Assembly: GCA_001464615.1 (NCBI GenBank)
Contig: LNFI01000038.1
Location: 1-64,000 of the forward strand
Source of the DNA: Sphingomonadales bacterium Ga0077557
Lineage (GTDB): Bacteria > Pseudomonadota > Alphaproteobacteria > Sphingomonadales > Sphingomonadaceae
Length of the DNA stretch: 64,000 bases
Reading direction: 5' to 3'
In this document: in pieces, positions 1 through 64,000 of the stretch
Layout of the letters: the number at the start of each line of letters is the position of its first letter
How positions within the stretch are numbered: the first letter of the stretch is position 1
Notes under the pieces: model-generated
The model's input: only the letters and a program-made list of their open reading frames with translations
Databases searched by the model: none
What the model was told of the DNA's origin: nothing
Translations under genes and position numbers: made by a program

Positions 1-24
1 GGTTGGGGGTGGCCACCCCCAACC
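1..24. terminator. perfect inverted repeat GGTTGGGGGT-GGCC-ACCCCCAACC, terminator-like hairpin of an upstream gene
   Basis: 24-nt perfect palindrome at the window edge; no clear U-tract visible. Confidence 0.4.
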
Positions 25-163
25 CGGCACCGCATCCTACACGGCAGTGACCAGCATACGATATCCCGCTAAGACGAGGGCGAGCGGAGGTTTTTGGTAA
101 ACGAGCTATAAAGCACTGCCCGCCCCGTTTGACGGGCGCGGAAATCTCGCTAGCAATCGGCGT

Positions 164-844
164 ATGAACCAAAATGATCTCCGCATCCCGCGCTCGCTCT
201 TCGCGCTGTCGATTTTCTATGGTGGCATGGTCTGCATTGCCGGCGTGCTCGGCAACAAGCAGGTCACGCTCGGGCCGCTTTCCGCGATTGGGCCGATGCT
301 GGGGCTGGGGCCGCTGGCGATTGAGGCGGGGATCTTCGCCTTTTTGATGCTGGTAGTGGTGTCGAGCGCGATTGCCGAGCTGCACGGCGCGGTGATTGCC
401 AACCGGCTGGTCCGCTTCGGCTTCGTCCCGCTGATCGCCTCGATCCTGTTGTCGCTGATCGTCCTGGTCATTCCCGCCGCGCCCGATATGGACCCGGCCC
501 GCGCGCAAGCGTTTGAGCTGATGATGGGCGCAACCCCGCGCATCTGGGTGGGCGGCATCATTTCCTACGGCATTTCGCAGACGCTGAACGTCTATGTGTT
601 TTCCGCGCTGAAAGGGCGTGAGGGCGGCGGGCTGCTCTGGCTGCGCGCCGGGATCGCCAGCATTTTGAGCCAGATCGTCGACACGCTGCTATTCGTCAGC
701 ATCGCCTTTCTGGGCGTCTTCCCGATCCGCGAGCTGCTGATCGGGCAGATGGTGGTGAAGGTGGGCCTCTCCGCCCTGCTGGTACCGCCGCTGATTTATG
801 CAGTGGTGGGGATTGGGCGGTGGCTGGACCGGGGGGAGGGGTGA
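164..844 (+). CDS. queuosine precursor transporter, YhhQ/VUT family
   Basis: 226-aa multi-TM protein with YhhQ-like pattern (GNKQ...ISQTLNVYVFSALK...). Confidence 0.8.
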   Translation: MNQNDLRIPRSLFALSIFYGGMVCIAGVLGNKQVTLGPLSAIGPMLGLGPLAIEAGIFAFLMLVVVSSAIAELHGAVIANRLVRFGFVPLIASILLSLIVLVIPAAPDMDPARAQAFELMMGATPRIWVGGIISYGISQTLNVYVFSALKGREGGGLLWLRAGIASILSQIVDTLLFVSIAFLGVFPIRELLIGQMVVKVGLSALLVPPLIYAVVGIGRWLDRGEG

Positions 845-1021
845 GGGCTGAGGTTGGGTGGAGAGCGGTCAGGAAGGTCCTATGAGCGGCGCTGAGGAAG
901 CCCTTGCCCTTATAGAGGCCGCGATCAACGGCAATGCGCCCAGGTTCGGCCATTCGACCCGACGGGTTCGAGCCACGATAGCTGCCGTTAGCAAAAATGA
1001 TGAGGTTGTTGTCAGCCCGCT

Positions 1022-1744
1022 CTAAAGGCTCGCAGTTTCCCAAAGTTTGGATCTTATGGAATTCCAAATTGAGTCCCGCAGAGTGGGGCCTTCCGCCCTC
1101 AACTTTTCAGCTTTTTCATATCTGCCGGCGCGCGGGTTTGGATACTGTTTCTCAAACCGCGCTTCGCTCAGAGCTTCCCAAATCAAGTCGGCGAGTTTTT
1201 TGATTTCGACATATAAGTCTTCTTGTATGAACAGACCCTTCGTTTGATGATATTGCTCGAAATGAGATCGCTTCTGGTCGACTTCTTGATAATTGTGCCA
1301 AAAAATCATCTCCGTGTATAGATCCAACTTAAGGACGGCACTCCTCAAATCATCCTTCTGATAATCATGAAGTTTTGATTGACTGAGAAAATGCTCTAAT
1401 TCAATTGTAGTCAGCCGATCTAGATCAGGGTAGCTCTGAAAAGGTGAAACAAATGCCATGGTGGCGCTGTATACATCAATCATCCGATTCCATATCTCTG
1501 GTAAAATCTCAAACTCCTGATTGTTAAGTTTGACCATTCGATCGAAGGCAGTATTAATCTTGAAGCGGAGCCTTTCAATTTCTTGAGACTGGGCGTGTTT
1601 GAATGTCTCCAAGCTCTCATCAAACTTGTTAGTTATCCACTTGTCGCCAAGATATCGGAATAGCGCCCATGCCGCCCCTACAGCGACAACAATGGTGATC
1701 CCAAACTGACCAGCAAAAGCCCAGATCATTTCAAATTGCGGCAT
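1022..1744 (-). CDS. hypothetical protein, one N-terminal TM helix plus long helical soluble domain
   Basis: ORF 1022..1765; start probably MPQFEMIW. Hydrophobic segment near N-terminus; noticeably lower GC than flanks. Confidence 0.65.
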   Translation of the reverse strand: MPQFEMIWAFAGQFGITIVVAVGAAWALFRYLGDKWITNKFDESLETFKHAQSQEIERLRFKINTAFDRMVKLNNQEFEILPEIWNRMIDVYSATMAFVSPFQSYPDLDRLTTIELEHFLSQSKLHDYQKDDLRSAVLKLDLYTEMIFWHNYQEVDQKRSHFEQYHQTKGLFIQEDLYVEIKKLADLIWEALSEARFEKQYPNPRAGRYEKAEKLRAEGPTLRDSIWNSIRSKLWETASL

Positions 1745-2004
1745 CGTTTCGATCCAGTAGAGCAATCCAGCCTAGATCAACCGTCCGTGGATGACCATCG
1801 CATGGGGACAGGAGACATCTCACACATCCTTTCTAATTCAAATATTCCGCAAAATCAGCATCGCCCAAAAGCGGAAGTCAAACCGACCGGCATCTTATAA
1901 CAAGGAGCTCCAACGACCGCCTTCAGCGAGACGCAGTGGTTGGGCGGGCGTCAGCATCCAGAGCGATTGCAGACTAGCCGGTCTTCTGGCCGATAGCTGC
2001 CATT

Positions 2005-2200
2005 CTTCCCTTCTCCCCTTGGGAGAAGGATACCGCAGCTTGACAGCTTGCTGTCTAGCGGAGGTTGGATGAGGGGTTCCGCGGTATCGAGGGGGTGATC
2101 CCCTCACCCAGCTTCGACTAGGGCCGCGCCAAAGAAGCGCGACCCAAGTCTGCGCAACCCTCTCCCGACGGGAGAGGGGAGAGGGGAACGGCATCGGATG
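2005..2200. repeat. intergenic hairpin-rich repeat (CCTTCTCCCcttGGGAGAAGG ... CCTCTCCCgacGGGAGAGG)
   Basis: Two perfect short hairpins at about 2009-2029 and 2159-2177 in a noncoding stretch; REP-like. Confidence 0.5.
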
Positions 2201-2328
2201 GGGATTCCGGCCAAGTTTCCTACCCGTCACCCTGGGGACAACCGTGGTCAGCCGGTTCGGATCGCACCATCCACCAACAGCGCAACCCCAGCTTTCGCTG
2301 AGGGGACGGATTGGCTAGAGGACCTGCC

Positions 2329-3246
2329 ATGACCACCCCCGCTTCCACCCCCAATCACGCGCCCGACCCCGCGATGCTCGCCAAAGCGGAAACGCTGACC
2401 GAGGCTTTGCCCTATTTGCAGCTGCATGCCGGCAAGACTTTCGTCGTGAAATATGGCGGGCACGCGATGGGCGACCCTGAGCTGCAGCGCGATTTTGCCG
2501 AGGATGTCGTGTTGTTGAAGGCGATCGGCATCAACCCCGTCGTCGTCCATGGCGGGGGCCCGCAAATTGGCGCGATGCTGAAGAAGCTCGGCGTCGAATC
2601 GAGCTTTATCGACGGGCTGCGCGTCACCGATGCGCAGACCGCGCAGGTCGCCGAAATGGTGCTGTCGGGCGCGATCAACAAGGAAATCGTCGCCTGGATC
2701 GGCCAGGCCGGGGGCCGCGCGATCGGCATTTCGGGCAAGGATGGCGGGTTCGTGCGCGCGTCGAAGGTGGAGCGCACCACGCGCGACCCCGACAGCAATA
2801 TCGAACGCGTCGTCGATCTGGGCTTTGTCGGCGAACCCGAATCGATCGACCGCACGGTGATCGACACGATTTCAGGCGCGGGGATGATCCCGGTGATCGC
2901 CCCGATCGGCATCGGCGCGGATGGGCAGACCTATAACATCAACGCCGATACGATGGCGGGCGCGATTGCGGCGGCATTGGGTGCATCGCGGCTGTTCCTG
3001 TTGACCGATGTTGCCGGGGTGCTCGACAAAAGCGGCCAGTTGATGACCGATCTCGACCCTGCAAAAATCGCCGCGTTGCGCGCGGACGGCACGATCACCG
3101 GCGGGATGATCCCCAAGCTGGAAACCTGTGTGACCGCCGTCGATGGCGGGGTGGACGCCGCCGTTATCCTTGACGGGCGCGTGCCGCATGCGATGCTGCT
3201 TGAAATCTTTACGCGTCAGGGCGCAGGGACGCTCGTCCACCGCTGA
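2329..3246 (+). CDS. argB: acetylglutamate kinase
   Basis: [23 protein letters not shown]...[29 protein letters not shown]; typical amino-acid kinase motifs. Confidence 0.95.
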
Positions 3247-3312
3247 TCGCAGGGCGCTTGCCGAAGTGTCATAGTTTAGTATAACGCCTGATATGCCAAT
3301 GGAGAGCCGGTT

Positions 3313-3615
3313 TTGATTACGCTTATTCAGATTGCGATGGTGCTGCTCAATCTGGTCTGGTGGGTTGTTGTCGTCCAGATCGTGCTGTCGCTGCTGATCT
3401 CGTTCAACGTGATCAACACCTATAATGACTTTGTCCGCTCGCTCTATCAGGGCCTCGATAAGCTGACAGAACCGATGTACCGGCCGATCCGCAAGATCCT
3501 GCCCGATTTCGGCCAGATCGACTTTTCGCCCGCCGTCATCCTGATCGGCCTGCAGATCGGGCAGCTGGTGCTGGGCAATGTCGCCGCCTCGATCGCGACC
3601 GGCGCACCGCTCTGA
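3313..3615 (+). CDS. YggT family membrane protein
   Basis: 100 aa; LTEPMYRPIRKILPDFGQIDFSPAVILIGLQ is the YggT signature. Confidence 0.9.
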   Translation: MITLIQIAMVLLNLVWWVVVVQIVLSLLISFNVINTYNDFVRSLYQGLDKLTEPMYRPIRKILPDFGQIDFSPAVILIGLQIGQLVLGNVAASIATGAPL

Positions 3616-3659
3616 CGGACAGGCCGTGGACCGCCACGGCTGACGGCATCATCATCGCC

Positions 3660-3920
3660 GTGCGCGTCACGCCGCGCGGCGGGCGCGATGCGTTGATCAC
3701 GGGCACGACGGCGCATTTCGCGGCCCGGCTGGCGGCACCCCCGGTTGAGGGCGCTGCAAATGCCGCGCTGATCGCGCTGATCGCCAAGGCCTTTGCCCTG
3801 CCCAAGCGCGACGTTTCGCTGATCGCCGGCCAGACTGCCCGGATCAAGCGCCTCAAGCTCAGTGGCGATCCGCAAAGGCTGGCGGAAATCGCCGCTGGCC
3901 TTTATGCCCCGGGAGCATGA
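3660..3920 (+). CDS. DUF167 (YggU) family protein
   Basis: [11 protein letters not shown]...[19 protein letters not shown] pattern, adjacent to yggT. Confidence 0.9.
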
Positions 3921-4792
3921 GCGCACAACTTATCGACGGTAAAGCCATCGCGGCCGCCCTGCGGGATCGGATCGCGTTGCAGGTAGCGGGATTTCGCGAC
4001 GCGGCCGGGCGTGCGCCTGGGCTCGCCGTGGTGCTGGTCGGTGAAGACCCGGCATCGGCCGTGTATGTGCGCAACAAGCGCAAGGCGACGCTGGCAGCCG
4101 GCATGGCGAGCTTTGAATATCGGTTGCCCGCCGATGTCGAGCAAGGCGATGTACTGGCGCTGGTCGACACGCTCAATGCCGATCCGGCGGTCGACGGAAT
4201 CCTGGTCCAGCTGCCCTTGCCGCCGCAGATGGAAGCGGGCGCCGTGCTGCTGGCGATCGATCCGGACAAGGATGTCGATGGCTTCCACCCCGTCAACGCC
4301 GGGCGGCTGGCGACCGGGATTGACGGTTTCGTGCCGTGTACGCCGCTGGGCTGCGTGATGCTGTTGAAGGACCAATTGGGCGATCTGGCGGGACTGGAGG
4401 CAGTAATCGTCGGCCGCTCCAACATTGTCGGCAAGCCATTGGCGCAATTGCTGATCGCGGAGAGCTGCACGGTGACGGTGGCGCATTCAAAGACGCGCGA
4501 CCTGTCGAGCGTCGTCAAGCGCGCCGATATCGTCGTCGCCGCCGTCGGGCAGCCGGCGATGATCAAGGGCGAGTGGATCAAGCCCGGGGCGACGGTGATC
4601 GATGTCGGCATCAATCGTACCGAGGATGGCCTTGTCGGCGATGTCGATTTCAATGGCGCGGCCAGCGTTGCCGCCGCGATCACGCCAGTGCCCGGCGGGG
4701 TTGGGCCAATGACCATCGCTTGCCTGCTGCGCAACACGTTGGTCTCTGCCTATCGTCGGGCGGGTCTGACACTAGACATGGCCGCGCTGTGA
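3917..4792 (+). CDS. folD: bifunctional methylenetetrahydrofolate dehydrogenase/cyclohydrolase
   Basis: [52 protein letters not shown]. Confidence 0.95.
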
Positions 4793-5409
4793 CCGAGCTG
4801 TTCATCTCCTCGCTGATCACCTTTTTCGTGGTGATCGATCCGCCCGGCTGCGCACCAATCTATGCCGGGCTGACAGCGGGCGTGCCGGCGGTGCATGCCC
4901 GCGCAATGGCGCTGCGCGCGGTGCTGATTGCCGGGGCAATCCTGGTGGTGTTTGCGCTGTTCGGCCAGACGATCCTGTCGGCGATTGGGGCGAGCCTGGA
5001 TAGCTTCCGCGTGGCGGGCGGCATATTGCTGTTCGTGATCGCCACCGAAATGGTGCTCGAAAAACGCACCCAGCGCCGCGAGGACCGGGCGGAGAAGATC
5101 AAGGGCACGCCCGAGATTGAGGATGTTTCGGTGTTCCCGATGGCGATGCCGATGATCGCCGGGCCGGGATCGATCGCGTCGATCATGTTGCTGATGTCAA
5201 AGGGGCACGGGGTTGAGCGCACCCTGGTGATCCTAGCCGCGCTGGGCGTGATCCTGGCGCTGACGCTGTTAGCACTGGTCGCGGCCGGACCGATCATGCG
5301 CGTGCTGGGCGACAAGATCGAAGCGGTGATCACCCGGCTGCTCGGCGTGCTGCTGGCTGCCCTCGCCGCGCAATTCGTGATCGACGGGCTGCGCGCGAGC
5401 TTTTTCTAG
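4789..5409 (+). CDS. MarC family (NAAT) membrane protein
   Basis: GTG start overlapping the folD stop (GTGA); [28 protein letters not shown]...[17 protein letters not shown]. Confidence 0.88.
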
Positions 5410-5467
5410 CGCCGGGTGCTCCCTCTTCCCGCTACGGCGTGATGGCGTCAGGCCTATTGAACTTCAC

Positions 5468-5540
5468 ACCCGTTCGGGCTGAGCGAAGTCGAAGCCCACG
5501 CGTAACGCATGCCCTTCGACTTCGCTCAGGGCGAACGGGG
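5468..5540. repeat. REP-like inverted repeat (CCGTTCGGGCTGAGCGAAGTCGAAG ... CTTCGACTTCGCTCAGGGCGAACGG)
   Basis: Long complementary arms in the marC downstream intergenic space; classic sphingomonad-type extragenic palindrome. Confidence 0.7.
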
Positions 5541-5572
5541 TATGGGTTGATCCAATCCGACCTCTTCACCCG

Positions 5573-7360
5573 CTAGTGAATCCGCCAGAGTTTCAGCGGC
5601 GATCGTTTGGGCAGCGGCACGGGTTCCAGCCAGGCGGGCGTCTCGCCACGCACCAGCCGGGCGTAGAACCCGTTCTTCGCGCGCACCTTATAGACCGTCG
5701 ATTCAGCCATGTTCGGGCAGGTCAGCAGCAAGGTCGCGCCGTGGCGGCGGGCGATCGCGTGGAATTCGTCGGCGCTGCGTTTGAAGCCGTGCTGCACATC
5801 AAGAATCGCTGCGCCATTGCGGTGATAGGGGCCAGCCACCGCCGAATGATGCGTCAGCGTGATCAGCCGTGGCCCCAGATCGATAAAGGTGAAGATGGTT
5901 TGCGGCGGCAACCGGTTCAACACGTCAAGGCTGGGAATGGTGGGGCATGACGCCCCGGCACGATTGACCGCCTTGGTATTGGTGCTTGGCTTGTCGGGCA
6001 CGGCAAAGCGGATGACCAGCCCGATAAAAGCACCCGAAACCAGCAGGAAACCGGCAACCGTCCCGAACACCCGGACCAGCACGGATCGATGCGCCAGGCA
6101 CCAAGGCAGCAGCACCCATCCAAGCGCCACTGCGCCAGGCACCGCCAGCAACTGCGCAGCGGCACCGGCCCGGACCTGCCAGAGCAGCAGCCCGCCCGCC
6201 AGCAAGGTGAACAACAACACCGCCGCCCAGGCCGCAAAGCGGTCGCTGCGCCGCGCCCGCCAGGTCGCGATCAGCGCGCCGATCACGCCGATGATCGGCA
6301 AGGCAGCAACGGTCAGCGCGCCGCGCCACGGATGCGCATAGATCGGCTTGGCCTCACGGACATTGTTGAGCCAATTGGCGGCGAGTTCGGGCGACACTTG
6401 TTCGGGCCGCCCCAGGCATTGCGGGAAAACCAGCGCAAAGGCGATGATGATCGCTGCGCCAGCGCCTGCCGCCAGCCCAAAGCGAACCGAGCGGCTGGCC
6501 GGATTGACCCGGGCGAGGATGAACAGCAGCGCGCCCGCCTCGATCATCACGCTCAGCCACACTGGGGTCAGCGCGTCACAGCGCAGTGCTGCATTGGCGG
6601 AGGACGCGAACAGCACATAGCCAATCGCGCTGCCCCCGGCGAGCGCCAGGCCGTAAACGGTCAGCCGCTCAGCCTCGGCGCGGTCCCAAATCCAGCGCAG
6701 CCCCAGGATCGCACCGGCCCCGGCTGCATAAGGCAGCATCTCCAGCCCGATGCTGAGCGACACCGCGCTCGCCAAGCCGACGGTGATGCCACCCCGGCGC
6801 TGGCGCGGATCGGCAAGCCCGGCGACGGTCAGGCTCAGGCAAGCGAGCTGCCAGCCATGATGATCAATGCGTAGAGGCATGAACATCAGCATCGTCGCTG
6901 CACACATCAGCAGGAAAATCAGCGCCAGCGGCCAGGCAAACGGGCTCACCAGCCGCCGCACCGTGAAGGCAAGCCCCGCCATCGCCACCGATAGCGGCAG
7001 CAACGGCGCGATCCCGCACGCCAGCCGCTCGGCCAGCGCCGTCCCGACAAAGGGCCGGAAAGCCAGGATCAGTCCGGCGATCGGCAAATCGACGATCCGG
7101 CTCCAGTGCATATCGAAACCAACCGGCGGGTTCAGCCGATACTGGCGCAGATCATACCAGCCCTGCCCATTGAGCAGCGCACGCACCTGCATCAGCCGCA
7201 TATTGTCATCGGTATCGCCCAGCGACAGCCAATGGATCGCCGGCCAGCGCTGCCAGACGAACCAGGCCGCGATCACCGCCCAGGCGATCAGCGTCAGGCT
7301 AAGCCAGTTGCGGTCCAGTTGCTGGGTGAGCGACGCATCGCCGTGCTGCTTGTCGTTCAA
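5573..7360 (-). CDS. large polytopic membrane protein, possibly a GT-C-like glycosyltransferase
   Basis: ORF 5573..7867, but the N-terminal part is antisense to gtrA; likely TTG start at about 7360 (LNDKQHGDASLTQQL...). Many TM helices. Confidence 0.6.
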   Translation of the reverse strand: MNDKQHGDASLTQQLDRNWLSLTLIAWAVIAAWFVWQRWPAIHWLSLGDTDDNMRLMQVRALLNGQGWYDLRQYRLNPPVGFDMHWSRIVDLPIAGLILAFRPFVGTALAERLACGIAPLLPLSVAMAGLAFTVRRLVSPFAWPLALIFLLMCAATMLMFMPLRIDHHGWQLACLSLTVAGLADPRQRRGGITVGLASAVSLSIGLEMLPYAAGAGAILGLRWIWDRAEAERLTVYGLALAGGSAIGYVLFASSANAALRCDALTPVWLSVMIEAGALLFILARVNPASRSVRFGLAAGAGAAIIIAFALVFPQCLGRPEQVSPELAANWLNNVREAKPIYAHPWRGALTVAALPIIGVIGALIATWRARRSDRFAAWAAVLLFTLLAGGLLLWQVRAGAAAQLLAVPGAVALGWVLLPWCLAHRSVLVRVFGTVAGFLLVSGAFIGLVIRFAVPDKPSTNTKAVNRAGASCPTIPSLDVLNRLPPQTIFTFIDLGPRLITLTHHSAVAGPYHRNGAAILDVQHGFKRSADEFHAIARRHGATLLLTCPNMAESTVYKVRAKNGFYARLVRGETPAWLEPVPLPKRSPLKLWRIH

Positions 7361-7420
7361 AGATGCTTCCCTCGCCTCTCTTCGCGCTCTAGTGCGGCCC
7401 CCACAAAGGGCAAGCGGCAC

Positions 7421-7843
7421 GTGAAGACGGTCAATCAGGGACAACAGCCACAACGGGCGGGCGATATGCTCGGCCAATTGGTGCGGTTCGCCATTACCGG
7501 CGGCTTTGTGACGATGCTGTACGCGATCGTTTACTGGCCGCTCGCCACTTATGTCATTCATCCGATGGCGGCGTTTGTGGCGGGGTATCTGGTCGCGCTG
7601 ACGACGGGCTATGTCCTGCACAGCCGCTGGAGTTTTCGCGGGCATGGCAGCCGCGACGATATCCGCCGCACCACCGGCCGGTTCTTTGCAGTGTCGTTGG
7701 TCAGCTTTGCGCTGAATGGTATGTTCACCTGGGTGCTGACCGGGCCGCTTTTGCACGGTGCAACCTGGTGGCCGCTGATCCCGATCTTCTTCTTCACCCC
7801 GCTGGTCACCTTTGCCCTCAACCGGTTGTGGGTGTTTGCGTAA
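7421..7843 (+). CDS. GtrA family protein
   Basis: LVRFAITGGFVTMLYAIVYWPLA...TGYVLHSRWSFRGH...TPLVTFALNRLWVF; start GTG 7421 or ATG 7466. Confidence 0.85.
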   Translation: MKTVNQGQQPQRAGDMLGQLVRFAITGGFVTMLYAIVYWPLATYVIHPMAAFVAGYLVALTTGYVLHSRWSFRGHGSRDDIRRTTGRFFAVSLVSFALNGMFTWVLTGPLLHGATWWPLIPIFFFTPLVTFALNRLWVFA

Positions 7844-7856
7844 TGGGACGTCGCTG

Positions 7857-8588
7857 ATGGACCGCATCGTTTATGACCGGATGGCCGCGCATGATTCCAC
7901 CCATTGGTGGTACCGCGCCCGGCGCGAGATTCTGTCGGACTATCTGACGCGCGAAGCCGGATTGCCCAAGGACGCGCGCATTTTAGAGATTGGCTGCGGC
8001 ACCGGCCATAACCTGCCGATGCTGGCGCGGTTCGGCACGGTCGAAGCGATCGAGATCGATCCGGTGGCGCGCGGCATTGCCAGCGAACGGCTGGGCAAGC
8101 CAGTCAGCGCCGCGCCCTTGCCAGCGCTGCCGGGAATCGAGCGCGGTGCCTATGATCTGATCGCGGTGCTCGATGTCGTCGAACATATCGAGGATGATGT
8201 CGCCGCGCTGGCCGCAATGCGCGGTTGCCTGAAGCCCGGCGGCAAGATCTTGATCACCGTCCCCGCGCATCAATGGCTGTGGAGCGCGCATGATGTGGTG
8301 AACCACCATCATCGCCGCTATTCAAAGACAACGCTGAACACGGCGATTGCAGCGGCTGGCCTTGGCCATAATGGCCTGCGTTACTTCAACTCGCTGCTGT
8401 TTCCGCTTGCCGCTGCTGCGCGCGTTGCGGGGCGGATGACGGGCCGCGATGATAGCGATGATTCACCGCCGCCCAAGGCGCTCAACACGCTGTTCGAAAC
8501 AATCTTTGGCTGGGAACGCCATCTTGTCGGCCGGCTGCCACTGCCGCCCGGCGTGTCGATCGTTACGCTGGCGGCACCGGCGGCTTGA
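7857..8588 (+). CDS. class I SAM-dependent methyltransferase
   Basis: ILEIGCGTGHNLPML; DVVEHIEDDVAALAAM. Confidence 0.9.
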   Translation: MDRIVYDRMAAHDSTHWWYRARREILSDYLTREAGLPKDARILEIGCGTGHNLPMLARFGTVEAIEIDPVARGIASERLGKPVSAAPLPALPGIERGAYDLIAVLDVVEHIEDDVAALAAMRGCLKPGGKILITVPAHQWLWSAHDVVNHHHRRYSKTTLNTAIAAAGLGHNGLRYFNSLLFPLAAAARVAGRMTGRDDSDDSPPPKALNTLFETIFGWERHLVGRLPLPPGVSIVTLAAPAA

Positions 8589-9624
8589 CGCGGGGTTTCC
8601 GGCGGGGTGCGGGCGCCGGTTGGGCAGCTGTCGCCACCACGTCTTCTTCCAGCGGCTCGGCACGATAGCCAAGTGTCGCGCGACCCTGCACCGGGCCCGC
8701 CACATCAGCGACCAGATAAAGCGGCCGCCGCTTCGATTCGACATAGAGCCGGCCGAGATATTCGCCGATCATGCCCAGCACGAACATCTGCACCGCGCCG
8801 AGCAGCACCACGACCAGCATCGTCGATGTCCAGCCCTGCACCGCGCTGCCGGTGAAAAAACCAATCGCGATATAGACGAACAGCAGCAACGACGCCCCTG
8901 TCAGCGCGAGCCCGGCATGGCTGGCAAAGCGCAGAGGCGCGGTCGAAAAACCAGTCACCGCATCGAGCGCGAAACGGATCATCTTGGCGAGCGGATATTT
9001 GGTCTCGCCCGCATGCCGTTCGGCCCGGTCGTACAGAAACGGTACCTGGCGGAAGCCAATCCACGCCACCATGCCGCGGATGAAGCGCGCTTGTTCAGGC
9101 AGGCTCAAAAACGCATCAAGCGCACGCCGGCTCATCAGCCGGAAATCGCCGGTATCAAGCGGGATCGGCGTATCCGTGACGCGATCGAGCACGCGGTAAA
9201 AGGCTGCGGCGGTCAGTTTCTTGAAAAAGGTTTCGCCCTCGCGCTTGCGGCGCACCGCATAAACGACATCGGCCTGCTCGGCGGCCATGGTCGCGCGCAT
9301 ATCAGCGAGCAATTCGGGCGGGTCCTGCAAATCGGCATCGATGATCATGATCTGCTGCCCGCAGCACAGATCCAGCCCCGCTGTCAGCGCCAGTTGATGG
9401 CCATGATTGCGCGACAGGTTGATCGCGACGAGATGCGAGTCGCCCGCTGCCAGCCGCTGCATCACGGGCCAGCTCGCATCCTTTGATCCGTCATTGACGA
9501 AAACGATCTCATAATCGTCGCCAACGGCCGCCTGCGCCGCGGCCGAGACGCGGGCGTGCAAAATGTCGAGACAGGCGGCTTCATTGTAACAGGGCACGAC
9601 AATGGAGAGGGCGGGGCGCTTCAT
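8563..9624 (-). CDS. family 2 glycosyltransferase (DPM1/ArnC/GtrB-like) with C-terminal TM helices
   Basis: LSIVVPCYNEAACLDILHARV...FVNDGSKDAS...DADLQDPPE; two C-terminal TM segments. Confidence 0.92.
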   Translation of the reverse strand: MKRPALSIVVPCYNEAACLDILHARVSAAAQAAVGDDYEIVFVNDGSKDASWPVMQRLAAGDSHLVAINLSRNHGHQLALTAGLDLCCGQQIMIIDADLQDPPELLADMRATMAAEQADVVYAVRRKREGETFFKKLTAAAFYRVLDRVTDTPIPLDTGDFRLMSRRALDAFLSLPEQARFIRGMVAWIGFRQVPFLYDRAERHAGETKYPLAKMIRFALDAVTGFSTAPLRFASHAGLALTGASLLLFVYIAIGFFTGSAVQGWTSTMLVVVLLGAVQMFVLGMIGEYLGRLYVESKRRPLYLVADVAGPVQGRATLGYRAEPLEEDVVATAAQPAPAPRRKPRVKPPVPPA

Positions 9625-9676
9625 CCGCCCCCTCTACCGTGAGTTTCACCAATAGGGAATCGCCAAGCGCGGGACG

Positions 9677-11476
9677 CTAACCCAGTTGCGCCTTGGCGCG
9701 CGCCTCGACCAGCCGTTCCAGGATCGTCAGCGGCACCGCGCCATCGCGCAGCACCTCATGGAATTGCTTCAGGTCGAACTTGTCGCCCAATATCCGCTTG
9801 GCATTGTCGCGCGCGCGCAGCCAGCTGATATGGCCAAGCTTATAGCTGCACGCCTGCCCCGCCTGGGTGCAGTAGCGTTCGATCTCGCGCAGCGACCGTG
9901 GTCGTGCAAACCCCACCGTCTCGACGAAATAGTCAGTCGCCTGCTCGCGCGTCCAGCGTTTGGCGTGGATGCCGGTGTCCGCCACCAGCCGCGCAGCGCG
10001 GAACAGGAAGGACTGGAGATACCCCGCCCGTTCGATCGCATTGGCATAGCCACCGAGTTCCTCGGCCACTTGTTCGGCATATAACGCCCAGCCTTCCGAA
10101 TAGGCACTGAAGCCTGACAACCGCCGAAGCAGCGGCGAATCAAGCTTCTGGACGATGCTGAGCTGCAAGTGATGCCCCGGCACCCCTTCATGATAGCTGA
10201 GCGAGGGCAGTGTATATTTCGGCCAGTCACCAACGCTTTTCAGGTTGATGAAGTAGATCGCCGGGCGGGTGCCATCGAGCGAGGCGCGGCGGTAATAGCC
10301 GTTTGAGGCGCCGTCCTGAATCTCCACCGGCACCGCGCGGATATCGAGTGGTTCGCTCGGCGGGTTGAGAAACGCCTCGCCAAGCCGTTTCTGCATCGCC
10401 GCTACGCCGACGTTCAGGCCCGCCAGCAAGTCGGCCCGCCCTTCCGCCGTATCCGCGTAAAGCTGTGACGGCATGTCGTTGAGCGCGGTCAGCCGCGCTC
10501 CGACACTGCCCTTGGTCAGCCCCTGCGCCTTCAGAATCGCATCGAGTTCGGCGCTGAGCGAGGCGACTTGCTCCTTGCCGATCTTATGGACTTCATCGGG
10601 CGTGAAATCGGTGGTGGTGGCGGCCTTCAGCGCCTCGGCATAGATGGCATCGCCATTGGGCAGTGCCCATAGTCCCGCTTCCTTGCGACGCGGCAGCGCC
10701 TGAACGAGCGCGATTTGCCGATCGAGCGCCGGATAGACCTGGCTCTCGACAATGGCGGCAGCCTTTGCTGACCAATCGCCCGCCAACCCGGCAGCCTTGG
10801 CGCGCGTGACGAGCGAGTTGACCATCGCACTGGCGGCGGCAGGCTTGCCCCGCAGTGCCTTGAGCTGGCCGATCGTCAGATCGAGCGAGAAATCGGGCGC
10901 GACAAAACCGCGCGCGGCTTCCTCCTTTTGCACCGCACTGTCCTGATCAAGCGCAGTCGCAAAGGCGGAAAGGCGCGCGCAATAGGCTTCGGCATCGGCG
11001 GTGGTGCGGATGGTGTGCGCGGAATTGAGGAAATCGGGGACCGAGAAATAGGCACCGCCCTGCTGGAAGATACGATAGGGGCGGATCGTGCTGCCAATCC
11101 CGAATGTGTCGGGGCCAACAACGCTGCTATTCAGCGAGTATAAGACGACTTCGCGATTGAGCTTGGCCGTTTCGGACAGCGTGGTCGTGTCGATCGCCTC
11201 GATCCGCGCAATCGCTTGCTTGGTTCGTGCAAGATCAGCGGCGCGCGCGGCGAGCGACCGATCCCCTAACTGTCCCTTGGCGGCAGCGCGCTTGCCCGTA
11301 TCGAGCCCAAGTTGGGTTACGCTCTCCGGCGAATCATCAAGACCTTCCTGAAAGATCGCTTCGAACAGCGCGTTGATCGCGGCATCGCCAGCGGGTGCCG
11401 CCGCGCGCAACGCGCTAGGCGTCAGGGACAGCGCGGCGACAGCACCGCTGGAGGAAAGAAATTGGCGGCGGTCCAT
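9677..11476 (-). CDS. DUF885 family protein with Tat-like signal (MDRRQFLSSSG)
   Basis: 599 aa; YHEGVPGHHLQ and GWALYAEQ...LG motifs of DUF885 peptidase-like proteins. Confidence 0.88.
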   Translation of the reverse strand: MDRRQFLSSSGAVAALSLTPSALRAAAPAGDAAINALFEAIFQEGLDDSPESVTQLGLDTGKRAAAKGQLGDRSLAARAADLARTKQAIARIEAIDTTTLSETAKLNREVVLYSLNSSVVGPDTFGIGSTIRPYRIFQQGGAYFSVPDFLNSAHTIRTTADAEAYCARLSAFATALDQDSAVQKEEAARGFVAPDFSLDLTIGQLKALRGKPAAASAMVNSLVTRAKAAGLAGDWSAKAAAIVESQVYPALDRQIALVQALPRRKEAGLWALPNGDAIYAEALKAATTTDFTPDEVHKIGKEQVASLSAELDAILKAQGLTKGSVGARLTALNDMPSQLYADTAEGRADLLAGLNVGVAAMQKRLGEAFLNPPSEPLDIRAVPVEIQDGASNGYYRRASLDGTRPAIYFINLKSVGDWPKYTLPSLSYHEGVPGHHLQLSIVQKLDSPLLRRLSGFSAYSEGWALYAEQVAEELGGYANAIERAGYLQSFLFRAARLVADTGIHAKRWTREQATDYFVETVGFARPRSLREIERYCTQAGQACSYKLGHISWLRARDNAKRILGDKFDLKQFHEVLRDGAVPLTILERLVEARAKAQLG

Positions 11477-11544
11477 GGGCGGGCGACTCCTGTGTGAAGG
11501 ATGGGAGGGAACCTAGTCGACGACAGCCAGTCAGCAAGCTGCTT

Positions 11545-13671
11545 CTATACGCGCTCCACCGCGCTCACCGCATCGGCAGCCCGCAGCGCCGCGATCAGGC
11601 GCATCAGATGCTGAAGATCGTGCACCTCAACATCAATGGTGTTGGTGTGATAGCCCGAATCGCGATTATCGAGCCTGAGGCCCAGAATATTGGCTTTATG
11701 CGCGCCAATGATGGTAGCGACGACGCCCAGCGCGCCGGGTTCGTTCTTCAGATCAACCGCAATCTGGGCGGTTGCGCCTTCGGTCTTGTCGCCCCAGGCA
11801 AGATCGACCCAATCCGCATCATCGCCGTCGATCAGCGTTTTGCAGTCGATCGAATGAACCTCGATCAGCCGATCAGGATGGCGCAGCCCGACAATCCGGT
11901 CGCCGGGCACGGGATGGCAGCATTCGGCGAGTTCAAAGGCAATGCCGTGCTTCAGGCCACGGATCGAAATCGCGCTTGATTGCGGTGGCAGGGCGTGGCG
12001 AGCGGCCTTGTCCGCCGATCCGGGCATCAGCGCTTCCATCACGTCGGCATCGGGAATCCGACGCTTGGCGATCGCCTCCATCAGCGCGGCTTCATCGGCC
12101 AGCTTCAGCCTTTTCAACGCCACATTGATCGCATCATCGGCCAGCGTGGCGGGCAGCCGCTGGACAATTTCCTCATAGATTTTGCGGCCAAGCGCCTGGC
12201 CTTCGCTGCGTTCGGTCTGGCGCAAATGGCGGCGAATGGCGGCGCGCGCCTTGCCGGTGATCGCAAAGTTAAGCCAACCCGGCTGCGGCACTTGCGCTTT
12301 GGAGCGCAGGATTTGCACCTGATCGCCATTCTCTACCCGCGTCCGCAAGGGGGCAACCCGGCCATTGATCTTGGCCCCCACCGCCTGGTCACCCAGATCG
12401 GTATGGAGCGCATAGGCAAAATCAATCGGCGTTGCGCCCTTGGGCAGCTGGATCAGCTCGCCGCGGGGCGTAAAGGCAAAGATCCGGTCCTGATACATCG
12501 CCATGCGGGTATGTTCGAGCAGCTCTTCGGGGCTCTCGGCGGTATCGAGAATCTCGACCAGATCAGCGATCCAGCGCACCTGCGTATCGGGGCGCACCTT
12601 GCTCTGCTTATAGGCCCAGTGTGCGGCCAGACCGTGTTCAGCCTCAGCATGCATTTCCGTCGTGCGAATCTGGATTTCGACACGGGTATTTTCGGCATGC
12701 ATCACCGACGTATGCAGCGAACGATAGCCGTTACGCTTGGGGGTTGAGATATAATCCTTGAACCGGCCCGGCACCATCGGCCACCGGCGATGGATCAGCC
12801 CGAGCGCGGTATAGCAATCCTCCACCGTCGGCACGATCAGCCGGAACGCCATGATATCGGACAATTGTTCGAAGCTGATGTGCCGTTCGGCCATCTTCTT
12901 CCAGATCGAATAGGGGTGTTTTTCGCGCCCTGAAATCTCCGCGCCAACCCCGCCGCGCTCAAGCAATTGCTTGAAGCTTTTGGCGATCTTGTCGATCCGG
13001 TCGCCATCGCCTTCCTTGAGCTGCTCCAACCGCTTGGTGATCGAGCTATAGGCCTCTGGCTCAAGCTCGCGAAACGCCAGCGTCTGCATTTCCTTCATGA
13101 ACTCATACATGCCGATCCGCTCAGCAAGCGGGGCATAGATGTCCATGGTTTCGCGCGCGATCCGGCGGCGCTTTTCAGGCTTGGCGATGTGGTGCAGCGT
13201 CCGCATATTGTGCAGCCGATCAGCCAGTTTGACGAGCAGCACGCGAATATCGTCTGACATCGCCAGCAGGAATTTACGCAGATTTTCGGCCGCGCGTTCA
13301 TTTTCGGTCTGCGCTTCGATCTTCGACAGCTTGGTCACGCCGTCAACCAGCCGGGCGACATTGGCGCCGAACAGCCTTAGGATTTCCTCCGGCGTGGCGA
13401 CCGTGTCTTCGATCGTATCGTGCAGGATCGCGGTTGCGATAGTTTCATCATCAAGATGAAGATCGGTCAGGATCCCGGCGACTTCGATCGGGTGGCTGAA
13501 ATAGGGATCGCCGCTGGCGCGCTTCTGGCTGCCATGCGCCTGCATCGAAAAAACATAGGCGCGATTGAGCAAGGCCTCATTGGCCTGGGGATCGTAGCTT
13601 AATACCCGATCGACGAGTTCATATTGCCGCAGCACGCGACCACGATGGGGCCGCGTGCTGCTGCTTTGCAA
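11545..13671 (-). CDS. rsh: bifunctional (p)ppGpp synthetase/hydrolase (RelA/SpoT)
   Basis: HD, synthetase, TGS and ACT domains: HDTIEDT, RLHNMRTL, YSIWKKM, FAFTPRGELIQLPKGATPIDFAYALHT. Confidence 0.95.
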   Translation of the reverse strand: MQSSSTRPHRGRVLRQYELVDRVLSYDPQANEALLNRAYVFSMQAHGSQKRASGDPYFSHPIEVAGILTDLHLDDETIATAILHDTIEDTVATPEEILRLFGANVARLVDGVTKLSKIEAQTENERAAENLRKFLLAMSDDIRVLLVKLADRLHNMRTLHHIAKPEKRRRIARETMDIYAPLAERIGMYEFMKEMQTLAFRELEPEAYSSITKRLEQLKEGDGDRIDKIAKSFKQLLERGGVGAEISGREKHPYSIWKKMAERHISFEQLSDIMAFRLIVPTVEDCYTALGLIHRRWPMVPGRFKDYISTPKRNGYRSLHTSVMHAENTRVEIQIRTTEMHAEAEHGLAAHWAYKQSKVRPDTQVRWIADLVEILDTAESPEELLEHTRMAMYQDRIFAFTPRGELIQLPKGATPIDFAYALHTDLGDQAVGAKINGRVAPLRTRVENGDQVQILRSKAQVPQPGWLNFAITGKARAAIRRHLRQTERSEGQALGRKIYEEIVQRLPATLADDAINVALKRLKLADEAALMEAIAKRRIPDADVMEALMPGSADKAARHALPPQSSAISIRGLKHGIAFELAECCHPVPGDRIVGLRHPDRLIEVHSIDCKTLIDGDDADWVDLAWGDKTEGATAQIAVDLKNEPGALGVVATIIGAHKANILGLRLDNRDSGYHTNTIDVEVHDLQHLMRLIAALRAADAVSAVERV

Positions 13672-13685
13672 CAGTATACTTTATG

Positions 13686-13994
13686 TCAGCTCGCGCGCGC
13701 ATTGCACTTGGCAAGCATTTCGGCGTCGAGTGGCGTGCCAGCGACAGTGAAGGCGCTGAGCGCGCCAACGCGCTGGACGACCATCTGGCACATGATCACG
13801 TCGCGCTGGGTCGATTGCTTGGCGGTGCAAACACCGTCTGCGCACTTCCACAGCGTGCCGGCGGTGATGACGCTGGCCTTGGTTGGGGCGGTCACGGGCG
13901 TTGCGCTATAATAGCTGCTGGAAGCCGCCGACGCGGCGCTGGCGAAGAGCAGCATAGCAGAGGTGGCGAGGGCAGCGGCGATGGGGAGGGTGCG
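13686..13994 (-). CDS. CC_3452-type small secreted protein
   Basis: Signal peptide MTRTLPIAAALATSAMLLFASAASA, then SSYYSATPVTAPTKAS...LWKCADGVCTA...AKCNARA. Confidence 0.75.
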   Translation of the reverse strand, partial: RTLPIAAALATSAMLLFASAASAASSSYYSATPVTAPTKASVITAGTLWKCADGVCTAKQSTQRDVIMCQMVVQRVGALSAFTVAGTPLDAEMLAKCNARAS

Positions 13995-14168
13995 TGTCAT
14001 GATGAACTCCATGATCGGTTCGTGGACAGATTGAGGCGTAAATTACCGGCAACCGAATTAAGTTGCGAATCACTACTTACTCCGATAGGTTTCCAGTTGC
14101 AACTAGAAACTAATATTTCATTCGCATGACGGTTCAAATTTGTTAGATTACGTCAGGATTGAGGACGC

Positions 14169-14660
14169 ATGGACGGAAAACTGAGAGAACCCTTGCGCGA
14201 ACTGGCCGAGTGCAGCCTGCCGGCAGCGCTGGAGGCGATGGGTGAGCGCTGGTCCTTTTTGATCCTGCGTGCCGCCTTTAACGGCTTGTATCATTTCGAG
14301 GAATTTCAGTCCGAACTGGGCATTGCGCGCAACATTCTGGCCAATCGCCTGGCGCGACTCGTCGAACATGGCATCCTGAAGCGCGAGGCGATGCCCGATG
14401 ATCGCCGCAAGATCGAATATCGCCTGACCGATAAGGGTTTTGCCCTGCTGCCGACGATGATTGCGCTGCGGCAATGGGGGGAGCGCTGGGAAACCGGCTT
14501 TCCCGCCTCACCCGTGCTGGTCGATGAACGCGATCGGCGGCCGATCGCGCAGATTGACGTGCGCGCCTGGGATGGGCGGGTGCTGACCAAACAGGATCTG
14601 CTCTGGTCACTGCCCGAACATGTTGCGGGCAACCCGATCGACATTCGCGCCGCCGAATAG
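14169..14660 (+). CDS. HxlR family winged-helix transcriptional regulator
   Basis: CSLPAALEAMGERWSFLILRAAFNGLYHFEEFQSELGIARNILANRLARLVEHGIL. Confidence 0.92.
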   Translation: MDGKLREPLRELAECSLPAALEAMGERWSFLILRAAFNGLYHFEEFQSELGIARNILANRLARLVEHGILKREAMPDDRRKIEYRLTDKGFALLPTMIALRQWGERWETGFPASPVLVDERDRRPIAQIDVRAWDGRVLTKQDLLWSLPEHVAGNPIDIRAAE

Positions 14661-14663
14661 GGC

Positions 14664-15089
14664 TTAGCCGCTCACCAGGGCTTCCAGCCGGGTGCGCACT
14701 TCTCCCGTGATCGGTTTGGGGCGGCCCGTGGCCAGATCGACATGAACGATCGTCATCAAAATCGTGCAGTGCAACGCCCCCGTCGATGCATGGCATAGCT
14801 CAAAGCGCTGCATCATGCTGGTCCCGCCGATCCGCTCAATGCGGACAAAGGCCTCGATCTCGTCGTTCATCACGAACGGCTTGAAATAATCAATCTCGGT
14901 ATGGCGGACGTGAAATTCCGCTTCGGTCCATTCGGGGCCAAGGTCTTCCAGTCCCGTACTGGGCCAGAATTCCGACACCGCCACGTCGACATATTCCAGA
15001 TAGCGCGAGTTATAGACGACGCGCTGAGCATCGACCTCCGCGTAGCGGACCTTGAATCGGGTGGAAAAGCGAAAGCCAGGGCGTGTCAT
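14664..15089 (-). CDS. acyl-CoA thioesterase (4HBT/YbgC-like)
   Basis: KVRYAEVDAQRVVYNSRYLEYVDVAVSEFW hot-dog motif; start within ORF 14664..15320. Confidence 0.85.
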   Translation of the reverse strand: MTRPGFRFSTRFKVRYAEVDAQRVVYNSRYLEYVDVAVSEFWPSTGLEDLGPEWTEAEFHVRHTEIDYFKPFVMNDEIEAFVRIERIGGTSMMQRFELCHASTGALHCTILMTIVHVDLATGRPKPITGEVRTRLEALVSG

Positions 15090-15138
15090 GCCCGGTCGAT
15101 GACGGGCCATGGGCGCGGCGTCAATCGCTGCGTGCGGA

Positions 15139-15912
15139 TCAGGTAAGCAGCCGGATACCGACCAGCGCGAGCGTAATCGCCAGGATCGGTACCAGAATAT
15201 GTTCATGAATGCGTGCGGCGAGCATGCTGCCAAGGATGATCCCGGGAATCGACCCCAGCAGCAGCGAGGCGAGCAGCCACAGATCGACTGAGCCCATCGC
15301 CAAATGGCCGATGCCGGCAATCAGCGTCAGGGGCACGGCATGCGCAATATCAGACCCGACCAGCCGCGCGACCGGCACTTTGGGATATAGCACCAGCAGC
15401 GCAGTCATCCCCAGCGCGCCCGCCCCGACGGAGGTGAGCGACACCATCACGCCGAGCACCACGCCCAGCACGATCGTGATCTGATCAAGCCGATCGGCAT
15501 TGGCGCCGACCAGCAGTGGCGACAAGCGCGCCACGATCGTCTTTCTGAAAAAGACCGAAACGGCTGTGGCGATCAACGCGACGCCAAGGGCACCCGTGAT
15601 CACCTTGCCCATCGCTTCGCCCTGCCAGTTGAACAGCCAGAGTGCCGCCAGCGTCACTAACGCCGCCGGGACGCTGCCGGTCGCGAGACGGCGGACCACG
15701 CGCCAGTCGACCGTGCCGTGTCGGCCGTGCACCAATGTGCCAACCGTCTTGGTCGCCGATGCATAAAGCAGATCAGTGCCAACCGCCGTCGCAGGATGGA
15801 AGCCGAACAACAGCACCAAGAGCGGCGTCATCAGCGATCCGCCGCCAACCCCGGTCAGCCCGACCAGCACCCCGACCAGCGTGCCGGCGAACGAATAGAG
15901 CGGATTAATCAC
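15139..15912 (-). CDS. TauE/SafE family sulfite exporter
   Basis: GVLVGLTGVGGGSLMTPLLVLLFG...AVGTDLLYA. Confidence 0.9.
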   Translation of the reverse strand: MINPLYSFAGTLVGVLVGLTGVGGGSLMTPLLVLLFGFHPATAVGTDLLYASATKTVGTLVHGRHGTVDWRVVRRLATGSVPAALVTLAALWLFNWQGEAMGKVITGALGVALIATAVSVFFRKTIVARLSPLLVGANADRLDQITIVLGVVLGVMVSLTSVGAGALGMTALLVLYPKVPVARLVGSDIAHAVPLTLIAGIGHLAMGSVDLWLLASLLLGSIPGIILGSMLAARIHEHILVPILAITLALVGIRLLT

Positions 15913-15942
15913 TCAGCCATCCGCTCGGCACAGAGGCTGGGG

Positions 15943-17151
15943 TCAAGCGGAGTCACGCGCGGGCGTGTTGACGCCCATCGATTGGAGATATTTTTTCACG
16001 TTGCGCGCTGCCTGGCGCAGTCGCTGTTCGTTCTCGACCATTGCGATCCGCACAAAGCCTTCACCGTTCTCGCCATAGCCCACCCCTGGCGCAACCGCGA
16101 CCTGCGCGCATGTCAGCAATTGTTTGCTGAACTCAAGGCTACCTAAATGCGCCAATGCCGGCGGCAGCGGCGCCCAGGCAAACATCGATGCGGCAGGCGC
16201 AGGAATATCCCACCCTGCCCGACCAAAGCTTTCGACCAGCACGTCGCGGCGCTTATGATAAAGCTCGCGATTCTTTTCGACGATATCCTGCGGCCCGTTC
16301 AGCGCGGCGCAGGCAGCAGCCTGAATCGGCGTAAAGGCGCCATAATCGAGATAGGATTTTACGCGCGTCATCGCGGCGATCAGCTTCTTGTTGCCGACGG
16401 CAAAGCCGATCCGCCAGCCGGCCATTGAATAGGTCTTGCTCAGGCTGGTGAATTCGATCGCGACGTCCTTGGCGCCCTTCACCTGCAGGATCGACGTGGT
16501 TGGCTTGCCGTCAAAATACAGCTCGGAATAGGCAAGGTCGGAAATGATCCAGACCTTGTTCTCGCGCGCCCAGGCGACCAGCCGCTCGTAAAAAGCGATA
16601 TCGACCGTCTCAGCAGTGGGGTTCGACGGATAATTGACCACCAATATCGACGGCCGCGGCACGGTGAAGTTCATCGCCCGCTCAAGTGCTTCCCAATAGC
16701 GTTCATCGGGCGTGGTCGGCACCGCGCGGATCGTGGCCCCGGCAATGATGAAGCCAAAGGTGTGGATGGGGTAGCTTGGGTTGGGCGCGAGCACGACATC
16801 GCCCGGTGCGGTAATCGCGGTGGCCAGGCTGGCGAGCCCTTCCTTCGATCCCATCGTAACGACAACTTCGCTTTCCGAATCGACCTCGACGCCGAAGCGG
16901 CGGCCGTAGTAATTCGCCTGCGCCTTGCGCAGCCCGGGAATGCCGCGCGACGCCGAATAGCCATGCGCATCGGGCTTGGCCGCGACTTCGCACAATTTTT
17001 CGATGACATGGGCGGGCGGCGGCAGATCGGGATTGCCCATGCCCAGGTCGATAATGTCCTCCCCGGCCGCGCGCGCCTGCGCCCGCATCGCGTTGACTTC
17101 AGCGATGACATAAGGGGGCAGGCGTTTGATGCGGTAAAATTCGTCTGACAT
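15943..17151 (-). CDS. alaC: class I/II PLP aminotransferase, AlaC-like
   Basis: DIIDLGMGNPDLPPP...VVNYPSNPTAE...FTSLSKTYSMAGWRIGFAVGN. Confidence 0.8.
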   Translation of the reverse strand: MSDEFYRIKRLPPYVIAEVNAMRAQARAAGEDIIDLGMGNPDLPPPAHVIEKLCEVAAKPDAHGYSASRGIPGLRKAQANYYGRRFGVEVDSESEVVVTMGSKEGLASLATAITAPGDVVLAPNPSYPIHTFGFIIAGATIRAVPTTPDERYWEALERAMNFTVPRPSILVVNYPSNPTAETVDIAFYERLVAWARENKVWIISDLAYSELYFDGKPTTSILQVKGAKDVAIEFTSLSKTYSMAGWRIGFAVGNKKLIAAMTRVKSYLDYGAFTPIQAAACAALNGPQDIVEKNRELYHKRRDVLVESFGRAGWDIPAPAASMFAWAPLPPALAHLGSLEFSKQLLTCAQVAVAPGVGYGENGEGFVRIAMVENEQRLRQAARNVKKYLQSMGVNTPARDSA

Positions 17152-17274
17152 GGGTGCATTCCATCGGTCGGCGGGGTCGGTACAGCCCATTCATAGGCGA
17201 TTTGTCGTGCAGGGTGAATGACGGCGAAGCATGCTTGCGGTAGGCTGCGGCAAATAACAAGAATCGAGGATGCG

Positions 17275-19032
17275 ATGCGCGAGCCCGAGCCGACCGAGAC
17301 GCCGCTGAGTTCGGCCTTCACGATCCCCAGTCTGGAGGACATGCAGCACTGGACATGGGTGATGGGTCGCGCGCAGCAGATGATGCTGGAGGCGGGGTTG
17401 CAGACGATGCAGGAAACCCCGGCCATGCCGATTATCCCCGGCTTCACCGATCAACGCACCATCGATCGCGCGCGCGATTTTTGGACCGACAGCATGAAGC
17501 TGTGGCAGCATTTTCTGGCCCCCGCACTGGCCGATCCGATTGAGGAATCGGCCGAACACGCGCGCGACAAGCGCTTCAAGGCACCGCAATGGCGGGAAAA
17601 TCCGGTGTTCGACTGGATCCGCCAAAGCTATTTCCTGGTTTCAGACCATCTTTTGCGCGGGGTGGAGGAAATGGACGGGATCGACCCGCACCAGCGTGAA
17701 CAGCTGCGCTTTGCCACGCGCGGCTTTGTCGATGCGATGAGCCCAAGCAATTTTCCCGCCACCAATCCGCTCGTGCTCGAAAAGACGCTGGAAACGGGCG
17801 GCGAAAATCTGCTTCACGGTTTGCAGCATATGCTCGCCGATATGAGCAAGGGCCAGCTCACCCATACCGATCCCGATGCGTTTGCAGTCGGGCGCAATCT
17901 GGCGATGACGCCAGGCAAGGTCGTCAAGCGCACCCCGCTCTATGAACTGATCCAATATTCCCCCAGCACGCCCGATGTGCTGGCGGTCCCGCTGGTGATC
18001 TTCCCGCCATGGATTAATCGTTTCTACATCCTCGATCTCACGCCTGAGAAAAGCTTCATCAAATGGGCCGTCGATCAGGGGCTGACGGTCTTTGTCGTGT
18101 CGTGGAAATCCGCCGACGCCACGATGAAGGATGTGGTGTGGGACGATTATGTCGAGCAGGGCCAGATTGATGCGATCGATACGATTCGCGATCTGCTCGA
18201 CGTCTCCTCAGTGCACGCGATCGGCTATTGTGTGGCGGGCACGACGCTGGCGGCGACGCTTGCCGTGCTGGCGGCGCGGGGCCAGGCCGACAAGGTCAAA
18301 TCGGCGACCTTCTTCACCGCGCAGGTCGATTTCGCGCAGGCCGGCGAACTGCTCCATTTCGTTGATGACGAGCAGATGAAACTGATCGAGCAGCTCTCGC
18401 CCGATGGCTTTCTTGATGGGCGCTATATGGCGGCGACCTTCAATCTGCTGCGCGGGCGCGATCTGATCTGGAATTATGTCACCAATAATTATCTGCTCGG
18501 CCAGGATTATGCGCCGTTCGATCTGCTCCACTGGAATGGCGATACCACCAACCTGCCAACCAAATGGCATTTGAGCTATTTGCGCGATCTCTACCGCGAC
18601 AATTTGTTGGTCAAACCCGGTGCCCTTTCGATCTCAGGCACCCCGATCGATCTCACCACGGTAATGACGCCGAGCTATGTTCAGGCCGGGCGCGAGGATC
18701 ATATCGCGCCCGCCGAGAGCGTGTGGCAACTGACGCGCCAGCTCCGCGGGCCGATCCGATTCGTGCTTGCAGGCTCCGGCCACATCGCCGGCGTCGTCAA
18801 TCCGCCGGCAGCGGCCAAATATCAATATTGGACCAATTCGGTGCTGGGCGATTCGCTGGTCGACTTTGTCGCCGGTGCCGCTGAGACAAAGGGCAGCTGG
18901 TGGCCGGACTGGATCGACTGGATCAGGCAACAGGATGCAGCATCGCTTGCAGCAAAAGGGCCGCGCCTGCCGGGCAAGGGGCGGTTAAAGGCACTGGCGG
19001 ATGCGCCAGGCAGCTATGTTTGTGAGAAATAA
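17275..19032 (+). CDS. phaC: class I poly(3-hydroxyalkanoate) synthase
   Basis: VIFPPWINRFYILDLTPEKSFIKWAVDQGLTVFVVSW; lipase-like box GYCVAG. Confidence 0.95.
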   Translation: MREPEPTETPLSSAFTIPSLEDMQHWTWVMGRAQQMMLEAGLQTMQETPAMPIIPGFTDQRTIDRARDFWTDSMKLWQHFLAPALADPIEESAEHARDKRFKAPQWRENPVFDWIRQSYFLVSDHLLRGVEEMDGIDPHQREQLRFATRGFVDAMSPSNFPATNPLVLEKTLETGGENLLHGLQHMLADMSKGQLTHTDPDAFAVGRNLAMTPGKVVKRTPLYELIQYSPSTPDVLAVPLVIFPPWINRFYILDLTPEKSFIKWAVDQGLTVFVVSWKSADATMKDVVWDDYVEQGQIDAIDTIRDLLDVSSVHAIGYCVAGTTLAATLAVLAARGQADKVKSATFFTAQVDFAQAGELLHFVDDEQMKLIEQLSPDGFLDGRYMAATFNLLRGRDLIWNYVTNNYLLGQDYAPFDLLHWNGDTTNLPTKWHLSYLRDLYRDNLLVKPGALSISGTPIDLTTVMTPSYVQAGREDHIAPAESVWQLTRQLRGPIRFVLAGSGHIAGVVNPPAAAKYQYWTNSVLGDSLVDFVAGAAETKGSWWPDWIDWIRQQDAASLAAKGPRLPGKGRLKALADAPGSYVCEK

Positions 19033-19122
19033 AATCATATTTTTCAATATATTGAACAATTAATCAAATAATATGTTGCGACGCACAAAAAATCCTTGAA
19101 TCGGGCGAGACACTCGCATATA

Positions 19123-19136
19123 TTGCAGTGCAGCAA
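19123..19136. promoter_or_regulatory. candidate operator TTGCAGTGCAGCAA upstream of the phasin gene
   Basis: TTGC...GCAA palindrome with tandem TGCA, 20 bp before the phasin start; resembles TGC-rich PhaR-type sites. Confidence 0.4.
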
Positions 19137-19155
19137 ACGAGAAGAGGAGGCCCCG

Positions 19156-19974
19156 ATGGCCGACAAAGTCACCAAGGATGTTGCCAAGCCCGCTCCGGTA
19201 GCAGCCGACAAGGTTGCCCCCTCGGTCGTCGCCAAGACCAAGCCTGCCCCGGCAGCCAAGGCACCGGCGGCCAAAGTTACGCCGGCCAAAGTATCGGCGC
19301 CGGCACCCAAGACTGTTGCGCCGGTTGCTGCGGTCACCGCGCCCAAGCCAGCGCCTGTCAGTGCGCCGGTTGCCGCAGCGCCAACGCCGGTTGCGGAAAA
19401 GCCCGCACCCGCTCCTGTTGCCGAGCCCGTTATTGCCCAGGCAATGCCCGTGAAAACCCCAGAAGCCGTCAAGACCGAACCAACGCCGATCGCCGCAACC
19501 GCGACGCCGGCACCTCAACCTAAAAAGGAAGTCACCATGGAAAACACCGTCAAGAACACCGCCGAAAAGGCGCAGACCATGTTTGTTGAAATGAACGATC
19601 GCGCCAAGGCAGCGCTGGAAAAGACCCAGGGCATGTTTGCCGACATGAACGAATTCAACAAGGGCAATGTCGAAGCACTTGTCGAATCGTCGAAGATCGC
19701 TGCCAAGGGCATCGAGACGATGGGCCAGGATGCCGCTGAATATACCCGCAAGTCGTTCGAAGGCATGACCGCAATCGTCAAGAGCCTGGCCGCCGTCAAG
19801 TCGCCGACCGAGTTCATGAAGCTGCAGAGCGATTATGTCCGCACCTCGTTCGACTCGATGGTCGCCGAATCGTCGAAGACCACCGAAACGATGCTGAAGC
19901 TCGCCGGTGAGATCGCTCAGCCGATCTCGAACCGCGTTGCGGTTGCTGCTGAGAAGATCAAGATCAGCGCCTAA
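19156..19974 (+). CDS. phaP: phasin family protein with K/A/P-rich N-terminal extension
   Basis: C-terminal phasin domain ([46 protein letters not shown]); N-terminal about 127 aa rich in A, P, K, V. Confidence 0.88.
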
Positions 19975-20007
19975 TTGATCCGGCGTTTCGGCGCCGATCC
20001 ATATGCC

Positions 20008-20041
20008 AAAGGGGCGGTCGCAGCGATGCGGCCGCCCTTTT
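20008..20041 (+). terminator. Rho-independent terminator of the phasin gene
   Basis: GGGGCGG...CCGCCC TTTT hairpin plus T-run. Confidence 0.65.
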
Positions 20042-20123
20042 GCATGCAAAATCGGGGGAAAAACGGATTAGCATGCGCTTCCCCCTTGCCCTTGGCCGGG
20101 CAGGTGCCATATTTTCAGGGCAC

Positions 20124-20483
20124 ATGACCATTGGCTTTCACATCCCGCACGCAATGGCGCAGCGACCGCCCGGCGAGGACGACGAGGGCACCGGCCTCGG
20201 CGTCGCCACCCGCACGCGTACCCGCACCAAACAGCCGACACCCTATCGGGTGCTGATGCTCAATGACGATTATACGCCGATGGAATTCGTGGTGCTGTGC
20301 CTGCAGCGCTTCTTTCGGATGAGCATTGAGGAAGCAACCCGGGTGATGCTGCATGTCCACCAAAAGGGCGTCGGGGTCTGCGGGGTCTTCACTTATGAAG
20401 TGGCCGAAACCAAGGTCAGCCAAGTGATGGATTTCGCCCGGCAGAACCAGCACCCGCTGCAATGCACACTCGAAAAGGCCTGA
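20124..20483 (+). CDS. clpS: ATP-dependent Clp protease adaptor
   Basis: [56 protein letters not shown]. Confidence 0.95.
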
Positions 20484-20582
20484 ACACGCGAATCGGCTGG
20501 CGGCCCGGCAATATCGTTGATTGACAGGCGCGATTCAGTCGCACCCCTTGCGTGCCATCGCTGAGACGATAGAAGCTCGGCA

Positions 20583-21866
20583 ATGGACAGAATCCTTATT
20601 CGCGGCGGCAATCGCCTCTCCGGTCGGCTGCCTATTTCGGGCGCCAAGAACGCAGCCCTAACGCTGATGCCCTGCGCGCTGCTGACCGAAGAGCCGCTGA
20701 CGCTGCGCAACCTGCCGCGACTGGCCGATGTCGATGGGTTCGGCCACCTGCTCAACCAGCTTGGCGTCTCGACGATGGTCGAAGGGTCGCGCCCCGATGA
20801 ATTCGGTCGGGTGATGACGCTGAAGGCGGGGCGGCTGACCTCGACGGTCGCGCCTTATGATATCGTGCGCAAGATGCGCGCGTCGATCCTGGTGCTCGGG
20901 CCCCTGGTTGGGCGCGCGGGCGAGGCAACGGTGTCGTTGCCGGGCGGCTGCGCGATCGGCAATCGTCCGATCGATCTTCACTTGAAGGCGATGGAGGCCT
21001 TAGGCGCTGAAATCGAATTGGCTGCGGGCTATGTCAAAGCGATGGCACCGGGCGGACGACTACCGGGCGGCCGCGTGAGTTTCCCTATCGTGTCGGTCGG
21101 CGCGACCGAGAATGCGCTGATGGCCGCCGTGCTCGCCAAGGGGCCGTCAGTGATCGAAAACGCCGCGCGCGAGCCGGAGATTGTCGATCTATGCAACTGT
21201 CTGGTGGCGATGGGGGCATCGATCAGCGGCATCGGTACCGAAACGATCGAGATTGAGGGTCGCGACCGGCTGCACGGGGCGACTTACCGTGTGATGCCCG
21301 ATCGGATCGAGGCGGGCAGCTATGCCTGCGCAGCGGCGATTACCGGCGGTTCGCTCGATCTGGTTGGCGTTGCGGCGGCAGACATGCGCGCGACCACGGC
21401 GGCGCTGATCGACGCTGGGGTCACGATTGAAGAACATGCTGATTTCCTGCGCGTCACCGCAACCAATGGCTTGTCCCCGCTCACCTTGTCGACCGCGCCT
21501 TTTCCGGGCTTTGCAACCGATATGCAGGCGCAGTTCATGGCGATGCTGTGCATGGCCGATGGCGCCAGCGTGCTGACCGAAACGATTTTCGAAAATCGCT
21601 ATATGCATGTGCCCGAGCTGGCGCGGATGGGCGCCGATATTCAGGTGCGCGGTCGCACAGCGGTGGTGCGCGGCGTCGACAAGATGATCGGTGCGCCAGT
21701 GATGGCAACCGATCTGCGCGCGTCGATGAGCCTGATCCTGGCCGGTCTTGCTGCCGAGGGCGAGACGCAGGTGCAGCGCGTCTATCACCTTGATCGCGGT
21801 TATGAGCGGCTTGAGGAAAAGCTTTCCGCGGTTGGTGCCGATATCGAGCGGGTCAGCGACGGCTGA
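20583..21866 (+). CDS. murA: UDP-N-acetylglucosamine 1-carboxyvinyltransferase
   Basis: [34 protein letters not shown]; full-length 427 aa. Confidence 0.97.
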
Positions 21867-21889
21867 CGACGCAGTCGCGCGGCGATCGC

Positions 21890-22240
21890 TTAACAGCGAT
21901 CCTGCGCCAGCGCATCGGCCAGCAGCGCACGCACGGCCCGCACCCCTGCCAGCGCTGGTGCAGCTTTACCCGAATCGGGACCCGCCACGGGCTCTGCCGC
22001 AAGCAAGCTTTGCACGCCGCGGATGGTATAGCCTTCGTGGTTTAGCAACATGTTGATCCGTCGCACCAACGCGACATCTTCGGGCCGATAATACCGCCTT
22101 TTGCCGGCGCGCTGGAGCGGCCGCAGCTGCGTAAATCGCGTTTCCCAATAGCGAAGAATATGCCGAGGCAGGCCAATTTCCTGCGACAATTCGCCGATTG
22201 TTCGAAATGCCCCGGCCGATTTTTCGAGTGGCATGGCCAC
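21890..22240 (-). CDS. MerR family transcriptional regulator
   Basis: FRTIGELSQEIGLPRHILRYWETRFTQLRPLQRAGKRRYYRPEDV. Confidence 0.92.
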   Translation of the reverse strand: MAMPLEKSAGAFRTIGELSQEIGLPRHILRYWETRFTQLRPLQRAGKRRYYRPEDVALVRRINMLLNHEGYTIRGVQSLLAAEPVAGPDSGKAAPALAGVRAVRALLADALAQDRC

Positions 22241-22248
22241 CTTGGCCG

Positions 22249-22548
22249 TCAGCTTGCCTCGACGATGCGTTCGCGCATCATCTGGCTGGCGCGGAAGGTC
22301 AACACCCGGCGCGGCGCGATTGGCACTTCAACACCGGTCTTTGGATTGCGGCCGACGCGCTCGCCCTTATTGCGCAGCACAAAGGTACCAAAGCCCGAAA
22401 TCTTTACATTTTCCCCAGCGGCGAGCGAATCGCTCATATGATCGAGAATCTGTTCGACCAATTTGGCCGAATCCATCCGAGACAAGCCAACATCGCGGTG
22501 CAATGCGTCTGCCAGATCAGCCCGAGTCAACGTACCTGCTTCAGCCAT
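22249..22548 (-). CDS. ihfA: integration host factor subunit alpha
   Basis: [33 protein letters not shown]...[41 protein letters not shown]. Confidence 0.95.
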
Positions 22549-22641
22549 ATCAAACTCTCCCCCCAAAATTTGGCTACCCTTGTCAGACACTAACACAAGC
22601 GACAAGCCGATCGGAAGAGATTTGTAACCAGTTTGTTACAA

Positions 22642-23601
22642 TCAATATCGGATCAGCGCCGCGCCCCAGGTAAATCCCCCGCCCATCGCCTCAAGCACCA
22701 AAAGCGCGCCGCGTTTGATCCGCCCGTCCCGAACCGCGACATCAAGCGCGAGCGGCACCGAAGCGGCCGATGTATTGGCGTGTTGGTCGACCGTCATGAT
22801 CACTTTTTCAGGCGGCAGCCCGAGTTTGCGCGCGGTCGCATCAAGAATACGGGCATTGGCTTGGTGCGGCACCACCCAATCAACATCCTGCGCGGAAAAT
22901 CCCGATGCGCTCAGCACTTCCTCCATCACCGTCGCCAGATTGACAACGGCGTGGCGAAAGACTTCACGTCCCTTCATCCGCACCTTGCCGACCGTGCCGG
23001 TGGTTGACGGCCCGCCATCGACATAGAGCAGCTGATTATGACGGCCATCGGCGTGAAGCCGGCTGTGCAGCACGCCCCGGTCACCCCCCGATTCGCCCTC
23101 CAGCACGATTGCCCCGGCGCCGTCGCCGAACAGCACGCAGGTCGTGCGATCCTCCCAATCAAGCAGTCGGCTGAAGGTTTCCGCGCCGATCACCAGCGCG
23201 CGCCGGGCCGCGCCGGTGCGAATCAGGCTGTCGGCAACATGCAGCGCGTAGAGAAACCCCGAACAGACCGCGGCCACATCAAACGCAACGCAATCATCAA
23301 TGCCCAGCATCGCCTGGACCTTGGTCGCCGAGGACGGAAACGTCTGATCAGGCGTCGCGGTTGCCAGCACGATCAGATCAATCTCGTCCGCTGTTCGGCC
23401 GGCGGCATCAAGCGCCGCGCGACAGGCATCGGCCGCAAGCGTCGCCGTCGTCTCGCCCTCACCCGCGATGTGGCGGAAACGGATCCCGGTGCGCTCAACA
23501 ATCCATTCGTCAGACGTATCGACGGTTTCAGCGAGTTCGGCATTGGAAACACGGCGCGCCGGCAGGGCGGAACCGGTGCCAGTGATCACTGAGCGAATCA
23601 T
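22642..23601 (-). CDS. fabH: beta-ketoacyl-ACP synthase III
   Basis: [17 protein letters not shown]..., [25 protein letters not shown]. Confidence 0.97.
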
Positions 23602-24629
23602 GCCGCCTGATCTTCAACATTGCGCAAATCATCACTGATTCGCCGGGTGAGATCGTCGCGCACCAGCTTGGCCGCCACTTCGATTGCATGCGAAACGCCG
23701 GTCGCATTGGCGCCGCCATGGCTTTTGACGACCAGACCGTTCAGCCCCAGAAACACGCCGCCATTATGGTTGTTTGGATCGAGATGATCGCGCAGCAACT
23801 GAGTCGCCGGGCGCGAAATCAAAAAGCCGACCTTGGACCGAAACGAGCTGCGAAACGCGCGCTTGAGCAGATCGGCGACGAATTTGGCCGTGCCCTCAGC
23901 GGTTTTTAGGGCGATATTGCCGGTGAAACCGTCACAGACGATCACGTCGACATTGCCGTGCGAAAGCTGGTTGCCTTCAACAAAGCCCGCAAAATGCAGC
24001 GGCAGATGCGTCGCCTTTTTCAGCATCGCGGCGGCATCGCGGATGCTGTCCGTGCCCTTCAAATCCTCAGTGCCAATGTTGAGCAGGGCGACGCGCGGGG
24101 CAGCCAGATCAAAGCTGGTGCGCGCATAGGCAGCACCCATAACCGCAAACTGCACCAGATTGCGGGCGTCGCATTCGGTGTTGGCGCCCAGATCGAGCAT
24201 GACGACATCATTCTCGCCAAGCGTCGGCATCAGCGCGGCGAGCGCCGGCCGGTCAATCCCGGGCAAGGTGCGCAGCGCGACCTTGGCCATCGCCATCAAC
24301 GCGCCGGTATTGCCAGCGGAAACGGCAACGCTGGCCCGGCCTTGCTTGACCAGATCAATCGCTACCCCCATCGACGTCGTCTTGGCCCGGCGCAGCGCCT
24401 GGCTGGGTTTTTCATTGGACGTCACGCTATCGGGCGCGTGGACGATCTCGACCGCGTCGGCGAGAATCGGATGGCTTTTCAGCGCATCGCGAATCGCCGC
24501 CTCATCGCCAACCAAAAGGAAGCGCAGCGTCTCAAACCGGTGCCGCGCATCAGCAACGCCGGCAACCATGACCGATAAGCCACCATCGCCACCCATCGCA
24601 TCGATAGCAATAAGCGCATCGGTTGGCAC
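23598..24629 (-). CDS. plsX: phosphate acyltransferase
   Basis: [18 protein letters not shown]...; 4-bp overlap with fabH. Confidence 0.97.
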
Positions 24630-24658
24630 GTGCTGGATACCCCCGGTCGGTGCTTTGA

Positions 24659-24838
24659 TCAGCCTTCGACCGACATGACTTCACGGCCGTTATAATGGCC
24701 GCAAGAAGAACACAGGGTGTGCGGGCGCTTCAATTCGCCGCAATTCGGGCATTCCTGATAGGCTTCGACAGCCAGCGAATCGTGGCTGCGGCGCATGCCG
24801 CGCTTTGACGGTGAAGTCTTTCTTTTGGGGACGGCCAT
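24659..24838 (-). CDS. rpmF: 50S ribosomal protein L32
   Basis: Read from sequence, not in ORF track: [59 protein letters not shown]. Confidence 0.97.
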
Positions 24839-25138
24839 TTCGGCACCTTAGCTATGAATTACGAACAAAGGCGATAAACCGGGCCACTGGAACACACAAC
24901 CAACAGCCAATCGGCCGCAGAAGCCACCAGCGGCCAGACGCATCGCGAAGAGTCGCGCTATAGCGGATTCGGCGCGCCTTGCAAGCGCAGCGACTCCATG
25001 GGCTGCCGCATGAGCCGCAAGTCCATCGCCACCGCATCGTTGGCGCCGTTGGCGTCGCTCACTTGCTCCCGCCGCCTTACCCTGCCAAGCCGATTCGCAG
25101 AAGCGATCGCCCATGATCGCCTGGCCGGGGGGAAATTC

Positions 25139-25579
25139 ATGTCATCTGCGCTGCCCATCACGCTGATTGCCGCTGGCGGGGCGGCGTTGATCAATTTCTG
25201 GCTATCGATGCGCACCGGCAATGCCCGCCGCGCGGCCAAGGTCAGCATCGGTGATGGTGGCGATCCCGCGCTGATCGGGCGGATGCGCGCCCAGGCGAAT
25301 TTTATCGAATATACCCCGATCGTCCTCATCCTGATCGGCGCGATCGAGCTGAGCCAGGGTAGCTCGACCTGGCTTTGGGCGGTTACCGGTATTTATCTGC
25401 TTGGCCGGGTTGGCCATGCGCTGGGCATGGATGGCATGCCGGTTGGCCGCTTTGCCGGGACGATCACGTCGCTGCTGACGATGCTGGGGCTGGGCATTTA
25501 TGCGCTGATCATCCCCTTCACCGCGCCCAACCCGCCGGTCACATTGGTGCCGGTGACCGTCCAGCAACCCGCCGGCTGA
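25139..25579 (+). CDS. MAPEG family membrane protein
   Basis: RRAAKVSIGDGGDPALIGRMRAQANFIEYTPIVLILIGAIEL. Confidence 0.88.
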   Translation: MSSALPITLIAAGGAALINFWLSMRTGNARRAAKVSIGDGGDPALIGRMRAQANFIEYTPIVLILIGAIELSQGSSTWLWAVTGIYLLGRVGHALGMDGMPVGRFAGTITSLLTMLGLGIYALIIPFTAPNPPVTLVPVTVQQPAG

Positions 25580-25596
25580 TCCGCGCCCGCTCGGGC

Positions 25597-26265
25597 TTAC
25601 CCCGCCATCGCCATATCGCTGACAAACGGGTTGTGGCGGCGTTCATGGGCAAAATTGCTCATCGGGCCGTGCCCGGGGACAAAGGCGGTGTCGTCGCCTA
25701 GGGGCCATAGCTTGGTGGTGATCGCGTCGAGCAGATCCTGGTGATTGCCCATTGGAAAATCGGTGCGGCCGATTGATCCCTGGAACAACACATCGCCAAC
25801 CAGCGCCAGCTTGGATGCCGGGTGATGGAAGACGACATGGCCGGGCGTGTGGCCGGGGCAATGATAGACATCAAGCACCAGGTCCCCCACGGTCACCTGA
25901 TCACCGTCGATCAGCCAACGATCCGGTTCGAACACTGCGCCGGCAATGCCGTAACTGCGCCCATCCTCATCTAGCCGCGCTATCCAGAAGCGATCCGCTT
26001 CATGCGGCCCCTCGATCGCTACGCCCAATTCCTTGGCCAGCGTTCCCGCTTCACCGCAATGATCGATATGGCCATGGGTCAGGATGATTTTTTCGATCGT
26101 TACCCCGTGCTGCGTCATCGCCGCCTTCAGCTTGGGCAGATCGCCGCCGGGATCGACAAAGGCCCCGCGCATCGTCTTGGTACACCACAGCAATGTGCAA
26201 TTCTGCTGGAGCGGGGTGACGGGCACGATCGCGGCGCGCAGGGGCGGGGTGGCTGCATTGGTCAT
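25597..26265 (-). CDS. MBL-fold metallohydrolase (glyoxalase II-like)
   Basis: THGHIDHCGEA; YHCPGHTPGHVVF; VGDVLFQGSIGRTDFP. Confidence 0.93.
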   Translation of the reverse strand: MTNAATPPLRAAIVPVTPLQQNCTLLWCTKTMRGAFVDPGGDLPKLKAAMTQHGVTIEKIILTHGHIDHCGEAGTLAKELGVAIEGPHEADRFWIARLDEDGRSYGIAGAVFEPDRWLIDGDQVTVGDLVLDVYHCPGHTPGHVVFHHPASKLALVGDVLFQGSIGRTDFPMGNHQDLLDAITTKLWPLGDDTAFVPGHGPMSNFAHERRHNPFVSDMAMAG

Positions 26266-26383
26266 CGCCCAGCAAATATGCCCCACGCGCGCGCCACACA
26301 AGCGCCAGCCGACCGCAGCGGGCTGGCCAATGTAACCATAGGCTTGCCCCGCCTTGCCGGGCGATGCATTTGGCAGGGAGCCG

Positions 26384-29411
<3,028 letters not shown>

Positions 29412-29548
29412 CCGGATTGGCTAGCGTTTGTTCCCAGCTTCTGTTCATCGCCCCCAAGATAATCTTGGGGTTGTTTGGATGGCGATCGCGCCGATCTGAA
29501 GGACATGCCGCGCGCGTTCCCTAGCGCCCGGCCCACAAGGATCAGGTT

Positions 29549-29695
29549 ATGGTGAAGTTTTTGAAATCATCGCTGCTCGCGCAGCTCGGCTCCGGCTTTG
29601 TGCTGGGCTTGGTCGGCATCATTGCGTTCCAGCCTGCGCAGGCGACGCGTACGCTGGCCAGCCAAGTCGCTTCAATCGCGCCATTGATTGGTTGA
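29549..29695 (+). CDS. small membrane protein, 48 aa
   Basis: Not in ORF track. AAGGA then ATG; MVKFLKSSLLAQLGSGFVLGLVGIIAFQPAQATRTLASQVASIAPLIG*. Confidence 0.55.
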   Translation: MVKFLKSSLLAQLGSGFVLGLVGIIAFQPAQATRTLASQVASIAPLIG

Positions 29696-29767
29696 GGTGA
29701 TGCATCGCGCCTGTAACCAGCCCGGCGCGGCGCCCGTATTCCTACCGGTACAACCAAGAGGAATATC

Positions 29768-30427
29768 ATGACTCGACTGATCGTTGCCACTGCCGGCCTT
29801 GCCGGTCTCGCCCTGCTCGCCTTTACCGGCGGCAGCGCCAATGCCGAGCGCGCCGTGCAAATCCCCGCCGCGCTGAAAGATGTGCCGCGCACCCCGGGAC
29901 TACAGACGGCGGTGTTCGCCGGCGGTTGTTTCTGGGGCATGGAAGCAGTGTTCGAAGGCGTAAAGGGCGTCCAGTCCGTGACGTCGGGCTATGCCGGCGG
30001 CACCGCCCAAACCGCACAATATGATATTGTCAGCACCGAGACGACTGGCCATGCTGAGGCCGTCCGGATCGTTTATGATCCTGCCAAGGTCAGCTATGCG
30101 ACGTTGCTGCGCGTCTATTTTTCGGTCGCGCACAACCCGACCGAGCTGAACCGCCAGGGCCCCGATAGCGGCCCAAGCTACCGGTCCGCGATCTTCCCGC
30201 AAAATGCCACGCAAAAGCAGGTAGCAGCAGCCTATATCGCGCAGCTGCAAAAGGCGCATGTCTTTGACCAGCCGATCGTGACGCGCGTTGAAACCGGCAA
30301 ATTCTTCCCGGCCGAATCCTATCACCAGGACTTTTTCCGGCTGAATCCCTATCACCCCTATATCGTGCGCTTCGACAAGCCGAAGGTCGCTGCGTTCAAA
30401 ACCGCTTTTGCGTCGATAGCCCGCTAA
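29768..30427 (+). CDS. msrA: peptide-methionine (S)-S-oxide reductase with signal peptide
   Basis: AVFAGGCFWGMEAVFEGVKGVQSVTSGYAGG...; N-terminal signal-like segment. Confidence 0.95.
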   Translation: MTRLIVATAGLAGLALLAFTGGSANAERAVQIPAALKDVPRTPGLQTAVFAGGCFWGMEAVFEGVKGVQSVTSGYAGGTAQTAQYDIVSTETTGHAEAVRIVYDPAKVSYATLLRVYFSVAHNPTELNRQGPDSGPSYRSAIFPQNATQKQVAAAYIAQLQKAHVFDQPIVTRVETGKFFPAESYHQDFFRLNPYHPYIVRFDKPKVAAFKTAFASIAR

Positions 30428-30434
30428 CCGATCG

Positions 30435-31097
30435 TCACGCCGCCAGGGCGAAGCGCAGCAACCGGTCTTCCACCGGCACAAGCGCTTCGGCCTGGCCGCC
30501 GATCGCGCGGCGGATTTCCGGGTGACCGGCATCGAGCCCGCCGGTCAGCGCCCCAAATGCCGGCAGGATGATCTTGGCCGGGCTGGCGACGAAGCAGCGC
30601 CGCGAGACATGACGACCGCGCACCTTGACCCTGAATTTGGGGTGGAAATGCCCCGACAGCTCCGGGCGCGGGTCCGCAGGATCGGCCTCATGCCGCAGCA
30701 CCAACCCGTCGATCACTGCTTCATCGGCAATGATACCGCCGCAGCGATCGGATAGGCCAGCATCGTGATTGCCGGTGATCCAGGTCCAGCGGGTCCGCGC
30801 GATCAACGCCTGCAGCATCGCCTGCGCGCGTTCGGGCAGCCGATCGCTGCCGTGCGAATCATGAAAGCTATCGCCCAGGCACCAGATTTCAGCGGGCTGC
30901 ACCGCGTCAACGATGGTGGTCAGATCCGCCAATGTGGCGATACTATCATAGGGCGGCAGCATCTGCCCGCCCGCGGCAAACCAGCTCGCCTTTTCGAAAT
31001 GCAGATCGGCAATTAGCAGCGCGCGGCGCGCCGGCCAGTAGAGCGCCCCCTGCGGCAGCGCGACCAGCGCATGATGAGCGAACGAAAAGGGAACCAT
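30435..31097 (-). CDS. pdeM: ligase-associated DNA damage response endonuclease PdeM
   Basis: LLIADLHFEKASWFAAGG...LGDSFHD...ITGNHDAGL...SGHFHPKFRV; calcineurin-like phosphoesterase. Confidence 0.9.
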   Translation of the reverse strand: MVPFSFAHHALVALPQGALYWPARRALLIADLHFEKASWFAAGGQMLPPYDSIATLADLTTIVDAVQPAEIWCLGDSFHDSHGSDRLPERAQAMLQALIARTRWTWITGNHDAGLSDRCGGIIADEAVIDGLVLRHEADPADPRPELSGHFHPKFRVKVRGRHVSRRCFVASPAKIILPAFGALTGGLDAGHPEIRRAIGGQAEALVPVEDRLLRFALAA

Positions 31098-31219
31098 GCC
31101 CCCGCTATGCCGCTATCCCGCCCGCCCGGCAATGGGTCTTGTTCGCGGGTGCAACAAACTAGTTGCGCCGAATCCCCACAGGCGTAAAGCGCGCCGTCCT
31201 GTCCTGAGCACCAACCTTT

Positions 31220-33139
31220 ATGTCTGCTACTGACACTGTGCCTGAAGGTCCAATGCCCCATCCCCGCTCCACGCTGGTGCTCGCCATCGGCGCGATTGGT
31301 GTTGTGTTCGGCGATATTGGCACCAGCCCGCTTTACGCCTTTCGCGAAGCGCTGGCGCAATCGGCGGGTAATGGCATCGATCCGGGCGAGATTTTGGGGG
31401 TGTTATCGCTTGCCATCTGGGCCCTGATTCTGGTCGTCACGCTGAAATATGTGCTGTTCCTGATGCGCGCCGACAATCAGGGCGAGGGCGGCGTGCTGGC
31501 GCTGACCGCGCTGGCGCGGCGATCGCTCGGCACGCGCGCCAAGGTTGCGTTGGCGCTCGGCGCGACCGGGGCGGCGCTGTTTTACGGCGATGCGATCATT
31601 ACACCGGCGCTGTCGGTGCTGTCAGCGGTTGAGGGGTTGAAGACGATTCCCGGCGGCGCGGCGCTGTTCGGTGAGCCGGAGATCATCGGGCTGACCATTT
31701 CGATCCTGATCGGCCTGTTCATCATCCAGGGGCGCGGCACGGCAAGCGTCGCACGGCTGTTCGGGCCGATCTGCATCCTGTGGTTTCTCGCGATCGGCGG
31801 CCTTGGGCTCTACCATATCCTCGACGCGCCTTCGATCCTGCGCGCCTTGTCGCCCAGCTATGGCATCAGCTTCTTGTTTAGCCACGGCGTCATCGGGCTG
31901 TTTGTGCTGGGCGCAGTGTTCCTGACGGTGACCGGCGTGGAGGCACTCACCGCCGATATGGGCCATTTCGGGCGGCTCCCGATCCAGCTCGGCTGGTTCG
32001 TGCTGGTGTTTCCGGCGTTGGTCTTCAATTATTTCGGCCAGGGGGCATTTGCGCTCGATGCGCTGGAAACAGCAGCAGCAACTGGCCAGCCTTTTGCCAA
32101 TCAGGACTGGTTCTTCCTGATGGCCCCGGGCGTGCTGCGCGTACCGCTGGTATTGTTGGCAACGCTGGCAACAATCATCGCCAGCCAGGCCGTGATTACC
32201 GGTGCCTATTCGCTCACCCAGCAGGCTATCCAGCTCGGCCTGTTGCCACGGCTGCGCATCCGCCAGACATCGGCCGATCATTCCGGGCAAATCTATCTGC
32301 CCGCCATCAACTGGCTGTTGCTGATCGGCGTGCTCGTCCTGGTGACCCAGTTCCGGACGTCATCATCAATGGCAGCGGCCTATGGCATCGCCGTGACCGG
32401 TACGATGGTCGTCACCACCTGCCTTGCCTATATCGTCGTGCGGCATCACTGGCATTGGGGGCGGCTGCCAGCGGTCGCGCTGATCGCCCCGTTTCTGTTG
32501 CTCGATCTGATCTTTTTCGGCGCCAATATCCTGCGCGTGATGGAGGGGGGCTGGGTGCCGCTGGTGGTGGCTGCCATAATCGGGTTGCTGATCGTCACCT
32601 GGCGGCGCGGCAAGCGCATCGTCGGCGCGTTCGAGGCACGACAAAGCATCCCGCTCGCCGATCTCGCCGCCGCGCTCGCCAAGCGCCCGCCCGAACGCGT
32701 TGAGGGCACAGCGGTGTTCCTCACCGCCAATCCCGCCAATACGCCGGGCGCGCTGCTGCACAATCTGAAACACAATAAGGTGCTGCACGCGCGCAACCTG
32801 ATCGTCAGCGTCCGCACCGCCGATCGCCCGACCATCGTGCCTGAGGAACGGGCAACGGTGGAACGAATCGATGACAGCTTCACCAGCGTGGTGCTGAAAT
32901 ATGGGTTTATGGAAACACCGGACGTGCCGCATGATCTGACGATGCAGCTGGCGATCACGCCGATGAAGACCAGCTATTTCATCGGTCGCAACACGTTGAA
33001 AGCATCAGCCGAAGAGGGCATGCCGCTTTGGCAGGACCGGATCTTCATGTTCCTGCAACGGAACGCCAGCGACCCGACCGATTTCCTGCGCATCCCCCCC
33101 GGCAAGGTGCTTGAGCTGGGCGAACAGGTGACGGTGTAA
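31220..33139 (+). CDS. kup: KUP/HAK/KT potassium transporter
   Basis: IGVVFGDIGTSPLYAFREAL...LYFGDAIITPALSVLSAVEGL-type motifs. Confidence 0.96.
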   Translation: MSATDTVPEGPMPHPRSTLVLAIGAIGVVFGDIGTSPLYAFREALAQSAGNGIDPGEILGVLSLAIWALILVVTLKYVLFLMRADNQGEGGVLALTALARRSLGTRAKVALALGATGAALFYGDAIITPALSVLSAVEGLKTIPGGAALFGEPEIIGLTISILIGLFIIQGRGTASVARLFGPICILWFLAIGGLGLYHILDAPSILRALSPSYGISFLFSHGVIGLFVLGAVFLTVTGVEALTADMGHFGRLPIQLGWFVLVFPALVFNYFGQGAFALDALETAAATGQPFANQDWFFLMAPGVLRVPLVLLATLATIIASQAVITGAYSLTQQAIQLGLLPRLRIRQTSADHSGQIYLPAINWLLLIGVLVLVTQFRTSSSMAAAYGIAVTGTMVVTTCLAYIVVRHHWHWGRLPAVALIAPFLLLDLIFFGANILRVMEGGWVPLVVAAIIGLLIVTWRRGKRIVGAFEARQSIPLADLAAALAKRPPERVEGTAVFLTANPANTPGALLHNLKHNKVLHARNLIVSVRTADRPTIVPEERATVERIDDSFTSVVLKYGFMETPDVPHDLTMQLAITPMKTSYFIGRNTLKASAEEGMPLWQDRIFMFLQRNASDPTDFLRIPPGKVLELGEQVTV

Positions 33140-33166
33140 CCCCGTGCTCTTTAGACCTGCCGCCAA

Positions 33167-33493
33167 TCAGGGTCGGAAAGGTTGCTTGGGCGTTTTGAGG
33201 TAATCGGCACGCACCGCGTCAGCGATCACGTCTTCAGGCAAACCAACATAGCGGGCATAGGTGCGGGCAAATCCCACGGCATAAATGCTGGCGGCTATCT
33301 CGCTATAATAGCCAAGCTCGATCGATTCGAGGTGGCGTTCGGCGATGCGCGTGTGGAGCGAAACGTCAGCGAGCGAGGCGCCCATCGCCTCACGCGCGCG
33401 GCGGAGCATTTTACCAGGCGCGTCGATGGTGGCGATGCCGAGATCGACATCGTTAAATGCAGCAAATGTGGGCTCGTTCAGATTGGCCAACAT
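33167..33493 (-). CDS. helix-turn-helix protein with RodZ N-terminal-like HTH
   Basis: LRRAREAMGASLADVSLHTRIAERHLESIELGYYSEIAASIYAVGFARTYARYVGLPED. Confidence 0.85.
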   Translation of the reverse strand: MLANLNEPTFAAFNDVDLGIATIDAPGKMLRRAREAMGASLADVSLHTRIAERHLESIELGYYSEIAASIYAVGFARTYARYVGLPEDVIADAVRADYLKTPKQPFRP

Positions 33494-33832
33494 TGATCAC
33501 CCCCCAAGGCAGCACCATTTTTGTGCAGTAGATCGCTCGGCCACCGCAAGCGGCAGATGACGCATATCGGCGAAAAGGGAGAATCGACACTGCTCAATTC
33601 GGGTATGCTATCACGTCGCGTGGCCGATTCACTGCACGCCTGAACCGTTCAGCGCAGCATGCGGCGGACGACGGTGGTGTCTCGATCAGCGAAATGGCGT
33701 TTCGCTGCCGCGCCCCGATGCAGCATCAACACCGCGATCACCCACTGAAAGCCGCGTGCCATCTAGCCACACTGGCTGTCGCTGGTCCGAAGCGGCAGGC
33801 TGGCGACAAGCGGTCGCCGCGCCTGCCCCCGC

Positions 33833-35257
33833 TCACCCCGCGTACAGCTTGACCAGATCGAACAGATAATCCCGGCCGGCATAGATCGACTCAACCCTGA
33901 TCCGCTCATTCAGCCCATGCGTGCCATTGCCATCGGGATCGATGAAGGTACCCGGCGCACCATAAACCGGGATGCCGATCGCTTGCAGGAAAATGCCGTC
34001 CGTCGCGCCCGTCGACATCAGCGGCAGCAGGGGGACGCCCGGAAAATGCTGCGCGGCGAGCGTCCGGGCCGGGCCCATGATCTTGGGATCAAGCTTGGTC
34101 GGCACCGCAGTCGGGCGGATCGGGGCGTTCGCCGTCACGGTCACGGCTGGCCCGGCCAGTTCCTGCAATTTCAGCCGCGTCCCCTCCACTGTTTCACCAG
34201 GGAAGATGCGGCAATTGATGTTGGCGCTGGCGCGCTGCGGCAGCGCGTTTTCAGCATGGCCGGCAGTGGCGATCGTTGCCACACAGGTGGTGCGCAAGGT
34301 TGAATGCATCGCCTTGTCGCGGCTGACCACCGCATCGGCTTCGGCATCTTCTGGATTGGTCAGCAAACGCGTGATCGCCGTCGCCATTGGACCCCCAACT
34401 GCAGCGGCGCTGGCGATGAAGAAAACGCGCGTTGTATCCGTGAACTTCACTGGAAATTCATAGCCTTGCACCGCCTTGATCGCGTCAGCAAGCTGGTAGA
34501 TCGCGTTGATTGGCACTGGTTGCGAACTATGCCCGCCGGGATTGGTGACGAGGAAGGTATAGTTTTGCGAGGCCTTTTCACCGACCTGCATGGCCAGCAC
34601 TTGGCGCCGTCCGGTCGCGTCATAGCGTCCGCCGCCGCCCTCGTTCAGCGCAAATTCGGCAGCGATCAGATCGGGCTTGTTCTGCGCCAGCCACTGCGCG
34701 CCATTCCAGGCATAGGTGGTTTCTTCGCCGCAGGTCAGCGCCAGCTTGATCGTGCGCTTGGGTTTATAGCCTTCGGTCTTGAAGCGGATCATGCTGTCCG
34801 CCCAGATCGCCGCCTGTGCCTTATCATCAACCGTGCCGCGCGCGTAATAATAGCCATCTTCCTCGATCAGCGTGAACGGATCGCGCACCCAATCCTCGCG
34901 CTTGGCTTCGACCACGTCGAGATGGCCGAGCAGCAGCATCGGCTTGGCTTTCTTGTCAGACCCATCAAGGATCACGACAATGCCGCCTTCCCGGGGGTGA
35001 TCGGGCACGCTGAACAGCGTGATCGCACTGTCGCTATAGCCCGCCGCCTTCATCCGCGCGCCAATCTGTTCGGCGGCCTTGGTGCAACTGCCAACCGACA
35101 GCGTCGTATTGGTTTCGACCAGTTCCTTGTACAGGCCGAAAAACGCCTTTTGGTCGGGCCGCGATTGCGCCTGGGCCGTGGCGGGGAGCAAAGCCGCCAG
35201 CGCCGTCGCGCCAAGCAAGGCCCCCAATCGTGCCGCCATCAATCCTGTCGCCCGCAT
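33833..35257 (-). CDS. M20 family metallopeptidase with signal peptide
   Basis: LLLGHLDVVEAKREDWVRDPF...YYARGTVDDKAQAA...CGEETT. Confidence 0.92.
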   Translation of the reverse strand: MRATGLMAARLGALLGATALAALLPATAQAQSRPDQKAFFGLYKELVETNTTLSVGSCTKAAEQIGARMKAAGYSDSAITLFSVPDHPREGGIVVILDGSDKKAKPMLLLGHLDVVEAKREDWVRDPFTLIEEDGYYYARGTVDDKAQAAIWADSMIRFKTEGYKPKRTIKLALTCGEETTYAWNGAQWLAQNKPDLIAAEFALNEGGGGRYDATGRRQVLAMQVGEKASQNYTFLVTNPGGHSSQPVPINAIYQLADAIKAVQGYEFPVKFTDTTRVFFIASAAAVGGPMATAITRLLTNPEDAEADAVVSRDKAMHSTLRTTCVATIATAGHAENALPQRASANINCRIFPGETVEGTRLKLQELAGPAVTVTANAPIRPTAVPTKLDPKIMGPARTLAAQHFPGVPLLPLMSTGATDGIFLQAIGIPVYGAPGTFIDPDGNGTHGLNERIRVESIYAGRDYLFDLVKLYAG

Positions 35258-35320
35258 GATCCGTCTCCTGCTATCGTCAATTGCACCGAGTAGACCGGGT
35301 TTGTCGCAGCGTTGCAACCG

Positions 35321-36283
35321 TCAGCGCGGCCGCACCGGCAAGGCAAGCCTGACCTCGCGATTGGCAAAATCGATATCGACCCGCCGGAACTCACGCAGCG
35401 CATCAATGCCGAGCAGCAACGCAGGCCGGCGGATCAAACCGAAACGGGCAAAGGGCGCGGCATCGGCAAAGGCGACCGGCAAATTTTGGAAAACCACCGT
35501 CCCAAGCCGAACCTCGCCGATCGACGCATAATCGGTCGACAGCGACGCGCCAGTGACACTGGTCAGGGCAAGCGGCTTAATGCCGCCCCGCGGGTTGACG
35601 ATCCTGCGTCGCAACGCCTGATTGCCGACCGTTACCGCTGATCCGGTATCCAGCACCACCTGCACCCGCTGGCCGCGAAAAGAGGCATCGGTGACGACCA
35701 GCTGACCGAACAGGCTCTTGGCGCGGATCACAATTTCGTCCGGGTCGTTGCGCGCCGCCCGCGTGCTGCGCCCTGCCGCCCGAACGGTCATCACCTGTCG
35801 ATCGAAATCGATCGACACCGCATGTCCTTTCAGCGAATCAAGCCCAAGCAGGCCCGGCGCGCCCAGATCATTGCCCTTGAATATCGGCGCCTCAATCCGA
35901 CCCGTAGCGATCGTGCTGACCTTTAGGCTGGGGATGATGGCGGTGGCGACAATGCTTGCGCCCGTCATCGTCGTCACCCGCACACTGCGCCCGCGCGCCA
36001 GGCCGAGCAGCCGGACCAATTCGCCGGAAATCACGCTGCGCTCGGCACCGGTATCGATCGTGAAGGGATAGGGGCCTGCGGCGCCGATCATCACCGGCAC
36101 CGTCAACCGACCGGGAATATCGCTGCCCAGCTTGAGCACATCGGCTTCGGTGACGGGCAGTTGCTCAGAGGAAATCGGTGCCGACGCTGGTGCCGATGCC
36201 GGGGCAGACGCTTGCGGGGCACCCTGGACGGCGGCCAATCCCAGCGGCAATAGCGCCAACGCGACAAGGGCAGAGCCAAACAC
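35321..36283 (-). CDS. secreted retropepsin-like aspartyl protease
   Basis: Two catalytic-like motifs FTIDTGAERSVIS and VVLDTGSAVTVGN; N-terminal signal. Confidence 0.85.
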   Translation of the reverse strand: MFGSALVALALLPLGLAAVQGAPQASAPASAPASAPISSEQLPVTEADVLKLGSDIPGRLTVPVMIGAAGPYPFTIDTGAERSVISGELVRLLGLARGRSVRVTTMTGASIVATAIIPSLKVSTIATGRIEAPIFKGNDLGAPGLLGLDSLKGHAVSIDFDRQVMTVRAAGRSTRAARNDPDEIVIRAKSLFGQLVVTDASFRGQRVQVVLDTGSAVTVGNQALRRRIVNPRGGIKPLALTSVTGASLSTDYASIGEVRLGTVVFQNLPVAFADAAPFARFGLIRRPALLLGIDALREFRRVDIDFANREVRLALPVRPR

Positions 36284-36322
36284 GGACTGACGGTAGGCCT
36301 CAGGCTTCGCTCCGGCAAGCGA

Positions 36323-38734
36323 TCAATCGAGTCGCATCGCCACGCTGGCGAGCGTTTCCGCCTCGATCAGGATCGCATCATCCGCCAGCCCCTGCGGCAC
36401 GCTCTCGCGCCCGATCATCACCAGCACCGGCACGGCCAGCGGCGACACGCGATCGAGCGCCACATGCAGCATCGTCCCCGCCGCGCGATCGAGCAGGTCC
36501 GCCAACCGCCCGACATCGGTCATCTTCGCGCGCGCATCGGCCCAGGCGGCTTTCAGCAACAGATGATCGGGCTCGTAGCGCCTGAGCACGTCGTAGATCA
36601 GGTCGGTTGAAAAGGTCACTTGCTTGCCGGTCTTGCGCTTGCCCGGATGCTGGCGCTCGACCAGACCACCAATTACCGCGACCTCACGAAAGGCGCGCTT
36701 GAGCAAATGCGATCCCTGCACCCAGTCGACGAATTCATCTTCCAATATGTCGGCGGAAAACAGCGCCGCCGGGTCGCTCACTGGATCGAGCGAATAACAG
36801 GCCAGCGCATAGTCATTGGCGACAAAGCCCAACGGTTTCAGCCCGTTCGTCTCCATCCGCCGGGTCAGCAGCATGCCGAGCGACTGGTGCGCGTTCCAGC
36901 CCTCAAAGCAATAGGCGACCATGTAATGCCGGCCCTCATGCGGGAAGGTCTCGACCAGCAACTGCCCCGGCTGCGGCATGATCGAGCGTTTCGACTGGAT
37001 ATCGAGCCAGTCGCGGACATCATCGGGGAAGCGGTGCCAGCCGCCCGGATCGGCGAGGAACCCGCGCACCCGGTTCGCCAAATTGGTCGTCAACGGCATC
37101 CGCGCGCCGCCATAGCTCGGGATCCGCGCCGGGCGAGCGGTCGCGCGCACCACCAGATCCTCGGTATCGATCTTCTCGACCTCCAGGCTCATGCCGGAAA
37201 AGAAAAACGTATCGCCGACCGACAGGGTCGCGGCGAACCCTTCCTCCACCCGCCCCAATTGCCGCCCGTTGCGAAAGCGCACGCTCAGCATCGTCGCTTC
37301 AACGATGATCCCGGCATTCAACCGGTGCTGTGCGATGAATTTCGGGTGGCTGACCCGCCACATCCCATCGGACTCGCGCACCAGCCGCTTGAACTTGTCA
37401 TAGGCCTTCAGCGCATAGCCGCCGTCGCTGATGAACCCAAGCACATGGGAAAACTGTTCGGCTGTCAGCGCGGAGTAAGGCAGCGACGACCGCACCTCCG
37501 CCAGCATCGCCGCCTCGTCGAACGGGGCGGCACAGGCGCAGGCCATGAGATGCTGCGCCAGCACGTCGAGCCCGCCCATCCGGAACACATCCGCATCCAG
37601 CTCGCGGTCCGCCACCGCATCAAGCGCGGCGCGCGCCTCGAGATATTCGAAGCGATTGCCCGGCACCACGATCGCCTCAGACGGTTCGTCGAGCCGGTGA
37701 TTGGCGCGCCCAATCCGCTGCAACAGCCGAGACGCGCCCTTGGGCGCGCCCATCTGGATCACGCAATCAACATCGCCCCAGTCGATCCCCATGTCGAGGC
37801 TGGCGGTACAGACCAGACCGCGCAAGCGCCCGTCCGCCATCGCCGCCTCCACCTTGCGCCGCGCCTCCAGCGAGAGCGATCCGTGATGGATACCGATCGG
37901 CAGCTGCAGGTCGTTGACCTTCCACAAATCCTGGAAGATCAGTTCCGCCAGCGCGCGGGTGTTGCAGAAGACGAGCGTCGTCTTGTGCGTCTCGATCTCG
38001 GCAATCACTTGGGGCGCGGCATAACGCCCCGAATGCCCCGACCAGGGCACACGCCCCTGCGGCAACAGGATCGAGATTTGGGGGTCCGCCCCGGGCTCGC
38101 CCTGCACCGTCGTCACCAAATCGATATCGCCATCGGGCGCGAGCCAGCCGCGATAGCCATCGGGATCGGCCACCGTCGCCGACAGCGCCACCCGCCGCAT
38201 CCCCGGCGCAATCGCCTGCAATCGCGACAGGGCGAGCGACAGCAAATCCCCGCGCTTCTGCGTGGCAAAGGCATGGACCTCGTCGATCACGATCGTCTTC
38301 AGATTGGCGAACATCAGGAACGAGTCGGGATAGCTGATCAACAGCGACAGCGATTCGGGCGTCGTCAACAGGATCTGCGGCGGCTTGATCCGCTGCCGCA
38401 GCTTGCGGTCGCTGGGGGTGTCGCCGGTCCGCGTCTCGACCCGGATATCGAGGCCCATCTCCTCAATCGGCGTGATGAGGTTGCGCTGCACATCGACTGC
38501 CAGCGCCTTAAGCGGCGAGACGTACAGCGTGTGGAGCCCTTCCGTGGGGGCTTCGATCAGCTCGACCAGCGTCGGCAGAAACCCCGCCAGCGTCTTCCCC
38601 GCCCCCGTCGGTGCCACCAGCAAAGCGTGGCGACCGGCGCGCCCCGCCGCCAGCATATCGAGCTGATGCCGACGCGGCGACCAGCCCTTGGCGGCGAACC
38701 ATGTGGTGAGGGGTGGGGGGAGAACGGTGGTCAC
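36323..38734 (-). CDS. ligase-associated DNA damage response DEXH-box helicase (Lhr-like)
   Basis: LLVAPTGAGKTLAGFLPTLVEL; VIDEVHAF; QRIGRANHRLDEPSEAIVVPGNRFEYLEARAA; 803 aa. Confidence 0.92.
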   Translation of the reverse strand: MTTVLPPPLTTWFAAKGWSPRRHQLDMLAAGRAGRHALLVAPTGAGKTLAGFLPTLVELIEAPTEGLHTLYVSPLKALAVDVQRNLITPIEEMGLDIRVETRTGDTPSDRKLRQRIKPPQILLTTPESLSLLISYPDSFLMFANLKTIVIDEVHAFATQKRGDLLSLALSRLQAIAPGMRRVALSATVADPDGYRGWLAPDGDIDLVTTVQGEPGADPQISILLPQGRVPWSGHSGRYAAPQVIAEIETHKTTLVFCNTRALAELIFQDLWKVNDLQLPIGIHHGSLSLEARRKVEAAMADGRLRGLVCTASLDMGIDWGDVDCVIQMGAPKGASRLLQRIGRANHRLDEPSEAIVVPGNRFEYLEARAALDAVADRELDADVFRMGGLDVLAQHLMACACAAPFDEAAMLAEVRSSLPYSALTAEQFSHVLGFISDGGYALKAYDKFKRLVRESDGMWRVSHPKFIAQHRLNAGIIVEATMLSVRFRNGRQLGRVEEGFAATLSVGDTFFFSGMSLEVEKIDTEDLVVRATARPARIPSYGGARMPLTTNLANRVRGFLADPGGWHRFPDDVRDWLDIQSKRSIMPQPGQLLVETFPHEGRHYMVAYCFEGWNAHQSLGMLLTRRMETNGLKPLGFVANDYALACYSLDPVSDPAALFSADILEDEFVDWVQGSHLLKRAFREVAVIGGLVERQHPGKRKTGKQVTFSTDLIYDVLRRYEPDHLLLKAAWADARAKMTDVGRLADLLDRAAGTMLHVALDRVSPLAVPVLVMIGRESVPQGLADDAILIEAETLASVAMRLD

Positions 38735-38823
38735 GCGCCCGATATGGGGGCAGGGCAGGGGTGGTGGCTAGGGGGTGTGAACCGACACGAGGACGTCTAG
38801 CCAACCCAAGAATTTTGGCTGCA

Positions 38824-39357
38824 CTAAGCGGACTTAGAATCAGTGCCGTTGCGGCTTATCTTCTTTGGTTGATCATCATAAGGTTCAAACGACGAAATTA
38901 TTTGAATTATCTCGCCGCCGAATGCCTCAACTATCTCTCGTGCGCGAGAAAATCGATCTGGTGGATTTTCTTCGCTTTCTACTCGCAATTTCCATTGCAA
39001 TTCATGTCGATACAAGCAGCTTCTCATGCCACGAGCTATATCACTATGTTGTCGAGTAAGACGTCCATATCCTCGATATGAGTCTATATTCGCGACGACG
39101 CCGATCGATATCGCCAAAATGGCCGGAATGAGCTCCCAATGAAACCACGAAGCATTTGAGAAAAGGGGGAAAATTAGGTTAGCAATTGCTAATACGCCCG
39201 TCCCGACAATGAGCAATAGCTTCCAAACCATCTCTTTTCGTGAATATACGGTTTCTTCCTTATTTGCTCTCTCTATAAATCCCCTAGCACGCGCCTTCAA
39301 TCGATCAAACTCTGCAGCAATTATCAAAAAAGGACTCGGATCTTCAGCATTTTGCAT
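38824..39357 (-). CDS. 2TM protein, candidate SLATT/DUF4231-like effector
   Basis: 177 aa: helical N-term, two adjacent TM segments (WKLLLIVGTGVLAIANLIFPLF / LIPAILAISIGVVANI), then DSYRGYGRLTRQHSDIARGMRSCLYRHELQW. Confidence 0.5.
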   Translation of the reverse strand: MQNAEDPSPFLIIAAEFDRLKARARGFIERANKEETVYSRKEMVWKLLLIVGTGVLAIANLIFPLFSNASWFHWELIPAILAISIGVVANIDSYRGYGRLTRQHSDIARGMRSCLYRHELQWKLRVESEENPPDRFSRAREIVEAFGGEIIQIISSFEPYDDQPKKISRNGTDSKSA

Positions 39358-39394
39358 AATTGCACCCCGTAAAGCCCCCTAATGGAGCTACCGG

Positions 39395-39850
39395 CTAGTA
39401 GCTAGATGCTTTTTCGACGCACTGACATTCACCTTCGAACATCTTGCACTCGCAACCCTCTGGACACTTTCCGACGCAGAAATCCGATGTGTTTCTTGAC
39501 GGAGTGAATGCCTGCTTCTTTGGGTGCAAGCCATATCCGTTCTTTTCATCGGGACGCATGGGACGAAGTCGATAAAGCCTAAACCTTCCGCACGGCCTGT
39601 CGCCAGACTCAATTGACGACCAATAATCATCGCTGGCCAATTCGGGCTTTATTGGCCGAACGCTTGATCGGAAAATTCTCGCTACCGCCGCTCCCTCGCC
39701 GGGTTCATAGCATGTCCAAGAACCTCTGTCCGACGCAGACTCTTTCAAGAGAAGAATGGGAGGGACTGACGGAGAATAATCGGGGGACCGAGGGTCAACC
39801 GCATTCTTAAGCAACTGAGCGGCTTCTTCCTTGCCAATGAATCGTGGCAT
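39395..39850 (-). CDS. hypothetical protein with C-terminal Cys cluster
   Basis: 151 aa ending CVGKCPEGCECKMFEGECQCVEKASSY (6 Cys in 22 residues). Confidence 0.6.
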   Translation of the reverse strand: MPRFIGKEEAAQLLKNAVDPRSPDYSPSVPPILLLKESASDRGSWTCYEPGEGAAVARIFRSSVRPIKPELASDDYWSSIESGDRPCGRFRLYRLRPMRPDEKNGYGLHPKKQAFTPSRNTSDFCVGKCPEGCECKMFEGECQCVEKASSY

Positions 39851-39859
39851 TAATCCTCC

Positions 39860-40144
39860 CTATGCGAATGACTTAGCACCTTCAATCAGCCTAGCTATTT
39901 GCATCTTTCCTTCGAAAGCCGCCAACATAGAAGCTGACCACCCCTTATTGTCCATATGATAAGAGTTCGCTCCGGCTTCAAGCATCATTTTTACAGCTCG
40001 GATATCGCCTGTCGCGACTCCATAGAAAAGAGGAGTCCACCCCCCTTCGCCTTGCGCTTCCAATGCCCCCTTGCGAATTGCATTGGCCAAATTGTTTAGA
40101 TCGCCTGACTCCAGCGCATCGATCATTTCGTCAATCGCGTTCAC
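39860..40144 (-). CDS. small ankyrin-repeat protein, 94 aa
   Basis: GGWTPLFYGVATGDIRAVKMMLEAGANSYHMDNKGWSASMLAAFEGKMQIARLI. Confidence 0.8.
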   Translation of the reverse strand: MNAIDEMIDALESGDLNNLANAIRKGALEAQGEGGWTPLFYGVATGDIRAVKMMLEAGANSYHMDNKGWSASMLAAFEGKMQIARLIEGAKSFA

Positions 40145-40183
40145 TAGACTAACTCCCAGCTAGCTCAATGCGCCGATAAACCT

Positions 40184-40432
40184 CTAATCCGACGTCGATT
40201 CAAAATTCTCAAGTAGCATATCGGATACAGAAAGGTCCTCAAGCAGTTTGAGCGGGTTATCGCCATAAATTTCGACGAATTTTCTGATAGCCAAGGCTGC
40301 TAATGCTCCCTGACCCAAGGGAAGCTTTTCATTAATCTTGGCTTTAACTCGAAGGAAATTCTCCTTCTGCGCCGATGTGACGACTGCGACGATCGTGATA
40401 CGGGCGCTCGAAGGGTTATCACTGTTATTCAC
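40184..40432 (-). CDS. small hypothetical protein, possible ribbon-helix-helix-like
   Basis: 82 aa, GTG start; SARITIVAVVTSAQKENFLRVKAKINEKLPLGQGALAALAIRKFVEIYG. Confidence 0.55.
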   Translation of the reverse strand: MNNSDNPSSARITIVAVVTSAQKENFLRVKAKINEKLPLGQGALAALAIRKFVEIYGDNPLKLLEDLSVSDMLLENFESTSD

Positions 40433-40751
40433 ATTGATATGCTATCATGAATCAGTTTGAATCGAAAGAGAGAGATTCCGTTTGAATCAGAATGTTTGAT
40501 GTGGCGCCCAATTCGGCGTCTCAGTGGAGACCACTTTCACGAAGACACGGTCTAACGTGCTGTCGGCGCTGAACTTTCAATACCGCTCGTGGGGGACAGG
40601 ATGCGGCGGCGCAGGCGCGGTCGATGGCAACCTGCAACTTCCGCAACTTCACCCCTGCGACTTTCTCCCTGAGACTCCCCCCGCCCCCCCCCAAGGAACG
40701 TCATCACTTTCATCACTTTCCACCCGCCCCGGCCCACCCCATATTCCAGCA

Positions 40752-41750
40752 ATGACCAAGCTCGGCGACTGGATCGACCCGCACCCGCACGGAATCTATA
40801 TCCCCGCCGCTGACGCGTGGATCGATCCGGCGCGCCCCGCCCCCCGCGCGCTTGTCACCCACGGCCATGCCGATCATGCGCGCGGCGGGCATGGCGCGGT
40901 GTGGGCGACGCGGGAGACGCTGGCGATCATGGACGCGCGCTATGGGCCGCAAGCGGCACACCCGGTCGATTATGGCGCGCCGCTGACAATGGGCGATGTC
41001 ACGGTGCGCTTCGTGCCGGCCGGCCATGTATTGGGCTCGGCGCAAATCGTGCTCGAGCATCGCGGTGAGACCGTAATCGTCTCGGGCGATTTCAAGCGTC
41101 GCCCTGACCCCACCTGCGCGCCGTTCGAGCCCGTTAAATGCGATGTCTTCATTACCGAGGCGACCTTTGGCCTGCCGGTCTTTCGCCACCCCGATACGGG
41201 GCACGAAATCGACAAGCTGCTGGCGGCGCTGCACGCCAACCCGAATCGCTGCGTGCTGGTCGGCGCCTATGCGCTCGGCAAGGCGCAGCGGGTGATCCGC
41301 GAGCTGCGCGATCGAGGCCATGATGCGCCCATTTACATTCACGGCGCGATGCAGCGGCTGTGCGACCTGTATGTCGCGCATGGCGTCGACCTGGGCACGC
41401 TGCGCCCCGCGACCGACGCCACCAAGGCCGAGATGATGGGCCACATCATCATCGCGCCGCCATCGGCGCTACAGGATCGCTGGTCGCGCCGCTTGCCCGA
41501 TCCGATCACGGCGATGGCGAGCGGCTGGATGCGGGTGCGCCAGCGCGCGGTGCAGCGCGGGGTTGAGCTGCCGCTCATCCTGTCTGATCACGCAGACTGG
41601 GACGAGCTGACTGCAACGCTGACCGAAATCGCGCCGAAGGAGGTCTGGGTGACGCATGGCCGCGAGGAGGCTTTGGTCCACTGGTGCGAGACGCATCAGA
41701 TCAAGGCCCGCGCGCTGGCGCTCAGCGGGTATGAGGATGAAGACGATTAA
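40752..41750 (+). CDS. ligase-associated DNA damage response exonuclease (MBL/beta-CASP)
   Basis: LVTHGHADHARGG...FVPAGHVLGSAQIVLEHRGETVIVSGDFKRRPDPTCAPFEPVKCDVFITEATFGLP. Confidence 0.92.
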   Translation: MTKLGDWIDPHPHGIYIPAADAWIDPARPAPRALVTHGHADHARGGHGAVWATRETLAIMDARYGPQAAHPVDYGAPLTMGDVTVRFVPAGHVLGSAQIVLEHRGETVIVSGDFKRRPDPTCAPFEPVKCDVFITEATFGLPVFRHPDTGHEIDKLLAALHANPNRCVLVGAYALGKAQRVIRELRDRGHDAPIYIHGAMQRLCDLYVAHGVDLGTLRPATDATKAEMMGHIIIAPPSALQDRWSRRLPDPITAMASGWMRVRQRAVQRGVELPLILSDHADWDELTATLTEIAPKEVWVTHGREEALVHWCETHQIKARALALSGYEDEDD

Positions 41751-42157
41751 CGCGCGGCGACGCTGATCGGTGCTGGTTGAGTGTCTTCGTCATTGCCGAA
41801 CAACCAGGCCTCGGCCTCCTCGGCATTCCGGAAATAGGCAACATCGCGCGATGCCGCCGCCCGTTGCAGCTGCATCCGGGCCAGCGTCGAGGCATGAACA
41901 AAGGCCAATTTGCGCGACCGATGCGTCGGATCGGCGAGCAACCGCTGGAAGGACAGCACCATGTCTTGTGATTGGATGCTCATGTCGCTGACATCGGTTA
42001 GCGTCATATGGTCATGCGGCCCACATTGCAGACGAGCATGCGCTGCGTTGCGGGCTTTGATGAATTGTTCAATCGTCTCCGGCCCAAAAAACCCGCCCAT
42101 GCGGATCAGCACCAGATGGCGAGGGACATCGACATCGATCGTGAAATACGGCTCCAT
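41747..42157 (-). CDS. hypothetical protein, possibly STAS/SpoIIAA-like
   Basis: 136 aa; fold guess only from length and beta-alpha pattern. Confidence 0.55.
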   Translation of the reverse strand: MEPYFTIDVDVPRHLVLIRMGGFFGPETIEQFIKARNAAHARLQCGPHDHMTLTDVSDMSIQSQDMVLSFQRLLADPTHRSRKLAFVHASTLARMQLQRAAASRDVAYFRNAEEAEAWLFGNDEDTQPAPISVAAR

Positions 42158-42261
42158 GGCAGGCGTTATGCCGCGAAATTATTGTCGATCGGTAAAAAGA
42201 GCACCGATTTTGCCAAGTATCGCACCAATACCGAGTCCCCGCCCCGTAAAGCTGCGCCCTG

Positions 42262-42558
42262 TCATCGCTCGATCGGCGACGCCGTGTAGAGGTCAAGCGT
42301 GCCGGGGCGTGCGGCATAGGCTTTGATCGCGTCCATGAATTCGGCCGATCCGGGTTGCCGGAAATGCAGTTGCAGCGCGGCCATGTCGCGCCAGCGTTCA
42401 AAAAAGACGAGGGTGAGCGGGTCCTCCGCATCAATCTGGACCGCATGGCTGATGCAGCCATCCTCGGCGCGTGAGCGCTGGACATGATCCAGGCTGGCCT
42501 GAAGTAACGCCTCGAAACTGTCGGGCCGTGCGGTCGCGGTGCCGGTTACGATAATCAT
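42262..42558 (-). CDS. antibiotic biosynthesis monooxygenase (ABM) family protein
   Basis: MIIVTGTATARPDSFEALLQASLDHVQRSRAEDGCISHAVQIDAEDPLTLVFFERWRDMAALQLHF. Confidence 0.88.
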   Translation of the reverse strand: MIIVTGTATARPDSFEALLQASLDHVQRSRAEDGCISHAVQIDAEDPLTLVFFERWRDMAALQLHFRQPGSAEFMDAIKAYAARPGTLDLYTASPIER

Positions 42559-44054
42559 GATGCCCCCTCCAATGCCTTGGCCCGCCTGCGCTGCACGCTG
42601 CTGCCGATGCCGAGCGCCTCGCGATATTTGGCCACCGTCCGCCGGGCAATGTCGAAGCCTTTCGCCTTGAGCAGATCGACCAGCGTATCATCGGACAGGA
42701 TCTTGGTGCCCTCAGCAGCGATCAGGGCTTTAATCGCGCTCTTGACCGCTTCCGCCGACACCGCATCGCCGCCATCGGCGGACTGGATGGCCGAGGTGAA
42801 GAAATATTTGAGTTCATAAAGCCCGCGATCGCAGCTGAGATATTTGTTGCTGGTCACGCGGCTGACGGTCGATTCGTGCATCTCGATCGCGTCGGCAACT
42901 TGCCTGAGGGTCATCGGGCGCAAATGCGCGACGCCGTTGATGAAGAACGCCTCTTGCTGCTTCACAATCTCGGTCGCGACCTTGATGATCGTGCGCTGCC
43001 GCTGATCGAGCGCCTTGACCAGCCAATTGGCGCTGGCGAGCATATCGGACAGCCAGACCTTGCTGGTCTTGTCCTGCGCACCGGTGGCCAGTTCAGTGTA
43101 ATAACTGCGGTTGACCAGCAGCCGTGGCAAGGTAGCGGCGTTGATCTCGATCGCCCAACCGGTCTTGCGGCGCGCGATGAACAGATCGGGCACCACAGCC
43201 TGCGCCGCCTCCCCGCCATAGCGGCAGCCGGGCTTGGGATCATAATCGCGCAATTCGCGGATCATGTCGGCCATGTCCTCGTCATCGACGCCGCACAGCC
43301 GCTTTAGTCGGCCAAGTTCGCCGCGCGCGAGCAGATCGAGATTGTCAATCAGCCGCGCCATCGCCGGATCATAACGGTCCGCTTCGCGGGCCTGGAGCGC
43401 CAGGCATTCCGCCAGGCTCCGCGCGCCGACGCCGGTGGGGTCAAAGGTCTGGATCGTCGCCAGCACGGCTTCTACCCGGGCGAGCGGCACGCCCAGCCGA
43501 TTGGCGATGTCGAGCAGCGGCACGGTGAGATAGCCGCATTCGTCGATCTGATCGATCAGATGCGCGGCAATAAAGGCATCCGCGCCGCTCATTACCGGGC
43601 CCGCCTGGGCAAGCAGATGATCGGCCAAGCTGATATCGACCGCGGCGAAACTGTCAAAATCGGGCCCGTCTTCGCTCGACGAGCCTGCACCGCTGGCCGC
43701 ATTCATGCCAAGCGAACCGTCCATGCCAGCACCGTCGGCCACGCTGTCATGGTGAAATGTCTCGGTAGAGAAATCGACATCAAGCGCGGCTTCACCGGCA
43801 TGGTCGCCGCCCATGATCAGCTCATCCGCGCTGGCTGGCTCGCTGGGTAGGTCGGCGGACACCTCGCGCTCCTGGGTCGGCCCGTCATCATCAGGTGGCC
43901 CGGCCTCAAGCAGCGGGTTGCGCTCAATCTCTTCGGCAATAAAGCCTTCGACTTCCAGATTGGAGAGCGCGAGCAGGCGGATCGCCTGTTGCAGCTGGGG
44001 CGTCATCACCAGCGATTGCGACTGGCGCAGATCGAGGCGTGGGCCGAGTGCCAT
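42555..44054 (-). CDS. rpoN: RNA polymerase sigma-54 factor
   Basis: LDLRQSQSLVMTPQLQQAIRLLALSNLEVEGFIAEEIERNPLLE...; RRTVAKYREALGI RpoN box. Confidence 0.96.
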   Translation of the reverse strand: MALGPRLDLRQSQSLVMTPQLQQAIRLLALSNLEVEGFIAEEIERNPLLEAGPPDDDGPTQEREVSADLPSEPASADELIMGGDHAGEAALDVDFSTETFHHDSVADGAGMDGSLGMNAASGAGSSSEDGPDFDSFAAVDISLADHLLAQAGPVMSGADAFIAAHLIDQIDECGYLTVPLLDIANRLGVPLARVEAVLATIQTFDPTGVGARSLAECLALQAREADRYDPAMARLIDNLDLLARGELGRLKRLCGVDDEDMADMIRELRDYDPKPGCRYGGEAAQAVVPDLFIARRKTGWAIEINAATLPRLLVNRSYYTELATGAQDKTSKVWLSDMLASANWLVKALDQRQRTIIKVATEIVKQQEAFFINGVAHLRPMTLRQVADAIEMHESTVSRVTSNKYLSCDRGLYELKYFFTSAIQSADGGDAVSAEAVKSAIKALIAAEGTKILSDDTLVDLLKAKGFDIARRTVAKYREALGIGSSVQRRRAKALEGAS

Positions 44055-44172
44055 CAGGGTGTCCGCAGCACCGCAGCACCTGCCAGGGCCTTACCCATTG
44101 CCACGCACTTTTGCCGCATGCGATCACCGCTGTTGCCTGGAAAGCGACAAGGGCAAGGGCATAGCGGCATGG

Positions 44173-44961
44173 TTAAAGCGAGAAGCCCTCGCCCAGATAC
44201 AAGCGGCGGACATTGGCGTCCGCCACCAGTTCATCGGGCGATCCGGTAAACAGCACGCGACCATCATAAATAATGTAGGCGCGATCGACGATCTCCAGCG
44301 TTTCGCGGACATTATGATCGGTGATCAAGACACCAATGCCGCGAGTCTTGAGCGCAATGACGAGATCGCGGATATCGGCGATCGAAATCGGATCGATGCC
44401 GGCAAAGGGTTCGTCGAGCAGCACGATTGAGGGATCAGCCGCCAGCGCGCGTGCGATTTCGGCACGGCGGCGCTCACCGCCTGAAAGCGCCATCGCGGGG
44501 GCATCGCGCAAGCGGGTGAGGCCGAAATCGTCAAGCAATTGATCAAGCCGCGCGATCCGCTTGGTTGGATCGGGCTCAGACAGCTCCAGCACCGTCAGAA
44601 TATTTTTTTCCACCGACAAACCGCGGAAGATCGAGGTTTCCTGCGGCAGATAGCCAAGCCCCAGGATGGCGCGGCGATACATGGGCAGGCCAGTGATATC
44701 GACGCCGTCGAGCATGATGCGGCCTGAATCGGGCTTTACCAGCCCCATGACCGAATAAAAACAGGTGGTCTTGCCCGCCCCGTTCGGCCCGAGCAACCCG
44801 ACAACTTCGCCGCGACCGACCGATACCGACACATCAGACAGCACTGGTCGCTTGTCATAAGCCTTGGCGATCGAGACGACCGAAAGCCCCTCGGCAACCG
44901 GTGGTGATACCGGCGGAACGGCGCTTACGGCGGCAGCCGTCAAGGTGGTCACATCGTCCAT
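44173..44961 (-). CDS. lptB: LPS export ABC transporter ATP-binding protein
   Basis: Walker A GPNGAGKTT; ALSGGERRRAEIARALA; between rpoN and lptA. Confidence 0.95.
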   Translation of the reverse strand: MDDVTTLTAAAVSAVPPVSPPVAEGLSVVSIAKAYDKRPVLSDVSVSVGRGEVVGLLGPNGAGKTTCFYSVMGLVKPDSGRIMLDGVDITGLPMYRRAILGLGYLPQETSIFRGLSVEKNILTVLELSEPDPTKRIARLDQLLDDFGLTRLRDAPAMALSGGERRRAEIARALAADPSIVLLDEPFAGIDPISIADIRDLVIALKTRGIGVLITDHNVRETLEIVDRAYIIYDGRVLFTGSPDELVADANVRRLYLGEGFSL

Positions 44962-45097
44962 AGTGCAGCCTCAATGCTTGCAGGAAATGGTTAATGCCGT
45001 GTTGAAAAATCGCAATTGGCAAGCTTCGTGCATGGCTATTGCCCGATCATGCGCGCCGGGGAAAGCCCAACGCCGCGCATCCCCCGCAGGGTCAAGG

Positions 45098-45667
45098 CTA
45101 TTTGTCGCGCTTTGGCACCGAGAATCGGCCCGTGACCCGCCCGCCCGAGCTGGTTACTCCGTCCGCGTTGCCGCCCACCGCTGCCCCGCCATCGAGATAG
45201 GCGCGCCCGGAATCCAAATCGATCCGCAGGCGCCCGCCATTCACTGGATTGCCGCCCTGCACCAGCATGACATTGCCAAGCATGGTGATTTCGCGCCGCT
45301 CGATATCATAAACGGCATATTGGCTGCGCGCCGATTGATCAGGCCGGGTGACCGTGACGCCGCCCGACGCATCGAGTCGCGACACCTGCGGGCTGCCATC
45401 AACAACCTGTCCGGTATAGGCGACCGTCATCCGCGCGGCGCTCAGCGTCATCTCGGCTTGGCGGACGGTGACGCTGCCCGTCAAAATCGCGCGATTCGCC
45501 TTATCCTGCAATTCGATATGATCGGCGCCGAAGTCGATCGGCGCCGCCGAATCATGCCGGGTCTGCGCGGTGGAGGCGCCGGCCATTGCCAGCAAGGCGC
45601 TGGCCAACAGGCTACTGGCAAGCCGGGACGGCAAAAACGGGGCGGGGAAAAGGCGGTGCGCGTGCAT
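45098..45667 (-). CDS. lptA: LptA/OstA family LPS transport periplasmic protein
   Basis: Signal peptide plus IDFGADHIELQDKANRAILTGSVTVRQAEMTLSAARMTVAY. Confidence 0.9.
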   Translation of the reverse strand: MHAHRLFPAPFLPSRLASSLLASALLAMAGASTAQTRHDSAAPIDFGADHIELQDKANRAILTGSVTVRQAEMTLSAARMTVAYTGQVVDGSPQVSRLDASGGVTVTRPDQSARSQYAVYDIERREITMLGNVMLVQGGNPVNGGRLRIDLDSGRAYLDGGAAVGGNADGVTSSGGRVTGRFSVPKRDK

Positions 45668-45673
45668 GGACGC

Positions 45674-46318
45674 CTATCTCGCCCTTCGCGGCACGATCCG
45701 CAAGCGGGCATCGCCATCAAGCGTGACGACATGGCTATCCAGATCGGCCGACATGCTTGCGGCACTAAAGCTGCCCTGCGGCACTTTTCCGGTCACCGCG
45801 CCGTCACTTTTGAGCTTGCGGGTTTTCAGGTCGAGCGTGGCGTTGCCCGTCACCAGATTATACCCACTGGGCCCAGTGAACCGAATCGGCCCATCCGCCA
45901 TCACCTTTTCGCTGGCGATATCATAGCGGCCGGCATCGGCGCGCAGATGCGCCGGCCCTTCCGCCATCGCCATTTCGGCGGACAAGGTGGTGAGCTTCAC
46001 GATCGGTTCCGCCGAACTTTTCTGGACCGCCGATCCAGCGCGAAGCGAAAATGGCCGCCCCTGTTGATCGGCACCGCGATACAGCGCCGATTGAATCCGC
46101 AGCCGTTCCTTGGCAACTTCAACCTTGTTCTTGTCGAGCAGGAAGCTGACATCACCGCTCATCGTCAGCGGCGCTGTGACCAGAAATGCCGCAAACACGC
46201 CGATCATCACCGGCAGCACCCAGCGTGATGTTTCGACAACGCGATCATGCTGGCCGCCTGGGGCCGCCCAAAGCTGGCGCGCCGGCCGCTGGATAAGCGG
46301 GTCTTCAGCCATTTGCAT
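45674..46318 (-). CDS. lptC: LPS export ABC transporter periplasmic protein LptC
   Basis: N-terminal TM; DVSFLLDKNKVEVAKERLRIQSALYRGADQQGRPFSLRAGSAVQKS. Confidence 0.88.
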   Translation of the reverse strand: MQMAEDPLIQRPARQLWAAPGGQHDRVVETSRWVLPVMIGVFAAFLVTAPLTMSGDVSFLLDKNKVEVAKERLRIQSALYRGADQQGRPFSLRAGSAVQKSSAEPIVKLTTLSAEMAMAEGPAHLRADAGRYDIASEKVMADGPIRFTGPSGYNLVTGNATLDLKTRKLKSDGAVTGKVPQGSFSAASMSADLDSHVVTLDGDARLRIVPRRAR

Positions 46319-46938
46319 CAGACATGCGCGAAAATATCGACTTCCGGCCAGCCCGCAAGATCAAGCTCGGCACGCGCGGGGAGAAAATCGAAACAGGATT
46401 GCGCTAGCGCCATCCGGCCTTCGCGGTGCAACCGAAGATCGAGTTCGGCCTTCATTGCATGCAGAAAACGCACATCAGAGGCAGCGTAATCCTTCTGCGC
46501 CTCAGACAGATTGGGCGCGCCCCAATCCGAAGATTGCTGCGCCTTGGACAGTTCCTGGCCAAGCAGTTCGCGGACCAGCTCCTTCAGCCCATGCCGATCA
46601 GTATAGGTCCGCACCAGCCGCGAGGCGATCTTGGTGCAATAAACCGGCGCGGCAACGACGTTCAGATAATGGCGAATCGCCGCCAGATCGAAACGGGCGA
46701 AATGATAAAGCTTTAGCCGATCCGGATCCGCCAGCAGCTGCCGCAGATTAGGCGCTGCATAATCACTACCCGGCGCAAAGCGCACCAGATGTTCATCCGT
46801 ACCGCCATCGGAAAGCTGGACAACGCACAAGCGATCCCGCGGGGTCAGCAGCCCCATGGTTTCGGTATCGACGGCGATCGATTGGCCGGTTGCAAAAATG
46901 CCTGGCGGCAGGTCTTCTTCGTGGAGATGGACGGTCAT
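46318..46938 (-). CDS. ribonuclease D-like 3'-5' exonuclease, NrnC-type
   Basis: IAVDTETMGLLTPRDRLCVVQLSDGG...YHFARFDLAAI...YTDRHGLKELVRELLG; 206 aa single domain. Confidence 0.88.
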   Translation of the reverse strand: MTVHLHEEDLPPGIFATGQSIAVDTETMGLLTPRDRLCVVQLSDGGTDEHLVRFAPGSDYAAPNLRQLLADPDRLKLYHFARFDLAAIRHYLNVVAAPVYCTKIASRLVRTYTDRHGLKELVRELLGQELSKAQQSSDWGAPNLSEAQKDYAASDVRFLHAMKAELDLRLHREGRMALAQSCFDFLPARAELDLAGWPEVDIFAHV

Positions 46939-47169
46939 CCCCGTCGCCTAGACCCGAACGCGCCCCGGCTCAATGCTTTGCATGCGCCCCTTTAATAAGC
47001 GTTTGCGCTAACGCTATTTGTTGGCGAGACGAATTTGTTCGCAGCGCGCGTGGTTTTGCGTTATGCACAAGGCGTGGCGCAAGCAGAGGAGCGCCCGGAG
47101 ACCTGCGTTTGTCGTCCGACGCTCGGGTTCTTGCATCAATTACGGGCGAACCGGGAAGACGAACAGGGC

Positions 47170-47970
47170 ATGAGTTTCGATAAAGGGCGCCGCGGGGATC
47201 GCGGCGGGCGCGGCAAAGACAAGCGCGATGGTTTTGGCGAAGGCGGTTTCGACAGCGGCTTTGGTGGCGGTGACCGATTCGGTGGTGGCGGTGATCGCTT
47301 TGGCGGTGGCGGCGATCGCTTCGGTGGCGGTGGCGATCGCTTCGGCGGCGGCGGCGGTGGGTTCCGCAGCGGCGGCGGCGGCGGCTTTGGCGGCCCCGGT
47401 GGCGGTGGCGGCGGTCGCGGCATGCCCCCCCAGGTTGTTGGGGAAGGCACCGGCGTCGTCAAATTCTTCAACGGGCAAAAGGGCTTTGGCTTTGTTGTTC
47501 GCGATGATGGCGGCGAAGATGTGTTCGTGCACATCAGTGCTGTCGAGCAGGCCGGGCTGACCGGTCTGGCCGAGGGTCAGCCCTTGGGCTTCACGCTCGT
47601 TGATCGTGGTGGCCGCATTTCGGCGACTGATTTGAAAATTGATGGCGAGCCAATGCCCGTCGAGGACCGCGGCCCGCCGCGCGATCGTGACGCTGGCCCG
47701 GGTGCCCCCCGTGGTGGTGCCGGCGGCGCCGGCGGACCACAGCGTCAGCTGACCGGGGAAAAGGCACCCGGCACGGTCAAGTTCTTCAACGCGATGAAGG
47801 GCTTCGGCTTCATTCAGCGCGATGACGGCCAGCCCGATGCGTTCGTGCATATCAGTGCGGTCGAACGCGCTGGCATGCCGACCCTGAATGAGGGCGACCG
47901 GCTCGAATTCGAACTGGAAGTCGATCGGCGCGGCAAGTTTGCAGCGGTGAATCTCTCGCCAATGCAATAA
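47170..47970 (+). CDS. cold-shock protein with Gly-rich N-terminal region and two CSDs
   Basis: GVVKFFNGQKGFGFVVRDDGGEDVFVHISAVEQAG and GTVKFFNAMKGFGFIQRDDGQPDAFVHISAVERAG; repeated DRFGGGG. Confidence 0.93.
   Translation: MSFDKGRRGDRGGRGKDKRDGFGEGGFDSGFGGGDRFGGGGDRFGGGGDRFGGGGDRFGGGGGGFRSGGGGGFGGPGGGGGGRGMPPQVVGEGTGVVKFFNGQKGFGFVVRDDGGEDVFVHISAVEQAGLTGLAEGQPLGFTLVDRGGRISATDLKIDGEPMPVEDRGPPRDRDAGPGAPRGGAGGAGGPQRQLTGEKAPGTVKFFNAMKGFGFIQRDDGQPDAFVHISAVERAGMPTLNEGDRLEFELEVDRRGKFAAVNLSPMQ
47260..47350 (+). repeat. in-frame tandem repeat of about 21 bp encoding (G)GGGDRF
   Basis: GGTGGCGGTGACCGATTC / GGTGGTGGCGGTGATCGCTTT / GGCGGTGGCGGCGATCGCTTC / GGTGGCGGTGGCGATCGCTTC. Confidence 0.8.
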
Positions 47971-47996
47971 GCCGTTCCGGCTTACGGATGACGACC

Positions 47997-48031
47997 AAAA
48001 ACCCGGTGCGCAACCAGCGTGCCGGGTTTTT
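47997..48031 (+). terminator. Rho-independent terminator of the cold-shock gene
   Basis: AAAAACCCGG...CCGGGTTTTT. Confidence 0.8.
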
Positions 48032-48052
48032 GCTTTTTGGGGAAGCAACCGA

Positions 48053-48580
48053 ATGACGATCGCGATTCGTCCGGCGACCTCGGGCGACCTACCCTTGTTG
48101 TGTGCGCTGATCGAAAGCGCCTATCGCGGGACGGCGGCCCGCAGCGGATGGACGCATGAGGCTGACCTGCTTGGCGGGCAACGCACCGATCTTGACGCCC
48201 TTGCCGAATCGCTCGCCGACCCCAGCCATTGCCTGCTCGTCGCCAGCACGAGCGACCACCTGATCGGCTGTGTCGAGATCACCGACAAGGGATCAGGGCT
48301 GTGCTATCTCGGGTTGCTCTCGGTCTCCCCAGAGGGCCAGGCACAAGGCCTGGGCAAGCAGCTGATCGCTGCCGCCGAAGCCGAAGCGCAAACCCGCTTT
48401 GCCGCCAGCATCATGGAAATGACGGTCATCCGGCAACGGGCCGAGCTGATCGCCTTTTACCAACGCCGCGGCTACCAATTGACCGGCGAAGAACGCCCCT
48501 TCCCCTATGGCGATGAACGCTTCGGCCAGCCCCGCCGCGATGACCTGGGGTTCGTGGTGCTCGCCCGCGATCTCGCTTAA
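48053..48580 (+). CDS. GNAT family N-acetyltransferase
   Basis: LCYLGLLSVSPEGQAQGLGKQLIAAAEAEAQ...FYQRRGYQLTGEERPFPYGDERFG. Confidence 0.92.
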   Translation: MTIAIRPATSGDLPLLCALIESAYRGTAARSGWTHEADLLGGQRTDLDALAESLADPSHCLLVASTSDHLIGCVEITDKGSGLCYLGLLSVSPEGQAQGLGKQLIAAAEAEAQTRFAASIMEMTVIRQRAELIAFYQRRGYQLTGEERPFPYGDERFGQPRRDDLGFVVLARDLA

Positions 48581-48650
48581 GCTGCCAAGATTGGCAGGTT
48601 TTGGCCGCCGGGCAGGATAATGGCGCCGCCTAAAATTGTGTTACCGGGAG

Positions 48651-49328
48651 ATGCAGGTGCAGATCGGATTGATAGGCGGTATCGGCCCCGCTGCGCAGGA
48701 CTATTATTGCCGACAATTGATCCGCCTTTTCGCCCAGGCTGAACGGTCCTTGGACATGACCATTGTCCATGCCGACACCCCAACGCTGTTGGCCAATTTG
48801 GCCACTGATCGACGCATAGAACAGGCGGACATTTTCGCGAACTTGGCCGACCGGCTCGATCGGGCTGGCGCTGACTTTATCGGCGTAACATCAATCGCGG
48901 GCCATTTCTGCCGTCATGAATTCGCTGCGCGCTCCCCCCTGCCGGTGGTGGACATGATTGATGCGGTGGCGCACGATGTTGCAGAACATCGCTTTGAAAA
49001 AATTGGTATTTTGGGAACGCGTACCGTTATGGAATCGCGCTTCTATGGCGGCCTTGCAAGCGTCGACGTCATATCACCACCGGGATCAGCGCTGGATGAC
49101 GTCCATGCGGCTTATGTCGAAATGGCCAAGACCGGCCGAGCAACAACAGCGCAGCGCGCCATTTTTCACGACGCGGCAACGCACATGATCAACACCTCGG
49201 GCGCCCAGGCAATCATGCTTGGCGGCACCGATCTTGCGCTTGCCTTCGATGCCGAAACTTGCCCCTTTCCGCTGGTGGATTGTGCGGCGATCCACGCCCG
49301 GGCGATCTTCAAAAAGGCGATTGGCTAA
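48651..49328 (+). CDS. aspartate/glutamate racemase family protein
   Basis: IGLIGGIGPAAQDYYCRQLIRLFA...IGILGTRTVMES...IMLGGTDLALAFD. Confidence 0.9.
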   Translation: MQVQIGLIGGIGPAAQDYYCRQLIRLFAQAERSLDMTIVHADTPTLLANLATDRRIEQADIFANLADRLDRAGADFIGVTSIAGHFCRHEFAARSPLPVVDMIDAVAHDVAEHRFEKIGILGTRTVMESRFYGGLASVDVISPPGSALDDVHAAYVEMAKTGRATTAQRAIFHDAATHMINTSGAQAIMLGGTDLALAFDAETCPFPLVDCAAIHARAIFKKAIG

Positions 49329-49414
49329 AGGCGCAACGCTGTTCACCAGCAATCCGGTCGTGAACGCCCTGCCTAAGGCACTGACCGCCTATCACCCGCC
49401 ACCGTCGCCAGCGC

Positions 49415-51007
49415 TCACGTCACCAACCGCTTGAGCCCCGCAACCCTATCCGCCTCCGCCGCGGGCTTATCGGTCCTGATCCGCGCGATGCGGGGAAAGC
49501 GCATCGCCACCCCTGATTTGTGCCGCTTTGACAAATGGATCGAATCAAACGCGATCTCCAGCACCAGCGTTTTTTCCACCTCGCGCACCGGCCCGAAGCG
49601 CGCCGTCGTGTGATCGCGCACAAATTTGTCGAGGAACTTCAGCTCTTGATCGGTGATGCCCGAATAGGCTTTTCCCACCGGCAGCAACTCGCCCTCCTCG
49701 GTCCAGCAGCCAAAGGTGAAGTCGGAATAGAAGGATGATCGCCGCCCGCTGCCGCGTTGCGCATACATCACCACGCAATCGGCGGTCAGCGGATCGCGCT
49801 TCCATTTATACCACAGGCCAGTCCGCCGCCCGGTGACATAGGGCGAATCGCGGCGTTTGAGCATCACCCCTTCGATCGCCGCATCGCGCGCGCCGTCACG
49901 AATCGCCTGCAGCGCAGCGAAATCATTGGCATCGATAATCCGGCTGAGATCGAACCGGTCACCGTCCAGCGCGACAACAAACCCCTCCAACCGCGCGCGG
50001 CGGGCATGCCAGGGCAGGTCGCGCAGATCGGTGGGCCCGTCGAACAGGATATCATAGAGCCGGACAAAGGCGGGATAATCGCTCAGCATCCGTGCCGACA
50101 CCGCCTTGCGCCCCAGCCGCTGCTGCAGCGCGTTGAAGCTCGCCGCCGCCCCGCCCTCGGCTGCGCTCCCCTGACTATCGCCGCGCACCATCAGCTCACC
50201 GTCGACCACGCCGGGGGTCGCAAAGGCTCGCGCGACATCGGGGAAGCTGGCGGTGATGTCCTCCCCTGCCCGGCTATAAAGCCGCGTCTCCCCGCCGACA
50301 TGGACGATCTGCACGCGGATGCCATCCCATTTCCATTCGGCGACATACTCATCCAAGCTGAGCTGCTGATCCTCCAGCGGATGGGCGAGCATGAACGATC
50401 GGAACACCGGCATATCGGTGGCAACCGGTTGCGGCCCGCGCCCCTCTCCCCAGGCGAACAGCGGCGCATAGGGCGGCGACAGGCCATGCCACACCTCCTC
50501 CACCGCATCGACATCCAGCGCAAAAGCCTGGGCCAGCGCGGTCTTTGCCAGCCGGGCGGATACGCCAATCCGCAGCGCGCCCGTGGCCATTTTCAGCACG
50601 GCAAAGCGCTCGGTCGCGCTGAGTTGATCGAGCATCGCCGCCAGCACCGCCGGCCCCTCTGCCCGGCTGGCACTGGCCAGGCTATCCACCACAGTGCCAA
50701 GCGTCAGCGGGGCCAGATCGGCTCGAGGGCCAGGCGGATCGGGCCAGAGCAGCGCCACTGTTTCCGCAGTATCGCCAACATAATCACGGCTCATCCGGTA
50801 CAGCACCGGATCGACTCGCGCCTCGATCAGCGCCCGGATGATCGCGGGTTTCACCGCCGGCATATCGAGATTGCCGGTTAGCGCAGCCATCGCCCAACCG
50901 CGATCGGGATCGGGCACGGCGCGCAAATAATCAGCGATCAGCTTCAGCTTTGCGTTGCGCGACGGCGTGTAGATCAGCGCATCGAGCAAGGCAGCGAAGG
51001 ACCGCAT
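49415..51007 (-). CDS. ATP-dependent DNA ligase (PP_1105-type, ligase of the damage-response set)
   Basis: AEWKWDGIRVQIVHVGGETRLYSRAGEDITASFPDV (KxDGxR); DGELMVRGD; WYKWKRDPLTADCVVMYAQRGSGRR. Confidence 0.93.
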   Translation of the reverse strand: MRSFAALLDALIYTPSRNAKLKLIADYLRAVPDPDRGWAMAALTGNLDMPAVKPAIIRALIEARVDPVLYRMSRDYVGDTAETVALLWPDPPGPRADLAPLTLGTVVDSLASASRAEGPAVLAAMLDQLSATERFAVLKMATGALRIGVSARLAKTALAQAFALDVDAVEEVWHGLSPPYAPLFAWGEGRGPQPVATDMPVFRSFMLAHPLEDQQLSLDEYVAEWKWDGIRVQIVHVGGETRLYSRAGEDITASFPDVARAFATPGVVDGELMVRGDSQGSAAEGGAAASFNALQQRLGRKAVSARMLSDYPAFVRLYDILFDGPTDLRDLPWHARRARLEGFVVALDGDRFDLSRIIDANDFAALQAIRDGARDAAIEGVMLKRRDSPYVTGRRTGLWYKWKRDPLTADCVVMYAQRGSGRRSSFYSDFTFGCWTEEGELLPVGKAYSGITDQELKFLDKFVRDHTTARFGPVREVEKTLVLEIAFDSIHLSKRHKSGVAMRFPRIARIRTDKPAAEADRVAGLKRLVT

Positions 51008-51017
51008 CGCCAGTGAC

Positions 51018-51608
51018 CTATGGACCGACCCGGGTGATGATTTCATCCAGCACCGCCACGGTGATCCCGAACTTACGCACCACCATCACATTATGCGCTG
51101 ATTGCCCGTCGGGCCGCAGTGTCAGGAACTGCTTCGCCCGATACCCGCCCTTCATCGTGAAGCGCAGCACCAGCCGGTTGCCCCGCGTTACCCCAGTAAC
51201 GCCACTGATCGCGTCGGACAGCGTGCCCGTGTAATGATCAGGTGCCGTTTCGCGGATGCGCCATTGGCGCTTCTTCGCTGGCTGGCCCGCTTCCTCGACC
51301 ATCTGATCAAGCACCAAGCTGCCTTCGGGCTCCAAATGGCCAGTGCCGTGCACCGTCACGGGATGGCGCGTGCGCAGGATGACCTTCACCGTCGCGCGCC
51401 CCTCTGTCTGCCCGGCAAAAAAGTCGGTCGCGGCAAAATGGGGGGCGGGCGCGACGCGTTCCAGGCGCGGCATCGCCACGCAGCCGCCAAGCAGCATCAT
51501 GCCCAGCACCAAGAGGAGGGCCATGCTGCGGCGCTGCCCGCGCCCTGCCATCGCTGATGCTGCTGTCTTCATGCCGCCCGTCTTCGGCGGTTGGGGATCG
51601 CGCTGCAA
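51018..51608 (-). CDS. DUF3833-like lipoprotein
   Basis: Lipobox-like LLGGC; FFAGQTEGRATVKVILRTRHPVTVHGTGHLEPEGSLVLDQMVEEAG. Confidence 0.75.
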   Translation of the reverse strand: MQRDPQPPKTGGMKTAASAMAGRGQRRSMALLLVLGMMLLGGCVAMPRLERVAPAPHFAATDFFAGQTEGRATVKVILRTRHPVTVHGTGHLEPEGSLVLDQMVEEAGQPAKKRQWRIRETAPDHYTGTLSDAISGVTGVTRGNRLVLRFTMKGGYRAKQFLTLRPDGQSAHNVMVVRKFGITVAVLDEIITRVGP

Positions 51609-51664
51609 GCAGATTAGCGCTCGGGTCAGCGTAGCGCAGGCGTGCAGGATCAGTGCCCCTCCCG

Positions 51665-52357
51665 CTAGCCGGGCAGCCGATCGTCCCCGCCAAAGATCTC
51701 GCGCGTATCCATGCGGACGCCGCGAATCGCCTCGCTCTCGCGGTGCTGCGCCTGCAGCGCGGCCACGGCATAGGACAGCAGCAGCGACCGGCGCGGCGCG
51801 CCGCTGGCATTGCTGGTCGCGCCGTGGAGCAGATCGGGATCGAAGATCAGCACGTCCCCTGCTTCGCCCGTCAGTATCTGCGGCGCCACTGTTTCGCTGG
51901 CATCAAAGCGATGCGATCCGGGCACCAGCTGCGTCGCGCCATTATCCGGCCCATAGCGGTCGAGCCACACCATCGCCGCCATTAACTGCCCATCATGACC
52001 CACGCCATCGCGGTGCAGCGGTTGCGGCATATTGCCCTGGCGGGGCGCGCGCCCCTCGACCTGCGACAGGAAGAACGGCGCTTTCAATCGGTGACGGACC
52101 GCATCGATCAGCGCGGGCAAGCGGCAGACGCGCTGGACATATGGGTCCAAATCAACCTGGGCATGGCACCAGTCCATCTGGCGCGGCACCGGCCATTGGT
52201 CGGACGCCAGCACCCCGGCGTCGAACGCCGCGCGCAAACGAACGATCCAGTCGGTCGGGACAGCATGTCGCAGCAGCAAATAGCCCTGCGTATCGAGCTG
52301 CAGCAGCGCTGCCGGATCATCGCAGCCATCGGGAACGGAAATGGGCGCGGCAGACAT
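51665..52357 (-). CDS. phytanoyl-CoA dioxygenase family protein
   Basis: QPLHRDGVGHDGQLMAAMVWLDRYGPDNGATQLVPGSHR...HGATSNASGAPRRSLLLSY. Confidence 0.88.
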   Translation of the reverse strand: MSAAPISVPDGCDDPAALLQLDTQGYLLLRHAVPTDWIVRLRAAFDAGVLASDQWPVPRQMDWCHAQVDLDPYVQRVCRLPALIDAVRHRLKAPFFLSQVEGRAPRQGNMPQPLHRDGVGHDGQLMAAMVWLDRYGPDNGATQLVPGSHRFDASETVAPQILTGEAGDVLIFDPDLLHGATSNASGAPRRSLLLSYAVAALQAQHRESEAIRGVRMDTREIFGGDDRLPG

Positions 52358-52464
52358 CGCAAAAGAATAGGTGGCGGCAAGCGGCCGGGCAAGCCGCTGC
52401 GCCTGACGGACAAGGGGCGGACACCGCTTCTATCGCGTGCAGCCCGACAGCTGCAGCGGCCCGC

Positions 52465-52878
52465 TCAGTCGGTCTCGGCGGATCGGGTGAACTCGACTAG
52501 ATCCCATAGATTCCCGTAAAGATCGGCAAACACCGCAACCGTCCCGTAATCATGGGTGGCGGGCGGGCGGACCCACTTTACTCCAGCGGCAGTAAAGGCA
52601 GCATAGTCGCGCGCGAAATCATCGGTGGCGAGGAACAGGAAGACGCGGCCGCCGGATTGGTTGCCAATGGCCGCCACTTGTTCGGGCGAGGTGGCGCGGG
52701 CGAGGAGGATGGTGGTGGCGTTATCGGGCGCGCCGGGCGGGCGGATGGTGACCCATCTTTTGTCCTGTTCGGGCTGGTATGTGTCCTCCACCAGCGTGAA
52801 GCCGAGCTTGGCCGTGTAAAAGGCAAGCGCTTCGTCATAATCGCGGACGATAAGGGCGACATGGGCAAGACGGGGCAT
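52465..52878 (-). CDS. VOC family (glyoxalase/bleomycin resistance-like) protein
   Basis: HVALIVRDYDEALAFYTAKLGFTLVEDT...DLYGNLWDLVEF. Confidence 0.92.
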   Translation of the reverse strand: MPRLAHVALIVRDYDEALAFYTAKLGFTLVEDTYQPEQDKRWVTIRPPGAPDNATTILLARATSPEQVAAIGNQSGGRVFLFLATDDFARDYAAFTAAGVKWVRPPATHDYGTVAVFADLYGNLWDLVEFTRSAETD

Positions 52879-52903
52879 GGCCAGCCTATAGCGCGACCTA
52901 GCG

Positions 52904-53755
52904 CTATTTGGCGATCACCCAGCGGCCATCGCGAAACCGATAAAGATGGGGCGAGATGCAGCGTTCCTGCGCCGCGCAATCATCGACCACCGCCTGTTTG
53001 AGGTCTTCCAAAGCGGGTCCATCCGGCACCTGCCCGACGAAGACGATATGATCAGCCACGACGGTCATGAACAGGGTTGGTCCCACCCGGGCAGCGAGTT
53101 TCTCCCATGCCGGCAGGTCGATCAGCAGGCTCGCGAGATGGTGCTGCTCCGGATAGCTAACCGCCGCTTTCCGCAGCGCGGCAGGCTTGGGCAGCGGCGG
53201 GAGGATCGCGCGGGTCTGCGCCTCGGCAAGCGCCCAGGCCTGATCCGGGGTGAGACCGAGCTTCCTGAGCGCGACGTCGCCGATCAGCGCGACCGTGTCC
53301 TCGCCATCGGCGGCGAGCACCGCGTAAAGATCGTCGCCGATCGGGCGATATTTCGCGACCTCGCCCTTCTCCGGAGATTTCGCGCCATAGGCATCAATAT
53401 AATCCAGATACGCGCGGTCACGAACGACCAGGCGCAGGCTGGCGGGGGTGGGATCGGGATGGGGTCGCGACATTTTCATAACGAAATCGGCCTTCGATGC
53501 CGCGCAATCGGCAGCGCTGGCGGCGCGGCAATAGCCGACCAGCGTGTCCAGGTTGAACGCCCCTTCGGTCCCGTCGGCGCGCTTGAAAAGGATGGTGAGC
53601 GGCTGATCCGGATCGGCGGTGAGCCTTGCACCCGGCATCGCTTTGGCAAAGCGCGCCATCATGTCTGCGCGAAAACCGCGGGGCCGGGCCGCCGCAACGG
53701 CGGCGCAAGCGGCGCCAAGCGCCAACAGGGCCAACACGAAGACCAACACGCGCAT
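52904..53755 (-). CDS. secreted/membrane hypothetical protein, possibly DUF1444-like
   Basis: Signal-like N-term MRVLVFVLALLALGAACAAVAAA; LRLVVRDRAYLDYI...LGLTPDQAWALAEAQTRAILPPLPK. Confidence 0.6.
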   Translation of the reverse strand: MRVLVFVLALLALGAACAAVAAARPRGFRADMMARFAKAMPGARLTADPDQPLTILFKRADGTEGAFNLDTLVGYCRAASAADCAASKADFVMKMSRPHPDPTPASLRLVVRDRAYLDYIDAYGAKSPEKGEVAKYRPIGDDLYAVLAADGEDTVALIGDVALRKLGLTPDQAWALAEAQTRAILPPLPKPAALRKAAVSYPEQHHLASLLIDLPAWEKLAARVGPTLFMTVVADHIVFVGQVPDGPALEDLKQAVVDDCAAQERCISPHLYRFRDGRWVIAK

Positions 53756-53884
53756 GATAACCCCCTGAATCGCCTTCGAAACTATATAGTTTTGCGGCAT
53801 CCACACAAGCGATCGGCGGGGCGACTGCACCAGATCGGCGGCGTTAGCCTTGACTTTGGACAAAACATTGTCCAATTAGTCCTC

Positions 53885-54139
53885 ATGCAAGCTGTATCCT
53901 ATTCCGAAGCGCGCGAGAATTTGAAGGCGATGATCGACAAGGTCGTCGCCGACCGCGCGCCGATTGCCATCACCCGCCAGCGCGGTGAGGGGGCAGTGCT
54001 GGTATCGGAAAGTGAATGGGCGTCGATCGAAGAGACGCTGTATTTGTTGTCATCACCCGCGAATGCGAAACGGCTGATGGACGGCATCGCCAGGCTCGAC
54101 GCGGGTGAAGGCGAGGAGCACGAGCTGATCCAGCCGTGA
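53885..54139 (+). CDS. type II antitoxin, YefM/Phd family
   Basis: MQAVSYSEARENLKAMIDKVVADRAPIAITRQRGEGAVLVSESEWASIEETLYLLSSPANAKRL. Confidence 0.93.
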   Translation: MQAVSYSEARENLKAMIDKVVADRAPIAITRQRGEGAVLVSESEWASIEETLYLLSSPANAKRLMDGIARLDAGEGEEHELIQP

Positions 54140-54402
54140 AGCTGGCGTTCGACCGCGATGCCTGGGCGGAATATCTCGCCTGGCAAGCGGAAGACCCGAA
54201 GATCGTCGAACGCATCAACCTGCTGATCGGCGAATGCCTGCGCCACCCGTTCACCGGCATCGGTAGGCCAGAGCCGCTCAAGCGCAACCTGGCGGGATGG
54301 TGGTCCCGGCGGATCAATCACGAGCATCGACTGGTGTATAGGGTGATCGGGGCGGGGGAGGCGCAGACTTTAGAAGTGCTGAGCTGCCGGTATCATTATT
54401 GA
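54136..54402 (+). CDS. type II toxin, YoeB family
   Basis: AWAEYLAWQAEDPKIVERINLLIGECLRHPFTGIGRPEPLKRNLAGWWSRRINHEHRLVYRV; 4-nt overlap with the antitoxin. Confidence 0.95.
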   Translation: MKLAFDRDAWAEYLAWQAEDPKIVERINLLIGECLRHPFTGIGRPEPLKRNLAGWWSRRINHEHRLVYRVIGAGEAQTLEVLSCRYHY

Positions 54403-54470
54403 AGGCGGTGTTGCCCGGCGCGGTCGATCAGCACTTTGCGGTTTGCGCGCGCGCGCGATAGTAGCGCGCC

Positions 54471-54983
54471 ATGCGCAACTCGACTTACCGCACCCGCCTC
54501 CGCGCGTTCCAGGCCATGCGCGGCGACGATCCGCCGCCGGGCTTCATCGCCGATCTAGAATTTCTGGAGAATCGCGATCTTGATCTGTCGGTGCGGATCG
54601 GCGGGATGCTGGCGTTCAACGCGCTGATGGTGACGATCGGCACGCACCCGATTTCGGCGAGTCCCGGCGCGCCGCTCAGCGTCGATGCCGCGACTCAGCC
54701 GTGGCTGACGATCGCCAGCCTGATCGGCCTGGCGCCGCTGATTGCCTCAAGCGCTTTGTGCCTGCGCGCGCTGCTGCTGGGCGAGGAATTCGATACCGAC
54801 GGGCTGGAGAGCGACGGCGATGACGGCCCGGCCAAGCTGCAACGCCGCCTGTTCGCGGCCTTCGTCCATTCGATCGACGCGCAAGGCCGCCTGCTGCGGC
54901 AAGCCGTGGTGACGACGCTGGTTGGGGGCACGATGACGCTGGTGGTGTGGGCGGCGATATTGGGGGAGAAGATGGGACGGTAG
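54471..54983 (+). CDS. hypothetical multi-TM protein
   Basis: 170 aa, hydrophobic segments at ALMVTIGTHPI, WLTIASLIGLAPLIASSALCLRALLLG and TTLVGGTMTLVVWAAIL. Confidence 0.6.
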   Translation: MRNSTYRTRLRAFQAMRGDDPPPGFIADLEFLENRDLDLSVRIGGMLAFNALMVTIGTHPISASPGAPLSVDAATQPWLTIASLIGLAPLIASSALCLRALLLGEEFDTDGLESDGDDGPAKLQRRLFAAFVHSIDAQGRLLRQAVVTTLVGGTMTLVVWAAILGEKMGR

Positions 54984-55032
54984 CGAAGGCGCCTCGTTGC
55001 CAAACTTAGCGCAGAATCGTATAAGCGCCCCT

Positions 55033-55295
55033 ATGGCACAGATGAACATCTCCATCCCCGAAGCCCTGAAAAGCGGGCCGAGGCCCGCGTCGCTGAGGGC
55101 AGCTACAGCAGCACCAGTGATTATGTCCGCGATCTGGTGCGGCGAGACCGGGACTATGCAGAGAAACTGAAGGCGTTGCAGGCGGCGATCGATGTCGGTC
55201 GGGCATCGGGGGTGAGTGACCGCGATCCGTTCGAGTATCTCGAAGAACTGCGCGCCGGGCTGCGTGCGCAAACCCCGAGCGCCGATGCGGCTTGA
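55033..55295 (+). pseudogene. ParD-family antitoxin disrupted by an apparent 1-nt deletion
   Basis: MAQMNISIPEALKS|, then in another frame ..AEARVAEGSYSSTSDYVRDLVRRDRDYAEKLKALQAAIDVGRASG; length 263 nt (3n-1). Confidence 0.8.
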
Positions 55296-55571
55296 ACTAA
55301 GTCGCCAGGCGGAAATCGATCTGGCGGATATCCAGGATTACAGCGTCGAGCAATTCGAGCTCGCGCGCGCGATCACCTATCTCGATGCGATCGAGACGGC
55401 GTTTCGCCGGATCATGGACTATCCGGAAATTGGCGGGGTGCAGGGAAGATCGAGCCGCCTGTCCGGTCGCTCGCCTGCCACCCGCATCGGATTTTCTACG
55501 TGATTGAGGAGGATGCGGTCATCATTCAGCGCATCCTGCATGGCGCTATGGACGTGGATCGGTATCTTTAG
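55285..55571 (+). pseudogene. ParE-family toxin disrupted by an apparent 1-nt deletion
   Basis: MRLELSRQAEIDLADIQDYSVEQFELARAITYLDAIETAFRRIMDYPEIGGVQ| then GKIEPPVRSLACHPHRIFYVIEEDAVIIQRILHGAMDVDRYL* in the next frame; 287 nt (3n-1). Confidence 0.8.
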
Positions 55572-55573
55572 CC

Positions 55574-55773
55574 GGTTTGGCGAAACGGCTGGGCGTATCA
55601 TCAAGACATCGGAAGAGCGCATCGCCCCGCTCGACAACCCGCGCACACTGGGCAGCGCGCTGGCCAGCGAGCAGGCGGGAAAGCGGCGCTGGCAGATCGG
55701 CGATTGAGTGGTGGCGCGGGTGGAGGATGAGCGGATCACGGTGCTGGTGGGGCGGAGGGAGGTTGATCGGTGA
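55574..55773 (+). pseudogene. degenerate RelE-family toxin remnant
   Basis: FGETAGRIIKTSEERIAPLDNPRTLGSALASEQAGKRRWQIGD* then VVARVEDERITVLV..GRREVDR*. Confidence 0.65.
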
Positions 55774-55982
55774 GGGAAAGGAGTTGAGTATTGTGTCCTT
55801 GAAACTGTGGTGCGCATAGTGGGCGGCGGGAGGTCTACTGGTGAGGAGGCTTTAGTTAGGTATAATGTCCACGGAATTCTTATGAATTGGGCGTATTTAG
55901 TGAACTGTCACCGTAATTCCGTAATGCGTTAGTGAATATATATTGATTCCCGGAGATCTCCAATGACGTAATGAAGGGATAG

Positions 55983-56231
55983 TTATTGAGGGCGGCACAT
56001 GGCATTCATTTGTGAGTATGTCGCACAGCATAAACGCTTTTGTTCTAGGCTCAGAACCTTATGCATGCAGGTTTCTAGCGGCGGAGGGGTCGGACCCGGA
56101 TTCGGTTTTGTGCCGGGGTACGGCACGGCTTCTGTCGGACGGGGTCGAATTTCATCGATCTTTTGAGCGATTCCGGAATTCATCGGTATAGCTGGCGCTA
56201 CCAGAACCGCGAGTACGCAAAAAAGCTTCAT
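55983..56231 (-). CDS. small secreted Cys-containing hypothetical protein
   Basis: MKLFCVLAVLVAPAIPMNSGIAQ signal peptide; C-term ETCMHKVLSLEQKRLCCATYSQMNAMCRPQ. Confidence 0.6.
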   Translation of the reverse strand: MKLFCVLAVLVAPAIPMNSGIAQKIDEIRPRPTEAVPYPGTKPNPGPTPPPLETCMHKVLSLEQKRLCCATYSQMNAMCRPQ

Positions 56232-56896
56232 ACGTTTACCGCACAGTTCGGTACGCAAGGTATAGGCCTTTGCGAAACCACCCTTCCCGTATAGGTGTCA
56301 ATCAATATTTCAACACATTGGTTCGGCCCTAATATCAAACGCCGACGTAAACCGCGCCCATCTGGCAAAAAAAGTTGGCATAGAACAGCTTGCGCTAGCA
56401 AAATTCTATTTCCAACTGAAGGCGTAGTCTTCTCAGAGACGCTCGCTGAAGCCGTACCGATAAAAATTCCGTTGAAAGCGCTAGCAAATTGATCAGGTTT
56501 TACATCAAATTGCCCTTTAAGATCAGAAAGGTCGATGAATCCTTGTACAATTCGACCGTTTGCCCCGCGCATGGTTACAGCAATATCTCCTGTCTCTGGG
56601 CAAATCGTAGCGTCAATCTTTCGACCACGGTCACTTGGATGCCAAATTGCCGAGGTCGGATCAACGGGACATCTGTCATTTTCTTTCCACATTTCCCGCT
56701 GGAACGCGACTGATTGCTCCGAAAGCGTCGTACTGTTGGCATGTTTGAAAACTTGATCGTTAATGGCGGGGACGCCGGTCGTGATCATAAAAGTACCGAG
56801 CGCGGTCGCCGCTGCCACGGCAAACTTTTCTGGAAGGCTTTGCAACCAATTTCCCGATTTATTCTTAATGGGCGGCGATGTTAATTTGGCAGCCAT
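56228..56896 (-). CDS. hypothetical protein with N-terminal TM helix
   Basis: ORF 56228..56929; start probably MAAKLTSPP; TM KFAVAAATALGTFMITTGVPAI; ATGA overlap with the downstream gene. Confidence 0.6.
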   Translation of the reverse strand: MAAKLTSPPIKNKSGNWLQSLPEKFAVAAATALGTFMITTGVPAINDQVFKHANSTTLSEQSVAFQREMWKENDRCPVDPTSAIWHPSDRGRKIDATICPETGDIAVTMRGANGRIVQGFIDLSDLKGQFDVKPDQFASAFNGIFIGTASASVSEKTTPSVGNRILLAQAVLCQLFLPDGRGLRRRLILGPNQCVEILIDTYTGRVVSQRPIPCVPNCAVNV

Positions 56897-57016
56897 ATTT
56901 GGACCCCAGCGACTCAAGATAACTTCCAATGGTAACAGTCCACGGGGAGTGTTGTCGAGATAAAGCCATTGGAGAATTGATATGCAATCAAATTACAATT
57001 TCGGCCAATACAAAAC

Positions 57017-57526
57017 TTAGTCGCGATCCCGGTCCGCCAGTTCGCGATCAAACCAATATTGCTTGTCGCCAAGAATGCGTTTGAGTAGCGGCGGGTCAGC
57101 GAGCGCGTCGACGTGCGGCAATCGGGGCAAATCGTGGCGGGCATAATTGCCGTCGAATGCAATGTCGGTGCAACCGACGCAGAAGTAACAGCCGTCCAGA
57201 TAGACAACAATATCGCCCACCGCGAAGTTTTCGAGCGTTTCGCGCATTCCCGCAGCCCACTCGGCAAATTCAGCCTCGGTAACCATCGTCAGGGCGCGAC
57301 GCTCGGCATCGCGTCGGGCGATTTCGATGAGCGAGAGTTCGGTCTCTCTAACCTCGGCAAAGATGAATGATCTGCTACATTTCGTGCAACCGATCATCCA
57401 GCCACAGCCACACCACGGACAATCGAGTTGCCCAGGCGACATGGCGGGCTCATCCTCGCAGGCACAGAACGAGAGGACGTCGTTGTTGGCCTTGAAGAAG
57501 TATTTGGTTTTTGTCGGTGCCGACAT
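57017..57526 (-). CDS. hypothetical Cys-rich (zinc-ribbon-like) protein
   Basis: CACEDE...CPWCGCGWMIGCTKC...CYFCVGC. Confidence 0.6.
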   Translation of the reverse strand: MSAPTKTKYFFKANNDVLSFCACEDEPAMSPGQLDCPWCGCGWMIGCTKCSRSFIFAEVRETELSLIEIARRDAERRALTMVTEAEFAEWAAGMRETLENFAVGDIVVYLDGCYFCVGCTDIAFDGNYARHDLPRLPHVDALADPPLLKRILGDKQYWFDRELADRDRD

Positions 57527-57568
57527 GTCGCCTACTCCGTTGGCAGGTATATCTCCCCACCCTCAGCC

Positions 57569-57928
57569 TTAAAGCGGGCAATCAATTCCTACATTCCGTT
57601 GATCAGCCCCCACCATCTGCCGCGCCCGCATCAACAAATACAGCGCAAACCCAACCGCCACGCCCGGCACCATGCCGAGCACGATGCAGACCCAGCCATG
57701 CCGGATGCCATGGGTATGCCGCTCTTACAGTATCCATGCCGACAGGATTACCCAGCAGGCAAGCGTGTCGGCGGCATAGCCGCTGGCGTAAGGGTTGACG
57801 AAGCCCGCCGCGAAGGCGCCGATCACGTCGGGGTGAGCGATCAGCGGGGGCGTTACGACCAAGGCGAACACCGCCAGAAAGGCGAGTGCGGCGGCGATGA
57901 TCACCGCCTTGAACACCCCCGCCGCCAT
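57569..57928 (-). pseudogene. DUF2834-like membrane protein interrupted by an in-frame TAA
   Basis: MAAGVFKAVII...YAADTLACWVILSAWIL*ERHTHGIRHGWVCIVLGMVPGVAVGFALYLLMRARQMVGADQRNVGIDCPL*; same frame continues after TAA at 57725-57727. Confidence 0.7.
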
Positions 57929-57931
57929 TGG

Positions 57932-59815
<1,884 letters not shown>

Positions 59816-59884
59816 TCAATTCGCTCCAAGCTATCGAAGGAGCTACGAACGATTGCGCCGATCAACAGGATCGGTCTCGCGCGC

Positions 59885-59980
59885 CACTTCCTCCGCCGGT
59901 GTCAGCCGGATCAGGTTCAGCGGGTCGGAGGCTGCCGCCTCCCTCTCAAGCGCAGCCAACAGCGCTTCCCCGGGGATATG
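59885..59980 (-). ncRNA. TPP riboswitch (THI element) upstream of thiC
   Basis: Minus strand: GGGGAAGCGC...GCGCTTGAGAGGG...GACCCGCTGAACCTGATCCGGCTGACACCGGCGGAGGAA. Confidence 0.92.
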
Positions 59981-60090
59981 GCGAGGATAGTGCGAAGAAA
60001 TGAGATAGTCCAGCACGTGATCGCGCTCGACAAAATCGTAACAGGGTAACAAGATAGCAATTGTCGAAAAGCATTTTCCATGGAGGTGAT

Positions 60091-60999
60091 ATGATCGCTC
60101 GCCCGCAGTGGTCTGCCGCCCTGTCCGTGATCTCAATGGCGATGGTCATGGCGTCGCCAGTCTCGGGCCGGTCTGCGCCTGCGCAAACCGCCCTCCCTGG
60201 CCCGGCCAGCACCACCAGCACCGACGGCAATGACATCGTGGTCGAGGGTTCACGCAAAACCCTGCGAAACATGCTGAAACAGACGCTGGATAACGGCCCA
60301 CAAAACCAACTAGCCCGGTATGCGGACGGGTTTTGCCCGCGCGTTGATGGCTTTCCCGAAGAATGGTCGCCGATTATCGAAACGGTCGTGCGCAACAATG
60401 CGGCCGAGGCTGGGGTGCAGGTGAAGAATGCCGGATGCCGGCCCAATGCGCTGATCCTCTTCACAGACCATCCGCAGCAATTGATGGTTGATCTCGACAA
60501 GGCTAGCCCCTCGCTTTTGGCTCATTTGTCGGCGGGGCAGCGGCAATTGCTCTTGGGCAAGAAGCGCGCCGTCTATTCCTCTCGGGTCGTCCAGCAGGTC
60601 GATCGCGAGGGCAATGCCATTAGCGACGGCATCTCCCGCAGTTTCGGAGCGACCCGGATATCGGCCAATGTCCGATCGGATATCCTGCTCTCGGTCGTCG
60701 TCATCGATATCAACCAATCGCCCGGTAAATCGCTGCGCCAGCTCGCGGATTTTGCGACAATGCACCTGCTGCTCAACCTCACGGTCAAAACACTGGACGA
60801 AGCGAACCCTTCTTCGGTCCTGTCGTTATTCATGCCACATGAAGGGATGGCAGTGCCGCAACGATTGTCTTTGATCGATCGCGCGACGCTCCACGGCCTC
60901 TATGTTCCCCGCAGCAACAACTTTACCGCACAAGAACAGCGTGAACGGATCATCGGCACCATCAAGAAGGGCTATCGCGCAATCGCGGCGGCGGAGTGA
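60091..60999 (+). CDS. secreted hypothetical protein, tandem copy 1
   Basis: GGAGGTG SD then ATG; signal peptide; GNDIVVEGSRKTLRNMLKQTLDN...; paralogous to 61327..62241. Confidence 0.8.
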   Translation: MIARPQWSAALSVISMAMVMASPVSGRSAPAQTALPGPASTTSTDGNDIVVEGSRKTLRNMLKQTLDNGPQNQLARYADGFCPRVDGFPEEWSPIIETVVRNNAAEAGVQVKNAGCRPNALILFTDHPQQLMVDLDKASPSLLAHLSAGQRQLLLGKKRAVYSSRVVQQVDREGNAISDGISRSFGATRISANVRSDILLSVVVIDINQSPGKSLRQLADFATMHLLLNLTVKTLDEANPSSVLSLFMPHEGMAVPQRLSLIDRATLHGLYVPRSNNFTAQEQRERIIGTIKKGYRAIAAAE

Positions 61000-61098
61000 A
61001 GCAGCGGCGCTGCGCTGCTAAATACCGCAAAATAGCGCTTGGATTTCCGTTGACCTAAATTCTATTCCAGGCGTGCCGCGAGCCCCCGGAACCAAAGA

Positions 61099-61187
61099 TC
61101 AGAAAGTATAGCCGAGCCCGATGGCGCAATAGACTTGATTGGGATTGCCAGCGACGCTCGTCAACGGCGATCGCACGAAATCTCCCC
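61099..61187 (-). pseudogene. 3'-terminal fragment of a mipA-like gene left at the tandem duplication junction
   Basis: Encodes ...RSPLTSVAGNPNQVYCAIGLGYTF*, nearly identical to the C-terminus of the mipA gene at 62341. Confidence 0.85.
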
Positions 61188-61215
61188 GCAGCCAACAGCA
61201 CTTCCCGGGGGATAT
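61186..61215 (-). repeat. truncated 5' fragment of the thiC TPP riboswitch at the duplication junction
   Basis: cgcagccaacagcacttcccgggggatat vs riboswitch cgcagccaacagcgcttccccggggatat at about 59951. Confidence 0.75.
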
Positions 61216-61326
61216 TGGGCGGATAGTGCGAAGAAATGAGATGGTCCAGCACGCGACCGCGCTCGACAAAATCCCACCAAGGCAACAAGATAGCAATTGT
61301 CGAAAAGCATTTTCCATCGAGGTGAT

Positions 61327-62241
61327 ATGATCGCTCGCCCGCATTGGTCTGCCGCCCTGTCCGTGATCTCGATGGCGATGGTCATGGCGTCGCCACTCTC
61401 GGGCCGGTCTGCGCCTGCGCAAACCGCCCTCCCCGGCCCGGCCAGCACCACCAGCACCGACGGCAATGACATCGTGGTCGAGGGTTCACGCAAAACGCTG
61501 CGGCACACCCTGAAACAGACGCTGGATACCGGGCCACAAAGCCAGCTGGCCCGATATGAAGACGGGTTTTGCCCGCGCGTTGATGGCTTTCCCGAAGAAT
61601 GGTCGCCGATTATCGAGGAGATTGTGCGCAACAATGCGGCAGAGGCTGGGGTGCTCGTGAAGCGACCGGGCTGCCGGCCCAATGCGTTGATCGTCTTCAC
61701 CGACCAGCCACAGCAGTTGATGGCCATCTTTGAAAAGGCCAACCCCTCCCTGTCGGCCCATTTGTCGCCAGCCCAGCGGCAATTGCTGCTGGGCAAAAAG
61801 CGCGCCGCCTATTCCGCTCGGGTCGTCCAGCAACTTGATCGCGAAGGCAATGGCTATGATTTTTTCTCAAACACCATTCGCAATGCCAAAGCGACCCGAC
61901 TATCGACCAATTTCCGATCGGATATCCGGCTGTCGGTTGTCGTGATCGATATCAACCAAACGCCCGGTAAAACACTGCGTCAGCTCGCCGATTTTGCGAC
62001 GATGCACTTGCTGCTCAACCTCTCGGTTAAAACCCTGGATGAGACGAACCCTTCCTCGGTCCTGTCGCTGTTCATGCCGCATGACGGGGTGGCGGTGCCG
62101 GCACAACTCTCTTTAGTCGATCGGGCGACGATCGAGGGTCTTTATGTTCCCGCCAGAAACAATTTTACCGCAGATAACCAGCGCGAACGGATCCTCGGGC
62201 ACATCACCAAGGAATTTCGCGCAATCGCGGCGGGGAAGTGA
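61327..62241 (+). CDS. secreted hypothetical protein, tandem copy 2
   Basis: Highly similar to 60091..60999 along full length; 2 codons longer. Confidence 0.8.
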   Translation: MIARPHWSAALSVISMAMVMASPLSGRSAPAQTALPGPASTTSTDGNDIVVEGSRKTLRHTLKQTLDTGPQSQLARYEDGFCPRVDGFPEEWSPIIEEIVRNNAAEAGVLVKRPGCRPNALIVFTDQPQQLMAIFEKANPSLSAHLSPAQRQLLLGKKRAAYSARVVQQLDREGNGYDFFSNTIRNAKATRLSTNFRSDIRLSVVVIDINQTPGKTLRQLADFATMHLLLNLSVKTLDETNPSSVLSLFMPHDGVAVPAQLSLVDRATIEGLYVPARNNFTADNQRERILGHITKEFRAIAAGK

Positions 62242-62340
62242 AGCGACCGCGCGGCGCTATTGAATACCGCAGAATAGCGCACGAATTTCCGTTGGCCTAA
62301 ATTCTATTCCAGTCGTGTCCGGCGCGCCCGGAACCGCCAA

Positions 62341-63216
62341 TCAAAAAGTATAGCCGAGCCCGATGGCGCTATAGACTTGATTGGGATTGCCAGCGACGCT
62401 CGTCAACGGCGATCGCGCGAAATCGCCCTGCAACCGGCTGTAGGAGACCAGCGTAAAGAGCTGAAGCCCGCGTTGCAGATCGCCGGATAGCGCATAATTG
62501 AACAGCAGATTGGCGGTGTAATTTTTCACGCCGCCGCGCGGGCGGGCAAACAGCGGCAAGCCACTGCGCGCAGCGCCCGCAGCGTCGACCGCGAAATAGG
62601 TTTCGGCATAGCCATCGCCGACGATCGTGGCCGATCCGCCAATGCCGACATAAGCGCGACGGCTGATCGGCGTGCCATAATCAATCACCGGCATCAGCAC
62701 ATAGCTGTCATGAACACCGGTCACGTCGCGGACATAGTTGACCCGCACGGATAGCCGGTCATAGGGGCTAGTGATCACCCCGGTCTTGCCGATGCCGACA
62801 TAACCGCCCACTTCGAGTGCCGCCCGGCGCCGACCCAGCGCGAGCACCCGGGTATCGATGATCCGTGCCGTACGATTGAGATTGAGGCTGACCACAGGCC
62901 CGAGCATCAAATCCCAGCTGGCCAGCGATTTGTCGCGGATCAGATCGGCAGAAAGCTGCAATCCGCGTGAGGAAAAGTTGATGCCATCGACCCGACCGCG
63001 CACAGCGGCAACCGGGATCACCACATAATCATTGGAGCCATCATAGCTGGGGACCAGCCCGACACCGCCGCCAATGGTGATGGTATCCCGATCCAGCGCT
63101 GCCGGATCCACGTCGATTCGTGGGGGTGTCGGGCGATCAGCCTTCTGTGCAAAGGCCGGAACGGCGATCACAGTGAGCGATGCGGCGGTGGCAAGCAAAC
63201 GCAGACAACACAACAC
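62341..63216 (-). CDS. MipA/OmpV family outer membrane protein
   Basis: DTITIGGGVGLVPSYDGSNDYVVIPVAAVRGRVDG...; C-terminal aromatic GLGYTF. Confidence 0.9.
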   Translation of the reverse strand: MLCCLRLLATAASLTVIAVPAFAQKADRPTPPRIDVDPAALDRDTITIGGGVGLVPSYDGSNDYVVIPVAAVRGRVDGINFSSRGLQLSADLIRDKSLASWDLMLGPVVSLNLNRTARIIDTRVLALGRRRAALEVGGYVGIGKTGVITSPYDRLSVRVNYVRDVTGVHDSYVLMPVIDYGTPISRRAYVGIGGSATIVGDGYAETYFAVDAAGAARSGLPLFARPRGGVKNYTANLLFNYALSGDLQRGLQLFTLVSYSRLQGDFARSPLTSVAGNPNQVYSAIGLGYTF

Positions 63217-63305
63217 GTTCTTCTCCCAGACAACGGAAAAATCCTAGCTTATGGTTAACGCCAGGCAAGCCGATTGTCTCCGCCCCCGCGGCAAAACTGC
63301 CCCGA

Positions 63306-63770
63306 TTAGAGAAGATACCGCATCTTTATTTCCTGTTGATCAGGTGCCGCGCCAATGTCGAACCGCGCCGAGGAAAATCGCGGCGGGCCGAATCGAATGA
63401 TTGGGTTGCGCGAAAAGCCAAATCCTTCGCGCGGGATGCCAAGCAATGTATCGAGCTTGTTATTGCCATTGGCGTCATGGATCACCGCAACGGCATAGCT
63501 ACCATAAGGCAGGTCATCGAAATGCACCTTGTGCATCGTGGCGGGAACCGAGCGAGTCACGGCGCGCGCATCATCGATACACCCGGGGAAATTCTTGGGG
63601 TCAGCCGTCAGACACAGGCGGAGTTCGCCGCGATCGGAACGCAGATTATCGATGGTGACGTCAAGCGTCGTGGTCAGCGCTGCCCCCGGCAACAGACCGA
63701 CCAGGATCAGCGCCGCCCCCAGCCGACGCGTGAAGCGCTGTGCCGGACCGATGGGCGGTTGATCGCGCAC
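63306..63770 (-). CDS. DUF2141 domain protein with signal peptide
   Basis: DNLRSDRGELRLCLTADPKNF...LPYGSYAVAVIHDANGNNKLDTLLGIPREGFGFS; start uncertain (GTG 63770 likely). Confidence 0.85.
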   Translation of the reverse strand: MRDQPPIGPAQRFTRRLGAALILVGLLPGAALTTTLDVTIDNLRSDRGELRLCLTADPKNFPGCIDDARAVTRSVPATMHKVHFDDLPYGSYAVAVIHDANGNNKLDTLLGIPREGFGFSRNPIIRFGPPRFSSARFDIGAAPDQQEIKMRYLL

Positions 63771-64000
63771 GACCTGGCAGTTTGTCGAAACCACCGATTC
63801 CCCGGTCAGTTCCGCAAACATGGTCCCAGAAGCGAAAATATAGCCCATAATTGCACCTGTAGTCAGAGTGATGCCGCTGATGATGGCTCGCGGTAATCAA
63901 CCATGCACCCATTGGCCCAGCCCAGATGAACCGAGGGAAAACCTCCCACCCCATATGGTTGGTTACCCCCATAACCGTCATTACCGTCAAAACCAATGCA
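63661..64000 (-). CDS. sterol desaturase/fatty acid hydroxylase family protein, C-terminal part running off the window
   Basis: NHMGWEVFPRF...WLITASHHQRHHSDYRCNYGLYFRFWDHVCGTD. Confidence 0.8.
   Translation of the reverse strand, partial: ALVLTVMTVMGVTNHMGWEVFPRFIWAGPMGAWLITASHHQRHHSDYRCNYGLYFRFWDHVCGTDRGIGGFDKLPGRARSTAHRSGTALHASAGGGADPGRSVAGGSADHDA

Follow-up and report, generated by a model that had tools for sequence, protein, structure and literature searches.

The window analysed here is the whole 64,000-nucleotide stretch of contig LNFI01000038.1 from Sphingomonadales bacterium Ga0077557, which carries thiC and mipA on its minus strand and, between them, two related genes on the plus strand. 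The thiC gene (57932-59815) encodes the radical SAM protein ThiC (Pfam PF01964, E 1.1e-185, and PF13667) and lies downstream of an intact TPP riboswitch aptamer (59871-59982, minus strand), which matches the Rfam model RF00059 over positions 1-105 of 105 with 54.7 bits against a gathering threshold of 54.3. Intact mipA occupies 62341-63216 (minus strand; PF06629, E 1.9e-30). The sequence that starts inside the aptamer and ends inside mipA consists of two units read head to tail along the plus strand, of which unit 1 spans 59951-61186 and unit 2 spans 61187-62428. Unit 1 contains, in this order, part of the aptamer, a leader, an open reading frame (ORF A) and 88 bp of the 3′ end of mipA. ORF A (60091-60999, plus strand), with a GGAGG located 4 bases before its ATG, encodes a secreted protein of 302 aa that belongs to an unnamed sphingomonad family. 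Its counterpart in unit 2, ORF B (61327-62241, plus strand), is an open frame that aligns with ORF A as a 304-aa paralogue with 80% protein identity (79-80% for the pair overall). Both proteins begin with a signal-peptide-like sequence.

Anatomy of the tandem duplication

A repeat finder returned two direct repeats, 59951-60250 with 61187-61486 at an offset of 1236 (94% identical) and 60637-60936 with 61879-62178 at an offset of 1242 (82% identical). Full alignment of the units assigns the shift between these offsets to a single 6-bp gap within the ORF, which bears out both the offsets and the two extra codons in the second copy that an earlier note had read from the sequence. Overall, 185 of the 1236 aligned positions differ (15% of sites), and blastn gives 85% identity across 1243 columns. 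No further copy of the unit was found: the next best match is just 28 bp long in the window and 23 bp long elsewhere in the 3.57-Mb, 41-contig draft assembly. This excludes chance similarity and sets the copy number in the assembly at exactly two.

The left endpoint of the duplication lies at 59951, within the intact aptamer, and the right endpoint at about 62428, within mipA. Where the units meet (61186/61187), the 3′ end of mipA is fused to the 5′ part of the thiC aptamer. The endpoints, the coordinates and the composition of this joint agree with the earlier note, the mipA part amounting to 88 bp. This mipA relic (61099-61186, minus strand), made of C-terminal codons and the stop codon, is identical to mipA at 84 of 88 positions. 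The adjoining aptamer relic (61187-61218, minus strand) holds the first 32 bases of the TPP aptamer, without the UGAGA core and all that lies 3′ of it; this 5′ part gave no RF00059 match even at E ≤ 5, and the whole aptamer is not retained. The head-to-tail duplication is genuine and of a known kind, an ordinary tandem duplication with a well-preserved joint: the copies keep a constant offset (1236, then 1242 past the 6-bp indel), and one novel joint derives from two outer parental sites that are both intact. The thiC riboswitch stays whole because unit 1 retains the original aptamer; likewise, the original mipA lies at the end of unit 2 and is preserved whole. No function was recognised in the 120 bp of mipA tail and aptamer head between the copies, which we regard as debris, and a promoter scan of the duplicated leader found no sigma-70-like site.

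The bases at the joint say less about how the duplication arose. GCAGCC at 61188-61193 compares with GCAACC at 62430-62435, the third site concerned being 59952-59957. The GCAnCC microhomology proposed earlier is thus present, in that GCA is perfect and five of the six bases match, but the perfect stretch is just 3 bp. The further proposal that the junction directly shows the mechanism does not follow, since such a match fits a duplication at short homology but also chance or the integration of incoming DNA, and is too short to prove any mechanism.

The intact aptamer (window 59945-59982) reads UUGAGA where its relatives read CUGAGA. The base pair at this variant seems to be kept, because the partner base differs too (A for the consensus G).

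The site in the nearest relatives

The two genomes nearest by mipA, G237 and G190 (94% and 77% protein identity, respectively), share with the genome studied here the gene order of thiC, mipA and a DUF2141 gene, and neither has a gene between thiC and mipA. A single-copy arrangement of thiC, one gene and mipA, which the earlier note expected to exist, was sought among the relatives and not found. Since the site is empty in both G237 and G190, an insertion is needed in addition to the duplication, and the simplest history is one in which one gene entered the thiC-mipA interval after the split from G237 and was then duplicated. The thiC leaders of G237 (L045) and G190 (L046) have inserts with small palindromes in the aptamer region, and Rfam reports no TPP riboswitch in either leader at the gathering threshold.

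A four-way alignment, read by eye, bears on the origin of the mipA relic. Judged against G237 and G190, three derived bases are common to the relic and to mipA of this genome. The four sites at which the relic departs from mipA carry changes private to the relic or nearly so, this genome's mipA being unchanged since the copying. The relic therefore looks like a local copy of the lineage's own mipA that is decaying freely. Examined for foreign origin, the repeated segment gives two readings along its length: the relic groups with the local mipA on the three derived bases, over 88 bp only, and the divergence of the ORF bodies is great enough for a foreign origin.

Uneven divergence between the copies

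The leader and signal-peptide region differ by just 5-10% between the copies, and the best-fitting middle segment (60381-61102) contains 20.9% differences against 6.6% outside it, a contrast equalled in none of 300 permutations. Within the ORFs, dS is 0.067 in codons 1-58 and 0.443 in the rest (P = 1e-4). For comparison, this genome is separated from G237 by a dS of 0.19 for mipA, 0.21 for the DUF2141 gene and 0.37 for thiC (first 233 codons). The duplication had been called recent, a term that holds at best for the repeat ends: the dS of 0.44 in the ORF bodies exceeds the species values of 0.19-0.37 at these three genes, overall identity is about 85%, and the divergence is uneven. If the body dS set the age of the mipA relic, 19.5 changes would be expected in it; only 4 are seen (P = 3e-5), and the N-terminal dS predicts 2.9. 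The age interval of the relic is wide (two-lineage, 2.5-23%, from 88 bp only) and, taken alone, is compatible with the 22% seen in the 3′ spacer. The intact mipA is also under constraint, which makes relic-to-mipA identity overstate youth and accounts for some of the right-end contrast. The dS contrast within the ORF is independent of both the mipA constraint and the relic interval.

One clock cannot account for this pattern, and recombination is involved on either reading: one copy was probably partly overwritten, or the pair is older and underwent conversion at its ends. The replacement of one ORF body by a divergent allele would need fewer events, because end conversion of an older pair also requires clean losses in the relatives. 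In the ORF bodies dN/dS is 0.36, with a nonsynonymous deficit at P = 7e-8. The two ORFs, each of them intact, are thus under purifying selection and probably both functional.

The secreted gene family

No match to the family of ORF A and ORF B was found in Pfam, NCBIfam, PHROG or PADLOC, and a sequence search of the PDB with the window protein returned nothing significant. An AlphaFold model of the window protein (pLDDT 82, pTM 0.80) has no fold match in the PDB at E ≤ 0.001; the best, snapalysin, was rejected as a fold relative, being too weak at E 0.08 with a query TM of about 0.3. Distant relatives (about 24-35% identity) occur in 114 of 295 genomes of the genus, this genome included, and a profile search recovers family members in 144 of 401 sampled genomes, spread over 45 of 96 genera of the bacterial family. 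The invariant features include the cysteines C81 and C115 together with G173, D262 and Y270. Soon after the signal peptide, nearly all members, among them the window pair (60091-60999 and 61327-62241; alignment A1), have an IVVxG-like motif, which we take to resemble the TonB-box-like motif of TonB-dependent receptors.

Members often stand in tandem arrays of two or three, with partners usually 35-52% identical, and are commonly sited next to a conserved VWA_CoxE-like gene. G237 and G190 each have one member at this usual site, which is empty in the present genome (G000 contig C8, L104 8229-8465), where the VWA and NamZ genes are 235 bp apart. Relocation of the usual gene into the window was nevertheless rejected, the window ORFs sharing 28-30% identity with the usual-site members in G237 and G190, which are 68% identical to each other. 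An origin in phage, plasmid or defence elements was likewise discarded, with no PHROG or PADLOC match and just two distant plasmid matches at 28% identity. The usual-site gene (L098 5407-6279, L099 5461-6327) has a dS of 1.66 between G190 and G237, twice the 0.79-0.83 of its neighbours, in keeping with either fast evolution or allele exchange.

In a further genome, G169 (L108 8275-8652 and 9647-10024), thiC is followed directly by a family member and then by a second, 378-bp thiC 3′ end. The two ends are 85% identical, with dS 0.96 and dN 0.043, values which imply that both were working genes in different lineages. Thus, the insertion in G169 probably arrived with foreign DNA through recombination in thiC.

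Discussion

Based on the above data, we propose that a gene of the secreted family was inserted, in this lineage, between the thiC TPP riboswitch and the stop codon of mipA, that the segment from inside the aptamer to inside mipA was duplicated head to tail at a very short homology, and that recombination afterwards turned the copies into mosaics. We consider this sequence of events probable. The duplication would have produced two complete genes with similar leaders, since the shared unit carries a leader, an ORF and the mipA 3′ end, and would have spared both mipA and thiC with its riboswitch, its sole cost being the dead fusion of mipA tail and aptamer head between the copies. Because the unit contains a whole leader and ORF, each copy is predicted to be expressed independently. 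Later recombination would account for ORF bodies far more divergent than the leader, the signal-peptide region and the mipA relic; most likely, either a divergent allele replaced one body or an older pair was homogenised at its ends. The most likely effect of the duplication was extra dosage at first and now two diverging variants, as the family has elsewhere.

The G169 case makes additive import a serious rival for the window. Here, homology-facilitated illegitimate recombination would have added a foreign segment and the two ORFs would have been divergent from the outset, such that a single step accounts for the high divergence of the bodies; the probable precedent lies in the same gene family. 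The mechanism is known from competent species and occurs at low frequency in E. coli (PMC3240628). However, the mipA relic has derived bases in common with the resident mipA and looks like a freely decaying local copy, and the donor would have to be near-identical in the leader and signal-peptide region, where the copies differ by so little. On balance we hold such an import to be unlikely, although it is the strongest competitor to insertion followed by duplication.

Considerably less plausible is an old duplication that predated the split from G237; its two ends would later have undergone gene conversion, and G237 and G190 would each have lost both copies cleanly. The body dS, higher than the species dS, would be explained in this way, but precise losses restoring the ancestral short spacer are needed in G237 (and in G190 too, depending on the age), and conversion must also have run up to the mipA boundary. 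Lastly, an assembly artefact or chance similarity, for which the draft state of the genome in 41 contigs is the only ground and no support was found, is excluded in practice, as an assembler could not derive one copy from the other when 185 of 1236 sites differ and the genome otherwise offers no better match than one of 23 bp.

The locus is a natural tandem duplication that can be cleanly dissected, as the joint and the two parental sites all remain legible. It illustrates that a duplication endpoint within a riboswitch can do no harm, since the gene keeps its intact aptamer, and its mosaic divergence cautions against dating duplications by their repeat ends. The gene family itself offers the most interesting lead, being present in about one third of the sampled genomes of the bacterial family and having no Pfam, NCBIfam or PDB relative. 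As a tentative and rather doubtful generalisation, this could be an undescribed, fast-diversifying secreted family of sphingomonads that repeatedly enters new sites by the ends of core genes (that of mipA here and of thiC in G169), brings along or repeats part of the neighbouring core gene, and then undergoes tandem amplification with allele exchange between copies.

Three known systems invite comparison. Short tandem duplications formed at short homologies in bacteria, as in duplication-amplification, likewise have head-to-tail copies, a novel join point, a whole gene within the unit and outer sites without loss, whereas the copies in the window are 15% diverged, mosaic and exactly two in number, which marks an old, retained duplication and not a segregating one. 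Homology-facilitated illegitimate recombination would likewise repeat the 3′ end of a core gene beside an accessory gene, and fits thiC in G169, but the repeated mipA end in the window resembles a local copy and not that of a donor. Finally, the tandem arrays of two or three family genes in other sphingomonads (for example G281, G120, G117 and G189) are alike in arrangement; theirs lie beside the VWA_CoxE-like gene and are mostly 35-52% identical, whereas the window pair lies beside thiC and is 79-80% identical.
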